Shown: positions 1 through 44,580, numbered from the stretch's first letter. The stretch is DNA of 44,580 nt from Deltaproteobacteria bacterium (GCA_016183235.1 JACPFA010000046.1:1-44580); one strand, 5' to 3'. Numbers and translations are program-made. Notes: generated from the letters alone by a model not told the origin.

Positions 1-312
1 TGTCACTTGATTCGCTTCAAAGAAGTAGGCATCCCGAATAATATCAAGCAGAGACCTTGCATTTTGGAGTTTAAGGCGCTGGCCTTTCGCCAAGAATCCC
101 GCTTGGCGCAGGATGTTGGCAAACTTTGAAATGAAGCCGTAGCTTAGATCAGAAATTTTGGAAAATTCCTCAATGGTGGGGGTGGCTTCATGTTGGTTCA
201 AAAGCAAGACAACCATCCAAAGACGCTCAGGGGTTTTCAACTCCTGAGTAAATAAACCTGGGTTTAGAAAAAACTGACCGCCATTCTTCTTGTTTTTTTC
301 ACGATTAGCCAT
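1..312 (-). CDS. Winged-helix DNA-binding protein, 3'-truncated by window edge (AbiEi-antitoxin-like N-terminus)
   Basis: An open frame enters from the left edge on the minus strand, with its ATG at 310-312, giving the first 104 residues. The start is Lys/Asn-rich. Residues about 25-85 look like a winged helix: a helix after TPERLWMVVLLLNQ, a recognition-helix-like LSYGFISKFANILRQAGFL, then a wing. This is followed by LLDIIRDAYFF, a pattern I associate with regulators fused to an AbiEi-type antitoxin domain; that family call is inference from a fragment. The palindrome TTTTCACGATCGTGAAAA begins only two bases upstream of the start codon, and a second copy of the same arms lies about 120 bp further up, so autoregulation is likely. 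No Shine-Dalgarno sequence is visible, because the palindrome occupies its place. The remainder of the gene is outside the window. Confidence 0.6.
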   Translation of the reverse strand, partial: MANREKNKKNGGQFFLNPGLFTQELKTPERLWMVVLLLNQHEATPTIEEFSKISDLSYGFISKFANILRQAGFLAKGQRLKLQNARSLLDIIRDAYFFEANQVT

Positions 313-314
313 AA

Positions 315-332
315 TTTTCACGATCGTGAAAA
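315..332. promoter_or_regulatory. Perfect 18-bp palindromic operator upstream of the winged-helix gene
   Basis: TTTTCACGATCGTGAAAA is a perfect palindrome. It lies between a plausible promoter (minus strand, TTTACA at 355-360 and TAGGAT at 332-337) and the ATG at 312, the position expected for a repressor binding its own leader. Function is inferred. Confidence 0.55.
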
Positions 333-435
333 TCCTATAATTTGGTGAAATTTTTGTAAAGGTTTAAATAATTCAAATAGTTAAACTTGGGAATTCGGAC
401 TCTAAACAGAGTAATAAGTCCCTGTTATTCCTCTG

Positions 436-508
436 TTTCACTACCGTGAAATTGGGCCCTTTTCGTGAAAATGTTCACAATTAGGCTGATGTTCATGGGT
501 CGTGAACA
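436..508. promoter_or_regulatory. Cluster of further TTCAC/GTGAA inverted repeats
   Basis: TTTCACTACCGTGAAA at 436-451 has exactly the same 6-bp arms and 4-bp spacer as the operator at 316-331. It is followed by GTGAAAATGTTCAC (465-478, arms in the opposite order) and TGTTCA...TGAACA (490-508). The repeated arms suggest cooperative binding by one regulator, most simply the product of the adjacent minus-strand gene. Confidence 0.45.
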
Positions 509-532
509 TCGCCAGTTTTCACATAAAATCGC

Positions 533-587
533 ATGACGAAGGAACGTTAAATTCAATTGTTACAATGAGTTGCCTTTCCTCCGTCAT
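533..587. repeat. 55-bp imperfect palindrome, copy A
   Basis: Starts ATGACGAAGGAA and ends TTTCCTCCGTCAT, with an inner AATTCA/TGAGTT pairing. The reverse complement of this copy matches the copy at 42792-42846 over the full 55 bp with about six differences, all transitions. The two copies therefore lie in inverted orientation about 42 kb apart. Confidence 0.8.
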
Positions 588-602
588 ATAATTCCTTCTT
601 GC

Positions 603-661
603 AAAATAAAAAACTCGCTTCACTAACTCTAGGGCTTGCGCCCTGAGCGAGCAAAGCGAGT
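603..661 (-). terminator. Rho-independent terminator after the tRNA-Asn gene
   Basis: On the minus strand, ACTCGCTT pairs with AAGCGAGT (arms 654-661 and 613-620) around an inner AGGGC/GCCCT hairpin (631-644). A T-rich run (603-612) follows. It starts eight bases after the tRNA 3' end. Confidence 0.6.
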
Positions 662-706
662 CGAAGGGCTCCGGCTGCTGGATTCGAACCAGCGACCAAG
701 TGATTA

Positions 707-1247
707 CAGTTACCCCACAACTTTCGTTGCGGACTGGACTATCTCATCATCCTCTATAAAAATAGGATGGTGGGCGCTCGGGGGAAGATTATTCTTCTCG
801 TCACTTCCTAGTCTCTGCACCTTCCTCCCACCTTTAATATTGGGAGGCTTGGCTCAGGATTCCCTTATTCTTTGGCGAGAACGTAGGGTTCCCTGAATTC
901 ACCCACTTTTTCAACTGCAGTTACCTGCAGAAGCTGCTTACCAGCATGGATTTCACGGTGACAATTTGCACAGAGCATCACACATTTATCCAATTCTCTC
1001 TGAACTCTCTCCCAGCTTCTGGAATGCCCATACTGGGAAATAGCAAAGTCCTTTTCACTTGGATCTAAATGGTGAAACTCAAGGGCCTCTGGACACTTGT
1101 TGTATCCACAAGAACGACAACAGCCACCTTTATAATCAATCGCCATTTCACGGATTTTCTTTCTCCGCTTGGCAACCGCTCTAATCATGTACTGACGTCG
1201 GTCCTGGTAAGACCCTGTCTCCCGTTTAGCCACCATGCCTCCTATTT
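707..1247 (-). mobile_element. Group I intron (541 nt) in tRNA-Asn, encoding an HNH endonuclease
   Basis: The catalytic core is recognisable on the minus strand and resembles the cyanobacterial/chloroplast trnL(UAA) intron core. A P4-side element GGGAATCCTGAGCCAA is at 849-864, the GGTGCAGAGACTAGG element (P7 5' strand region) at 807-821, and the GAGATAGTCC element (P7 3' strand) at 736-745. The intron begins AAATAGGAGG and ends with G at 707. An HNH reading frame fills the 5' half, starting 12 nt inside the intron and ending next to the P4 element, so P1/P2 must overlap coding sequence. Boundaries are deduced from the tRNA fold and the U/G splice-site rule; I did not establish a convincing P1 pairing. 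Confidence 0.8.
865..1236 (-). CDS. HNH homing endonuclease within the group I intron
   Basis: A 123-residue HNH nuclease. An Arg/Lys-rich N-terminus (residues 4-30) precedes CCRSCGYNKC (39-48), the catalytic EFHHLDP (53-59) and the closing LCANCHREIH (88-97). The two Cys pairs should bind structural zinc and His55/56, Asn91 and His97 belong to the metal-binding beta-beta-alpha fold. The frame lies wholly inside the tRNA-Asn intron, so the expected role is cleavage of intronless tRNA-Asn alleles to drive intron homing. AGGAGG stands only one base before the ATG, an unusually short spacing, so initiation at a later codon is possible. The frame stops just before the intron's P4 element, leaving the catalytic core intact. 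Confidence 0.85.
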   Translation of the reverse strand: MVAKRETGSYQDRRQYMIRAVAKRRKKIREMAIDYKGGCCRSCGYNKCPEALEFHHLDPSEKDFAISQYGHSRSWERVQRELDKCVMLCANCHREIHAGKQLLQVTAVEKVGEFREPYVLAKE

Positions 1248-1436
1248 ACAGTCACCTACTCTACCGCTGAGCTAAGCCGGAGTGGTATAACTAAAACGTA
1301 AGTTTCAGGTTTATAGTATAGGGTTCCGAATAAAATCAATTAGAAATCGGCAAATAAAAAAGCCCTAGCCAGAAGGCATTTTCCCTTTTATAATGCGGAA
1401 AGAGTCTATTTAGGGGTACTTCAGTAGGGGAAATCC

Positions 1437-1520
1437 ATGCAAATGATTAAATCAAACGCTCCGCGGTTAATTGCGTTTCTATTAATCTCTACCGCTATTG
1501 CACTTAATTTTTTACTGTAG
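1437..1520 (+). CDS. Possible 27-residue hydrophobic small protein
   Basis: ATG at 1437 opens 27 codons: MQMIKSNAPRLIAFLLISTA then IALNFLL. A short positively charged start is followed by one hydrophobic stretch that could span the membrane. AGGGGAAATCC precedes the ATG and TATAAT stands at 1389-1394 without a good -35 box. The 3' end overlaps the last codons of the convergent thrH gene. It resembles a small membrane protein or leader, but such a frame can also arise by chance. Confidence 0.3.
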   Translation: MQMIKSNAPRLIAFLLISTAIALNFLL

Positions 1521-2120
1521 TTGCGACTTGGCCTGATTAAACTGGCTAATCAATTCAGCGTAAGTCGTGGTAACGGGAAATTGTGGAAATTCGGCAATCA
1601 CATTAGGGGGGGGGCGGAACAAAATGCCCCGATGTGCCTCCAACAACATTGCCGTATCGTTGTAAGAATCACCTGCTGCAATCACTTTAAAATTAAGCGC
1701 CTTTAAGGCCCGCACCGAGGCGCGTTTTTGATCGGGCATCCGAAGTTTGTAGTTAGCGATCTCGCCTTTCGCATTAATTTCTAATTGGTGACAAAACAAA
1801 CAGGGGTAATCGAGTTGCTTCATCAACGGGGCAGCAAATTCATAAAAAGTGTCTGACAAAATAATGACTTGAAATTCACTTTTCAACCATTGTAAAAAAT
1901 CTTTGGCGCCCTCTAATGGCTGCATGGTGGCAATCACCTGTTGGATATCTTTTAATTTTAAATTATTTTCTTTTAAAATCTTGAGCCGTTTTTTCATCAA
2001 AACATCGTAGTCGGGGATGTCTCGGGTGGTTAAAGCAAGCTCTTGAATACCCGTTTTTTTAGAAACGTTGATCCATATTTCTGGAGTCAAAACCCCTTCT
2101 AAATCTAAGCACGCCAGCAT
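1512..2120 (-). CDS. thrH: ThrH-type phosphoserine/homoserine phosphotransferase (HAD superfamily)
   Basis: A 202-residue HAD phosphatase close to Pseudomonas ThrH in length and in its opening LACLDLEGVLTPEIWI. HAD motif I is DLEGV with Asp6 as nucleophile (normal DxDG reads DLEG in ThrH), motif II is the SDTF segment and motif III the GDSYNDTAML segment near residue 150. ThrH dephosphorylates phosphoserine and can transfer the phosphate to homoserine, linking serine and threonine synthesis; this is family knowledge. The ATG overlaps the TGA of the upstream gene (TGATG), so the two are translationally coupled although their functions look unrelated. A TTG one codon upstream is an alternative start. 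Confidence 0.88.
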   Translation of the reverse strand: MLACLDLEGVLTPEIWINVSKKTGIQELALTTRDIPDYDVLMKKRLKILKENNLKLKDIQQVIATMQPLEGAKDFLQWLKSEFQVIILSDTFYEFAAPLMKQLDYPCLFCHQLEINAKGEIANYKLRMPDQKRASVRALKALNFKVIAAGDSYNDTAMLLEAHRGILFRPPPNVIAEFPQFPVTTTYAELISQFNQAKSQLQ

Positions 2121-3481
2121 CAAGGCAACCCCTTATTTAAGCTACAACCACCACCCGGAGAACCACCACCTTGAATGGCCGTATTAACATCGCCAACCGG
2201 AGCCGTTGGGGTAGGGCTTGGTGATGACGGAGCGGTGACCGCCGGGTCGATCAAACACGCCGTCGAACAACCGTCTTGATTAGAGCCATTACCGTCATCA
2301 CATTGCTCATTCATATCAACCACCCCATCACCACAAATTTCAAACTTAGAACAATCGGCCACACAGCCATCGCCACTGACGGTATTGCCATCGTCACAGG
2401 CCTCATCGATTGCCGTATCAACGTAACCATTGCCACAAGTTTCATCAGAAAGACAATCCCCCGAACACCCATCGGCAAAGGCCGTATTGCCATCGTCACA
2501 CACTTCTGCAAAATTCACGATGGCATTGCCACAAACTTTAATTCTTTGTTGATAAAAATCAGCGCACAACATCGCTAGCCCTTGGATGTTATTAAAGCTG
2601 TCGGCCAGGCTATTCCCCGTGCTGGCTAAAACACAAAATGCCACTGTGCTGCCTTTGTTGGGGGCAAGGGTGCCCAAATTGGTAGAGAGCGTTACCTCAA
2701 AATCATCGACTTGCGTGGCTTGTGTAAGATCACCGATTTGATTCGTATCACCATTAAAATACTCTACCCGCGTAGCATCGGTGCCTTGCGCGATCATCGT
2801 AGGGATACCTTGAGCATCAACTAAATTAATTCTAAAATTGTCGAACAACCCTGCGGCTAGCGCAACCCCCACGGCTGTAAAATTTTGATCGCGAGGTGGG
2901 GCATCTTGCACATAAACCAGCTTGGTCGTGTTATCAAAGCCGGCTTGTTCATCAATCGACTTTTCATCTACATCAAAATCATTGGCCAAGGCCAATTTAA
3001 CCGAGGTGTTAAAATTATTTTGATTGGTAATACGATATTCTAAAATAATAAAATCGTCGCCAGGTGAATCGCTTGAATAGGAATATTGCTGCACCAAAAT
3101 GTTTTGATTGTTAGGGTGATAGCTTACCGGAGTGAGTGGGCTAATCGAACTTGCCCCCAAGTAATCAATCCCCGAATGCCCTAGCGGTGAACTGTCAAAC
3201 AAATCGATCCCCGAACCATTAACGAAATCATCATCTCCCACCCCATCATCCACTCCTACTCCATCAAACAATAATAAGGTGCCACGGGCCGATTGATTCA
3301 CCCCATTAAAATTTAAATAATAACTTAAACCAACGCCACCATGGCTGCCCCCATCATCATCCACAAATAACCATTGGCCGGTTTCACTGCCAAAGGGTTG
3401 AAATATCCCTTCGGCATGTAAAAAGCCGTTAAGCAAAATAAAAAATAATATGGGGAAAATAAGAAAAGATTTTTTTACCAT
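2120..3481 (-). CDS. Exported protein with three Myxococcus-type Cys-rich (DUF4215-like) repeats
   Basis: A 453-residue secreted or surface protein. The start is taken at the ATG at 3481, because the open frame upstream is only repeat DNA (3499-3639) and [17 protein letters not shown] followed by HAEG is a clear signal peptide. Residues about 25-310 form an Asp/Gly/Asn-rich, probably beta-rich domain I do not recognise. Residues about 317-410 contain three repeats of the form CGN/D...E-CDDGN...DGCS..C, the Myxococcus cysteine-rich repeat. A Pro/Ser/Thr-rich linker (415-430) leads to a C-terminal [11 protein letters not shown]. That ending resembles the Cys motif of C-terminal sorting signals (compare GRSCSL in the next gene), but no membrane helix or basic tail follows: the frame ends within thrH's start. 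Confidence 0.8.
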
Positions 3482-3498
3482 GGCACCCTCGTTATGAC

Positions 3499-3639
3499 AG
3501 ACTTCTTGCAAAACCGTCATGAGCGGTTCAAGGGCAAGGCGCGGGGGTCCCAAAAAACCGGAGCGTATATTTATACGTGAGGATTTTTTGGGTACGCAAC
3601 GCAGCCATTGAATCGCGCAATAGGTTTTGCAAGAAGTCT
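3499..3639. repeat. 141-bp imperfect palindrome with 17-bp terminal arms
   Basis: AGACTTCTTGCAAAACC at 3499-3515 is the exact reverse complement of 3623-3639. A central short inverted repeat, CGTATATTTATACG, is flanked by a CAAGGC segment and a GAGGATTTTTTGGG segment. It is clearly related to the palindrome at 14031-14173 and has the layout of those at 30315-30437 and 30802-30979. It lies directly upstream of the DUF4215-type gene. Confidence 0.85.
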
Positions 3640-3681
3640 AATTACTTTTTTATAAAGAGGGTGATAGGTTTAGTCAAGAAA

Positions 3682-4122
3682 CTAACGCCGCTTCCTAAAG
3701 GAAATTAGCCCTAAGATGCTGAATCCTAGTAAAGAGGCATAACCCAAAACAGAACCTAGGGGCAAAACCAACGCGGTTGACAAACTGCAAGAGCGGCCTT
3801 CAATGACTAAGGGGATAGAACTGGTCGCACTCGTTGCTGTTTGAGGTGGCGTAGGTTCGGCTGGAGTTGTTGGAGTTGGTGCGGGTGGTGTAGGGGTTAC
3901 AGCCGGTGGTGTTGTTGGAGTAGGCGTGGGTGTAGTTGTAATCGTACCCGTCGGAGTCGGAGTTGGTATTGGAGTAGGCGTATAAGTCGGTGGATAAGAT
4001 GGCGAAGGGCTCGCGCAAGCCGAAGTACAAAGGCTTTGAGCCTTGGCCGGCAAGGCGATCAATAAACCGCTAACAAAAGCCCCTACGATTAGCATGCTTC
4101 CCAAAATCTTCATTCTCTTCAT
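3682..4122 (-). CDS. Exported Thr/Pro-rich protein with C-terminal membrane anchor
   Basis: A 146-residue protein. An N-terminal signal peptide (MKRMKILGSMLIVGAFVSGL to about AKA) is followed by a low-complexity Pro/Thr/Ser segment (residues about 35-95) of TPTP repeats, likely extended and wall-spanning. The C-terminus is tripartite: GRSCSL, a hydrophobic helix of about 20 residues, then RKRR. That order (short motif with Cys, membrane helix, basic tail) is the layout of MYXO-CTERM-like sorting signals. AAAGG lies eight bases before the ATG at 4122; Met4 is a possible alternative start. No enzymatic domain is visible. It is transcribed toward the DUF4215-type gene but separated from it by the long palindrome. 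Confidence 0.7.
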   Translation of the reverse strand: MKRMKILGSMLIVGAFVSGLLIALPAKAQSLCTSACASPSPSYPPTYTPTPIPTPTPTGTITTTPTPTPTTPPAVTPTPPAPTPTTPAEPTPPQTATSATSSIPLVIEGRSCSLSTALVLPLGSVLGYASLLGFSILGLISFRKRR

Positions 4123-4204
4123 AATCCAACCTTTCTTATTGATTCCTGTCCTTCTGGCGTAATAGCCCTAGTCACCCATATCATAAAAACGCAATAGGTT
4201 TCTC

Positions 4205-5242
4205 ATGAACTTTTGGCAAAAACTCCCCCAACCCATCCTAGGCCTTGCCCCCATGGATGGCGTCACCGACGCGGCCTTCCGCTACATCACGGCAAAATAC
4301 GGCAAACCCGACGTTATTTTTACGGAATTTGTCAGTATTGATGGTCTCGCCCATAGTGTCCCTCGTTTATTGCGCGATTTTCTTTATTCTGAAATCGAGC
4401 GGCCTATTGTGGCTCAAATCTATGGCAACGACCCTAAAATTTTTTATGAAATCGCGATCATGGTTTGCGAATTGGGTTTTGATGGCTTGGATATTAACAT
4501 GGGGTGCCCAGCTAAATCAGTGGCTGCACGTGGTTGCGGGGCAGGCCTGATTCGCACCCCTGAGCTCGCTAAAACTATCATCCGAACCTGTAAGCAGGGA
4601 ATCACCGATTGGGTTAACGGAAAAAGTTTGCGAACTTTAAGTTTTAAACCCAAGATGCTCGCCGCTTTAGACGAAATGAAATCTGGGCACCCTTTGCCAA
4701 CTACCCGCAAAGCTATTCCTGTTTCTTTAAAAACTCGCATTGGTTACGATAAAGTGATTATCACCGATTGGGTGCAGCATTTGTTAGAGGCAGAACCAGT
4801 CGCCATCTCCATTCATGGTCGCACCCTCAAACAAATGTACCAAGGCCAAGCCGATTGGGAAGCCATTGCTCAAGCCGCCGAGATTATCAAAAAAACCTCA
4901 ACGCTTGCACTGGGTAACGGCGATATCCAAACCCTAGATGAAGCCAAAAAACGCATCCTTGAAACCGGGGTGCATGGTGTATTGCTAGGGCGCTCGGTCA
5001 TGGGCAACCCATGGATCTTTAACCGATCTAATCCAGAGCCAAACCCCCAAGCTATCTTTGAAGTTTTGTTAGACCATGCAAAATACTACGAACAAGTCAG
5101 AGGCAAAGATCGCTTTTTTGAAATGCGTAAACATATGGGATGGTATGCGAGAGGCTTTCCCTTTGCCAAAGAACTCCGCAGTCAATTATTCACCAGCAAC
5201 ACCTCCCAAGAGGTTGAGCAAATCGTGGCTAGCTTTTTATGA
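4205..5242 (+). CDS. tRNA-dihydrouridine synthase family protein
   Basis: 345 residues with the Dus signature throughout. The FMN-binding start is GLAPMDGVTDAAFR (residues 13-26), followed by FTEFVS. The catalytic-loop segment is DINMGCPAKSVAARGCGAGL with the expected active-site Cys in GCP. The substrate/FMN region reads SLKTRIGYD and then HGRTLKQMYQGQADW, and GVLLGRSVMGNPW is the phosphate-binding end. Dus enzymes reduce uridines in the tRNA D-loop using FMN and NADPH. An insertion of about 25 residues (roughly 143-167, before the SLKTR motif) is unusual, so I do not assign DusA, B or C. It overlaps maf by ATGA, so the two are probably co-transcribed. Confidence 0.9.
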   Translation: MNFWQKLPQPILGLAPMDGVTDAAFRYITAKYGKPDVIFTEFVSIDGLAHSVPRLLRDFLYSEIERPIVAQIYGNDPKIFYEIAIMVCELGFDGLDINMGCPAKSVAARGCGAGLIRTPELAKTIIRTCKQGITDWVNGKSLRTLSFKPKMLAALDEMKSGHPLPTTRKAIPVSLKTRIGYDKVIITDWVQHLLEAEPVAISIHGRTLKQMYQGQADWEAIAQAAEIIKKTSTLALGNGDIQTLDEAKKRILETGVHGVLLGRSVMGNPWIFNRSNPEPNPQAIFEVLLDHAKYYEQVRGKDRFFEMRKHMGWYARGFPFAKELRSQLFTSNTSQEVEQIVASFL

Positions 5243-5850
5243 GAATCGTTTTAGCTTCTACCTCAGAAACGCGTCAAAAAATTCTTTCGTTACTCAATGT
5301 TCATTTTACAATAGCCGCACCCTTATTTGAAGAAGATAGCGAAAGCCACCTCTCGCCGCCTGAAGAAGCAAGTTTGTTTGCAAAACAAAAGGCCTTATCG
5401 CTGGCTGATCAATTTAAAAATGCCCTTATCTTAGCTTGCGATACTTTAGTTGATCTCAATCATCATAAGATTGGCAAACCCACTGACTTCAACCACGCTC
5501 GTGAAATACTAAAATCTCTGGCCGGGCAAACGCTACTCATTCACACCGGGCTTTATATTTTAGACACCAAAATAAACGAGGGCCTGGCTCATTTACAAAC
5601 CACTCAAGTGACGATGAAAAATTATGATGATGCTACGTTAGAAGAATATCTGCAAAAGACCAACCCACTTGATAAAGCCGGCGCCTGCACTTTAGAAGGC
5701 CCAGGCGAAATGCTCATCGCCTCGGTGAAAGGCGACTTTTTATCGGCCATGGGCCTACCCCTGCAAAAGGTCGCTGAAATTCTAAAGCAAAAAAAGATCT
5801 CTTTTAATGCAGGGTTCCTTAACCACTACCCAACCTTGCATAACTTTTAA
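5239..5850 (+). CDS. maf: Maf family nucleoside triphosphate pyrophosphatase
   Basis: 203 residues. The Maf fingerprint is present: LASTSETRQKIL at residues 5-16 (substrate loop), FAKQKA near residue 47, the acidic ACDTLV near residue 70, DKAGACTLEGPGEMLI near 145-160 and SAMGLPLQKV near 174. Maf proteins hydrolyse non-canonical or modified nucleotides (m7GTP, dTTP/UTP or pseudo-UTP depending on subgroup) to monophosphates. The subgroup cannot be fixed by eye. The start codon overlaps the dus stop (ATGA). The last 15 or so residues extend beyond the usual C-terminus, and a terminator-like hairpin follows directly. Confidence 0.88.
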   Translation: MRIVLASTSETRQKILSLLNVHFTIAAPLFEEDSESHLSPPEEASLFAKQKALSLADQFKNALILACDTLVDLNHHKIGKPTDFNHAREILKSLAGQTLLIHTGLYILDTKINEGLAHLQTTQVTMKNYDDATLEEYLQKTNPLDKAGACTLEGPGEMLIASVKGDFLSAMGLPLQKVAEILKQKKISFNAGFLNHYPTLHNF

Positions 5851-5851
5851 A

Positions 5852-5888
5852 CCCTCTCAAATTGAGGAGAGGGGGTATTTTTTACCCT
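5852..5888 (+). terminator. Terminator after dus-maf
   Basis: CCCTCTC (5852-5858) pairs with GAGAGGG (5867-5873) across an 8-base loop and is followed shortly by TATTTTTT. It stands two bases after the maf stop codon. Confidence 0.55.
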
Positions 5889-6012
5889 CTTTTGCCGAGC
5901 AAACATTTGGCCCGCAAAAAATTTTCTTAAGAAAGCCCGCTTATTCCCTAGGCTTATAGGTTTAGAAGTTAATCTAAAATCCAGGCATGTTTATTGCAGC
6001 CCCCTATTGTTG

Positions 6013-7821
6013 ATGGGATTAGGTTTAAAAACAAATCAAGCAAATTGGTATCACTCCCTTAGGGCCGCAGGGGTGTTTTTGCTTATTTTTTCAATTGCTT
6101 GCCAAAGCGGAAACCAAACCCCCAATTCACCTAACGCTGCGGTTACCCCTCAACCCACAACCACTCCCATTGTTTCGCCATCGCCACCACCTTCTCCACC
6201 CGCCCCCGTACCTTTTTTTGATACTCTGTTAACTCCTGAACAACGGGGCGATCGCAGTGAAAAATATCGCCCGCTATTTACCAGCGATCGTTTACTCAAC
6301 GCTGTCGTCTTTTTTCAAGAAGGCCCCTTTCCACAATGGGATGATGAATTAAAAACTAGCCTTTTGTTGATGCTCATTTTTTACGAAGAAAACAATGGGC
6401 AAGGCCTGCCGCCTTTTACTGGCAACTGTTCTCTCGAGGGCGGTGAAAACCCCTGTTACCACATGCGCGACTTGCCTCGCCCCCATCTTAATTTAATCCC
6501 TGAATTTTCACAGTATCTTCATCTCACTCAAATGGCCTGGCACCTTTATGTTGAAGCCAATCACCTGACCCCTTGGTCGATTTTAAATTATTCCCCTGAA
6601 AATCTTTCTATCCTTTTTGAAAATAGTTTTAGCCAACCAAGGTTAGGGGCACAATACTTCATGGCTAATTTCGACATTACCGAACAATACAAAATCACCC
6701 GCGGCAGCTTACGAGCCCCCAATGACAGTCACGAAGATCTTTTGGCACCCACCGCACTTCAAACCATCTTAAATTTGGGCCAATTTTTGGGCGAACGCCT
6801 CACTCATGTAAGGGGCACCAGCGATAATAACATGGGCCCACAATCACCCATTTGGCCCTATCGCACCCGTAACCAAGCAGGTGCTCTGTTATACGATGCC
6901 CAAGGCACCCCTATCCCCTTACCTAGGCACCCCACTCCCAAAGAAATTCTTATTTACTTTGACCCTCATCATGATCTTCGCTTTCACCCCGAAGCCACGG
7001 TGGGCCCTCCATATCATATTATTAATGGTTGCTGGGGTGGTTCGATGCTAACCAAGGCCCTGTTAAGTTCCATCAATCTTCCTGTAGAAGCGGTGGGTGA
7101 TTTTTTTGGTTTCGGCGGTCATGCTGGTGTGATGTTTAAAGAAATTGAGGGCAACGACTATTCACTTATTCATGCTGATGATTTATATCTTTATGAATGG
7201 GCCTATGGGTTGATACGTTCGAACACCTTGTTAGACGGTGAAGAAAATTGGGGGATTGATGGCTTTTCACCCTTTCAAGAACTGATCCCAGGCTATGGCG
7301 TCTTTCAGACGAACCGTTCCGTCCAAGACTTTTTTAGGTTAACCCTCGAAGGCTTAGGGCTGAACCCCGATCAAATCAATCTTTTGCGTCAAGAATTATA
7401 CCATGATTTTGGTGGGGCCCTTGATTATGATTTAAGAATTCTTGCCGTGCGCGCCATTGCCGCTCGCCCGCCCGTGCAACACCTTTATATGTATTGCTCC
7501 GAACAACCCTTTCTTGAACGCCGTCATTTGCCTTTAAATTTTTTAACCGATGCCGAGGTTGCTGCATATAACGTTGCCCTTAATTCCAATCTTCTTTTAC
7601 GACGTTTCAGTATTTTCCCTAGAAACAATCCACGTTCATGTTTTGAACTCTTCTTTGACGCAATGAACGCCATCTACAAAAAGAAGACTGGCCTTGAGCT
7701 AAGGGGCGATGAAGACCATGATGGTTTTGAAAATTACCGCGATTGCAACATTTACCAAGCCGACCCTGAACCCTGCGAAGAGGCCTTCCGCCGTTCGATC
7801 GGCATTGTCGTGTCGGGGTAA
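6013..7821 (+). CDS. Lipoprotein with a possible transglutaminase-like Cys-His-Asp triad
   Basis: 602 residues from the ATG at 6013 (two in-frame TTG codons precede it). An N-terminal signal ends in a lipobox, FSIAC, so the mature protein should be lipidated. A Pro/Thr/Ser linker follows (to about residue 70). Most of the body is unfamiliar. Residues about 335-395 contain INGCWGGSMLTKALL (Cys340), then GGHAGVMF (His370), then LIHADD (Asp389/390). This Cys...His...Asp order and spacing, with Cys at the start of a helix, is that of transglutaminase/papain-like enzymes. The C-terminus has an Asp-rich DEDHDGFENYRDC segment like a calcium-binding loop. It stands alone between convergent yyaL and the maf terminator. 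Enzymatic function is inference; it could be a non-catalytic relative. Confidence 0.65.
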   Translation: MGLGLKTNQANWYHSLRAAGVFLLIFSIACQSGNQTPNSPNAAVTPQPTTTPIVSPSPPPSPPAPVPFFDTLLTPEQRGDRSEKYRPLFTSDRLLNAVVFFQEGPFPQWDDELKTSLLLMLIFYEENNGQGLPPFTGNCSLEGGENPCYHMRDLPRPHLNLIPEFSQYLHLTQMAWHLYVEANHLTPWSILNYSPENLSILFENSFSQPRLGAQYFMANFDITEQYKITRGSLRAPNDSHEDLLAPTALQTILNLGQFLGERLTHVRGTSDNNMGPQSPIWPYRTRNQAGALLYDAQGTPIPLPRHPTPKEILIYFDPHHDLRFHPEATVGPPYHIINGCWGGSMLTKALLSSINLPVEAVGDFFGFGGHAGVMFKEIEGNDYSLIHADDLYLYEWAYGLIRSNTLLDGEENWGIDGFSPFQELIPGYGVFQTNRSVQDFFRLTLEGLGLNPDQINLLRQELYHDFGGALDYDLRILAVRAIAARPPVQHLYMYCSEQPFLERRHLPLNFLTDAEVAAYNVALNSNLLLRRFSIFPRNNPRSCFELFFDAMNAIYKKKTGLELRGDEDHDGFENYRDCNIYQADPEPCEEAFRRSIGIVVSG

Positions 7822-7822
7822 C

Positions 7823-9646
7823 TCAGGGATGGGGATGAACCATAGGCACTTGGCAACTTTTAGGTTGGTTCAAATAAAAATGACAAGCTAATAATAATTC
7901 TGTAAAGGCGATAGGGATTTCGGAGAATTGTTTGTAAAAAGCTTTAATAATCCCTTCGAATTGTTGTTGATATTTTGTTTCGCAAGTATAGCCAAAAAAT
8001 TTGAGCAAGTTCATCGCCGCCACTGAATTTCCCGATGGCATGGCATTATCAAAACCTTCTTTTTTGCGAGTAATGAGATGAGGATCATTGGCACGAGAAA
8101 AAAAGTACCCCCCGTTTTTTTCATCTAAAAACAATTCGTCTTGTTTTTTTTGCAACGCAAGTGCCCAAGAAAACCATTGTTCATCGTGACTTGTGACATA
8201 TAATTCTAGCAATCCAAAAATTAAAAACGCATAATCTTCTAACGTGCCTAAGTATTTAGCTTCACCATCACGCCAGCGCCGAAATAACTCGCTATCATGG
8301 ATCCCGGCTCCGGGGCCGGGATGACGTTGAGTTTTAATAAATTGAGCGGCTTGAATAGCAGCTTGTAGGTATTTTTCTTCACCCAACACCCTTGCCCCCA
8401 AGGCCATGGCACTAATCATCAACCCATTCCACGAAGTTAAGATTTTATCATCGCGTAAAGGATGAACACGCTTTTCCCGCAGTTGAAATAATTTTGCTTG
8501 AGCCGATTTTAATTTTGGATCTGCTTTGATGGCCCAGTCAAACTCACTTTGTAAATTTAAAATATTTTCGCCTTCCCAGTTACCTTCTTTCGTCACTCCA
8601 TAAACTTTTTTAAATAATGCAAATTCCTCTGCGGTTAACGCCGCTTGAATCTCTTGCTCACTCCAAACATAAAATTTACCCTCGACCCCTTCGCTATCGG
8701 CATCTTCAGCGCAATAAAATCCACCCTCGGGATGGTGAAGCTTTCGCAATACATAGTCCAAAGTTTCTTGGGCTATCTTGGCAAAATCTTTGGCTTGAGT
8801 TGCTTGATAGGCCTCAAGATAGGCTATGGCCAAGATCGCATTGTCATAGAGCATTTTTTCAAAGTGGGGCACTAACCAACGTTGATCGGTTGAATAACGA
8901 GCAAACCCTCCCCCTAAATGATCATAAATGCCACCACGAGCCATGCACTCCAGGGTTTTAGTCGCCATCTCTAAGGCATGGGGTTCTTTAAATTGCTGGT
9001 GGTAACGGAGTAAAAAATTGATTTTCATTCCGGTGGGGAATTTAGGGGCTAGGCTAAAGCCGCCAGAATGGGGATCGTAGGAACTTTTAAGTTGTTGAAA
9101 GCCTAAGTGGAGGCAATCGGCCATGGATCCCGGGGCTAAGCCCGGGATGACAGGGTTCGCAATGACATCTGTTTTTAAATGGCGTACCAACTCCCGCCCT
9201 GCCTGTTTAATCTCTGCTGGATTTTGCTGCCAGTTTTCGGCAATTTTTTGCAACACTCTTATAAAATTAGCCTTGGGGAAATAAGTCCCACCAAAGAAAG
9301 GGTATAGATCCGGCGTTAAAAAAACATTAAGCGGCCACCCACCCCGTTGCCCCATGGCATGAACGGCATCCATATAGATTTGATCCACATCGGGGAGTTC
9401 TTCTCGGTCAACTTTGATACAAACAAAATTTTCATTGAGTACTTTTGCCACTGCATGATCTTCAAAAGACTCATGTTCCATCACATGACACCAATGACAG
9501 GTAGCATAGCCAATACTTAAAAAAATCAGCCTGTTATGCTGTTTAGCCCCTTGCAAAGTAGCTTCATTCCACGCCCGCCAATCCACCGGATTGTGGGCAT
9601 GTTGAAGCAAATAGGGGCTTTTTTCATGAATGAGTTCATTTCCCAT
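7823..9646 (-). CDS. YyaL/DUF255 thioredoxin-fold and glucanase-like barrel protein
   Basis: 607 residues. The N-terminal thioredoxin-like domain begins with the characteristic [21 protein letters not shown] and carries the [12 protein letters not shown] motif (Cys50-Cys53), [10 protein letters not shown] and [11 protein letters not shown]. From about residue 190 the sequence follows the alpha/alpha-barrel half: [44 protein letters not shown] and LEDYAFLI. The family's biochemical role is unsettled. Two short palindromic repeats are embedded in frame: residues about 160-175 ([15 protein letters not shown]) and about 441-451 ([13 protein letters not shown]). Both fall at poorly conserved points, and all family motifs remain intact, so the gene is probably functional. 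Confidence 0.9.
8296..8325. repeat. Short GC-rich palindrome inserted in frame in the yyaL-like gene (second site)
   Basis: CATGGATCCCGG...CCGGGATGACG is a hairpin-forming repeat. It matches the TGGATCCCGG/CCGGGATGAC module at 9124-9151 and at intergenic 23596-23622, and encodes [11 protein letters not shown] here. Confidence 0.75.
9123..9168. repeat. Short GC-rich palindrome inserted in frame in the yyaL-like gene (first site)
   Basis: TGGATCCCGGGGCTAAGCCC followed by GGGATGAC differs by a single base from intergenic 23596-23622. It continues into a TTCGCAATGACAT tail like the end of the repeat at 22813-22916. It encodes about 15 residues ([15 protein letters not shown]). Confidence 0.75.
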
Positions 9647-9740
9647 TTTTAGTACCTACATTGTCTCTTAAGTGGAGGATACCCTCTTGTGCGGCCTTTG
9701 TTTCTATGGTCTTAACAATATAGCTGGTGGTGACAAGATT

Positions 9741-10025
9741 ATGAAGAGACATTTATTATTTTGGTTAGGGGTTTTGGCATTATTAGCGGCATCTCCTGCC
9801 TATGCCAGGAACCTATTTGTCAGCAGTCATTCTGCTCCCAACATCCAGGTCTATTATTCTTACAGTTTTCCTTTGAGTTACAATATCCGTCGTGATTGGA
9901 GGTGGAGAAGACCACCTTCTCATGTTGATGTGCGCCACGGTTCGCATGTTCACCATTACTATAACTGCACCGATCCATCTCACTACCACGGCATTCAATA
10001 CTTTTACCCCTCGTGGTACCCTTAA
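9741..10025 (+). CDS. Small exported His/Tyr-rich protein
   Basis: 94 residues from the ATG at 9741, chosen because the following MKRHLLFWLGVLALLAASPA then YARN is a standard signal peptide, while the 23 codons upstream look unconserved. The mature part (about 72 residues) is rich in His, Tyr, Ser and Arg (RRDWRWRRPPSHVDVRHGSH, HVHHYY) and ends FYPSWYP. One Cys is present. The His clusters could bind metal, but no family is recognised. It lies just upstream of the acyltransferase in the same direction and could be co-transcribed. Confidence 0.6.
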   Translation: MKRHLLFWLGVLALLAASPAYARNLFVSSHSAPNIQVYYSYSFPLSYNIRRDWRWRRPPSHVDVRHGSHVHHYYNCTDPSHYHGIQYFYPSWYP

Positions 10026-10067
10026 TTCTTGAAATAAATTTGAATTTGAGTATAATGACTGCAAAAG

Positions 10068-10961
10068 ATGGAGGAAACCACAACTTCATTCCTGCAAAGG
10101 TACTCTGCTCAACTCGTTGGTTTCCTATTGCCCGCCGCAAAAAGACTCAAAAAATTATTTTCGTTCCAATACGACGACACCCCCTTAAGCGATAAAATTT
10201 ATCATCTGCATCGGCATTGGTTAAAAATTATTCACGATCATTATTTTCGAGTTGAACATTTTGGCCAATACGAAGAAGCCAAAAAAATCGCCAAAAAAGA
10301 ACACATCATGGTTATTAGCCACCATGGCAATACCTTAGAGGCCGCTTTAATTGGTTATTTCTTTATCATTCACCAATTAGGCAAATTGCGAGTTTTAGTT
10401 TACAAAGAGGCCTTTCGGCTGCCTTTTATCCGTGAATTTTTTCGTAGTGGGCAATGCATTCCCATTTCGATTGAAGCCGGTTCACAAGCCCTTAAAGAAG
10501 GTCATATCATGGTATTCCCTGAAGGGATGGATTTCATCAAACGCTATGTGCAAAAAAATTATGTGATTAAATTTCACAAAGGGTTTTTAAACATCGCCCA
10601 AAAATATCTGCAAGATCACCAGCTTGATCACATTCATATTGTGCCGGTGGGGCATGATGGTATTGAAAATACTTTAAAATTTTGGGTGATCGATAATCCC
10701 ACGATCGTAGAAAAATTTATCAAACCTATCTTTCATTATCCTTATTTTGTTTTTCCTAAACTTCCCCTTATTTTACCTCACAAAACCATAATGAAATGGG
10801 GCAAACCCCAAAAGGTTACTTTAGAAGACCTGCAAAATCCACGTCTCTTCACTCAAATGATGAATGACTTTCGTAGCCAAATTTTGGCACTACGGCGCAT
10901 GGCTCACAAACTCAATCAGCTAAGGGATTTACCATTCCGGGCAAGGCCGGAATTTACCTGA
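10068..10961 (+). CDS. LPLAT-superfamily (PlsC-like) acyltransferase
   Basis: 297 residues. The acyltransferase block I is SHHGNTLEAAL (residues 84-94), i.e. His86 with Glu91 in place of the usual Asp of the HX4D motif. Block III is VFPEGMDFIKRY (149-160, FPEG). A central segment (105-130, VLVYKEAFRLPFIREFFRSG) matches the block II region. Such enzymes transfer acyl groups to glycerophospholipid, lipid A or other alcohol acceptors at the cytoplasmic membrane; the acceptor here is unknown. No clear signal peptide. The last residues (FRARPEFT) come from a small GC-rich hairpin (ATTCCGG/CCGGAAT, about 10932-10952), so the native C-terminus may have been changed by repeat insertion. Confidence 0.78.
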   Translation: MEETTTSFLQRYSAQLVGFLLPAAKRLKKLFSFQYDDTPLSDKIYHLHRHWLKIIHDHYFRVEHFGQYEEAKKIAKKEHIMVISHHGNTLEAALIGYFFIIHQLGKLRVLVYKEAFRLPFIREFFRSGQCIPISIEAGSQALKEGHIMVFPEGMDFIKRYVQKNYVIKFHKGFLNIAQKYLQDHQLDHIHIVPVGHDGIENTLKFWVIDNPTIVEKFIKPIFHYPYFVFPKLPLILPHKTIMKWGKPQKVTLEDLQNPRLFTQMMNDFRSQILALRRMAHKLNQLRDLPFRARPEFT

Positions 10962-10969
10962 CAAGGCTA

Positions 10970-11188
10970 AGGGGTCACCCATTAGCCCCTGCGGTCAAGA
11001 GAAAAAAGGGTTCCCTTAGGATTTTTTCATCAATCCTTTTGAAGTAATCATCTGATAAGATGAAGGCCAAGGGGTCAAGTCTTGACAGTGGACAGGTTAA
11101 GCCAATAAAAAAACCTGTCCACTGTCAAGACTTGACCCCTATTTTTGCTATTTTTTCTCTTGACCGCAGGGGCTAATGGGTGACCCCT
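10970..11188. repeat. Nested palindrome with perfect 38-bp outer and 29-bp inner arms
   Basis: Outer arms 10970-11007 and 11151-11188 are perfect reverse complements (38 bp, starting AGGGGTCACCCATTAGCCCC). Inner arms 11070-11098 and 11112-11140 are also perfect (29 bp, starting AGGGGTCAAGTCTTGACAGT) around a 13-base loop. A further GGGTGACCCCT follows near 11199-11209. There is no gene in this 246-bp gap. It lies between the acyltransferase and the convergent rpe gene and could act as a bidirectional terminator or be a transposon-derived structure. Confidence 0.85.
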
Positions 11189-11207
11189 ATTTACTGATGG
11201 GTGACCC

Positions 11208-11861
11208 CTATTCTATTCTAGTTCTCATCTGCTGTAGAGTTTGCACATAAGGTGGGCATTTAAAAATCCCTGACCCAGTCACAAAAATATCGGCCCCTGC
11301 GGCATGGGCCTCTGCTAGGGTTGAGAGATTAATCCCCCCATCGACCTCAATTTCGAAAGCCAGTTTGTTTTGGCGACGCAGTTTCACCAACTCCTGAACT
11401 TTCACCAAACCTGAACGAATAAACTCTTGCCCACCAAAACCAGGGTTCACGGTCATGACCAAGACATAATCCACCAAATCCAAAACAGTTAAAAGAGTTT
11501 TAACCGGTGTCGCTGGGTTGATCACAGCACCCGCTTTAACCCCAAGTTTTTTAATTTGTTTAAGAACCACGGCCAAATCACCACAGGCCTCCTGATGCAC
11601 TGAAACCATATCGGAGCCGGCTTGAATAAATGCTTCAACATATTTTTCGGGATGTTCAATCATCAGGTGCGTATCTAAAGGGAGCTTGGTTACCCGGCGA
11701 ACGGCGGCAACCATGATTGGCCCCATGGTGATATTGGGAACAAAGTGGCCATCCATGACATCAAGGTGCAATAAGTCGGCACCGGCCAACTCAACGGCCT
11801 TGACCTCTTCACCCAAGCGGCTAAAATCAGCTGACAAAATGGAAGGTGCTATTTTTTTCAT
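11208..11861 (-). CDS. rpe: Ribulose-phosphate 3-epimerase
   Basis: 217 residues from the ATG at 11861 (MKKIAPSILSADFSRLGEEV), the usual start of this family; an in-frame GTG at 11891 would add ten residues. The TIM-barrel signature motifs are all present: LDVMDGHFVPNITMGP with the metal-binding His and Asp, THLMIEHPE, VHQEACGD, MTVNPGFGGQEFI and EVDGGIN. The enzyme interconverts ribulose-5-phosphate and xylulose-5-phosphate in the pentose phosphate pathway. It overlaps the end of fmt by about 35 nt and is the last gene of def-fmt-rpe. The stop codon is two bases past a copy of the GGGTGACCCCT repeat. Confidence 0.95.
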   Translation of the reverse strand: MKKIAPSILSADFSRLGEEVKAVELAGADLLHLDVMDGHFVPNITMGPIMVAAVRRVTKLPLDTHLMIEHPEKYVEAFIQAGSDMVSVHQEACGDLAVVLKQIKKLGVKAGAVINPATPVKTLLTVLDLVDYVLVMTVNPGFGGQEFIRSGLVKVQELVKLRRQNKLAFEIEVDGGINLSTLAEAHAAGADIFVTGSGIFKCPPYVQTLQQMRTRIE

Positions 11862-12780
11862 GACAATATCCGCGCGCAAATTCTTCCCCACTCATTTCTC
11901 TTTTCCCTTCTGGAAGAATCTTTTCTATTTTTAAAAACCCTGGGTTACAAGCTACCCACAAACCTTGATTTTTGACCCACTTCAAAACACCTGGTGCAAT
12001 GGAACCCAGGTTTCTATCTTGGCATAAAGTGACTTGATTCAAAATCACTTTCTTATTTTTAAAAAAACTAAAGGCCCCGGGCCAAGGAAACATGGCCCTC
12101 ACTAAATGATAGATCTTTCGACAATCTTGTTGCCAATTAATTTTGCCATCTTCTTTTTTAATTTTAGGGGCGTAGGTTATGTGGTTTTCATCTTGAGCCT
12201 TAAACACAAGGGTCTTTGCCAACAATCCAGCTAAGGTTTTTAGTAAAATTTCTGGGGCCAGTGTCGCTAAACGTAGCGATAAACTTTGGGTGGTGTCTTC
12301 TGGTAAAATCGAAAGCGATTTTTGCAACAAAATGGGGCCTGAATCAACTGGGCCTTCTTGAATGAACATGGTCGAAACACCCGTCTCAGCATCACCATTA
12401 AGAATAGCCTGAGCAACACAAGCGGCACCTCGCCAACGGGGCAACAAAGAAAAGTGAACATTAATACAACCAAGCTCTGGCATTCGAATCACCTCATTGG
12501 GGAGCCTATGCCCATAAGCCACCACCACGATCACATCAGGTTTTAATTGTTGCAGGTGGCTAAGACAGGTTTGATCAACTTTAGAAGGTTGGAATACCGG
12601 CAAACCTAATTCAATGGCCTTGATTTTAACCGCCGGGCTATCGATTTTTTGCCCGCGGCCCTGGGGTTTGTCAGGCTGGCACCACACCTCTAAAATAGGA
12701 AAATTCATGCGATGCAAGGCCTCTAAACAAGGCACTGCAATTTCGGGTGAACCAAGATAAACAATTTTGGGTTGATTCAT
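11827..12780 (-). CDS. fmt: Methionyl-tRNA formyltransferase
   Basis: 317 residues, the normal length. The formyltransferase domain starts KIVYLGSPEIAVPCLEAL and includes QPDKPQGRGQK, DVIVVVAYGHRLP and the catalytic-region GCINVHFSLLPRWRGAA (Asn and His of the NVH motif), then VDSGPILLQ. A C-terminal OB-like domain (from about residue 205, ITYAPKIKKEDGKINW) binds tRNA. It formylates Met-tRNAfMet for translation initiation. Its ATG overlaps the def stop codon, a classic pairing in which the formyl group added by Fmt is later removed by Def. Confidence 0.95.
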   Translation of the reverse strand: MNQPKIVYLGSPEIAVPCLEALHRMNFPILEVWCQPDKPQGRGQKIDSPAVKIKAIELGLPVFQPSKVDQTCLSHLQQLKPDVIVVVAYGHRLPNEVIRMPELGCINVHFSLLPRWRGAACVAQAILNGDAETGVSTMFIQEGPVDSGPILLQKSLSILPEDTTQSLSLRLATLAPEILLKTLAGLLAKTLVFKAQDENHITYAPKIKKEDGKINWQQDCRKIYHLVRAMFPWPGAFSFFKNKKVILNQVTLCQDRNLGSIAPGVLKWVKNQGLWVACNPGFLKIEKILPEGKREMSGEEFARGYCHEKNSTFHFVS

Positions 12781-13322
12781 CTTACGATTGGGCCTTGAAA
12801 ACCCTTTCCCTCTTTTTTGAGCTGCTTCACGTATAAATCTCGCTTCAATGGGCTTAAAGCATCTACGATCAATTTGCCATCCATGTGATCGATTTCATGT
12901 TGAAAGGCCACGGCCAATAAATCTTCACCCGCTAATTGCTGCTCTTTACCTTCAAGGTCCCAATATTTCAAAATAACTTTTTTCTTTCGTTTCATAGGAA
13001 CAATGAGTTCAGGACACGACAAACAACCTTCTTCCCAAATAACTTCCCCTTCACTTTTCATAATTTCGGGATTGATAATCACGTGTGGTTCTCGCGCTTT
13101 TAATTTGCCATCTTCATTCTGACGATAGGCCACATCAAGCACCATAAATCGCTTAAGCACCCCCACTTGCACCGCCGCCAAACCCACGCCCGGCGCCGTA
13201 TACATGGTCTCGAACATATCATCCACTAATTTACGGAAATTGGCATCAACCTCCGTGAACTTTACCTGCTCCGAACGAGTCCGCAATCTTTTATCGCCTA
13301 AAATTAAAATAGGGAGAATCAT
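12777..13322 (-). CDS. def: Peptide deformylase
   Basis: 181 residues. All three peptide deformylase motifs are present: GVGLAAVQVG (motif 1, residues about 45-54), EEGCLSCPE (motif 2, zinc-binding Cys) and QHEIDHMDGKL (motif 3, HExxH with the two zinc His and catalytic Glu). It removes the formyl group from nascent proteins. First gene of def-fmt-rpe on the minus strand, overlapping fmt by ATGA. In many bacteria priA lies next upstream; here a toxin-antitoxin module and a long palindrome separate them. Confidence 0.96.
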   Translation of the reverse strand: MILPILILGDKRLRTRSEQVKFTEVDANFRKLVDDMFETMYTAPGVGLAAVQVGVLKRFMVLDVAYRQNEDGKLKAREPHVIINPEIMKSEGEVIWEEGCLSCPELIVPMKRKKKVILKYWDLEGKEQQLAGEDLLAVAFQHEIDHMDGKLIVDALSPLKRDLYVKQLKKEGKGFQGPIVR

Positions 13323-13503
13323 AAATATTCTCTATCATGGCAGGATTAAAAAATAAACTCCTTCTCCTATACGAACGAAAGTTCAAAAATCATTCTCTGT
13401 TGTCCGAAAATGAATCTCCTCCCTTATCTATCTCTATTAGTTTTGAGGAGATAGCCCTGGCACAGTACTTGCTAATCAATTCCTATTGAACTCTAAAATA
13501 ACC

Positions 13504-13532
13504 TTGAAAAAGATATAAATTAAGTATATATT
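13504..13532 (+). promoter_or_regulatory. Sigma70-type promoter of brnTA
   Basis: TTGAAA (13504-13509), 17-bp spacer, TATATT (13527-13532). The toxin ATG begins at 13537, so transcription would start at or within a few bases of the start codon. The direct repeat TTAAGTATATATTAAGTA (13520-13537) covers the -10 box and is a candidate antitoxin operator. Confidence 0.6.
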
Positions 13533-13536
13533 AAGT

Positions 13537-13830
13537 ATGAATTTTGAGTGGGATCCTATCAAAAACAGTCAAAACCAAAAGAAACACGGTGTTTCTTTCG
13601 AGGAAGCAAGTTTAATTTGGGAAGGTGTCCATTTAGAAGTCAAAAACATCGCCTATTCGACAGAAGAGGAAATAAGACACGCAACCATGGGATGGATAAG
13701 AGAAATCATCTACGTTGCTATTTGGACAAAACGAGGCAATAAAATTCGCCTAATCTCAGTACGGAGGGCAAGTAAAAATGAAGAAAAAGTCTTTTTCAAA
13801 AAAATTCAAGACGACCCAGGCAATGGATGA
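13537..13830 (+). CDS. brnT: BrnT family type II toxin
   Basis: 97 residues. The BrnT pattern is clear: an opening FEWDPIKNSQNQKKHGVSFEEA, a central EEEIRHATMGW-REIIYVAIWTKRGNKIRLISVRRASKNEE. BrnT toxins have a RelE-like fold and act as ribonucleases, neutralised by BrnA. Family catalytic residues include the His/Lys of the KHGVSF region and the Arg-rich RRAS segment, both present. No Shine-Dalgarno sequence is visible and the promoter is so close that the message looks leaderless. The gene overlaps brnA by 53 nt. Confidence 0.88.
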   Translation: MNFEWDPIKNSQNQKKHGVSFEEASLIWEGVHLEVKNIAYSTEEEIRHATMGWIREIIYVAIWTKRGNKIRLISVRRASKNEEKVFFKKIQDDPGNG

Positions 13831-14032
13831 GGCCTTAGAGGCGACTGATTTATCTCATGAATTTTCAACTAGAGGGGTATTGAAAAAACCATTGATCAAA
13901 AAGATTAATCTAGATTTACCGGCGGAAATCATCCAACAAATCGACTCTATTGCCCAAAAGGTTGGTGTCTCTAGGCAACCCTTACTAAAAATTTGGATCC
14001 ACGAGCGCCTAAAAACAGAAATCTCCAAATAG
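13778..14032 (+). CDS. brnA: BrnA/CopG-like antitoxin
   Basis: 84 residues overlapping the 3' end of brnT by 53 nt, the usual toxin-first order of BrnTA. The N-terminal part (residues 1-40, with FKTTQAMDEALEATDLSHEF) should wrap the toxin. The C-terminal part is a ribbon-helix-helix: KKINLDLPAEIIQQIDSIAQ then KVGVSRQPLLKIWIHERL. The TAG stop at 14030-14032 uses the first two bases of the long palindrome that begins at 14031, so the native C-terminus may have been replaced or trimmed, though the RHH fold looks complete. It should repress its own promoter together with BrnT. Confidence 0.82.
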   Translation: MKKKSFSKKFKTTQAMDEALEATDLSHEFSTRGVLKKPLIKKINLDLPAEIIQQIDSIAQKVGVSRQPLLKIWIHERLKTEISK

Positions 14033-14173
14033 ACCTCTTGCAGGACCGTAGCGAGCGACCCAAGGACAAGGCGGGGCGGGGCCCCAAAACCGCAGCGTAT
14101 ATGAAAATACGTGAGGATTTTGGGGTGACCCAACGAAGTCATTGGGTCGCGCAGTAGGTTATGCAAGAGGTCT
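14031..14173. repeat. 143-bp imperfect palindrome related to 3499-3639
   Basis: AGACCTCTTGCA (14031-14042) is the reverse complement of 14162-14173. The interior is clearly homologous to the 3499-3639 copy, sharing GCGTATAT...ATACGTGAGGATTTTGGG and the CGCGCA(G/A)TAGGTT end. It fills the gap between brnA and priA and supplies the brnA stop codon. Confidence 0.85.
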
Positions 14174-14184
14174 AATGAATTTTC

Positions 14185-16197
14185 TCACAGGGTGTTTAGT
14201 GGATCCACATCAACTGCCATCTGCACCCCTGATGGTAAGCGCCCTTCAAATTCAATAAGCCAATTCATTAATTTAGAATGTACGGCTTGCCAATGGTGTA
14301 GTTTAAGCATTAACTGCCATCGATATTTATTGCGCAATCGCTCAATGATGCATGCTGCAGGGCCAAGCAGGTTAACTTGATCAGATGGTTTCAAAAAATT
14401 TTCGATTTCTAAACGCGCTTTTTTGGAAACTTCGCAGGCTTTCTCGCGTTGGTTTGAGCTAAAGCGTAGTAAAACAATTTTACTAAACGGCGGGTAAAAC
14501 AATTCTTGTCGATAAACTTTTTCATTCTCGTAAAAATGATCGGGGTCTTGTTTAACTGCATATTGAATGCTGGAATGCTCGGGGTTGAAAGTTTGAATCA
14601 TCACCCGACCTGGCAAATGATGTCTGCCTGCGCGACCGGCCACTTGAGTTAGCATCTGAAAAGTACGTTCGTGGGCACGAAAATCACCCATGTTGATTGA
14701 CTGATCTGCCAACAGAACCCCTACTAAAGTAAGATAGGGGAAGTCGTGGCCTTTGATGACCAATTGAGTACCCACCAATACATCGATTTTTCGATTTAAA
14801 AAATCAGCGAGGATTTTTTGGCCTTGGCCCTTTTTTCCCATGGTGTCACGATCGAGTCTCGCAACCCGAGCGTTGGGAAAGAGCTCGGTTAAGCGATCTT
14901 CAATACGTTGAGTGCCGCTACCTATAAGCAGCAGTTCTGTTTTTCCACATTGCGGACAGACCTCGGGGCGTGGGTAGCTTAACTCACAATAATGACATTT
15001 TAAAGTTTGCCCACGGTGATAAACCAAACTCACATCACAATTGGGGCAATGAACCGCAAACCCACAGTGGGCGCATAATAAAAAGTTGGCAAACCCGCGC
15101 CGATTAATAAATAAAATGGCCTGCTCATCGCGCGATAAACAAACTTTTAATTGTTCGATTAAGGGCGCGCTTAAAAAGCTATCTTGATCCCACGATACCT
15201 TGGTCAAATCGACAATCTCCACTTGGGGCAAAACCCCCCTCGTGGCACGAGTGTTAAGTCGTTGAATTTTGTATTTCCCTTTTTCCACATTATAAAGAGT
15301 TTCAACCGCAGGCGTTGCCGAACCCAACACAATAGGAATTTTTTCTAAATGGGCGCGCATCACCGCCACATCCCGCCCCTGATAACGAAACCGTTCTTCT
15401 TGTTTGTAGCTTGCATCTTGTTCTTCATCGACTACGATCAACCCTAAATTTTGAAAAGGTAGAAAGACCGCTGAACGAGTCCCCACAACAACTGCTGGGT
15501 TCCCTTGATAAACTTGCCACCATATTTTCAAGCGCTGAGCGTCGCTAAGGTTAGAGTGATAAGGTACAATAGGATTGCCCAACATTTCGCAGAATCGCCC
15601 GATGGCCTGCGGGGTTAACGCAATCTCGGGTACTAAAATTAAAGCCGATTTTTTTTGGGCAAGACAATGTTTTGCCAAATGCAAATAGACTTCGGTTTTT
15701 CCGCTTCCCGTAATCCCTTGTAATAAAACCGGATAAAATTGATGAAAGTGTTTAGAAATTTCAGCAAAGGCTTGTTGCTGATCTTTGTTGAGTTGAATCT
15801 CGATGGATTTTTCAAAACCAGGCTCAAACTCAATAACGCGGGAACGAGCGCCCTTACTCAACTTACCCTGAATAAGGCTTGAGGGTAGAGCGGATTTAAA
15901 AACTTCTCCGGCCGGAGTTAAATAATAGTGACTGGCCCATTTCAAAAGACGATGCAGCCCTGGAGGCAAAACTAATTCTTGAAAATTGCTTTGAATATTT
16001 TTGATTTCAAAATCACCCACTGGCGCGTGGGATAAAATTTCTTCTACCCAACCAATCGAAGATTTTCGGCCAAAACTCACCTGCACGATAGACCCTGCCT
16101 GAATCTTGGGAGCATCGGCTGAACTGATCCCATAATGGAAACGTTTAAATTTGGGGATAGGTAAAGCCACGCTGGCAAAACTTTGATGATTTTTCAT
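14185..16197 (-). CDS. priA: Primosomal protein N' (PriA helicase)
   Basis: About 670 residues. The start is taken at the ATG at 16197 (MKNHQSFASVALPIP), which matches the family's early SVALPVP motif; an ATG at 16236 with an AGGGAT ahead would add 13 residues. The N-terminal DNA-binding domain is followed by the helicase core: LLQGITGSGKTEVYLHLA (Walker A), VDEEQDASYKQEE, VVLGSATPAVET and the C-terminal LLTQVAGRAGRHHLPG. The inserted zinc-binding region carries four CxxC pairs (CAHC, CPNC, CHYC, CPQC). PriA restarts stalled forks by remodelling DNA and loading the primosome. It would be expected next to def-fmt; here brnTA and a palindrome intervene. Confidence 0.96.
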   Translation of the reverse strand: MKNHQSFASVALPIPKFKRFHYGISSADAPKIQAGSIVQVSFGRKSSIGWVEEILSHAPVGDFEIKNIQSNFQELVLPPGLHRLLKWASHYYLTPAGEVFKSALPSSLIQGKLSKGARSRVIEFEPGFEKSIEIQLNKDQQQAFAEISKHFHQFYPVLLQGITGSGKTEVYLHLAKHCLAQKKSALILVPEIALTPQAIGRFCEMLGNPIVPYHSNLSDAQRLKIWWQVYQGNPAVVVGTRSAVFLPFQNLGLIVVDEEQDASYKQEERFRYQGRDVAVMRAHLEKIPIVLGSATPAVETLYNVEKGKYKIQRLNTRATRGVLPQVEIVDLTKVSWDQDSFLSAPLIEQLKVCLSRDEQAILFINRRGFANFLLCAHCGFAVHCPNCDVSLVYHRGQTLKCHYCELSYPRPEVCPQCGKTELLLIGSGTQRIEDRLTELFPNARVARLDRDTMGKKGQGQKILADFLNRKIDVLVGTQLVIKGHDFPYLTLVGVLLADQSINMGDFRAHERTFQMLTQVAGRAGRHHLPGRVMIQTFNPEHSSIQYAVKQDPDHFYENEKVYRQELFYPPFSKIVLLRFSSNQREKACEVSKKARLEIENFLKPSDQVNLLGPAACIIERLRNKYRWQLMLKLHHWQAVHSKLMNWLIEFEGRLPSGVQMAVDVDPLNTL

Positions 16198-16448
16198 GAA
16201 AAATTTTTCCCTTGCTAAAAGGCGCAATTCATTCATATCCCTGCGCCGTCGGATGAGTCAAATCTTTAACCATTTGTTTTTAAAAAGTTTTTTTAACGAA
16301 TTTTATTACGCATTGCGTTATGAGATTGATCATTACCTCGTTTCAAAAATTAAGCTCTAAATAAAAACAACTTAAGACCAAGACCCCCGATAAAAAAAGA
16401 GGGGATACGCATTAAAAATCAACTGCTTATCGAGGCGAGGGTAGTTTC

Positions 16449-19106
16449 TTGGCAATTTCATCTTATATAACAGCAATCGGGAACTGGCTTGCGCAAATAG
16501 TCACCACTGAACCGCCGCCTCCGGAACAACCTTTTTCTCCAAACCCTCCCCTTGATTACTTCATTGCATCGGCTCGAGTTTCTTTTGAAGCTGAAATGAA
16601 AAAAAATTTCTCCTGCGGGGTACGCGCCTTTGGACTCAATGCCAGTTTTAAAAGATATCTCCCCGGAACACCTCGTTTCGTTGGTAGCATTGACATTGTC
16701 AATAATCATTTTAGCCCATCCAACCCGCTTATCACCATGCCCGGAGTTTATATCGACGGCCCAGCTTGGTACAACTATGGTCACCCTGGGGTCTATCGTA
16801 TTGATGATCCTGGCATTGACCAATTACTCGTCGGGCCTGCAGGTGGCGGACATATCTATCGACCTGAGCGTCACGAACTATGCTTAGGAAATAGCCCTAG
16901 CGATACCTTAAAATGTTTCTCTCTTGAAAAACTTCCGGAAGTAGCCAAAGCGGTCTTATACGGAGGGACCCTAGCCGACCTTATTGAAGCGATCAAAAAT
17001 GCCCCTTCAAAAAAACCAAGCCCTGATGATGGTTATGTAAGTGATTGCTGGGCTGATGATGCTGCCTCCCTACCCCTTGATCTCAAACGCGATCTTATTA
17101 AAAACCCTCACATAAAAATTGAAGTTCACGATTTGAACCGGTTCAATATCCCTCGTATTCTTTCCGTAGGAAACACGAGTTTTGATGTCGAAGTTTCATT
17201 TCCGCATACCGAATATGAAGATTATTTTAGCCGCCCCGAGATTTGGCTGCATAACTTGAGCATGGCCATTGAACCCATGGTGTATGCTACAAATAATGAA
17301 GGTGCTACTACCTTGGCCATTTTGGGTGGAAATATTTGGTCAGAAGAAAAACTCGAATGGGTTTTTTCTCAAGATGGAAAGCATTTTTTATCTTTTACAC
17401 CGGGCATAAAGATTGATGGCTACTACCCTACCTTTCAACCAGTTATTGATGGTACGCTCAGGTTTAGTTTAGATCTACTCACCCCCTTTGGTAAGGTGAA
17501 TCTCACCGGTTCCCTCCTCATCCACACAACTCTAGTGTTAGAAAAAGATGGGCCAAGCCTAATTCATCAAGAAACTTATTTACAATTAAAAGATCTCCAC
17601 CTCACCAGGGCCGATGGCTCACCCATTTTTGAACACCTTAATGTGATCTTAACCGATATGCCGCCCTTTGGAGGCAAGTTAGCTGGCAATCAACCAGGGT
17701 TTAGCCTAACCCTTTTAGCAAACACTCCCCATGACAATAACAATTTCTATACAAGACTCGATTTGCCTATCTGGCCTGATAGGAAAGAAAAAATCTTTCT
17801 CAACAAGATGGGAATCTATAACCAAACTTCAGGCCCCTACCGCTCATACAACTTCAAACATCTCCTAGAGAGTTTACGCCTTAATGGCTACTTGAAATAT
17901 GTGACCAACACAGGCACCTGGCAAGGAATACTCGATGTCAAGCCCTTGAACCTTAAAACCGCGCTGCTACCCCCCTTTGATGAACCCTTTGTTGCCCCTT
18001 CTGATTCAAACACAGCTCATAATTATCAATTAGATTTTGCATTTTCTAAAACAACCCCCACGGGTGAAAAGGCCTTTGAGCAAAGCGGGGGCCGCATCTA
18101 TCTTGGATTTGGCAAAAATGGCCAGAGCGAGTCTATTTTTAATCTGCGAGGGAATATTGATCAACTGAACATTGGCGACTACTTGCATATCAATAATATT
18201 GGCACCAGCGTTCGTATCAACCAGGCAAAATTGGGTGAACATACTGCCGCAGTAACGATTCAAGAATTTGATGTATGGGCGAACCAAGCAGGTTCTGACA
18301 TCGGCCTAGTACGTGGGCCGATTAATCTACGGCTCAATGACCCGCAAAGGCCCTTGCAAATCACCTGGGACTCAAGCAATGAGACCGTCTCTTTTCAGAG
18401 TCTAGACCTTCCTTTTAGCGTGCAGGGTTTTCATCTCCCCATTTTCCCAAAAAAATCAGGTGGCCGAATCTTTGCAGTTGGGATCGATGGCAGACTGATC
18501 GGGGACTGCAACAACCTTATTTATAGCCTGGATCATTTCGTGGGTGATTGCCAAATTGCCTTGGTAGGCAACCAAAAATATCTCAAAACTCCGGAAGGTG
18601 AATATGTAAAAATCCAGGCGGGGACTAAAGTTCCCAACCCTTACTTTAAAGATCCTCGTTTTGACCCTAACGAAGGCGATATCTACCTCTTGGGCCCTAC
18701 CCTCAAAAAAGTTGGCCCCCCTATTGTGCGCAATGCCCAATGGACAGCCTTTTATTTTGGCAGAAAACCTTACCCAGAAGCCCCCTTAGCAGAATGGACC
18801 ACAGGGTTTCCTAAAATGACAGAAGTTTTCGTTAATGGAGACACTTGGATGCCCATTGAAGAAGCGCAAAATCTTGAACTCACCTACTCCAAAAAAGCAA
18901 GAGAAGTCTTAAAAGGTTACCTCTTAGGCGCTTATCTCCTTATCATCGATATCAACACCATCCCACTGGCACCTTTTGGGGTTCAAGTCGGATTTGATGG
19001 TACTGCCAGAATGCGCCACGAAGATATGTACATCATGGTTCCTCGCGGCGTTGAAACACGTGAAGCGGATTATTTAAAATTTCTTTGGAACATGGGGGGC
19101 AAATAA
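16449..19106 (+). CDS. Large beta-rich protein of unknown function, upstream partner
   Basis: 885 residues from a TTG at 16449, preceded by GAGGCGAGGG. No ATG exists between an in-frame stop at 16413 and this point. No signal peptide or obvious membrane segment is visible. A short amphipathic start is followed by a Pro-rich stretch (EPPPPEQPFSPNPP). The body is dominated by alternating hydrophobic/polar strands such as GKVNLTGSLLIHTTLVLEKD and YLQLKDLHLTRADGSPIFEH, suggesting a long beta-sheet or groove structure. No enzyme motif seen. Its stop codon abuts the start of the next gene with no gap, so the two are translationally coupled and probably work together. I do not recognise a family; AsmA/TamB-like lipid-transfer proteins are a speculative comparison. 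Confidence 0.75.
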   Translation: MAISSYITAIGNWLAQIVTTEPPPPEQPFSPNPPLDYFIASARVSFEAEMKKNFSCGVRAFGLNASFKRYLPGTPRFVGSIDIVNNHFSPSNPLITMPGVYIDGPAWYNYGHPGVYRIDDPGIDQLLVGPAGGGHIYRPERHELCLGNSPSDTLKCFSLEKLPEVAKAVLYGGTLADLIEAIKNAPSKKPSPDDGYVSDCWADDAASLPLDLKRDLIKNPHIKIEVHDLNRFNIPRILSVGNTSFDVEVSFPHTEYEDYFSRPEIWLHNLSMAIEPMVYATNNEGATTLAILGGNIWSEEKLEWVFSQDGKHFLSFTPGIKIDGYYPTFQPVIDGTLRFSLDLLTPFGKVNLTGSLLIHTTLVLEKDGPSLIHQETYLQLKDLHLTRADGSPIFEHLNVILTDMPPFGGKLAGNQPGFSLTLLANTPHDNNNFYTRLDLPIWPDRKEKIFLNKMGIYNQTSGPYRSYNFKHLLESLRLNGYLKYVTNTGTWQGILDVKPLNLKTALLPPFDEPFVAPSDSNTAHNYQLDFAFSKTTPTGEKAFEQSGGRIYLGFGKNGQSESIFNLRGNIDQLNIGDYLHINNIGTSVRINQAKLGEHTAAVTIQEFDVWANQAGSDIGLVRGPINLRLNDPQRPLQITWDSSNETVSFQSLDLPFSVQGFHLPIFPKKSGGRIFAVGIDGRLIGDCNNLIYSLDHFVGDCQIALVGNQKYLKTPEGEYVKIQAGTKVPNPYFKDPRFDPNEGDIYLLGPTLKKVGPPIVRNAQWTAFYFGRKPYPEAPLAEWTTGFPKMTEVFVNGDTWMPIEEAQNLELTYSKKAREVLKGYLLGAYLLIIDINTIPLAPFGVQVGFDGTARMRHEDMYIMVPRGVETREADYLKFLWNMGGK

Positions 19107-22100
19107 ATGCCGCCGCCTATTCTAGAACGATTTGATCTTTTAAAAACCCTCTGGAAACTTTCCACCTGGAACCTAGATGAACCTGCACCTCCAGGACTAC
19201 AAGAACTTAATGCACGAGTGTTTGAGTTAATCACCAACCCAACCTTACTTGAAAATCTTTTAACTCCCCGCGCCCCGTACCAAGAAAATTGGGTTCCCCG
19301 TCTTCAACTTGCTCTTTTCACTCCACCTACTGAACCAAATCCACCCCTTAAGAAAAATGCCGCGGCCCTCTGGACACCAGCCATTATTGAATTTGTCGAT
19401 GCCATTTATTCTGCCGATGTCGATATTTGGGGGATACCCGCCAACGGAAAGAGGGAAGGCTTTCGCTACCCTGAATACAAACCACGTGTCGTAAAATATG
19501 AAGATGACCCCACTTACAAAAGCGAGAATAAACCCCTCAAAAGGTCCACCCGCTGGAAAGCAGAAACCACTGGGAATTGGCACGCAGAAGTGAGACCTGA
19601 AGAAGGTACTGATCGCAGCATGATTATTGGTTACTATAATATCTTCAAAAGGCCCTTCGACAAACCACCAAAGAATCTACATGAGCTCGTTAACAAGGTA
19701 GAAATGCAACCGGTTCGAAAATACGACATACCGGTTGAAATTCCCATTTGTGGATTTTATGCAGTTGACCCCCAAGACGAAGACTATAACGCCCCGGTGT
19801 GCAATCCTATTCAACGCACGCTTACTGAAAAACCATGGGGTGGTCAATTTGCCGAATTTGGTGAAAGTGTCGAGCCACCCCCCAGTAATCACTTTGAATT
19901 AAGATACAAAACAACCCTACGAGGCGGTGGAGGCGGTGTGCCTTTATTGGGCATCCTCGTTCACGGCCTAGAAGTAGGGATAGGTGAAATCCTTAGCGAT
20001 CGTCCCTTTTACCTTGGCGCCTTTTTGCTAGCTTTTGGCCTAACCGACTGTAAAGAGTTTGAAGCCGTCAACGTACCCTGCAACACCTTACCTCGCGATT
20101 TAGGAGCTCTATTCAAATTATTTTCTTTTATGTGGGATGGGAGACGTAACGAATATCTTCAACGTTCACCCTATTATCTACCCAATCAAGAAGACACCGA
20201 CCGTGTTGGCTATGGTAAACCAAGCGACCACTACTATGTAACCGTAGCCGAAGAATTAGCCGATCGGCTCAATGCCCTTAAAATTTTACCAAAAAAACTT
20301 TATCATCCCGATATCGATGAAGACGACCACTACCCCACGTTAGAAGCAGAAAATGCGGATCGAGAAAGATTAGGGTTAAAACTAAGACACCCCGTCGACC
20401 CCGACAACCCTGATCACATTCTAGAAAAACCCAACCCATTATGGGGCATGGGAGAAGCGGCGCTTTATCACGTCAGATTACAAATGCGCGACCGCCAAAT
20501 TAAAATGCCGATTGGCTTTGTCCAATTGGTAAAAAATTATATCACCGATTTTAGATTTACCCGTAATAAAAATGGTTCTACCTTAACCCTTCAAGACTTT
20601 GGGCTAGGCAACAGCGAGGTAACGATAAAAGAAACCAAAATCCAAACGCCTGGTTTTCATTTAGGCAAAGTGCTCATTGATAAACTGACCAACTTCTCTC
20701 TCGAAGGCCTAAAAAATTCAGAAATAGCGATTGAAGATTTTACCACTCAGCTGATTAAAATAAGTGGCGCCTTTGGAAGTATTGCCTTAGGCGGGCCAGA
20801 ACCCTTATCACTTAAGTTTTACACTCACCCCGGATTAAATGAAAAAATTTTTCACCTTAAGCATCTGAATTTCCAAGCATCCCAACTAACAATCAAAGAT
20901 GTTGCCATCGAAACGAGTGGTTTTCAAATTGAAGAGACCCTGCTGCATAACTTAAAGGCCTTGTCTTTAAAAGGGCTTATGGAAGCAACGGGGTATATCA
21001 AAATTGCCATTAAAGATTTTATTAAAGCCTCCGGTGATTTTGGAAATATTCAAATTATGGGGGGTGAACCCATCAAAATAGTCCTCTTTTCAGACCCACT
21101 CACCCACGAGAAGAGTTTTAATATTAGCAACCTTAAAATAGGTCCTTCAAAATTTAAATTTGGGAATTTCATTTTAGAAACAAAATCTGGAGTATCCATT
21201 GCGTCTATTGCCATTGATGGAATAAAAGGTTTTGGCCCAGATCAAATCTTTCCTGTTACTCTTAACCTCCAAGGCATTAAAGCTGGTGATCTCAAATTAA
21301 CCCATGCGCAAAGTGGAGAAGTTATATTACACATCAAAGGCACCCCCGACGCTCAAGACGAAGAAATTAAAAACATCAATCTTCATTTCAATGGCGAAAG
21401 TATTCTTGGAGATGTAACGGGCGTTACGGTTAGTAGTTTAAGCTCGACAACAGAAAAGTTTGGGGCCATATCTGTTGAAGATCCTTTTGTTGATCGAATT
21501 ACTTTTTCCAAAACCAAAGAAACCCTCCATATCGAGGCTTCTTCTATTGGAACTACCAAAAGTTTCTCAATTACGCGTAATCATAAGAATCCTTTCGAAT
21601 TCACGATGGGTGGAAAATTGGTTATTAGCAACCTATTGTTCGATTCTAAAAAGCAAGAAGGCTCAAACAAAATCATTACAAAATTTGATATTAGGGGTGA
21701 AAATGTTCAAGTTCATCTGGACAAACCTGAGTTCGGAAATTTCCAAATCTCAACCATTGACCCCAAAAATTCGACAAATTCTATTTCCGCGGGAACTTTC
21801 AACTTTGAAAATGAACATATCTCTTTAGATCTTAACCTTCCCTACCTGGGGTTAGCTGCACAATCCAAATTTTTAACCAGTGATCTCAAAGATAGTTTTG
21901 TTCGTAATGCCAGCATCCATATTAGCCCTGAAACAAGCATACTAGAGGGTGATCTTAATCTCCATTTAGCTCAAGTGAAGGCTGGTGAAACATCGTTTGG
22001 TATCCCTGATATGAGATTAGTACCCGATATCCAAGACGTGCAAATACTTGGGTTCGCCAAGTTTACGCGCAATAAAGATGGCTGGGTGCTAACCAAAAAA

Positions 22101-22811
22101 GAGGGCACTTCTGACAAACTACAAGTCTTAGGCAAATTTGGAGCAACGTCGTTAAGACACAAGCCTCCTTTTACTGAAGAACAAATCAAGCAAAGACCCC
22201 ATCTTAAATTAGTTAAAACCGAGGTTGTTACATCCGCCAATCTGTCGATCGACGATATCCGCACTATTTCTTACCTCCATGCAAAAAAACCTGAAGAATC
22301 CGGCACGCTTGATAGGTTAGACTTTGGTGCTTTAACAATCTCCAACATTCGCGGTACCGCCGAGATATGGGGTAACACCTTTATATGGGGACGCTTAAGA
22401 GCCCTCTTGCCTGCCATTGGAGGTTCTGATGAATCAACTCCCAGAATGCCTAAAGTTGACAAACTGATATCCCATCTACCACTCGAAGAACAACCTACTC
22501 TAAAACAAGGTGACTTTTTGAGAATTGGGCGCACCACGGTCAACAAAACAGGTCCAAAAAAGTTCGAGGTGCATTTTTATGATTTTCTTTTAAAACTCCA
22601 CGAAAACAAGGTGCCAGATCATAAATTCCGTGCTCAATATTTTATCGTTGGATTTCCAGAACTGATCATCAATCCTAGAAGAGGTGGTTTTATCTCAACC
22701 GGTGATTTGCCTGTATATGGACACATCCTTTTAGATGCCACGGAAGAACGTGGTGGAAACTGGCAGGTTGATTCGCATGGTAGTTACACTCCACCTGAAA
22801 TTGAGAAATAA
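19107..22811 (+). CDS. Giant beta-repeat protein of unknown function, downstream partner
   Basis: 1234 residues starting with an ATG directly after the preceding TAA. Residues about 1-450 are Pro- and charge-rich, with one Gly-rich patch (RGGGGGVPLLGILVHGLEVG, about residue 272). From about residue 490 there are diverged repeats of roughly 90 residues (about 490-587, 588-676, 677-752). Each runs through a strand of the type SEVTIKETKIQTPGFHLGKV, a short segment such as LTNFSLEGL, and a (S/A)G(A/D)FG(S/N)I stretch. Later parts continue with strand-rich sequence (GKLVISNLLFD, GDLNLHLAQVKAGETSFG). No signal peptide, catalytic motif or nucleotide-binding loop found. A scaffold or lipid-conduit role is possible but unsupported beyond the fold impression. 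Confidence 0.75.
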   Translation: MPPPILERFDLLKTLWKLSTWNLDEPAPPGLQELNARVFELITNPTLLENLLTPRAPYQENWVPRLQLALFTPPTEPNPPLKKNAAALWTPAIIEFVDAIYSADVDIWGIPANGKREGFRYPEYKPRVVKYEDDPTYKSENKPLKRSTRWKAETTGNWHAEVRPEEGTDRSMIIGYYNIFKRPFDKPPKNLHELVNKVEMQPVRKYDIPVEIPICGFYAVDPQDEDYNAPVCNPIQRTLTEKPWGGQFAEFGESVEPPPSNHFELRYKTTLRGGGGGVPLLGILVHGLEVGIGEILSDRPFYLGAFLLAFGLTDCKEFEAVNVPCNTLPRDLGALFKLFSFMWDGRRNEYLQRSPYYLPNQEDTDRVGYGKPSDHYYVTVAEELADRLNALKILPKKLYHPDIDEDDHYPTLEAENADRERLGLKLRHPVDPDNPDHILEKPNPLWGMGEAALYHVRLQMRDRQIKMPIGFVQLVKNYITDFRFTRNKNGSTLTLQDFGLGNSEVTIKETKIQTPGFHLGKVLIDKLTNFSLEGLKNSEIAIEDFTTQLIKISGAFGSIALGGPEPLSLKFYTHPGLNEKIFHLKHLNFQASQLTIKDVAIETSGFQIEETLLHNLKALSLKGLMEATGYIKIAIKDFIKASGDFGNIQIMGGEPIKIVLFSDPLTHEKSFNISNLKIGPSKFKFGNFILETKSGVSIASIAIDGIKGFGPDQIFPVTLNLQGIKAGDLKLTHAQSGEVILHIKGTPDAQDEEIKNINLHFNGESILGDVTGVTVSSLSSTTEKFGAISVEDPFVDRITFSKTKETLHIEASSIGTTKSFSITRNHKNPFEFTMGGKLVISNLLFDSKKQEGSNKIITKFDIRGENVQVHLDKPEFGNFQISTIDPKNSTNSISAGTFNFENEHISLDLNLPYLGLAAQSKFLTSDLKDSFVRNASIHISPETSILEGDLNLHLAQVKAGETSFGIPDMRLVPDIQDVQILGFAKFTRNKDGWVLTKKEGTSDKLQVLGKFGATSLRHKPPFTEEQIKQRPHLKLVKTEVVTSANLSIDDIRTISYLHAKKPEESGTLDRLDFGALTISNIRGTAEIWGNTFIWGRLRALLPAIGGSDESTPRMPKVDKLISHLPLEEQPTLKQGDFLRIGRTTVNKTGPKKFEVHFYDFLLKLHENKVPDHKFRAQYFIVGFPELIINPRRGGFISTGDLPVYGHILLDATEERGGNWQVDSHGSYTPPEIEK

Positions 22812-22812
22812 G

Positions 22813-22916
22813 TGTCATTGCGAGGAGACCCTTCGCCAAGCCTCAGGGCAGGCTCCGCAATCTCGATTGGCCCACTCGAGATTGCCACGCCGAGCTTTGC
22901 TCGGCTCGCAATGACA
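22813..22916. repeat. Dispersed palindromic repeat (TGTCATTGCGAG ... CTCGCAATGACA)
   Basis: 12-bp perfect terminal arms at 22813-22824 and 22905-22916, with internal pairs GCAATCTCGA/TCGAGATTGC and CCGAG/CTCGG. It lies between the giant protein gene and the convergent DUF3047 gene and may also serve as a terminator for both. The CGCAATGACAT end recurs inside the yyaL-like gene at about 9158-9168. Confidence 0.8.
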
Positions 22917-23570
22917 TCAATCACTAATCCTAAAATCATCATAATCACAAGCTGCCGTTTGATGAACGGCATTTCCATCAGTAAGCACAGAAACACCAAA
23001 AGGTTGCTTTAAGTCCTGTTTTTGAAAAATCTTTTGATAATCCTTGGCCACATTAACTGAAACATTCTGCCATTTCCCCAAACTAGCCGGCCCGGTTTGT
23101 TTAACGACAATATAAAACTTACCCTTGTCTTTTTCCCAAATATTTCCAACCGGCGCACTCGAACTCCACACATATTTCATGGCCACACCTGAAAACCGGC
23201 TACCAAACCCAACATAAACGCCACAAGCGCTGTCGTTAGTGGCTCGGCTGGTTTCACTTGCTCCTGGTGGTAGTTTTTGCGCCCGCCAACGAAATTTTAG
23301 ATAGGGGTATTGATTCAAATCCCAATTAAAATTTTTAAAAATAGGAGCGGAAAGATCTTGGTCATCAAGGGCTGCTAAATAGCGATTAGCCGCTTCTTCT
23401 TTTATTTTGTAAACGGACTTGGCTTTGCCCTTTTGAAAAGGATAGGCCTCCCACTTAGGGAAAGCATCGATGGAATAGCGATTAAAATCTTCGATGATTT
23501 TTGTTTCGGCTTGGGCAATGAAATTGAAAGAAAAAAACACAGTAACAAAAAAAATGCTTATTTTTAGCAT
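22917..23570 (-). CDS. Exported DUF3047 family protein
   Basis: 217 residues from the ATG at 23570. The 30 codons upstream in the same frame are repeat DNA, and MLKISIFFVTVFFSFNFIAQ followed by AE is a signal peptide. The mature protein shows the DUF3047 pattern: an IIEDFNRYSIDAFPKWE opening, YLKFRWRAQKLPPGASET, ACGVYVGFG, MKYVWSSSAPVGNIWE and a closing CDYDDFRISD. It is probably a jelly-roll beta protein in the periplasm, with unknown ligand. Two Cys residues could form a disulfide. It lies downstream of galU and the SPFH protein but is separated from them by an 87-bp stretch of palindromic repeat. Confidence 0.8.
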   Translation of the reverse strand: MLKISIFFVTVFFSFNFIAQAETKIIEDFNRYSIDAFPKWEAYPFQKGKAKSVYKIKEEAANRYLAALDDQDLSAPIFKNFNWDLNQYPYLKFRWRAQKLPPGASETSRATNDSACGVYVGFGSRFSGVAMKYVWSSSAPVGNIWEKDKGKFYIVVKQTGPASLGKWQNVSVNVAKDYQKIFQKQDLKQPFGVSVLTDGNAVHQTAACDYDDFRISD

Positions 23571-23583
23571 AGCTATGTACCCG

Positions 23584-23650
23584 TCATGCCCATAGTGGAT
23601 CCCGGGGCAAGCCCGGGATGACGTCATGCCGGACCTGATCCGGCATCCAT
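23584..23650. repeat. Two adjacent GC-rich palindromes
   Basis: TGGATCCCGGGGCAAGCCCG...GATGAC (23596-23622) is followed directly by ATGCCGGACCTGATCCGGCAT (23626-23646). The first is nearly identical to the module embedded in the yyaL-like gene. Confidence 0.8.
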
Positions 23651-23656
23651 AAGTGG

Positions 23657-24445
23657 TCAATTCCCATTGAGAATTAGCGGCAATCCATTACTCCCACTGC
23701 CAATCACAATAACCTTGGTATTAGCGCTATCGGCTAATTTGCTGGTCGCCTGAATCCCCTCCCATTTTAGATAAGTCTCAGTTAAGCCCTTGGATAACTC
23801 CATAATGCCTTGCGCCTTAACTTTTTTGATCTCAAGTTCTAGCTGTTCTTTTTGCAAGATATGTTTTTGTGCCTCAGCTTGTTGTTCGGCCTGAAGTTTG
23901 CGTTGAATTTCTTCTGAAATCATTTTGGGCAAAATAATGCTGCGCAGTAAAACCTCTTCAACAACAATCCCACGTTGTTCTAAACGAAGCTTTAACTTAT
24001 CTAAGATTTCAGCCGTTAACGTTTCTCTCGCTTGGGTATAAAGGGCCTTGGCCTCAAAAGAAGCGGTTACGCCCCGCACCATCGAACGAATTTCAGGTTC
24101 AACGACGGTTGCCACATAACCCCTACCCACATTTTGCATGATCTCGGGGGCTCGCACCGGATTTAACTTGAACAATAAAGTCACATCTAAATCAACGATC
24201 AGCCCTTCTTTAGAAGCCACTTGGGACTGTTCGGTTAAATTTTGAGTTTGGGTCGACATTTTGTAGATTGTTAGAACGGGATTCACGATGTGGAACCCCG
24301 AATAAAGAATTTCAGGTTTGATTCTCCCAAATAAACTTTTCACCCCAATATGACCCGCCGGAATAACCACTGCCGACTTAAGCAATAAAATTAGCAACAA
24401 AACCCCGCCAAAAATAAAAAAACCTAGATTCATTTTAATTTTCAT
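23657..24445 (-). CDS. Prohibitin-like SPFH-domain membrane protein
   Basis: 262 residues. One N-terminal membrane anchor (residues about 6-30, MNLGFFIFGGVLLLILLLKS) precedes an SPFH/prohibitin domain: VIPAGHIGVKSLFGRI, SGFHIVNPVLTIYKMSTQTQ, EGLIVDLDVTLLFKLNP, and VRGVTASFEAKALYTQAR. A coiled-coil helix rich in Glu, Gln and Lys (about 185-230, EEIQRKLQAEQQAEAQKHIL) follows and supports oligomer rings. Members form large membrane assemblies that modulate proteases or organise membrane domains. The ATG overlaps the galU stop (ATGA) with AGGAG within galU's last codons, so the two are coupled; a functional link to nucleotide-sugar synthesis is not evident. Confidence 0.88.
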   Translation of the reverse strand: MKIKMNLGFFIFGGVLLLILLLKSAVVIPAGHIGVKSLFGRIKPEILYSGFHIVNPVLTIYKMSTQTQNLTEQSQVASKEGLIVDLDVTLLFKLNPVRAPEIMQNVGRGYVATVVEPEIRSMVRGVTASFEAKALYTQARETLTAEILDKLKLRLEQRGIVVEEVLLRSIILPKMISEEIQRKLQAEQQAEAQKHILQKEQLELEIKKVKAQGIMELSKGLTETYLKWEGIQATSKLADSANTKVIVIGSGSNGLPLILNGN

Positions 24446-25299
24446 AACATCTCCTTACGTAATCGTGTTTTCACTTTTTCATCTTTCAATCCAAAATAAA
24501 GATTCGCCCACCACCAATGAGATCTACTCCCAATGTCTAAGCGCTTCCCAACAAATTCATAGGCCAACAAACCTTCTTGCCCTGCCATGACACTCATTGC
24601 ATCCGTCAATTGAATTTCGCCTAATTTCCCTTTTGCAATTTTATCAAGATATCCAAAAATTTCAGGCGTGAATAAATAACGACCTACTATTCCTAAATTG
24701 CTAGGCGCATGCCTTGCATCAGGCTTTTCAACGAGCCCCTTGACCTTTAACAATTGTTCCCCGCAGGGGACCGCATCAACAATGCCATAATCTTGAATCA
24801 CCGCTCGATCGACCTTTTCGACCGCCACCATACTGCAATGACTTTTTTGATATTCCTCGATAAAATCGAGGCAAACATTATAAGGCCCATCAATCAAATC
24901 ATCGGGCAACACCACAATAAAAGGCTCATCCCCTACCGCTGGTTCGGCACATAAAATAGCATGCCCTAAGCCTAATGGTCTTTCTTGGTAAACTTTGGTA
25001 AACTGGATTTTATCTAAAATACGTTCAAAATTGTTGAGCAAATGCGCCTTGTCTTTTTCTTTAAGCTCTTTTTCTAAAAAAGGATCTTTTTGAAAATAAT
25101 CAAAAACCATTTCTCGGCCTGGGCTTAAAATAAAAATCACCTCTCGAATCCCGGCCGCCATTAATTCTTCCATAATCCATTGGATGCTGGGTTTATCATA
25201 AACGAGTAAAAGTTCTTTAGGTACAGCCTTGGTGATGGGAAAAAACCGAGTGCCCAAGCCTGCTGCAGGAATCACCGCTTTTTTTACCGAAGGTGGCAT
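24442..25299 (-). CDS. galU: UTP-glucose-1-phosphate uridylyltransferase
   Basis: 285 residues, normal for bacterial GalU. The nucleotide-binding loop is VKKAVIPAAGLGTRFFPITK, followed by AVPKELLLVYDKPSIQWIME (sugar-phosphate and metal region), ERPLGLGHAILCAEPAVGDE, VVLPDDLI, GLVEKPDARHAPSNLGIVGR and GEIQLTDAM. The enzyme makes UDP-glucose from UTP and glucose-1-phosphate for envelope polysaccharides. The start ATG has no strong Shine-Dalgarno sequence in view. Divergent from ileS, sharing a 69-bp intergenic region. Confidence 0.93.
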   Translation of the reverse strand: MPPSVKKAVIPAAGLGTRFFPITKAVPKELLLVYDKPSIQWIMEELMAAGIREVIFILSPGREMVFDYFQKDPFLEKELKEKDKAHLLNNFERILDKIQFTKVYQERPLGLGHAILCAEPAVGDEPFIVVLPDDLIDGPYNVCLDFIEEYQKSHCSMVAVEKVDRAVIQDYGIVDAVPCGEQLLKVKGLVEKPDARHAPSNLGIVGRYLFTPEIFGYLDKIAKGKLGEIQLTDAMSVMAGQEGLLAYEFVGKRLDIGSRSHWWWANLYFGLKDEKVKTRLRKEML

Positions 25300-25368
25300 G
25301 GGTCTACCCCTAGCCCGGAGTTCAACGCTAGGTCAAGCATTTGAGGGTTTGACATCGCCCAGAAGGGT

Positions 25369-28194
25369 ATGTTTAATGCCGTTGCTATGAGTGAAACAAA
25401 TACCGTTGACTATAAGGCCACGCTCAATCTTCCCCAGACCGACTTTCCCATGAAAGCAGGCCTTGCGCAAAAAGAGCCGGGTATTTTAGAAAAATGGGAA
25501 CAACAAAAAATTTACGAAAAAGTGATTCAAAAAAACCAGGGGCGACCCCCCTTTGTTTTGCATGATGGCCCCCCTTACGCCAACGGCCCCATTCATTTTG
25601 GCCATATTTTAAACAAAATCTTAAAAGACATCATTGTTAAAACAAAAAACATGGAAGGTTTTTTGAGCGAATATGTACCGGGTTGGGATTGTCATGGCCT
25701 TCCCATCGAGCATCAGGTCGATAAAGAATTTAAAGCCAAGAAAAAACAAGCTTCGGTTTTAGAAATGAGAAGGGCTTGCCGAGAATACGCCATGGGTTTT
25801 GTTAATTCACAACGAACTGAATTTAAACGCTTGGGCATATTGGGAGAATGGGACAATCCCTATGTCACCATGGATCGATCCTATGAAGCCACCATTGCCC
25901 GCCTCCTCGCAACCGTGGTTGAAAAAGGTTACGTTTATAAAGGTGCCAAACCCATCCACTGGTGCACCCATTGCCACACGGCCTTGGCGGAGGCCGAAGT
26001 GGAATATGACCAACACGAATCCCCTTCTATTTTTGTGAAATTCAAAGTAGTCGATGATTTGTCTTCCATCAATCCACGCCTACAAGATGCCAACGTCAGT
26101 GTGGTCATTTGGACAACCACGCCGTGGACCTTGCCTGCCAATCAAGCCGTGGCCGTGCATCGGGGTTACACCTATGTAGCGGTTAAGTTCCAAGAAGAAG
26201 TTTATATCATTGCCGAAGGCTTACTTGATAATTTTCGTAAAAGTGTGGGGCAAAAAGAAGACAAACTCATCGAACGAATCCCTGGCACCAAACTTCACGG
26301 TATAAACTTAGCTCATCCTTTTTTACCACGCCAGGTGAAAGTGGTTTTTTCAAACCATGTTACTTTGGAGACTGGCACAGGTTGCGTGCATATTGCCCCA
26401 GGCCATGGGCAAGAAGATTATGAAGTCGGGGTGCAAAACAAACTGGCGGTTTTAAACCCGGTCGATGATTATGGCATTTTTACCGACGAAGCACAATTGC
26501 CCACTGTCATTGGTAAATCTGTCTTTGCCGCCAATGCAATCATCATCGAAGAGTTAAAAAAACAAGGCTCTCTTCTCCAACACGAGCCCATTACTCATAG
26601 CTATCCTCACTGTTGGCGTTGTAAAAATCCGGTCATTTTTCGATCGACTCCCCAATATTTTATCTCCATGGCTACTAACGAATTGAGAGAAAAAACGCTT
26701 GATGCCATTCGCCATGTCAAATGGATCCCGCATTGGGGGCGAGAACGCATTTATGGCATGATCGAAACTCGCTCCGATTGGTGTATCAGCCGGCAGCGCA
26801 GTTGGGGCAATCCCCTTATGACCTTTAAATGTGTGGATTGCGGGCAAAGTTTGATCGACGCCAAAGTCATGTATCACATTGCCGATTTATTTGAACAACA
26901 CGGGGCTGATTGTTGGTTTGAAAAACCAAGTGGCGAATTGCTGCCCCCTAAAACTCAATGTCCCCATTGCAAAGGGACTAAGTTTGAAAAAGAAGGCGAT
27001 ATTTTAGATGTATGGTTTGATTCAGGGGTCTCGTTTGCCGCAGTGCTGGAAAGAAGAAAAAACCTAAAATTCCCCGCCGAAATGTATTTAGAAGGCAGTG
27101 ATCAACATCGAGGTTGGTTTCATAGCTCGCTGCTCATGGCCATGGCCAGCCGCGGAACCCCACCCTATCTTTCAGTCTTAACGCATGGGTTTGTGGTAGA
27201 TGGAGTTGGCAAAAAATATTCTAAATCGGCGCAAAATTACACCGTTCCCGATAAAATTCTAAATAAGGTGGGGGCTGATGTTCTGCGATTGTGGGCAGCC
27301 TCGGAGGATTATCGCAATGACATCCGTTTTTCTCCTGAAATTATTGACCGCACGGTAGAATCCTACCGCAAGTTTCGAAATACTCTGCGTTATCTTTTGG
27401 GTAATCTTTTTGATTTCGATGCTAATCAACATTATGTCAAAGTGCCGGAACGTTCTGAACTCGATCGTTATGCCGTGCATAAATTACAAGATTTTATTTC
27501 CCATTGCCGCAATGCTTATACAAACTTTGAATTTCATTCTGTTTATCATGCCATCAATAATTTTTGCACCAACACCTTGAGTAGTTTTTATCTAGATATC
27601 TTAAAAGATCGTCTTTATATTAGCCCTAAAAATAGTGCCGCTCGTCGCTCGGCTCAATCGACCCTGTATGACTTAACCCATGCCATCAGCCGCTTGGTCG
27701 CGCCCATTCTATCTTTTACGGCTGAAGAAATTTACACTCACTTCAACAAAGCCAACAAACTTGATTCTATTTTTCTTGAAAATCTCCCTTCGGCTGATGA
27801 CTCGCTGAAAGATCTTGCTCTTGAAGAGGTATTTGCAAAGCTTATTAATATTCGCGCTGAGGTGATGAAGGCCCTTGAAATTGCTCGGCAAGAAAAGACC
27901 ATTGGCCATTCTTTAGAGGCGCAAGTAAGACTAACCGCAGACGATGAGCGGTTAAAGTTTTTACGTAAATATGAATCGATTTTAGGGCAAATCTTTATTG
28001 TTTCTCAGGTTATCTTAGTTTACGAATTACCCGACCCCTCCTACACCAGCACCGAAATTGCAGAACTTAAAATTAAGGTCACCATCGCAGAAGGTGAAAA
28101 ATGTTTGCGCTGTTGGGTACGTTCAACTACTTTGGGCAAAAGCACTCAACATCCCCAACTTTGCAGCCGTTGCGTAAAGGCCATCGAGATATGA
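25369..28194 (+). CDS. ileS: Isoleucyl-tRNA synthetase
   Basis: 941 residues, the length of a class Ia bacterial IleRS. Residues 7 onward (MSETNTVDYKATLNLPQTDF) match the usual N-terminus, so a start at 25387 is possible; the ATG at 25369 has AGAAGGG only one base ahead. Signature motifs: PIHFGHIL (His76-His79, the HIGH motif), CHGLPIEHQ, the editing-domain segment VVIWTTTPWTLPANQAVAVH, SDQHRGWFHSSL and KKYSKSAQN (residues 615-623) in place of canonical KMSKS. The C-terminal zinc site is CLRCW...CSRC. It charges tRNA-Ile in the cytoplasm. No T-box leader seen. Confidence 0.97.
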   Translation: MFNAVAMSETNTVDYKATLNLPQTDFPMKAGLAQKEPGILEKWEQQKIYEKVIQKNQGRPPFVLHDGPPYANGPIHFGHILNKILKDIIVKTKNMEGFLSEYVPGWDCHGLPIEHQVDKEFKAKKKQASVLEMRRACREYAMGFVNSQRTEFKRLGILGEWDNPYVTMDRSYEATIARLLATVVEKGYVYKGAKPIHWCTHCHTALAEAEVEYDQHESPSIFVKFKVVDDLSSINPRLQDANVSVVIWTTTPWTLPANQAVAVHRGYTYVAVKFQEEVYIIAEGLLDNFRKSVGQKEDKLIERIPGTKLHGINLAHPFLPRQVKVVFSNHVTLETGTGCVHIAPGHGQEDYEVGVQNKLAVLNPVDDYGIFTDEAQLPTVIGKSVFAANAIIIEELKKQGSLLQHEPITHSYPHCWRCKNPVIFRSTPQYFISMATNELREKTLDAIRHVKWIPHWGRERIYGMIETRSDWCISRQRSWGNPLMTFKCVDCGQSLIDAKVMYHIADLFEQHGADCWFEKPSGELLPPKTQCPHCKGTKFEKEGDILDVWFDSGVSFAAVLERRKNLKFPAEMYLEGSDQHRGWFHSSLLMAMASRGTPPYLSVLTHGFVVDGVGKKYSKSAQNYTVPDKILNKVGADVLRLWAASEDYRNDIRFSPEIIDRTVESYRKFRNTLRYLLGNLFDFDANQHYVKVPERSELDRYAVHKLQDFISHCRNAYTNFEFHSVYHAINNFCTNTLSSFYLDILKDRLYISPKNSAARRSAQSTLYDLTHAISRLVAPILSFTAEEIYTHFNKANKLDSIFLENLPSADDSLKDLALEEVFAKLINIRAEVMKALEIARQEKTIGHSLEAQVRLTADDERLKFLRKYESILGQIFIVSQVILVYELPDPSYTSTEIAELKIKVTIAEGEKCLRCWVRSTTLGKSTQHPQLCSRCVKAIEI

Positions 28195-28207
28195 TTCCTC
28201 ATGGAGT

Positions 28208-28232
28208 CCCCTCTCCCCTCGTGGGAGAGGGG
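28208..28232. repeat. Hairpin repeat CCCCTCTCCC / GGGAGAGGGG
   Basis: 10-bp perfect stem with a 5-base loop (CTCGT) in the 59-bp gap between ileS and lspA. Such CT-rich palindromes are commonly dispersed; here it lies inside a likely operon and could attenuate or stabilise the message. Confidence 0.6.
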
Positions 28233-28253
28233 CCAGGGAGAGGGCATTGATAT

Positions 28254-28769
28254 ATGAAAACCTTATTGATTTATTCTCCACTCATCATCGTGCTGGACCA
28301 TTTAACTAAATATTTTATTGTCCAACGCATTGGCTTAAATGAAAAATGGACGATTATCCCCAATTTTTTTGATCTCGTTTTTGTTTTCAATAAAGGTGCT
28401 GCCTTTGGAATATTTGCTAATTTACCCGATGGCAGTCGAGAAATACTTTTTTATATTATCTCAGCCATTGCCCTTGCCATGCTGATGCATTTCTACCGAA
28501 AATCTCCCCTTGGCAAACATACCTTGCGCACGCCGATTGCCTTTATTTTAGGGGGTGCCCTTGGCAATATGATCGATCGTTTTTTTCGTGGGGCGGTAGT
28601 AGATTTTTTGAGTTTTCACTGGTACAATAAAATCGCTGATTTTAGAGTGTTGGGCTCACATTTTCGCATTGAGTTAACGTGGCCGGCGTTTAATGTAGCT
28701 GACATTGCGATTAGTTGTGGAGTCGTGTGGTTAATTTGGAGAATGTATAGGTTAGAAAAAGCTAAATGA
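28254..28769 (+). CDS. lspA: Lipoprotein signal peptidase (signal peptidase II)
   Basis: 171 residues with four predicted membrane helices. The conserved motifs are IIVLDHLTKYFI (first helix), FVFNKGAAFGIF, GGALGNMIDRFFRGAVVDFL with the first catalytic Asp, and WPAFNVADIAIS with the second catalytic Asp. It cleaves the signal peptide of diacylglycerol-modified prolipoproteins in the inner membrane. It follows ileS, a classic arrangement, and overlaps lgt by ATGA. A segment before WPAFNVAD (FHWYNKIADFRVLGSHFRIE) is somewhat longer than usual. The window contains a clear substrate, the lipoprotein at 6013-7821. Confidence 0.95.
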   Translation: MKTLLIYSPLIIVLDHLTKYFIVQRIGLNEKWTIIPNFFDLVFVFNKGAAFGIFANLPDGSREILFYIISAIALAMLMHFYRKSPLGKHTLRTPIAFILGGALGNMIDRFFRGAVVDFLSFHWYNKIADFRVLGSHFRIELTWPAFNVADIAISCGVVWLIWRMYRLEKAK

Positions 28770-29548
28770 AACCGTTTCTTTTTTATCACGAAAACTTTTC
28801 CATCCCCAGTTTTGCCTTCATGCTCATGATGGCCTCTTTGGTCGCCACTGGCTTCGCCTATCTCATGGCCCCACGTAATAAACTTTCGCAAATTATCATT
28901 TTAGATCTGGGCATCTTAGGCACCATCGCTGCGATCATTGGGGGCAGGCTCTTCCATGTTTTTGTAGAAGAGTTTGGTTATTATTTACAACATCCTTCTC
29001 ACATTTACCAAATTTGGCGGGGCGGGTTTGTTTCTTATGGGGCCTTTATTGGGTTAGGCGTCGCTTTTACTCTGTATTTGAAAACCTTTCGCAAAACAGC
29101 CGCGCTACCTTACTTAGATCACTTGGCTGTCTATGCTTGCCCCTTTGTAGATTTTTTTGTGCGATTGGGTTGCTTGCTAGCGGGCTGCTGTTATGGGACT
29201 CCCACCGATAGCTTTTTGTCGATGGTATTTCACACCGGTGATGCCGGCAGCAAATACCCTGGCGTCCCCCTACACCCAACCCAACTTTATTCTATGGCAG
29301 CTGCCCTAATTAATTTTGGATTTCTGGTATGGCTCAAAAAACGCCAAACCTTCCGCGGGCAACTCATCACCTCTTTTTTACTATTTTATGCAGTGTCGCG
29401 ATTTCTCATTGAGTTTTTGCGTGGCGACCCAGAACGCGGCGTCTATTTAGACAATGCCATTTCAACGGCCCAAATCATGTCGATCATTACCGTTGTCGCA
29501 GCAGGTATAGTCTACTTTATATGCAAGAAAAAATTCCCACTTCGCTAA
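28766..29548 (+). CDS. lgt: Prolipoprotein diacylglyceryl transferase
   Basis: 260 residues, polytopic membrane protein. Lgt motifs: GTIAAIIGGRLFHV, IWRGGFVSYGAFIG (the HGG-type region with Arg in place of His), FFVRLGCLLAGCCYGTPTDS with the usual R-GC-GCCYG core, PLHPTQLYSMA, and SRFLIEFLRGDPERG with the essential Arg/Glu. It transfers diacylglycerol from phosphatidylglycerol to the lipobox Cys. It overlaps lspA by ATGA and the following CPBP gene by 28 nt, giving a tight three-gene lipoprotein-processing operon. Confidence 0.95.
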   Translation: MKPFLFYHENFSIPSFAFMLMMASLVATGFAYLMAPRNKLSQIIILDLGILGTIAAIIGGRLFHVFVEEFGYYLQHPSHIYQIWRGGFVSYGAFIGLGVAFTLYLKTFRKTAALPYLDHLAVYACPFVDFFVRLGCLLAGCCYGTPTDSFLSMVFHTGDAGSKYPGVPLHPTQLYSMAAALINFGFLVWLKKRQTFRGQLITSFLLFYAVSRFLIEFLRGDPERGVYLDNAISTAQIMSIITVVAAGIVYFICKKKFPLR

Positions 29549-30228
29549 AGATTTTTTCACTTTTGATCATTTGGGTCCTCACCATGCTGGGGATCCATTT
29601 ATTGTTTCGTTTGCAAACCATCACTTTTATCCGAAATAATTTAGCTATCCTTAATTGTGCCATCTTAATTTACGTTCCTTTAGTTGCCACGTGGAAACTA
29701 AAACCCCCTCTGCCACTCTTTGAAAAAACCCTTGGGCAACTTTTTGCTTCGCTCAAATTATTCATTATATTTTCCATCGTCATATTCCCGATTATGCTTG
29801 GGCTAAATCATCTTTTGCAAAAGGGGGTTTTCAATTTTATTTTTTTTGGGTTTGTTACATTTTCCAGAAATTTTGCCCCTACTCACGAATGGCAAGAATT
29901 TTTAACCGCCATACCCTACCAACTATTTTTTGTAGCCCTGCCTGAAGAATTCTTTTTTCGTAGCTACATGCAAACTTTTTTGAATGAATATTTTGGCAAG
30001 CCCTTTAGGTTTTTAGGCGCCCAGGTGGGATGGGGGTTGGTACTCACTTCGCTACTCTTTGCCATCTCGCACAGTTTCATTTATGTGCAATGGTGGCATT
30101 TTTCGATCTTTTTCCCCTCGCTGGTCTTTGGTTGGCTGAGGGAAAAAACCGGTTCAATTACGGCTAGTGTTCTGTTTCACGCCACTAGCAACCTGTTCAG
30201 TTTATGGGTTGCAATGAATTATCGTTAA
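29521..30228 (+). CDS. CPBP-family glutamic-type intramembrane protease
   Basis: 235 residues with about six membrane helices. The CPBP (Abi) motifs are present: LPEEFFFRSYMQ (EExxxR with Glu142, Glu143 and Arg147), FAISHSF and a final FHATSN. These form the active site of glutamic intramembrane proteases related to Rce1 and to the myxosortases that process MYXO-CTERM proteins. The gene overlaps lgt by 28 nt, so it is made together with the lipoprotein-maturation enzymes. Given the exported protein at 3682-4122 with a CSL-helix-RKRR tail, a role in C-terminal sorting is an attractive inference; general CPBP functions cannot be excluded. Confidence 0.85.
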   Translation: MQEKIPTSLKIFSLLIIWVLTMLGIHLLFRLQTITFIRNNLAILNCAILIYVPLVATWKLKPPLPLFEKTLGQLFASLKLFIIFSIVIFPIMLGLNHLLQKGVFNFIFFGFVTFSRNFAPTHEWQEFLTAIPYQLFFVALPEEFFFRSYMQTFLNEYFGKPFRFLGAQVGWGLVLTSLLFAISHSFIYVQWWHFSIFFPSLVFGWLREKTGSITASVLFHATSNLFSLWVAMNYR

Positions 30229-30230
30229 TG

Positions 30231-30311
30231 TGCCCGGAGGGAGAATCGAACTCCCACAGGTTTCCCTACATGCACCTCAAACATGCGTGTCTACCATTCC
30301 ACCATCCGGGC
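30231..30311 (-). tRNA. tRNA-Leu(GAG)
   Basis: On the minus strand: acceptor GCCCGGA/TCCGGGC with discriminator A, D arm with GGTAGAC, anticodon stem CATGT/GCATG around loop TTGAGGT (anticodon GAG), a long variable arm (GTAGGGAAACCTGT) and T arm GGGAGTTCGATTCTCCC. The long variable arm and A discriminator fit tRNA-Leu. CCA is not encoded. Confidence 0.92.
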
Positions 30312-30314
30312 TAC

Positions 30315-30437
30315 GTCAATTCTTAAAAAGTCCATCTGCCGCGTTGTCCTCCTCAGCACTCCCTGCGGCGTATATCAGTATACGCCTCGGTCGGCTTCGT
30401 CGGCCTGCCTTGCATCTGGAGCTTTTTAAGAATTGAC
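30315..30437. repeat. 123-bp imperfect palindrome with 16-bp terminal arms
   Basis: GTCAATTCTTAAAAAG (30315-30330) is the exact reverse complement of 30422-30437. The centre is GGCGTATATCAGTATACGCC, flanked by a CAAGGCAGGCCGACGAAGCC-type segment. It shares the layout of the 3499-3639 and 14031-14173 elements. It starts three bases from the 5' end of the tRNA-Leu gene, in its promoter region. Confidence 0.8.
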
Positions 30438-30460
30438 AAGAAAAAACTCCTCTTTAAAAA

Positions 30461-30778
30461 CTACTTACTGGGTTTAGTTTCAGGTTGGGTTTCTGGCTGT
30501 GTTTCTGTAGCGTCTAAACCTGGTTTAATGACCGATGGACCCTGTTTTTTAGAAAAACTGACTAAAAATAACGAAGTCAAAAGAAACGTAATCGCCAAAC
30601 CGGTGGTTAGTTTCGATAAAAACGTTGCCGCGCCCCGCGGACCAAAGACCGTGCCTGAACTCCCTGCCCCAAAGGCTGCGCCTGCGTCAGCGCCGCGCCC
30701 GGCTTGTAACAAAATAACAATGACGAGCAGCACGCAAACAATGTAATGAATACTAATCACTAAGGTTTGAAATTCCAT
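30461..30778 (-). CDS. secG: Preprotein translocase subunit SecG
   Basis: 105 residues with two membrane helices (about 7-25 and 55-77) separated by the SecG-typical loop LLQAGRGADAGAAFGAGSSG then TVFGPRGAATFLSKLT. A hydrophilic, repetitive C-terminal tail (ETQPETQPETKPSK) follows. SecG associates with SecYE and assists protein export. AGGTGAAGAT precedes the ATG. It follows tpiA in the common gap-pgk-tpiA-secG order, but here a 178-bp palindrome separates tpiA from secG. Confidence 0.93.
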   Translation of the reverse strand: MEFQTLVISIHYIVCVLLVIVILLQAGRGADAGAAFGAGSSGTVFGPRGAATFLSKLTTGLAITFLLTSLFLVSFSKKQGPSVIKPGLDATETQPETQPETKPSK

Positions 30779-30801
30779 ATCTTCACCTAAATTTTTTTGT
30801 T

Positions 30802-30979
30802 ACTAAGGAGACCGTAGTCTACTGTACATATGACACAGGATCATGAGCCGAGACAAGGAAGATGAGCAAAAAATTCGGAGGCGTAGCCTAAGCTACGTTG
30901 ATGAATTTTTTGTGAAATCTGACGCAGTCGCAGGCCATGAGCCGAAGTCAGATGTATAGTAGACTACGGTCTCCTTAGT
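30802..30979. repeat. 178-bp imperfect palindrome with 22-bp terminal arms between tpiA and secG
   Basis: ACTAAGGAGACCGTAGTCTA plus CT (30802-30823) is the exact reverse complement of 30958-30979. The centre CGTAGCCTAAGCTACG forms a short hairpin, with CAAGGAAGATGAGC and GACGCAGTCGCAGGCC on either side. It has the same plan as the other three long palindromes. The right arm ends three bases before the tpiA stop codon. Confidence 0.85.
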
Positions 30980-30981
30980 TA

Positions 30982-31734
30982 TTACGCCCTCATGATGGCT
31001 ACAAATTCTTGAGCATCCAGGGAAGCCCCACCCACCAATAAACCATTAACATTGGGTTGTGCTTTGAGCTCCTTAGCATTAGTCGCTTTCACAGATCCAC
31101 CATAAAGAATTCGAAGCTTAGAGGCCAAAATTTTGTCAAATTGGTCAGCCAAACTTTCGCGAACCACTTGATGAACCTCTTCGGCCTGGAGAGGAGTGGC
31201 ATTAACTCCAGTGCCAATAGCCCAAATGGGTTCGTAGGCAATAACAATCTTTTCCATTTGTACCGCCGAACAAGCCTCAAAGGCCTTTTTAATTTGAGCT
31301 GTAACAACCTCAACGGTCAACCCTTCGTTGCGCTGTTGCAAAGTTTCTCCTACACAAACCACCGGGGTCAAGTGATGAGCTAAAGCTGCGTGTAATTTTT
31401 TGGCCACGTCTTGATCGGTTTCACCAAAATATTGGCGCCGCTCGGAATGACCTATCAATACATATTGGCAACCCACCTCTTGTAAAAACAAAGGCGAAAG
31501 CTCACCGGTATAAGCGCCGCTTTCTTTGTAAAAAACATTCTGCGCACATAACCTTAGTTGGCTGCCTTTTAAAAGCTCACCCACCGAAAAAAGGGCGGTG
31601 GCCGGCGGGGCCACAGCAGCTTCACAATCTTTAAAATTTGGCCCCAGCGCTAAAATCGATTTAACCAACACAGAAGCCTCTGCAATGGTTTTGTTCATCT
31701 TCCAATTACCAATGACCAAGGGTATTGCTTTCAT
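30982..31734 (-). CDS. tpiA: Triosephosphate isomerase
   Basis: 250 residues. Catalytic elements are all present: GNWKMNKT with the catalytic Lys, YVLIGHSERRQYFGETD with the catalytic His, IVIAYEPIWAIGTGVNATP with the catalytic Glu and the start of the flexible loop, and the phosphate-binding ILYGGSVKATNAKEL and GLLVGGASLD. It interconverts dihydroxyacetone phosphate and glyceraldehyde-3-phosphate. It overlaps pgk by ATGA and is third in the gap-pgk-tpiA-secG cluster. Confidence 0.97.
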   Translation of the reverse strand: MKAIPLVIGNWKMNKTIAEASVLVKSILALGPNFKDCEAAVAPPATALFSVGELLKGSQLRLCAQNVFYKESGAYTGELSPLFLQEVGCQYVLIGHSERRQYFGETDQDVAKKLHAALAHHLTPVVCVGETLQQRNEGLTVEVVTAQIKKAFEACSAVQMEKIVIAYEPIWAIGTGVNATPLQAEEVHQVVRESLADQFDKILASKLRILYGGSVKATNAKELKAQPNVNGLLVGGASLDAQEFVAIMRA

Positions 31735-32909
31735 GCCTCTAACGCCTTTATGCCGGGTAAAACTTTCCCCTCTAAAAATTCTAAAGTTGCACCACCGCCG
31801 GTGGAAAGATGCGAAATTTTATCTTGCAGCCCTAATTGATTAATGGCTGCCACCGAATCACCCCCCGCCACCACCTTTAAACCTGGATTATCTCCCACCG
31901 CTTGAGCTACTTGCAAGGTGCCTTGGGCATAGGTGCTCTTTTCAAAAACTCCCATGGGGCCGTTCCATAAAATGGTGTTTGCCTTGGCAATTTCTTGACT
32001 AAATAAAGCAATGGTTTTGGGCCCAATATCAAAGGCACGATAGCCTTCTTGAATGTTGCGATCGAGACTCAATTTTTTGGTTTCAGGTAATTCTAGGGCT
32101 GCTGCCATCACGTGATCTTGAGGTAAATGGAGACTGATACCCTTGGTCTTGGCTCGATTCCATATTTTATCGACCACTTTGAGCTGCTCCTCTTCCACCA
32201 ACGAATTACCAACTTTATAGCCTTGCGATTTCAAAAAGGTAAAGGCCATGGCCCCACCAATTAAAAGGCCATCGACTAGATTGAGCAAATTTTCAATCAC
32301 CCCGATCTTGTCAGAAACCTTGGCACCCCCCAAAATAGCAAGAAAAGGCCTCTCTGGGTCTTTGACTAAGCGACTTAAATATTCTATTTCCTTTTTCACT
32401 AAAAAACCGGCGCCATATTCTTTTACAAGTCGGACCATTCCCACCGTCGAGGCATGGGCACGATGCAAGCTACCAAAGGCCTCATTAATATAAACATCGG
32501 CTAACGCCGTCAATTTTTCGGAAAATTGATCGTCGTTTTTTTCTTCTTCAGAATGAAACCGCAAATTCTCTAGCATGAGAATTTGCCCATCTTTTAAATC
32601 TAACACTAATTTCTTAACCCCATCGCCAATACAGTCTTCAGCCAACAGCACTTCGTGGTTGGTAAGCTCAGCCAAACGCTCGGCCACCGGCAACAAACTA
32701 TAATGAAGGTTACGCACCCCTTTGGGCCGCCCTAAATGCGAAGCCAAAATGACTTTGGCACTTTTTTCTAAAGCATATTGTAAAGTGGGAAGGGCCCTAC
32801 GAATGCGAGTGTCATCGGTAATTTGATTTTGGGCATCGAGCGGACAATTAAAATCCACCCTCATAAAAACTCTTTTGTCTTTTAATTCTATCTCATCAAT
32901 GAATTTCAT
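31731..32909 (-). CDS. pgk: Phosphoglycerate kinase
   Basis: 392 residues, normal for a bacterial Pgk. Motifs: [19 protein letters not shown] near the N-terminus, [76 protein letters not shown] and the nucleotide-binding [15 protein letters not shown] with [18 protein letters not shown] at the end. It makes ATP from 1,3-bisphosphoglycerate in glycolysis. Only two bases separate its ATG from the gap stop codon, and it overlaps tpiA. Confidence 0.97.
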
Positions 32910-32911
32910 GA

Positions 32912-33916
32912 TTAGAGCGTCTTTTTAGCGACCAATAGAGTTAAATCAACCATCCTTTGGCTAAAACCAATTTCATTGTCATACCAAGCCAGCACTTTAA
33001 CCAATCGCCCATCCATGACATTCGTTGAAAGTGCATCAATGGTTGAAGAAGCCGTGGTGCCATTATAATCTGAAGAAACCAGCGGCAATTCGCAATAGTT
33101 AAGAATACCTTTTAATTCACCAAGGCTCGCTTGTTTGAACAATTCATTCACTTCTTTTACTGAAGTAGATTTTTCGACCTCACATACTAAATCAACTAAA
33201 GACACATTAGAGGTTGGCACCCGAATCGCCATGCCATCAAGCTTACCCTTTAATTCGGGAATCACCAAACCAATGGCCCGAGCGGCTCCGGTGGTGGTGG
33301 GGATTTGGTTTAAAGCCCCGGCCCTAGCCCGCCGCAAGTCGTTGTGGGGCGCATCATGAATACGTTGGTCACCGGTGTAAGCATGAATGGTGGTCATAAA
33401 CCCACGCTGCAATTTCAAATGTTGATGCAAAACTTTGACGACCGGAGCCAAACAATTGGTCGTGCAAGAAGCATTCGACAAGATATGATGTTTTTTCGGA
33501 TCGTATTTATCTTCATTAACCCCCATCACCACCGTAATATCTTCGTGTTTAGCAGGTGCCGAAATGATCACCTTTTTTACACTGCCCTTCAAATGGGCCT
33601 TGGCCTTTTCAGCATCAGTAAACCTACCCGTACATTCCAAAACAATCTCCACCCCCAAATCTTCCCAGGGAATTTTCGCCGGATCGGTTTGCTTAACACA
33701 ACGAATCGGCTTGCCATCTAATTTTAAATCATCCCCCTGGGCAGAAACTTCGGCTGGCAACACCCCATGCACCGAATCATATTTTAATAAATGAGCCAGC
33801 GTTGCACTATCGGTTAGATCGTTGATCATCACCAACTCAAATTGGGGATTAACCCTCGCTAACCTAATAATATTTCTACCAATTCTCCCAAAACCATTAA
33901 TGCCAATGCGTACCAT
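32912..33916 (-). CDS. gap: Glyceraldehyde-3-phosphate dehydrogenase
   Basis: 334 residues from the ATG at 33916, chosen because MVRIGINGFGRIGRNIIRLA is the family N-terminus and GGAG lies nine bases upstream; an open frame extends eleven codons further. Catalytic Cys is in SNASCTTNCLAPV, followed by MTTIHAYTGDQRIHDAPH, RAAR-type AGALNQIPTTTGAARAIG, VRVPTSNVSLVDL (as IRVPTSNVS) and the closing WYDNEIGFSQRMVDL. It is the first gene of the gap-pgk-tpiA-secG operon. The segment just downstream of its promoter region abuts the Fic gene, where the accessory island begins. Confidence 0.97.
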   Translation of the reverse strand: MVRIGINGFGRIGRNIIRLARVNPQFELVMINDLTDSATLAHLLKYDSVHGVLPAEVSAQGDDLKLDGKPIRCVKQTDPAKIPWEDLGVEIVLECTGRFTDAEKAKAHLKGSVKKVIISAPAKHEDITVVMGVNEDKYDPKKHHILSNASCTTNCLAPVVKVLHQHLKLQRGFMTTIHAYTGDQRIHDAPHNDLRRARAGALNQIPTTTGAARAIGLVIPELKGKLDGMAIRVPTSNVSLVDLVCEVEKSTSVKEVNELFKQASLGELKGILNYCELPLVSSDYNGTTASSTIDALSTNVMDGRLVKVLAWYDNEIGFSQRMVDLTLLVAKKTL

Positions 33917-33993
33917 ATTCGTCACTCCATTCAATAAGCCTAAAGCCAATATCCCTATCCCCGATAGCTGTCAATCCTGTATTGGGAAGCGTA

Positions 33994-35031
33994 TTACCCT
34001 TTCTGCCTCCAGGTGGCACCCGGGCCACGTCCGATGCATTCAACCTTCTTTGTTTTCTTGAGATCATGGAGCACCCGTCGGATCATATCGCGGCTTACGG
34101 TGGGACAGGATTTTTCCAGATCTGAAACCGTAAATCCGCTTTTCAACGATCGAATTGCCGCTTCAATTAATTTTGTTTTGGCCCCCTTTGGCTCTTTGAT
34201 TTGACCAGCCCGCTCCTCGAATTCTTTATAAGCTTCCTTGATAATGAACAATATGAAGTTAACATAGTGCCAGGGACCATGTTTGCCTTCGTGCCAGCCT
34301 TGGGAGCTTAGTTTCAGCGTTTCATAATAACGCTCCTTGTTCTCCTCAATCAGCCGTTCAAGACTGATGTATCGCCCAACTTCATAACCAAGATGATAAA
34401 GTTGGAGCAAGAGAAGCAAGCGAGAGACACGACCATTTCCATCCCGAAACGGATGAACACAAAGAAAGTCGAGATTAAATCCAGCCAGGATGACAAGCGG
34501 GTGAACAGATCTATTTTTGATATGGTCCTGCCATAGCGAGATGAGCTCGCTCATGTTTTGCGGCGTCTCTTTTGCGGAAACTGTTTTAAAACGGACGCTA
34601 TAGGTACCATCGGTATAGCGTTCGATGATGTCGCTATCTTTTGTTTTATATTGCCCGGCGTCTCCGGCCTTGCCTCGCGCGAGATTGTGAAGCTCCTTAA
34701 TCGTTTTCTCTGAAATATCAGGCTTCTTCTCGTGAATCCATTTCAAGGCGTTGCGATATCCTCGCACTTCTTCTTCATCACGATCCCGCAGAGCCACACG
34801 ACCTAACACCACAGCCTTCACGCGGTCCTGATCAACCGTTACACCTTCGATTCGATTAGACGACACAGCGCTTTCGATCAAGGCATGTTGTCGCAGGACT
34901 TTGAACTTCTGTTGCGACTGCTTTGTAAAGAGTTCCTGTTTCCCGCGGGCCTCGCCAAGATCACCGATATACCAAGCAGATGTCGCCGGAACTTCTTTCA
35001 ACTCATTTTCAAATAGGAAGAGGGTTTTCAT
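33994..35031 (-). CDS. Fic family protein with N-terminal inhibitory helix and C-terminal winged helix
   Basis: 345 residues. The Fic active site is complete: HPFRDGNGR (193-201), with catalytic His193 and the phosphate-binding Asn/Arg. An inhibitory helix motif, SNRIEG (58-63), fits the (S/T)xxxE(G/N) pattern, placing it among class II Fic proteins whose own N-terminus blocks ATP binding. The C-terminal 70 residues (KTKLIEAAIRSLKSGFTVSD then LEKSCPTVSRDMIRRVLHDL) look like a winged helix. Family members AMPylate target proteins. The orientation is opposite to the restriction-type genes, and it stands next to gap at the island boundary. Confidence 0.92.
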   Translation of the reverse strand: MKTLFLFENELKEVPATSAWYIGDLGEARGKQELFTKQSQQKFKVLRQHALIESAVSSNRIEGVTVDQDRVKAVVLGRVALRDRDEEEVRGYRNALKWIHEKKPDISEKTIKELHNLARGKAGDAGQYKTKDSDIIERYTDGTYSVRFKTVSAKETPQNMSELISLWQDHIKNRSVHPLVILAGFNLDFLCVHPFRDGNGRVSRLLLLLQLYHLGYEVGRYISLERLIEENKERYYETLKLSSQGWHEGKHGPWHYVNFILFIIKEAYKEFEERAGQIKEPKGAKTKLIEAAIRSLKSGFTVSDLEKSCPTVSRDMIRRVLHDLKKTKKVECIGRGPGATWRQKG

Positions 35032-35159
35032 TATTTCTAAACCTCCACAAAATCCGCAGGGAATTTTGAAAGTACAAGATCTTTACACATTACATCTATT
35101 ATTACCACTATTATTTTTCTCAAAGGAAATCATATGATCCTATTCTTACCACCGGTGGC

Positions 35160-35441
35160 ATGAGGCCGCCTAAGGCCCTTCAGGTTTTGGGTGGGATTTC
35201 GATGATTCAATCATCGGTCGGGATCCGGGGACTTCGGTCCCTCATGGGAAAGAGATCGGATCGAACGTGGCAACGGTTCAAAAAGGACCTCGAAAACTGC
35301 CCCCTCCCAAATGGCCAAAGAGCTAAAATGACGGATCACATCCGGGAATCTTTGATTGAGTTTTCTCCCGTACAAATTGTATGGGCTATTTTTTTCTTGA
35401 CGTGCATTGCAAATCGTATTACGTACCGAAAAACATTATGA
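35160..35441 (+). CDS. Doubtful 93-codon reading frame in the Fic/RHH intergenic region
   Basis: The 406-bp gap between the divergent Fic gene and the RHH gene holds one frame of 93 codons (MRPPKALQVLGGISMIQSSV...). It has no Shine-Dalgarno sequence, no recognisable domain except a weak hydrophobic tail (VQIVWAIFFLTCIA), and its end overlaps the extended frame of the next gene. A UUCG-capped hairpin (GGGACTTCGGTCCC, 35228-35241) lies in it. The gap may be mostly regulatory. Confidence 0.2.
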   Translation: MRPPKALQVLGGISMIQSSVGIRGLRSLMGKRSDRTWQRFKKDLENCPLPNGQRAKMTDHIRESLIEFSPVQIVWAIFFLTCIANRITYRKTL

Positions 35442-36091
35442 ACAACGCTGAAAATACTAGGAATTTAGCTGAGATGTTGGGGCGAGCGCTGGCTCCAAAA
35501 GACACTGGGATTATGTTGCGTATTCCTGAAGAGGAGAAGCAGCAATTACAGCGCCTTGCGGTTTCCCAAGGACTCAACCTCTCGGATTTCATTCGCCAGG
35601 CTCTTTACTATTATGTTTGGGCGACAAGTGAGATCGAATTGAAAGTTTCCTCCACTAATAAATCGCCTGAATACATTGATCTTCAAAATACGGCTTCCTA
35701 TTCAATTTATCTGGCAAACTATCTGATCTCTGATGACACTTTTGATGCCAACTTAATGCGGACTAACAAGCAGCGCCATTCGTTCCATTTTGGGCCACTC
35801 GTTTTTAATTACATGACGGGCAATCGACAAGAAGCCGTCCTTCATTCCCAAGAAATTGTGCGCGTTTATTCAGGCGGCTACACACCGTCATCACCGCCTG
35901 TAGGGATCGCCATTTGGACCACACTTCCGGGAGAAAATAAAATCTGGAATAATCAAATTGATCCAGTTTCTGTTTATAGAATCGCCCGAAAAGATAGTGA
36001 AGATATCATTGCGGGGATTCCATCCCGATATCTTCACGGGCTCCGTTCTCTTATTGAAAGAAATCAAAATATGATGAAAGGCGTTAAGTAA
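35438..36091 (+). CDS. Ribbon-helix-helix protein of unknown function
   Basis: 217 residues from the ATG at 35438 (MNNAENTRNLAEMLGRALAP); an upstream in-frame ATG at 35381 would add 19 unlikely residues. Residues about 25-60 read IMLRIPEEEKQQLQRLAVSQ then GLNLSDFIRQALYYYVWA, the strand-helix-helix pattern of Arc/CopG DNA-binding proteins. The remaining 150 residues, rich in aromatic residues (SFHFGPLVFNYMTGNRQEAV, YRIARKDSEDIIAGIPSRYL), belong to no family I recognise and may sense a ligand or partner. It is followed two bases later by the small membrane protein gene and then the methyltransferase, and may regulate the island. Confidence 0.6.
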   Translation: MNNAENTRNLAEMLGRALAPKDTGIMLRIPEEEKQQLQRLAVSQGLNLSDFIRQALYYYVWATSEIELKVSSTNKSPEYIDLQNTASYSIYLANYLISDDTFDANLMRTNKQRHSFHFGPLVFNYMTGNRQEAVLHSQEIVRVYSGGYTPSSPPVGIAIWTTLPGENKIWNNQIDPVSVYRIARKDSEDIIAGIPSRYLHGLRSLIERNQNMMKGVK

Positions 36092-36092
36092 T

Positions 36093-36434
36093 ATGACTCT
36101 GTCCGACTGGATTTCAATATTGGCAGTAGGTATTTCTGGAGTGGGACTTTACTTCTCTCGTGCCTCAGCAAAAAGTTCTGAAATAAGCGCGCGCGCCTCG
36201 GAGCACAGCGCAGAAATCACTCGTAGCGCTTTAGATTTCGAACAATCAAAACATAAGGAATCAAAACAAGAAGAGCGTAAACGATTTATCGACGGCCTTA
36301 TCAAGGAAGCCGTAGAAAAATGGAAAACATTCGGGAACGCAGAAAATATCATAAATCGCTATCCTGATCTCGTGGACGAAGAGAAAGAGGAGATTCGTCA
36401 GAGATCACGGAGAGGTGTGGGAAAGCCTACATAG
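36093..36434 (+). CDS. Small membrane-anchored coiled-coil protein
   Basis: 113 residues. One N-terminal membrane helix (about residues 5-23, WISILAVGISGVGLYFSRAS) is followed by an Ala/Ser/Glu/Lys-rich helix (24-75) of coiled-coil character and a charged tail ending KEEIRQRSRRGVGKPT. It starts two bases after the RHH stop and ends four bases before the methyltransferase start, so it belongs to the same transcription unit. Function unknown; a membrane tether for a defence system would be speculation. Confidence 0.6.
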   Translation: MTLSDWISILAVGISGVGLYFSRASAKSSEISARASEHSAEITRSALDFEQSKHKESKQEERKRFIDGLIKEAVEKWKTFGNAENIINRYPDLVDEEKEEIRQRSRRGVGKPT

Positions 36435-36437
36435 AAT

Positions 36438-38375
36438 ATGAAGAATCCAGAAAAGTTGGGTCAAGAGACTCTACCAACTCAAGAGAAATTTTTCTCCACT
36501 GAGAAATTGCGCCGGTCAGCGCGAGCGGGGACTCATTTGCCCGACCCCACGATGGCACCATATGGGTATGATGCCAAACAGCACTACGGCCATCTCTTCC
36601 CAAAATTAGAATTGCCGCGATTATTTCCACCGGCATCGCATCATCCCGATGATCACGTCAGCTTTGGTTCGCCAAACTTGGAACCTCATCAGCTTTATCT
36701 GGGGGACAATCTCTACGTTTTGCGCCAGTTACCCACTGAATCAATCGATCTGATTTACATCGACCCGCCCTTCTTTTCCAACCGGACCTATACTCAAATT
36801 TGGGGCGACGATAATGAAGTTCGTTCTTTTACCGATATTTTTCAGGATGGGATGTTTTCTTATCTGGCTTGGCTCAATGCTCGTTTGTGGGAAATGAAGC
36901 GGGTGCTCAAATCAACGGGCTCCATCTATGTTCATTGTGACTGGCATGCGTCCCATTACATCAAGTGTGAGATGGATAAGATTTTTGATTTCGATAATTT
37001 TATTAACGAAATTGTATGGTGTTATGGTTCAGGTGGTGCAAGCCAAGATAGATATTCTCGAAAACATGATATTCTTTTATTTTACGGTAAATCTGCAAAT
37101 TACACATTCAATGCAGACGAGGGAAGAGAGCCGTACTCATCTCCACATAAGTCGGCAACACCGAAAAAAGTGGGCGATAAAATGTACGTTAAGATGAATC
37201 CCTTAGGACGCATACCTTTCGACTGGTGGCAAATTCCAATTATTACAAATAGTGCTTTTGAACGCATTGGATATCCGACTCAAAAACCAGAGTCTTTACT
37301 GGAAAGAATTTTAAAAGTATCAACCAATGTTGGTGATGTCGTTGCCGATTTTTTTATGGGTGGGGGCTCAACGGGTGCTGTATCTCTCAAATTAGGCCGC
37401 CGATTTATCGGCTGTGATATTTCCCGCGTTGCAGTCAGCGTCACCGCCAGCCGGTTGATTGACATTGCTGAAAATATTTCTGGCGTAACCGTTACAACCA
37501 AGGCCCAGCCGACCTTACCCATGAAACAGGCGGATATTGCTGATATCCGTGTTGGTTACGTCGGTAGTTATCCACAAGATAAGTTTCGTGGTATCTCCCA
37601 TGATGAATTTTCAAAATTCATCCTCACCATATATCAGGCCATGCCCTTTACTGGTCATGCTCAGTGGATTCATGGCCTGGCTAACAACAAAATTATCCTT
37701 TCCATTGGTCCGGGCGATCCTAATGAGCGGCTGACCCTTGCTCAAGTAGATGGTGCCGTCAAAGACACGGTCAAACAGTATTCTCGACAATTCGCCGAAG
37801 GTGAAGATAAGATCCTTCAGATTATCGGCTGGTCTTTTGATCCACAATGTGAAGGTTGGAAGCGCAAGGCAGCAGAGACACTCAATAGCAAGGGCGTCAA
37901 GTTACAAATCGATTTGATTTCCCTGGGAAGCGAGAGTTTCCGGCAGAAAATTTTCCGCAATGTTGGTGAAAGCAATCTCGACCTGAAATTCAATCGTCTC
38001 AATCAACTCCTCTCATTCACCGGCGCGCCATTTGCCGGGAAAATCGTTGTCACAAGCAGGAACAAACTGGCCGTCTCTTTCGCTTTGGAAGGAGCAAGGG
38101 CTATTGGTGCTGGCGCGAGGCTCATCAACTGCCAGTGGGATTTCTCCTATGATGACAAGCGCTTTGCCAGTCGAGAGCATGCTTTGAATAGAGATGGAAA
38201 GAATGGAGATTTCACTGCCATCTTGACAACAGAGCACATTTTTTCACAGTCAGGCACTTACAGTATTGCGGCGAGAGTACAGGATAATCTTGACGGGCAG
38301 GCCACAGTTGCCGCCCAAATCGAAGTGAGTGAAACTGATTGCAGGATTATTGAAGAGAAGATTGTGAATCTATGA
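36438..38375 (+). CDS. Beta-class DNA methyltransferase with C-terminal PKD-like domain
   Basis: 645 residues. The amino-methyltransferase motif IV is IDPPFFSNRTY (Asp109-Pro-Pro-Phe), followed by a variable target-recognition stretch. Motif X-like GYPTQKPESLLERIL and motif I DFFMGGGSTG (from Asp304) come after it. The IV-TRD-I order defines the beta class, as in type III Mod enzymes, which methylate adenine N6 or cytosine N4. From about residue 345 it continues with a region I do not recognise (KFILTIYQAMPFTGHAQWIH). It ends at about 563-636 with CQWDFSYDD...HIFSQSGTYSIAARVQDNL, resembling a PKD/immunoglobulin-like fold. Its stop overlaps the next start (ATGA). Confidence 0.88.
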   Translation: MKNPEKLGQETLPTQEKFFSTEKLRRSARAGTHLPDPTMAPYGYDAKQHYGHLFPKLELPRLFPPASHHPDDHVSFGSPNLEPHQLYLGDNLYVLRQLPTESIDLIYIDPPFFSNRTYTQIWGDDNEVRSFTDIFQDGMFSYLAWLNARLWEMKRVLKSTGSIYVHCDWHASHYIKCEMDKIFDFDNFINEIVWCYGSGGASQDRYSRKHDILLFYGKSANYTFNADEGREPYSSPHKSATPKKVGDKMYVKMNPLGRIPFDWWQIPIITNSAFERIGYPTQKPESLLERILKVSTNVGDVVADFFMGGGSTGAVSLKLGRRFIGCDISRVAVSVTASRLIDIAENISGVTVTTKAQPTLPMKQADIADIRVGYVGSYPQDKFRGISHDEFSKFILTIYQAMPFTGHAQWIHGLANNKIILSIGPGDPNERLTLAQVDGAVKDTVKQYSRQFAEGEDKILQIIGWSFDPQCEGWKRKAAETLNSKGVKLQIDLISLGSESFRQKIFRNVGESNLDLKFNRLNQLLSFTGAPFAGKIVVTSRNKLAVSFALEGARAIGAGARLINCQWDFSYDDKRFASREHALNRDGKNGDFTAILTTEHIFSQSGTYSIAARVQDNLDGQATVAAQIEVSETDCRIIEEKIVNL

Positions 38376-39652
38376 GAAAGCCCAAAGAAAAATTAAAATC
38401 GGTAGTTGTAAATTCGGAGAAGAACATCAAAATGAAATCCATGAATTACCGAACTTTGATTGACGCCATTCAGGCTATCCATCAGGAAATGAAGGGGCGT
38501 GCCGTTGTAGCAGTTAATCAGGCGCTGGTTTTGCGCAACTGGGTCATCGGAGCTTACATTGTGACGTTTGAGCAGCAAGGTGCGGATCGTGCCGCATATG
38601 GCGCACGGCTCTTGCCGACATTGGCTGTCGACCTTGCAGCACGAGGAGTTCCTGGCTGTAGTCGCGAGATGCTTGGACGCATGCGCTTATTTTTTCGGAA
38701 TTATCCTCAGATAGTTTCACTGATTCGGTCGCCAGCGGTGGCCAAATCACCGGCTACTAGAAATGCCCTTGCGCCAATTTGGTCGCCGGCGGTGACCAAA
38801 TTGAATGCATTCAGAATGCTCGTTCCCATTAGGGATTCCGTAGACGGTGTATATGAAATACAAGAGAGTGATACCAAAGGTGTGACTCCTTTGCAGTCGG
38901 AAACCGTGCTGCGGTTCTCATGGACGCATTTACAAGAGTTTGTAAGATTGGCCGATCCGGTCAAACGCGCCTTCTACGAAAACGAATGTCTGAGAGGAAA
39001 CTGGTCCAAACGCCAGCTTCAACGCCAAATCGAATCACTGCTCTATGAACGCACAGGGCTTTCGACGAACAAAAAAGCGGTCATTGAGCGTGGCCGGACA
39101 CAGGCGCACAAAGCGCCAACAGAAACCATTGACGACCTCATTCGTGATCCCTATGTGCTGGAATTTACCGGATTGGCGGAGCGGCCCGAATATTCCGAAA
39201 CCGACCTTGAAACAGCCTTGCTTAATCACTTGCAAAGGTTCCTGCTGGAACTGGGAACGGGTTTTTGTTTTGAGGCCCGTCAGTTTCGGATAACCATGAA
39301 CAACAAACATAACCGCGTCGATTTGGTCTTCTATAACAGACGATTGCGGTGTCATCTACTGATTGAACTCAAAGTTCGGGCTTTTCGTCATACCGATGCG
39401 GGTCAGATGAACTTTTACCTCAATTGGTTCAAGGCGAATATGGCTGACAGAAACGACAATCCGCCCGTGGGTATTCTTTTGTGCAGTGACAAGGATCATA
39501 CCGAAGTCGAGTACGCCACAGCCGGAATGAACAACAAACTTTTTATTTCCCGTTATCTCACGGCACTGCCATCAGTAGCACAACTCAAGGCACTTGTGGA
39601 ATCTGACCGCGCTCGACTTGAAAAGCCGACCATCAGAAAAAAGAGAAAATGA
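38372..39652 (+). CDS. DUF1016 (YhcG) family PD-(D/E)XK nuclease
   Basis: 426 residues. The N-terminal DUF1016_N region (about 28-110) includes YRTLIDAIQAIHQEMKGRAV and a NWVIGAYIVTFEQQG segment. The C-terminal nuclease domain has the family run DPYVLEFTGL, NHLQRFLLELGTGFCFEARQ and the catalytic RVDLVFYNRR...LLIELKVRAF (Asp317, Glu332, Lys334). YhcG proteins often travel with restriction systems and mobile DNA. Residues about 118-145 contain two copies of a palindromic repeat encoding SPAVAK and SPAVTK, an in-frame insertion not typical of the family. It overlaps the methyltransferase stop by ATGA and is followed four bases later by the helicase. Confidence 0.88.
   Translation: MRKPKEKLKSVVVNSEKNIKMKSMNYRTLIDAIQAIHQEMKGRAVVAVNQALVLRNWVIGAYIVTFEQQGADRAAYGARLLPTLAVDLAARGVPGCSREMLGRMRLFFRNYPQIVSLIRSPAVAKSPATRNALAPIWSPAVTKLNAFRMLVPIRDSVDGVYEIQESDTKGVTPLQSETVLRFSWTHLQEFVRLADPVKRAFYENECLRGNWSKRQLQRQIESLLYERTGLSTNKKAVIERGRTQAHKAPTETIDDLIRDPYVLEFTGLAERPEYSETDLETALLNHLQRFLLELGTGFCFEARQFRITMNNKHNRVDLVFYNRRLRCHLLIELKVRAFRHTDAGQMNFYLNWFKANMADRNDNPPVGILLCSDKDHTEVEYATAGMNNKLFISRYLTALPSVAQLKALVESDRARLEKPTIRKKRK
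38722..38802. repeat. Two palindromic units inside the DUF1016 coding sequence
   Basis: AATTTGGTC (38776-38784) and GACCAAATT (38794-38802) form a perfect 9-bp stem. A diverged copy, GATTCGGTC...GGCCAAATC, lies at 38722-38748. Both share GGTCGCC-n-GCGGT-nn-CCAAAT and are read in the same frame (SPAV(A/T)K). Confidence 0.7.
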
Positions 39653-39656
39653 CCGT

Positions 39657-41792
39657 ATGATTACCGAAGAAGAATTACAATGGCGGCTCTGGACAGAGAC
39701 GCCCCAGTTTCCGAATTTGGATGACCATCAAAGACTGGTGGCAGAAGGGTTTTTAGAACGTCTCAGCGGGCAGGATTTCTCCAAACCACTTTACCGCCAT
39801 CAATGGGAGGCCATCGCAAGAGTCATTCACAATGGTGAAGTACGAGGAAAGTGGGAATGCCTTCTCGATATTGTAACCGGAGGTGGCAAGACCGTCATTA
39901 TGGCCGGTTTAATGTCCTACTTCTGGCAGGTTCGTAAGTGCGAAAAATTTCTGATTCTTGTCCCCAACACCATTGTTCGTGAACGGGTCAAAGATGACTT
40001 TGAGATCCGCAACCCTGCTTTTGCATTCAGGGAGTTTCCATTTTTCTTCAACTCCTGCACTAAGGTTCCTGAGCGCCTTGTGTGCAAGGTCCTGCGGGAT
40101 GGAAGTGATGCTTCCGGTATCCGTGATGCCAACGTCATTGTCGCGAACATCCATCAACTTTACGAAGGCAAGGGCTCTCCTGCCCTTGAAGTTCTCCTTG
40201 CAGACAAGGTGACACCCGAACTCGTGATTTTCAATGATGAGGCCCATAATGCAGCGGCGGGAGAATATCGGGAAGTGTTAAAACTTTTGCGCCGGAAAAC
40301 CATTGCCCGCATTGACCTGACGGCAACCCCTTACCGCCTCGATAAGCAAGACCTTGATACCTACCCACCGCTGTATGAATACCATGTGCAGGAAGCCATG
40401 CGCGATGGAGTGGTAAAACAGATCGTAGTAACCAGACCAGACATCCAAAGCGTCAAACTACAATATGAAGAGTGGGACGAAAACAATCAGGTGATTCGCA
40501 CGCTTGATGCCGAAGAAATGCCCTGGGAACAGATCGAAAGCGAACTGAGGCGAAGCGGCGCTGTTCGTTTCGTCACGGCAGATAACGCCCGAAGACAACA
40601 GCTTCAAATTGCAAAAAGCTGTTTAGATTATCAGAAAAAATGTGTCCCTCGCGGAGTGGATGATAAGCCACAATGGGAACCGTTGATGCTGACGGTTGCA
40701 CTCTCTCAAAAAGATGCTTTTAAAATTTATGAAACTCTTCAGAAAAACCCATTTGGCTATAAACCAGAAGAATTATTGCTTGTTCACAGCAAACAAGAAG
40801 AACTGCAAAACAGGAAAGCATTTTTTCTTGGGCGCAAAGGCCCAGAGGGTTTGAGTAAAGAAGACGAGGCATTATGGCATGAAACCCGCAAGGTGCGGGT
40901 TATTATCGCCGTTTCGATGTTACGTGAGGGTTGGGATGTTAGAAATATTGCCATTGTCTGTCTTTTCCGAAAATTCAGTTACCAGAAAAAAGGTGATCGG
41001 ATTTATACGGTCTACGGTCCTCAGATTATTGGTCGAGGCCTAAGAAGGATTCGCCAGCCCAACGAACGGGATTTTCTTTTTGTCATCGACCACCCTGCAT
41101 TTAATCATGATTGGCTTTGGGAGATTCTTTCAGCTCAAAAGTACGCCAAGCCACTGAATCCAGGCGACGCCGTGGAAGATGCTCACATTGAAGATATTCC
41201 ACTAGAAAAGCCAAAAGTAGAGGAATCGGAGGAGGCCAAGAAGGAAGACAAGAAACCGGAATTGGATATTGAAGATATACTCAATAGCCTTCCTTCCATT
41301 GAGGGTAAGGGTGTTAATCCCATCGCCAATTGGCAAAAACATTTTCGAGAGTTTCCCCTAGCAAAAAAAATATCATCGGCCCTGCAAAGAATTACCAATA
41401 TAAAAAGTCAAAAGCTGGGGGGCGATACAACTGCTCATGTCTTGCCGGAAGAAGAGGTTAATATTGAGGAACTTAATGAAAGTGTGGCCGGTCAATACAA
41501 GAATAAAAAACGGGAAGACTTAATTCGGGAACTCCAAACAGACCTGCTCAATGAGCCTCATCATGCGCTGATGATTTGTTTCAAGATGGAGACAGCCGAG
41601 GAAACGCTTAAGTTGATGCAAGCACTGGAATGGATCTTGACCGAACTTTTCGCCATTCAGGGGGTTAGTGGTTTGGGCGAATCACCGGAGGCCCAATTGC
41701 GTAAACTGCATTTTTCCTTACCCCAGATTTTGGATGAGTTTCGGAAGCCAGAAATCGTCTTGGGCATTCTTGGTGAAGGATCTGAGAAATGA
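39657..41792 (+). CDS. DEAD/DEAH-box helicase, type III restriction Res-like
   Basis: 711 residues from the ATG at 39657, four bases after the DUF1016 stop. Superfamily 2 motifs: DIVTGGGKTVIMAGL (Walker A, about residues 72-86), motif II NDEAHN (about 192-197), LTATPYR (about 220) and a motif VI-like GPQIIGRGLRRI (about 455-466). The arrangement, including the opening RHQWEAIARVI, matches the helicase part of type III restriction subunits and related DNA translocases. A charged linker (about 510-550, EESEEAKKEDKKPELDIEDI) precedes a C-terminal segment. No PD-(D/E)XK site is apparent in this chain; the nuclease is the next gene. The stop overlaps that gene by ATGA. Confidence 0.9.
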   Translation: MITEEELQWRLWTETPQFPNLDDHQRLVAEGFLERLSGQDFSKPLYRHQWEAIARVIHNGEVRGKWECLLDIVTGGGKTVIMAGLMSYFWQVRKCEKFLILVPNTIVRERVKDDFEIRNPAFAFREFPFFFNSCTKVPERLVCKVLRDGSDASGIRDANVIVANIHQLYEGKGSPALEVLLADKVTPELVIFNDEAHNAAAGEYREVLKLLRRKTIARIDLTATPYRLDKQDLDTYPPLYEYHVQEAMRDGVVKQIVVTRPDIQSVKLQYEEWDENNQVIRTLDAEEMPWEQIESELRRSGAVRFVTADNARRQQLQIAKSCLDYQKKCVPRGVDDKPQWEPLMLTVALSQKDAFKIYETLQKNPFGYKPEELLLVHSKQEELQNRKAFFLGRKGPEGLSKEDEALWHETRKVRVIIAVSMLREGWDVRNIAIVCLFRKFSYQKKGDRIYTVYGPQIIGRGLRRIRQPNERDFLFVIDHPAFNHDWLWEILSAQKYAKPLNPGDAVEDAHIEDIPLEKPKVEESEEAKKEDKKPELDIEDILNSLPSIEGKGVNPIANWQKHFREFPLAKKISSALQRITNIKSQKLGGDTTAHVLPEEEVNIEELNESVAGQYKNKKREDLIRELQTDLLNEPHHALMICFKMETAEETLKLMQALEWILTELFAIQGVSGLGESPEAQLRKLHFSLPQILDEFRKPEIVLGILGEGSEK

Positions 41793-42232
41793 TTCAGTCA
41801 AAAAGAGGAATTCTTAAAGGACTTAAGAGAGACCCGAATGGGGAAGCTGCTTATGACAGCCTTCTGGAACGGGATTACATGTTGGAATTGGAAAATATGG
41901 GTGGCGTGATTGTTTGGACCAAGGACCACGGAATTCGAATCCCTTATAAGATTTTTGGGATTATTTCGCGCCACTACTTTCCGGATTTTCTTGTCACCTA
42001 TGCGGACGGATCAAAGGAGATCCATGAAACCAAAGGAGCCGGCTTTCTCGCCTGGGTTTCTACACATGCCAAACGGCATGCCGGTGATGCCTGGTGCCGA
42101 CAGCACGGGATGGTTTACCGGTTTATTGAAAATTCTAAAGGGGCATTGTTTGCAAAGAATAATAGTTTGTCTCAGCTTGAGGGAATTTCCTACAAGCAGA
42201 AAAAACAGGTCGGGTCATTTGAAGATTTGTGA
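41789..42232 (+). CDS. Small TnsA-like PD-(D/E)XK endonuclease
   Basis: 147 residues. The nuclease core is compact: Glu27 in YDSLLERDYM, Asp66 in YFPDFLVTY, and Glu80-x-Lys82 in IHETKGAGF, giving the E...D...ExK set of TnsA-N/VSR-like PD-(D/E)XK enzymes. It lacks other domains. ATGA overlap with the helicase strongly suggests that the two proteins form one restriction complex, with nuclease and motor on separate chains rather than fused as in classical type III Res. Family placement beyond PD-(D/E)XK is inference. Confidence 0.8.
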   Translation: MIQSKRGILKGLKRDPNGEAAYDSLLERDYMLELENMGGVIVWTKDHGIRIPYKIFGIISRHYFPDFLVTYADGSKEIHETKGAGFLAWVSTHAKRHAGDAWCRQHGMVYRFIENSKGALFAKNNSLSQLEGISYKQKKQVGSFEDL

Positions 42233-42243
42233 AAGGAGCATTT

Positions 42244-42528
42244 ATGGACAAGCGTGAGCTGGTTACAAAAATTCACGAGTATATTGATCAACGGGTCAAT
42301 GGAATTGGTGGCAGTCCGCATCAAGATGGGTACAAACATGATTTCTTAAGAATCTTCAAGATGGCTCAAGAAAACAATCTGGATCTACATGGTGATGGCA
42401 TTTCTGATGCCATCAGCGAGAGATGGCCTGAAAAAGTTGCTCAACAGAAATATAACGACACATTGGTTGATATGATGCGCTCGTGGGGAGAATGGGAATT
42501 TTTTCTAAAAAATTATGATGGGTTATAG
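42244..42528 (+). CDS. Small protein of unknown function in the restriction-like operon
   Basis: 94 residues from the ATG at 42244, preceded by AAAGGAG with good spacing; an upstream in-frame ATG would place the start inside the nuclease's last codons. The sequence is acidic and helical (MDKRELVTKIHEYIDQRVNG, LVDMMRSWGEWEFFLKNYDG), with no Cys and no signal peptide. It lies 11 bases after the nuclease stop and three bases before the DUF1016 fragment. No family recognised. It could be an accessory or regulatory subunit. Confidence 0.65.
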   Translation: MDKRELVTKIHEYIDQRVNGIGGSPHQDGYKHDFLRIFKMAQENNLDLHGDGISDAISERWPEKVAQQKYNDTLVDMMRSWGEWEFFLKNYDGL

Positions 42529-42531
42529 GTA

Positions 42532-42795
42532 ATGCCAAAACGTAAAACACAATTGATGACTTTAAAGCCAAGCAAGCCAGTGAAATCAGGCTCCCTCGTC
42601 CGTGACGTTCGCGCCTTGATCGAGCAGGCGCGCAAATATGTCGCTCGTTCGGTCACTAATACCCTTGTTGCGCTTTATTGGCGTATTGGGAAAAGGATTA
42701 GTGAAGAAGTCCTACAGAGTAAACGAGCGGAGTATGGCGAGCGGATTATTTCGACGCTGTCGAAACAATTGCTGAAAGAATATAAAATCATATGA
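42532..42795 (+). pseudogene. Truncated DUF1016 (YhcG) N-terminal fragment
   Basis: 87 codons that match the DUF1016_N opening: LVRDVRALIEQARKYVARSV, then TNTLVALYWRIGKRISEEVL and AEYGERIISTLSKQLLKEYK. Complete family members continue for 200 or more residues to a nuclease domain. Here the frame ends II-stop, with the stop codon inside the 55-bp palindrome that begins at 42792. Downstream sequence shows no nuclease remnant. The fragment therefore looks truncated by insertion of the palindrome or by a rearrangement at it. It is distinct from the full-length DUF1016 gene at 38372. Confidence 0.75.
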
Positions 42796-42846
42796 CGAAG
42801 GAAAGGTAACTCATTGTAACGATTGAGTTTAACGTTCCTCCGTCAT
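42792..42846. repeat. 55-bp imperfect palindrome, copy B
   Basis: ATGACGAAGGAAAGG...TTCCTCCGTCAT with inner AACTCA/TGAGTT pairing, the inverted partner of 533-587. The sequence just beyond it repeats CATACGATTCT twice in tandem. It ends the DUF1016 fragment and lies directly ahead of the TM0106-type nuclease gene. Confidence 0.8.
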
Positions 42847-42869
42847 ACGATTCTTCATACGATTCTATT

Positions 42870-44372
42870 ATGAGTAAAAAAAATTATATTATTGCCACCG
42901 ACCTCTACAATTTCAAAAAATGCGCCTATCGGCCATTCATGGATTACAACGGCGACCCAGCTCTCAAAGTTGAAATTCATCCTCTGATCAAATTGCTATG
43001 GGCTTCGGGTGTGCAATATGAAGCAAAAGTCATTGAATCGTATCAGCGCGATCATTCTGAAAAATCATTTCGTGCGATCGATCCTGAAAAACCCGCATCC
43101 GAAGCTTTGGCTAAGGAGACATTCAGTGCCATGCAAGCAGGTGTTGATATTATCTATCAAGGGGTTTTGATCTCAGGCAACAAACTCGGCCGGCCTGACC
43201 TACTTTTGAAATCTCCAGGCAAATCAAATCTAGGTGATTACCATTACTATCCCATGGACATTAAATTGACCCGCATTGATGCGACTTGGGATGATGGCAA
43301 CGAAAAAGCCCCCATGGAACAATTTTGGCAGGTCTATTTTTACGGTGAACTCTTGGAAAAAGTGCAGGGGAAAAGACCCGATAAAGGCTACATTTATAAA
43401 ACCAAAGCACGCATTCTTCCCATTCCTCTCTATAAACCACCCATGCATTATGAATGGGCACTTCAGCAACTTGAAAATTATCTGCAAGGCAATGCGTTTG
43501 GAGCAGAACCTACCATCAACAGTAATTGTGGGATGTGTGAGTGGAAAGCATCATGCACCAAGTGGGCTAATGAAAAACACGACATTTCACTTGTGTATCG
43601 CGTAGGTCAGGCCATGAAGGGTGGGCTTAAAGCGCTCGGCATTGAAACAATTGAAGACTTGGCAAATGCAGACACTGCTCAGCTGACAAGCAAAGCACAA
43701 GCATTAAAAGAACAAGGCTATTTTTGGAAAAGTATGCCTGCTGACCTTCCCGCCCAATCGATTGAACGTGCACGCCTTCATATCACTCATCAGCCAGTGA
43801 TTCGCCAACCCATTACGTTTCCCGAAACCCATTTAGAAATACACTTCGACATTGAAGATGATCCCACGCAAGATTTCGTTTATCTTCATGGCGCACTCCT
43901 TGTAGAAAAAGGCAAAGAACCGGAATATATCGCATTTTTTGCTGACAGGCGTGAAAACGAGAAACTCATCACTGAACAGCTCTTCGCTTTTTTTGATAAG
44001 TACCCTGACACTCCAATTTACCACTATGGCGATTATGAAAGGGACACTATTAAGCGCCTCATCAGCAAACACAAACTAGACACACATATCTACGACAGAC
44101 TATTTGCAGAAAATGGCATGGCGATTGACCTCTGTAGGTTGATTGCCACTCATACAGACTGGCCGCTGACCAGCTATGGCCTCAAAGCAATTTGCAAATT
44201 TCTTGGTTTTCAATGGGATGCCAACGATGCGGGTGGGGCAGCCTCTATTGTCTGGATGAATGAATATCTAGATGGCAACACGAGCATGAAAGAGAAAATA
44301 CTCCGCTACAACGAAGATGACTGTCAGGCCACGTATTTTCTAAAAAATGCGTTAATAAAAATGCAAAATTAA
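42870..44372 (+). CDS. TM0106-type RecB-like nuclease with DnaQ-like C-terminal domain
   Basis: 500 residues. The N-terminal half is Cas4/RecB-like: TDLYNFKKCAYRPF with Cys18, GRPDLLLK with a catalytic-type Asp, YYPMDIKLTR as the DxK strand, and the C-terminal Cys cluster CGMCEWKASC (Cys220, 223, 229), which with Cys18 could hold an iron-sulfur cluster. A short helical linker region with KALGIETIEDLANAD (helix-hairpin-helix-like) follows. The second half starts LEIHFDIEDD (about residue 325, DxE) and ends LKAICKFLGF...YNEDDCQATYFL, the motifs of DnaQ-like 3'-5' exonucleases. Usual family length. Role unproven; DNA repair or defence are both plausible. No further gene follows in the window. 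Confidence 0.85.
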   Translation: MSKKNYIIATDLYNFKKCAYRPFMDYNGDPALKVEIHPLIKLLWASGVQYEAKVIESYQRDHSEKSFRAIDPEKPASEALAKETFSAMQAGVDIIYQGVLISGNKLGRPDLLLKSPGKSNLGDYHYYPMDIKLTRIDATWDDGNEKAPMEQFWQVYFYGELLEKVQGKRPDKGYIYKTKARILPIPLYKPPMHYEWALQQLENYLQGNAFGAEPTINSNCGMCEWKASCTKWANEKHDISLVYRVGQAMKGGLKALGIETIEDLANADTAQLTSKAQALKEQGYFWKSMPADLPAQSIERARLHITHQPVIRQPITFPETHLEIHFDIEDDPTQDFVYLHGALLVEKGKEPEYIAFFADRRENEKLITEQLFAFFDKYPDTPIYHYGDYERDTIKRLISKHKLDTHIYDRLFAENGMAIDLCRLIATHTDWPLTSYGLKAICKFLGFQWDANDAGGAASIVWMNEYLDGNTSMKEKILRYNEDDCQATYFLKNALIKMQN

Positions 44373-44410
44373 TTCGGATGTAAGAAGACCCTTGCTCTTA
44401 TATCCTTATA

Positions 44411-44440
44411 AATACTTATAATTTATTTATTATAAGTATT
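44411..44440. terminator. AT-rich perfect 12-bp hairpin after the RecB-like nuclease
   Basis: AATACTTATAAT and ATTATAAGTATT are perfect reverse complements around a TTATTT loop, 38 bases after the stop codon. It lacks GC and a following T-run, so it is a weak terminator at best and could be a protein-binding site. The remaining 140 bases to the window end show no convincing gene. Confidence 0.4.
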
Positions 44441-44580
44441 GTAGGCGCTAATCAGGATGAGCCCATTTCTAGTAATTTGATTTTTGATTCCGAGAAAAAA
44501 GTAATGGATTTTATTCTGTGGTTTTATTCTGGGAGTCTTTCTCATTTCTTCTGTCGATAAGTCCCGAATGAATTTCAAAA

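What the first reader, a model, noticed from the sequence alone, without database searches (positions are those of the whole stretch)
36438..42232. Restriction-type system with helicase and nuclease on separate chains
Methyltransferase, DUF1016 nuclease, Res-like helicase and a 147-residue TnsA-like nuclease are linked by ATGA overlaps or gaps of a few bases. Classical type III Res carries helicase and nuclease in one chain; here they are split and a YhcG nuclease lies between Mod and Res. Upstream RHH and membrane-anchored coiled-coil proteins in the same transcription unit may be extra components. This is the best candidate for an undescribed defence variant.
Basis: partly seen in the sequence, partly recalled or inferred. 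Interest (0 to 1): 0.7.

Follow-up and report, generated by a model that had tools for sequence, protein, structure and literature searches.

The report
Type III-like restriction system, nuclease split off
This is a probable DNA-cutting bacterial defence system of the Type III kind in which the motor and the cutting blade are two separate proteins instead of one; the same three-gene arrangement recurs in dozens of bacterial and archaeal groups, and the extra nuclease noticed between the genes is an optional passenger in a spot that often carries other defence genes.

Summary
In detail: at 36438-42232 a methyltransferase (Mod), a DUF1016/YhcG nuclease, a Res-like helicase and a 147-aa TnsA-like nuclease follow each other with ATGA overlaps or a 4-nt gap. 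The reading needs one correction. The core is three genes, Mod-helicase-nuclease: 75 of 83 loci examined, from more than 25 phyla including archaea, hold all three, and never as a helicase-nuclease fusion. The small nuclease is the detached counterpart of the C-terminal nuclease domain of Type III Res: its profile matches that domain in fused Res models (PADLOC PDLC03648, NCBIfam BPTD_3080), in fused Res genes of other genomes and, weakly, in EcoP15I. The helicase model's best PDB match is EcoP15I Res. YhcG is not core. It sits in a Mod-helicase slot that is empty in most loci and holds other, often defence-type genes elsewhere (TIR, HEPN, DUF3800, Schlafen, Ppl, HepT); a 96%-identical relative has a different YhcG there, plus a replaced Mod recognition region. 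The upstream RHH and coiled-coil genes are not conserved. Best reading: a split-Res, Type III-like restriction-modification lineage carrying swappable defence cargo. New variant of a known kind; activity, recognition site and complex formation remain untested.

The parts
36438..38375 (+). Mod: beta-class amino DNA methyltransferase, 645 aa; MTase core about 84-350, recognition region about 190-275, then an alpha/beta domain (370-510) and an Ig/PKD-like beta sandwich (535-643)
   Evidence: Pfam N6_N4_Mtase 3.8e-47; profile matches to EcoP15I Mod and Mbo45V Mod; model pLDDT 82; Foldseek
37024..37269 (+). Putative target recognition region of Mod, replaced relative to G002
   Evidence: Nucleotide identity falls to 30-53% inside 85-91% flanks; BLAST pieces break at 37024 and 37269; protein alignment
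38372..39652 (+). YhcG/DUF1016 PD-(D/E)XK nuclease, 426 aa; accessory gene in the Mod-helicase slot
   Evidence: YhcG_C 2.3e-54, PADLOC PDC-S02; absent from most relatives; different allele in G002 with breaks at the gene's ends; 8 YhcG matches in the own genome
39657..41792 (+). Helicase/ATPase subunit, 711 aa: RecA1, short beta insert, RecA2, disordered linker, helical spacer; ends where EcoP15I Res would continue into its nuclease
   Evidence: ResIII 6.8e-22; TGGGK, DEAH and GRGLR motifs invariant in 28 relatives; top Foldseek PDB hit EcoP15I Res
41789..42232 (+). TnsA-like PD-(D/E)XK nuclease subunit, 147 aa: detached Res nuclease domain
   Evidence: Pfam TnsA-like N 8.7e-8; E27, PD66, E80-x-K82 and K95 invariant in 28 sequences; matches the C-terminus of fused Res

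Best explanation
A Type III-like, ATP-dependent restriction-modification system whose Res is split in two. Mod carries the recognition region, methylates one base within its target on host DNA, and recruits the motor to unmethylated sites (inferred). The helicase subunit (two RecA domains plus helical spacer) spends ATP to leave the site and move or slide along DNA (inferred from Type III relatives). The TnsA-like protein, made from a start codon that overlaps the helicase's stop, docks on the spacer and cuts when two complexes meet or stall (inferred). Shown here: the three-gene unit is a widespread lineage in which helicase and nuclease stay adjacent but separate; the small nuclease is homologous to the Res nuclease domain; all catalytic motifs are intact. 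YhcG is a separate, exchangeable nuclease gene housed in the Mod-helicase slot. It probably adds an independent layer of defence that shares the operon's expression; a coupling to the Mod's recognition region cannot be excluded.
For: 80 loci from a genome-wide scan with the helicase alignment: Mod-helicase-TnsA order in 75 of the 83 loci examined (window and two others included), no fusion, and no helicase-TnsA pair separated by an intact gene. The relative frames of helicase and TnsA were 53/19/6, so the split is neither a sequencing error nor one programmed frameshift. The TnsA profile's best PDB hit among 177,635 sequences is EcoP15I Res 836-934, the nuclease region, though only at E 0.064. 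PADLOC REase_III PDLC03648 and NCBIfam BPTD_3080, both full-length Res models, are hit by the helicase in their motor part and by the TnsA-like protein near their C-terminus. In Pseudomonadota, fused Res chains of about 900 aa carry the same nuclease at about 770-880. Helicase model: RecA1-insert-RecA2-spacer; top PDB hit EcoP15I Res, E 3.4e-13 over 576 columns, in the published EcoP15I order (PMC4490356). The Mod profile matches Mod subunits of EcoP15I and Mbo45V.
Against: No activity, methylation motif or complex is shown. Mod matches Type II beta-class enzymes (RsrI, CcrM) better than Type III Mods over the MTase core, and its C-terminal 280 residues match no Pfam family except weak PKD hits. 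The helicase is far from fused Res (long branch), so a shared mode of movement (sliding rather than translocation) is an assumption; the TM-scores to EcoP15I Res are modest (0.36/0.40). Most loci are from metagenome-assembled genomes.
Confidence: 0.74

Rival explanations
1. YhcG is an integral fourth subunit, matched to the Mod's specificity, so that the system has two nucleases.
For: ATGA overlap and 4-nt spacing place it in the middle of the unit. In G002 a different YhcG (39% identity) and a different Mod recognition region occur together while everything else is 85-91% identical in DNA. A YhcG gene also sits directly upstream of a fused Res in G612.
Against: Nearly all related loci lack YhcG; 50 of 80 loci with a Mod next to the helicase have less than 60 nt between them. 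A fused sibling (G518, Res 94% identical in DNA) has Mod directly before Res without YhcG. YhcG is a common gene on its own: 25 of 46 genomes in the phylum, 8 matches in this genome. Two loci cannot show that YhcG and the recognition region change together.
Confidence: 0.12
2. Helicase and TnsA-like nuclease act as a translocating motor with a strand nickase (Type I/ISP- or CglI-like) rather than a Type III sliding switch.
For: The helicase profile also matches a Type I R subunit, RadD and another putative helicase (7clg), and HsdR and LlaBIII are among the Foldseek hits. CglI/NgoAVII is a proven three-gene system with a separate helicase and nuclease that hydrolyses ATP fast (PMC4267653).
Against: The best structural match is EcoP15I Res, the nuclease matches the Res C-terminus, and the recognition region sits in Mod as in Type III, not in the nuclease as in CglI.
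Confidence: 0.22
3. A modification or epigenetic system in which the helicase and small nuclease are used for DNA repair or another purpose, not restriction.
For: No phenotype is known; the helicase also resembles the repair helicase RadD.
Against: Catalytic residues of both subunits are invariant across very distant phyla, the unit is patchy, a near-identical copy lies in another family, and its cargo slot holds defence genes, as expected of a defence locus.
Confidence: 0.06

Closest known systems
Type III restriction-modification, EcoP15I kind (Mod2Res1; PMC4490356)
   Same: Beta-class Mod with an internal recognition region and a C-terminal extension; SF2 motor with RecA1, insert, RecA2 and helical spacer; PD-(D/E)XK nuclease homologous to the Res C-terminus
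   Different: Nuclease on its own chain; helicase very diverged; Mod C-terminal domains unlike any Pfam family; often genes inserted between mod and the motor gene
Fused Type III Res of PADLOC PDLC03648 / NCBIfam BPTD_3080 family
   Same: Motor and TnsA-like nuclease in the same order; Mod directly upstream; in one genome YhcG lies directly before Res
   Different: One chain of about 900 aa; separate clade in the helicase tree
CglI / NgoAVII three-gene restriction-modification (PMC4267653)
   Same: Methyltransferase, separate helicase/ATPase and separate nuclease in one locus
   Different: Nuclease is PLD-type with a B3 DNA-reading domain, helicase carries a Z1 domain, methyltransferase is 5mC; specificity lies in the nuclease protein
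YhcG/DUF1016, PADLOC candidate PDC-S02
   Same: The 38372-39652 gene is a full-length member with both domains
   Different: Nothing notable; it is a common gene that lies here in a restriction locus

Membership tests
Type III restriction-modification | Beta-class amino methyltransferase Mod with internal recognition region | tested here: met
   N6_N4_Mtase; DPPF motif before the FxGGG motif; profile matches to EcoP15I and Mbo45V Mod; replaced internal region in G002
Type III restriction-modification | Res motor of SF2 type with helical spacer | tested here: met
   Motifs invariant; helical bundle after RecA2 in the model; top Foldseek hit EcoP15I Res
Type III restriction-modification | PD-(D/E)XK nuclease of the Res kind | tested here: met
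   Conserved E/PD/ExK; homology to the C-terminus of fused Res; EcoP15I match only marginal (E 0.064)
Type III restriction-modification | Motor and nuclease in a single Res chain | tested here: not met
   Separate ORFs in all loci with both genes; no fusion
Type III restriction-modification | One-strand methylation of an asymmetric site; cleavage needs two inverted unmethylated sites and ATP | not testable with these tools
   Needs methylome sequencing and biochemistry
BPTD_3080 fused Res (NF046055) | Score over the curated cut-off (800 bits) on one chain | tested here: not met
   29.8 and 24.6 bits on two separate chains
CglI/NgoAVII-type | PLD nuclease with B3 domain, Z1-domain helicase, 5mC methyltransferase | tested here: not met
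   TnsA-like nuclease, ResIII helicase without a Z1 hit, N6/N4 methyltransferase
YhcG/DUF1016 (PDC-S02) | DUF1016_N plus YhcG_C nuclease domain | tested here: met
   Both domains well over cut-off

The most novel reading that the evidence does not exclude
Split-Res systems form a distinct, ancient class of ATP-dependent restriction found across bacteria and archaea, in which the Mod-motor junction is a dedicated cargo slot. Cargo nucleases such as YhcG are loaded there, are exchanged together with the Mod's recognition region, and act as interchangeable back-up effectors that sense the state of the restriction complex.
Probability: 0.15. Interest if true: 0.8.

Novelty: new variant of a known kind. 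Interest (0 to 1): 0.52.

Why it matters
It shows that the Type III motor and nuclease can be, and in a broad lineage always are, separate proteins. The nuclease subunit can then be added, left out or swapped in a test tube, which bears on the open question of how Type III motors license cutting. The Mod-motor gap is also a predictable place to look for further defence genes: those found there include known defence families (TIR, HEPN, Ppl) beside unstudied ones. Annotation tools that expect one Res chain may file these genes as unrelated helicase and transposase-like fragments.

Tried and rejected
A frameshifted or mis-sequenced single Res gene: rejected, all related loci are split, in all three relative frames. 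A programmed frameshift making a fusion: not supported here (ATGA start); not excluded for the clade with 11- or 14-nt overlaps. TnsA as a Tn7-type transposase part: the protein matches the Res C-terminus, sits next to a Res-like helicase in every locus, and its weak NCBIfam TnsA-like hit (20 bits) is far under the cut-off of 110. RHH, coiled-coil and 99-aa genes as components: no relatives in other loci. Promoter and terminator scan: no more sites than in shuffles. Plasmid search: only distant helicases, none covering 80% of the query. Paper searches for a split Type III Res or for TnsA with restriction-modification: nothing found in the open library; this is not proof of absence, since subscription journals and REBASE were not available. 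Structure search of the Mod C-terminal domains was masked by the MTase core.

Full report
WHAT IS THERE. Two junctions are ATGA overlaps and one is a 4-nt gap. Pfam names them N6_N4_Mtase, DUF1016_N + YhcG_C, ResIII and Tn7_TnsA-like_N, all above Pfam cut-offs. Upstream in the same direction lie an RHH gene (35438-36091) and a short coiled-coil gene (36093-36434). Downstream lie a 99-aa orphan, an 87-aa DUF1016_N fragment and a TM0106-type RecB-like nuclease gene (TIGR03491, 1.5e-85).

A CLOSE RELATIVE SHOWS WHICH PARTS MOVE. In G002, a genome of the same class but another family, the helicase is 96% identical and the TnsA-like protein 92%. At DNA level the unit is 85-91% identical except in two stretches: 37024-37269, the Mod region between the methylation motifs where Type III Mods carry their recognition domain, and 38376-39656, which is the YhcG gene from end to end. 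There G002 has another YhcG, 39% identical as protein. The RHH and coiled-coil genes are missing in G002; Fic (88% protein identity) and the TM0106 gene (77%) are present near by in both. So YhcG and the recognition region are the exchangeable parts, and Mod ends, helicase and nuclease are the constant ones.

THE CORE IS THREE GENES, AND IT IS WIDESPREAD. A helicase-profile scan of GTDB species genomes found 123 relatives and returned 80 loci. My own profiles on every ORF show Mod, helicase and TnsA-like gene together in 75 of 83 loci (window, G002 and one viral contig included); the exceptions seen are mostly cut by contig ends. None is fused. The helicase-TnsA junction holds no inserted gene in the loci examined, while the Mod-helicase junction is under 60 nt in 50 loci and over 400 nt in 26. 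The loci carry more than 25 phylum-level labels, including Nitrososphaerota, Nanoarchaeota and Micrarchaeota; most are metagenome bins, and one is a named isolate record, Mesorhizobium sp. STM 4661. The system is rare per genome: 2 of 294 Planctomycetota and 2 of 46 near-identical copies in the window's own phylum. One copy lies on a contig classed as viral (L010).

THE SMALL NUCLEASE IS A DETACHED RES NUCLEASE. Residues E27, P65-D66, E80-x-K82 and K95 are invariant in 28 diverse sequences, the PD-(D/E)XK pattern. NCBIfam BPTD_3080 (970 positions) and PADLOC REase_III PDLC03648 (871 positions) describe whole Res chains; our helicases hit their motor part and our TnsA-like proteins hit positions 849-940 and 734-826. 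A profile of the small protein has EcoP15I Res 836-934 as its best match in the PDB, at a marginal E of 0.064. Eighteen of 349 Pseudomonadota genomes have a PDLC03648 match; the complete fused chains among them, about 900 aa, carry the same nuclease near their C-terminus, at about 40-65 bits. In a tree of 83 split and 14 fused helicases the two kinds lie on opposite sides of one long branch with full support. This fits one change of architecture, but it does not say which form came first, and joins over so long a branch are unsure.

THE HELICASE LOOKS LIKE RES WITHOUT ITS END. The AlphaFold2 model (pLDDT 83) gives RecA1 (1-245), a short beta insert (254-290) where EcoP15I has its Pin domain, RecA2 (305-495), a disordered stretch (520-603) and a helical bundle (603-705); domain borders are my reading of the secondary structure. 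EcoP15I Res has RecA1, Pin, RecA2, helical spacer and then a nuclease domain that is disordered in the crystal (PMC4490356). Foldseek's best PDB match is EcoP15I Res, E 3.4e-13 over 576 columns. The chain therefore ends where the flexible nuclease would begin.

MOD. The Mod profile matches RsrI, CcrM and the Type III Mods Mbo45V and EcoP15I. Beyond the MTase core lie an alpha/beta domain (370-510) and an Ig/PKD-like beta sandwich (535-643). In EcoP15I the Mod C-terminal domain touches Res (PMC4490356); a docking role here is inference.

YHCG AND THE CARGO SLOT. Apart from the window and G002, YhcG appears in the 80 returned loci only once, downstream of the unit in L031. The slot between Mod and helicase holds other genes in about a third of loci: a TIR protein (PDC-S35) with DUF3800, a HEPN-type Ymh protein, UvrD with DUF3800, HNH, NYN, trypsin, HepT with its partner, an IrrE/DUF4411 pair, AAA ATPases, and a Ppl-type PHP-SMC protein with a Schlafen-like protein. 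Near neighbours in the tree (L024, L027, L031) hold different cargo. The slot is not peculiar to split systems: in G612 a YhcG overlaps the start of a fused Res, while the sibling G518, with Res 94% identical in DNA, has Mod directly before Res (the G612 contig begins inside YhcG, so its Mod is not seen). YhcG is also common by itself: 25 of 46 genomes of the phylum and 8 matches in this genome. YhcG is therefore best read as an accessory, probably independent nuclease riding in the operon.

MECHANISM. Shown: architecture, homology, intact catalytic motifs, conserved linkage, exchange of the recognition region and of YhcG. Inferred from Type III enzymes: Mod reads and methylates the site; the motor uses ATP to leave an unmethylated site; the nuclease subunit cuts on collision. 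A faster translocating mode, as in Type I or CglI (PMC4267653), is the main rival. CglI also shows that a restriction-modification system with separate helicase and nuclease proteins has been proven before; that paper states that the nuclease is fused in Type III Res.

NOVELTY. No PADLOC or NCBIfam model found here describes the split pair, and the open-access papers I could search do not mention it. REBASE and subscription papers could not be searched, so 'undescribed' is provisional. I rate it a new variant of a known kind.

Noticed in passing
window 42780-42870: A short hairpin-forming repeat follows the truncated 87-aa DUF1016_N fragment (42532-42795); similar copies lie on contigs C14, C21, C30, C46 and C50 of the same genome. 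It looks like a small non-autonomous mobile element that may have cut off a second YhcG.
   Followed up: partly
window 33994-35031 (-) and L011 5987-7063 (+); window 42870-44372 and L011 15229-16833: A Fic gene and a TM0106 RecB-like nuclease gene flank the restriction unit in both genomes (88% and 77% protein identity) although Fic has the opposite orientation: possibly a shared defence island.
   Followed up: partly
L011 13908-15340: In G002 the start of the TM0106 gene is repeated (51 bp at 14004-14054, 88% identical to the window) on the far side of an ATPase-like gene (14172-15326), as if that gene had been inserted with a duplication.
   Followed up: no
genome G000: Eight YhcG/DUF1016 matches at E<=1e-15 in one 2.6-Mb genome, a high number for a nuclease of unclear role.
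   Followed up: no
L010 1-12443: A contig classed as viral (IMG/VR) carries the split system beside ORFs that read like a serine recombinase, a LexA/methyltransferase protein and a ClpP-like protease (by eye, not searched).
   Followed up: no
L027 8112-8744, L031 3487-4173, L033 526-1356 (Mod-helicase slot): DUF3800 proteins recur as slot cargo, alone or paired with TIR or UvrD genes.
   Followed up: partly
window 35438-36434: A 217-aa RHH protein (weak lamin-tail-domain match, E 3e-4, below cut-off) followed by a 113-aa protein with an N-terminal hydrophobic stretch and coiled coil; no relatives in any fetched locus.
   Followed up: partly
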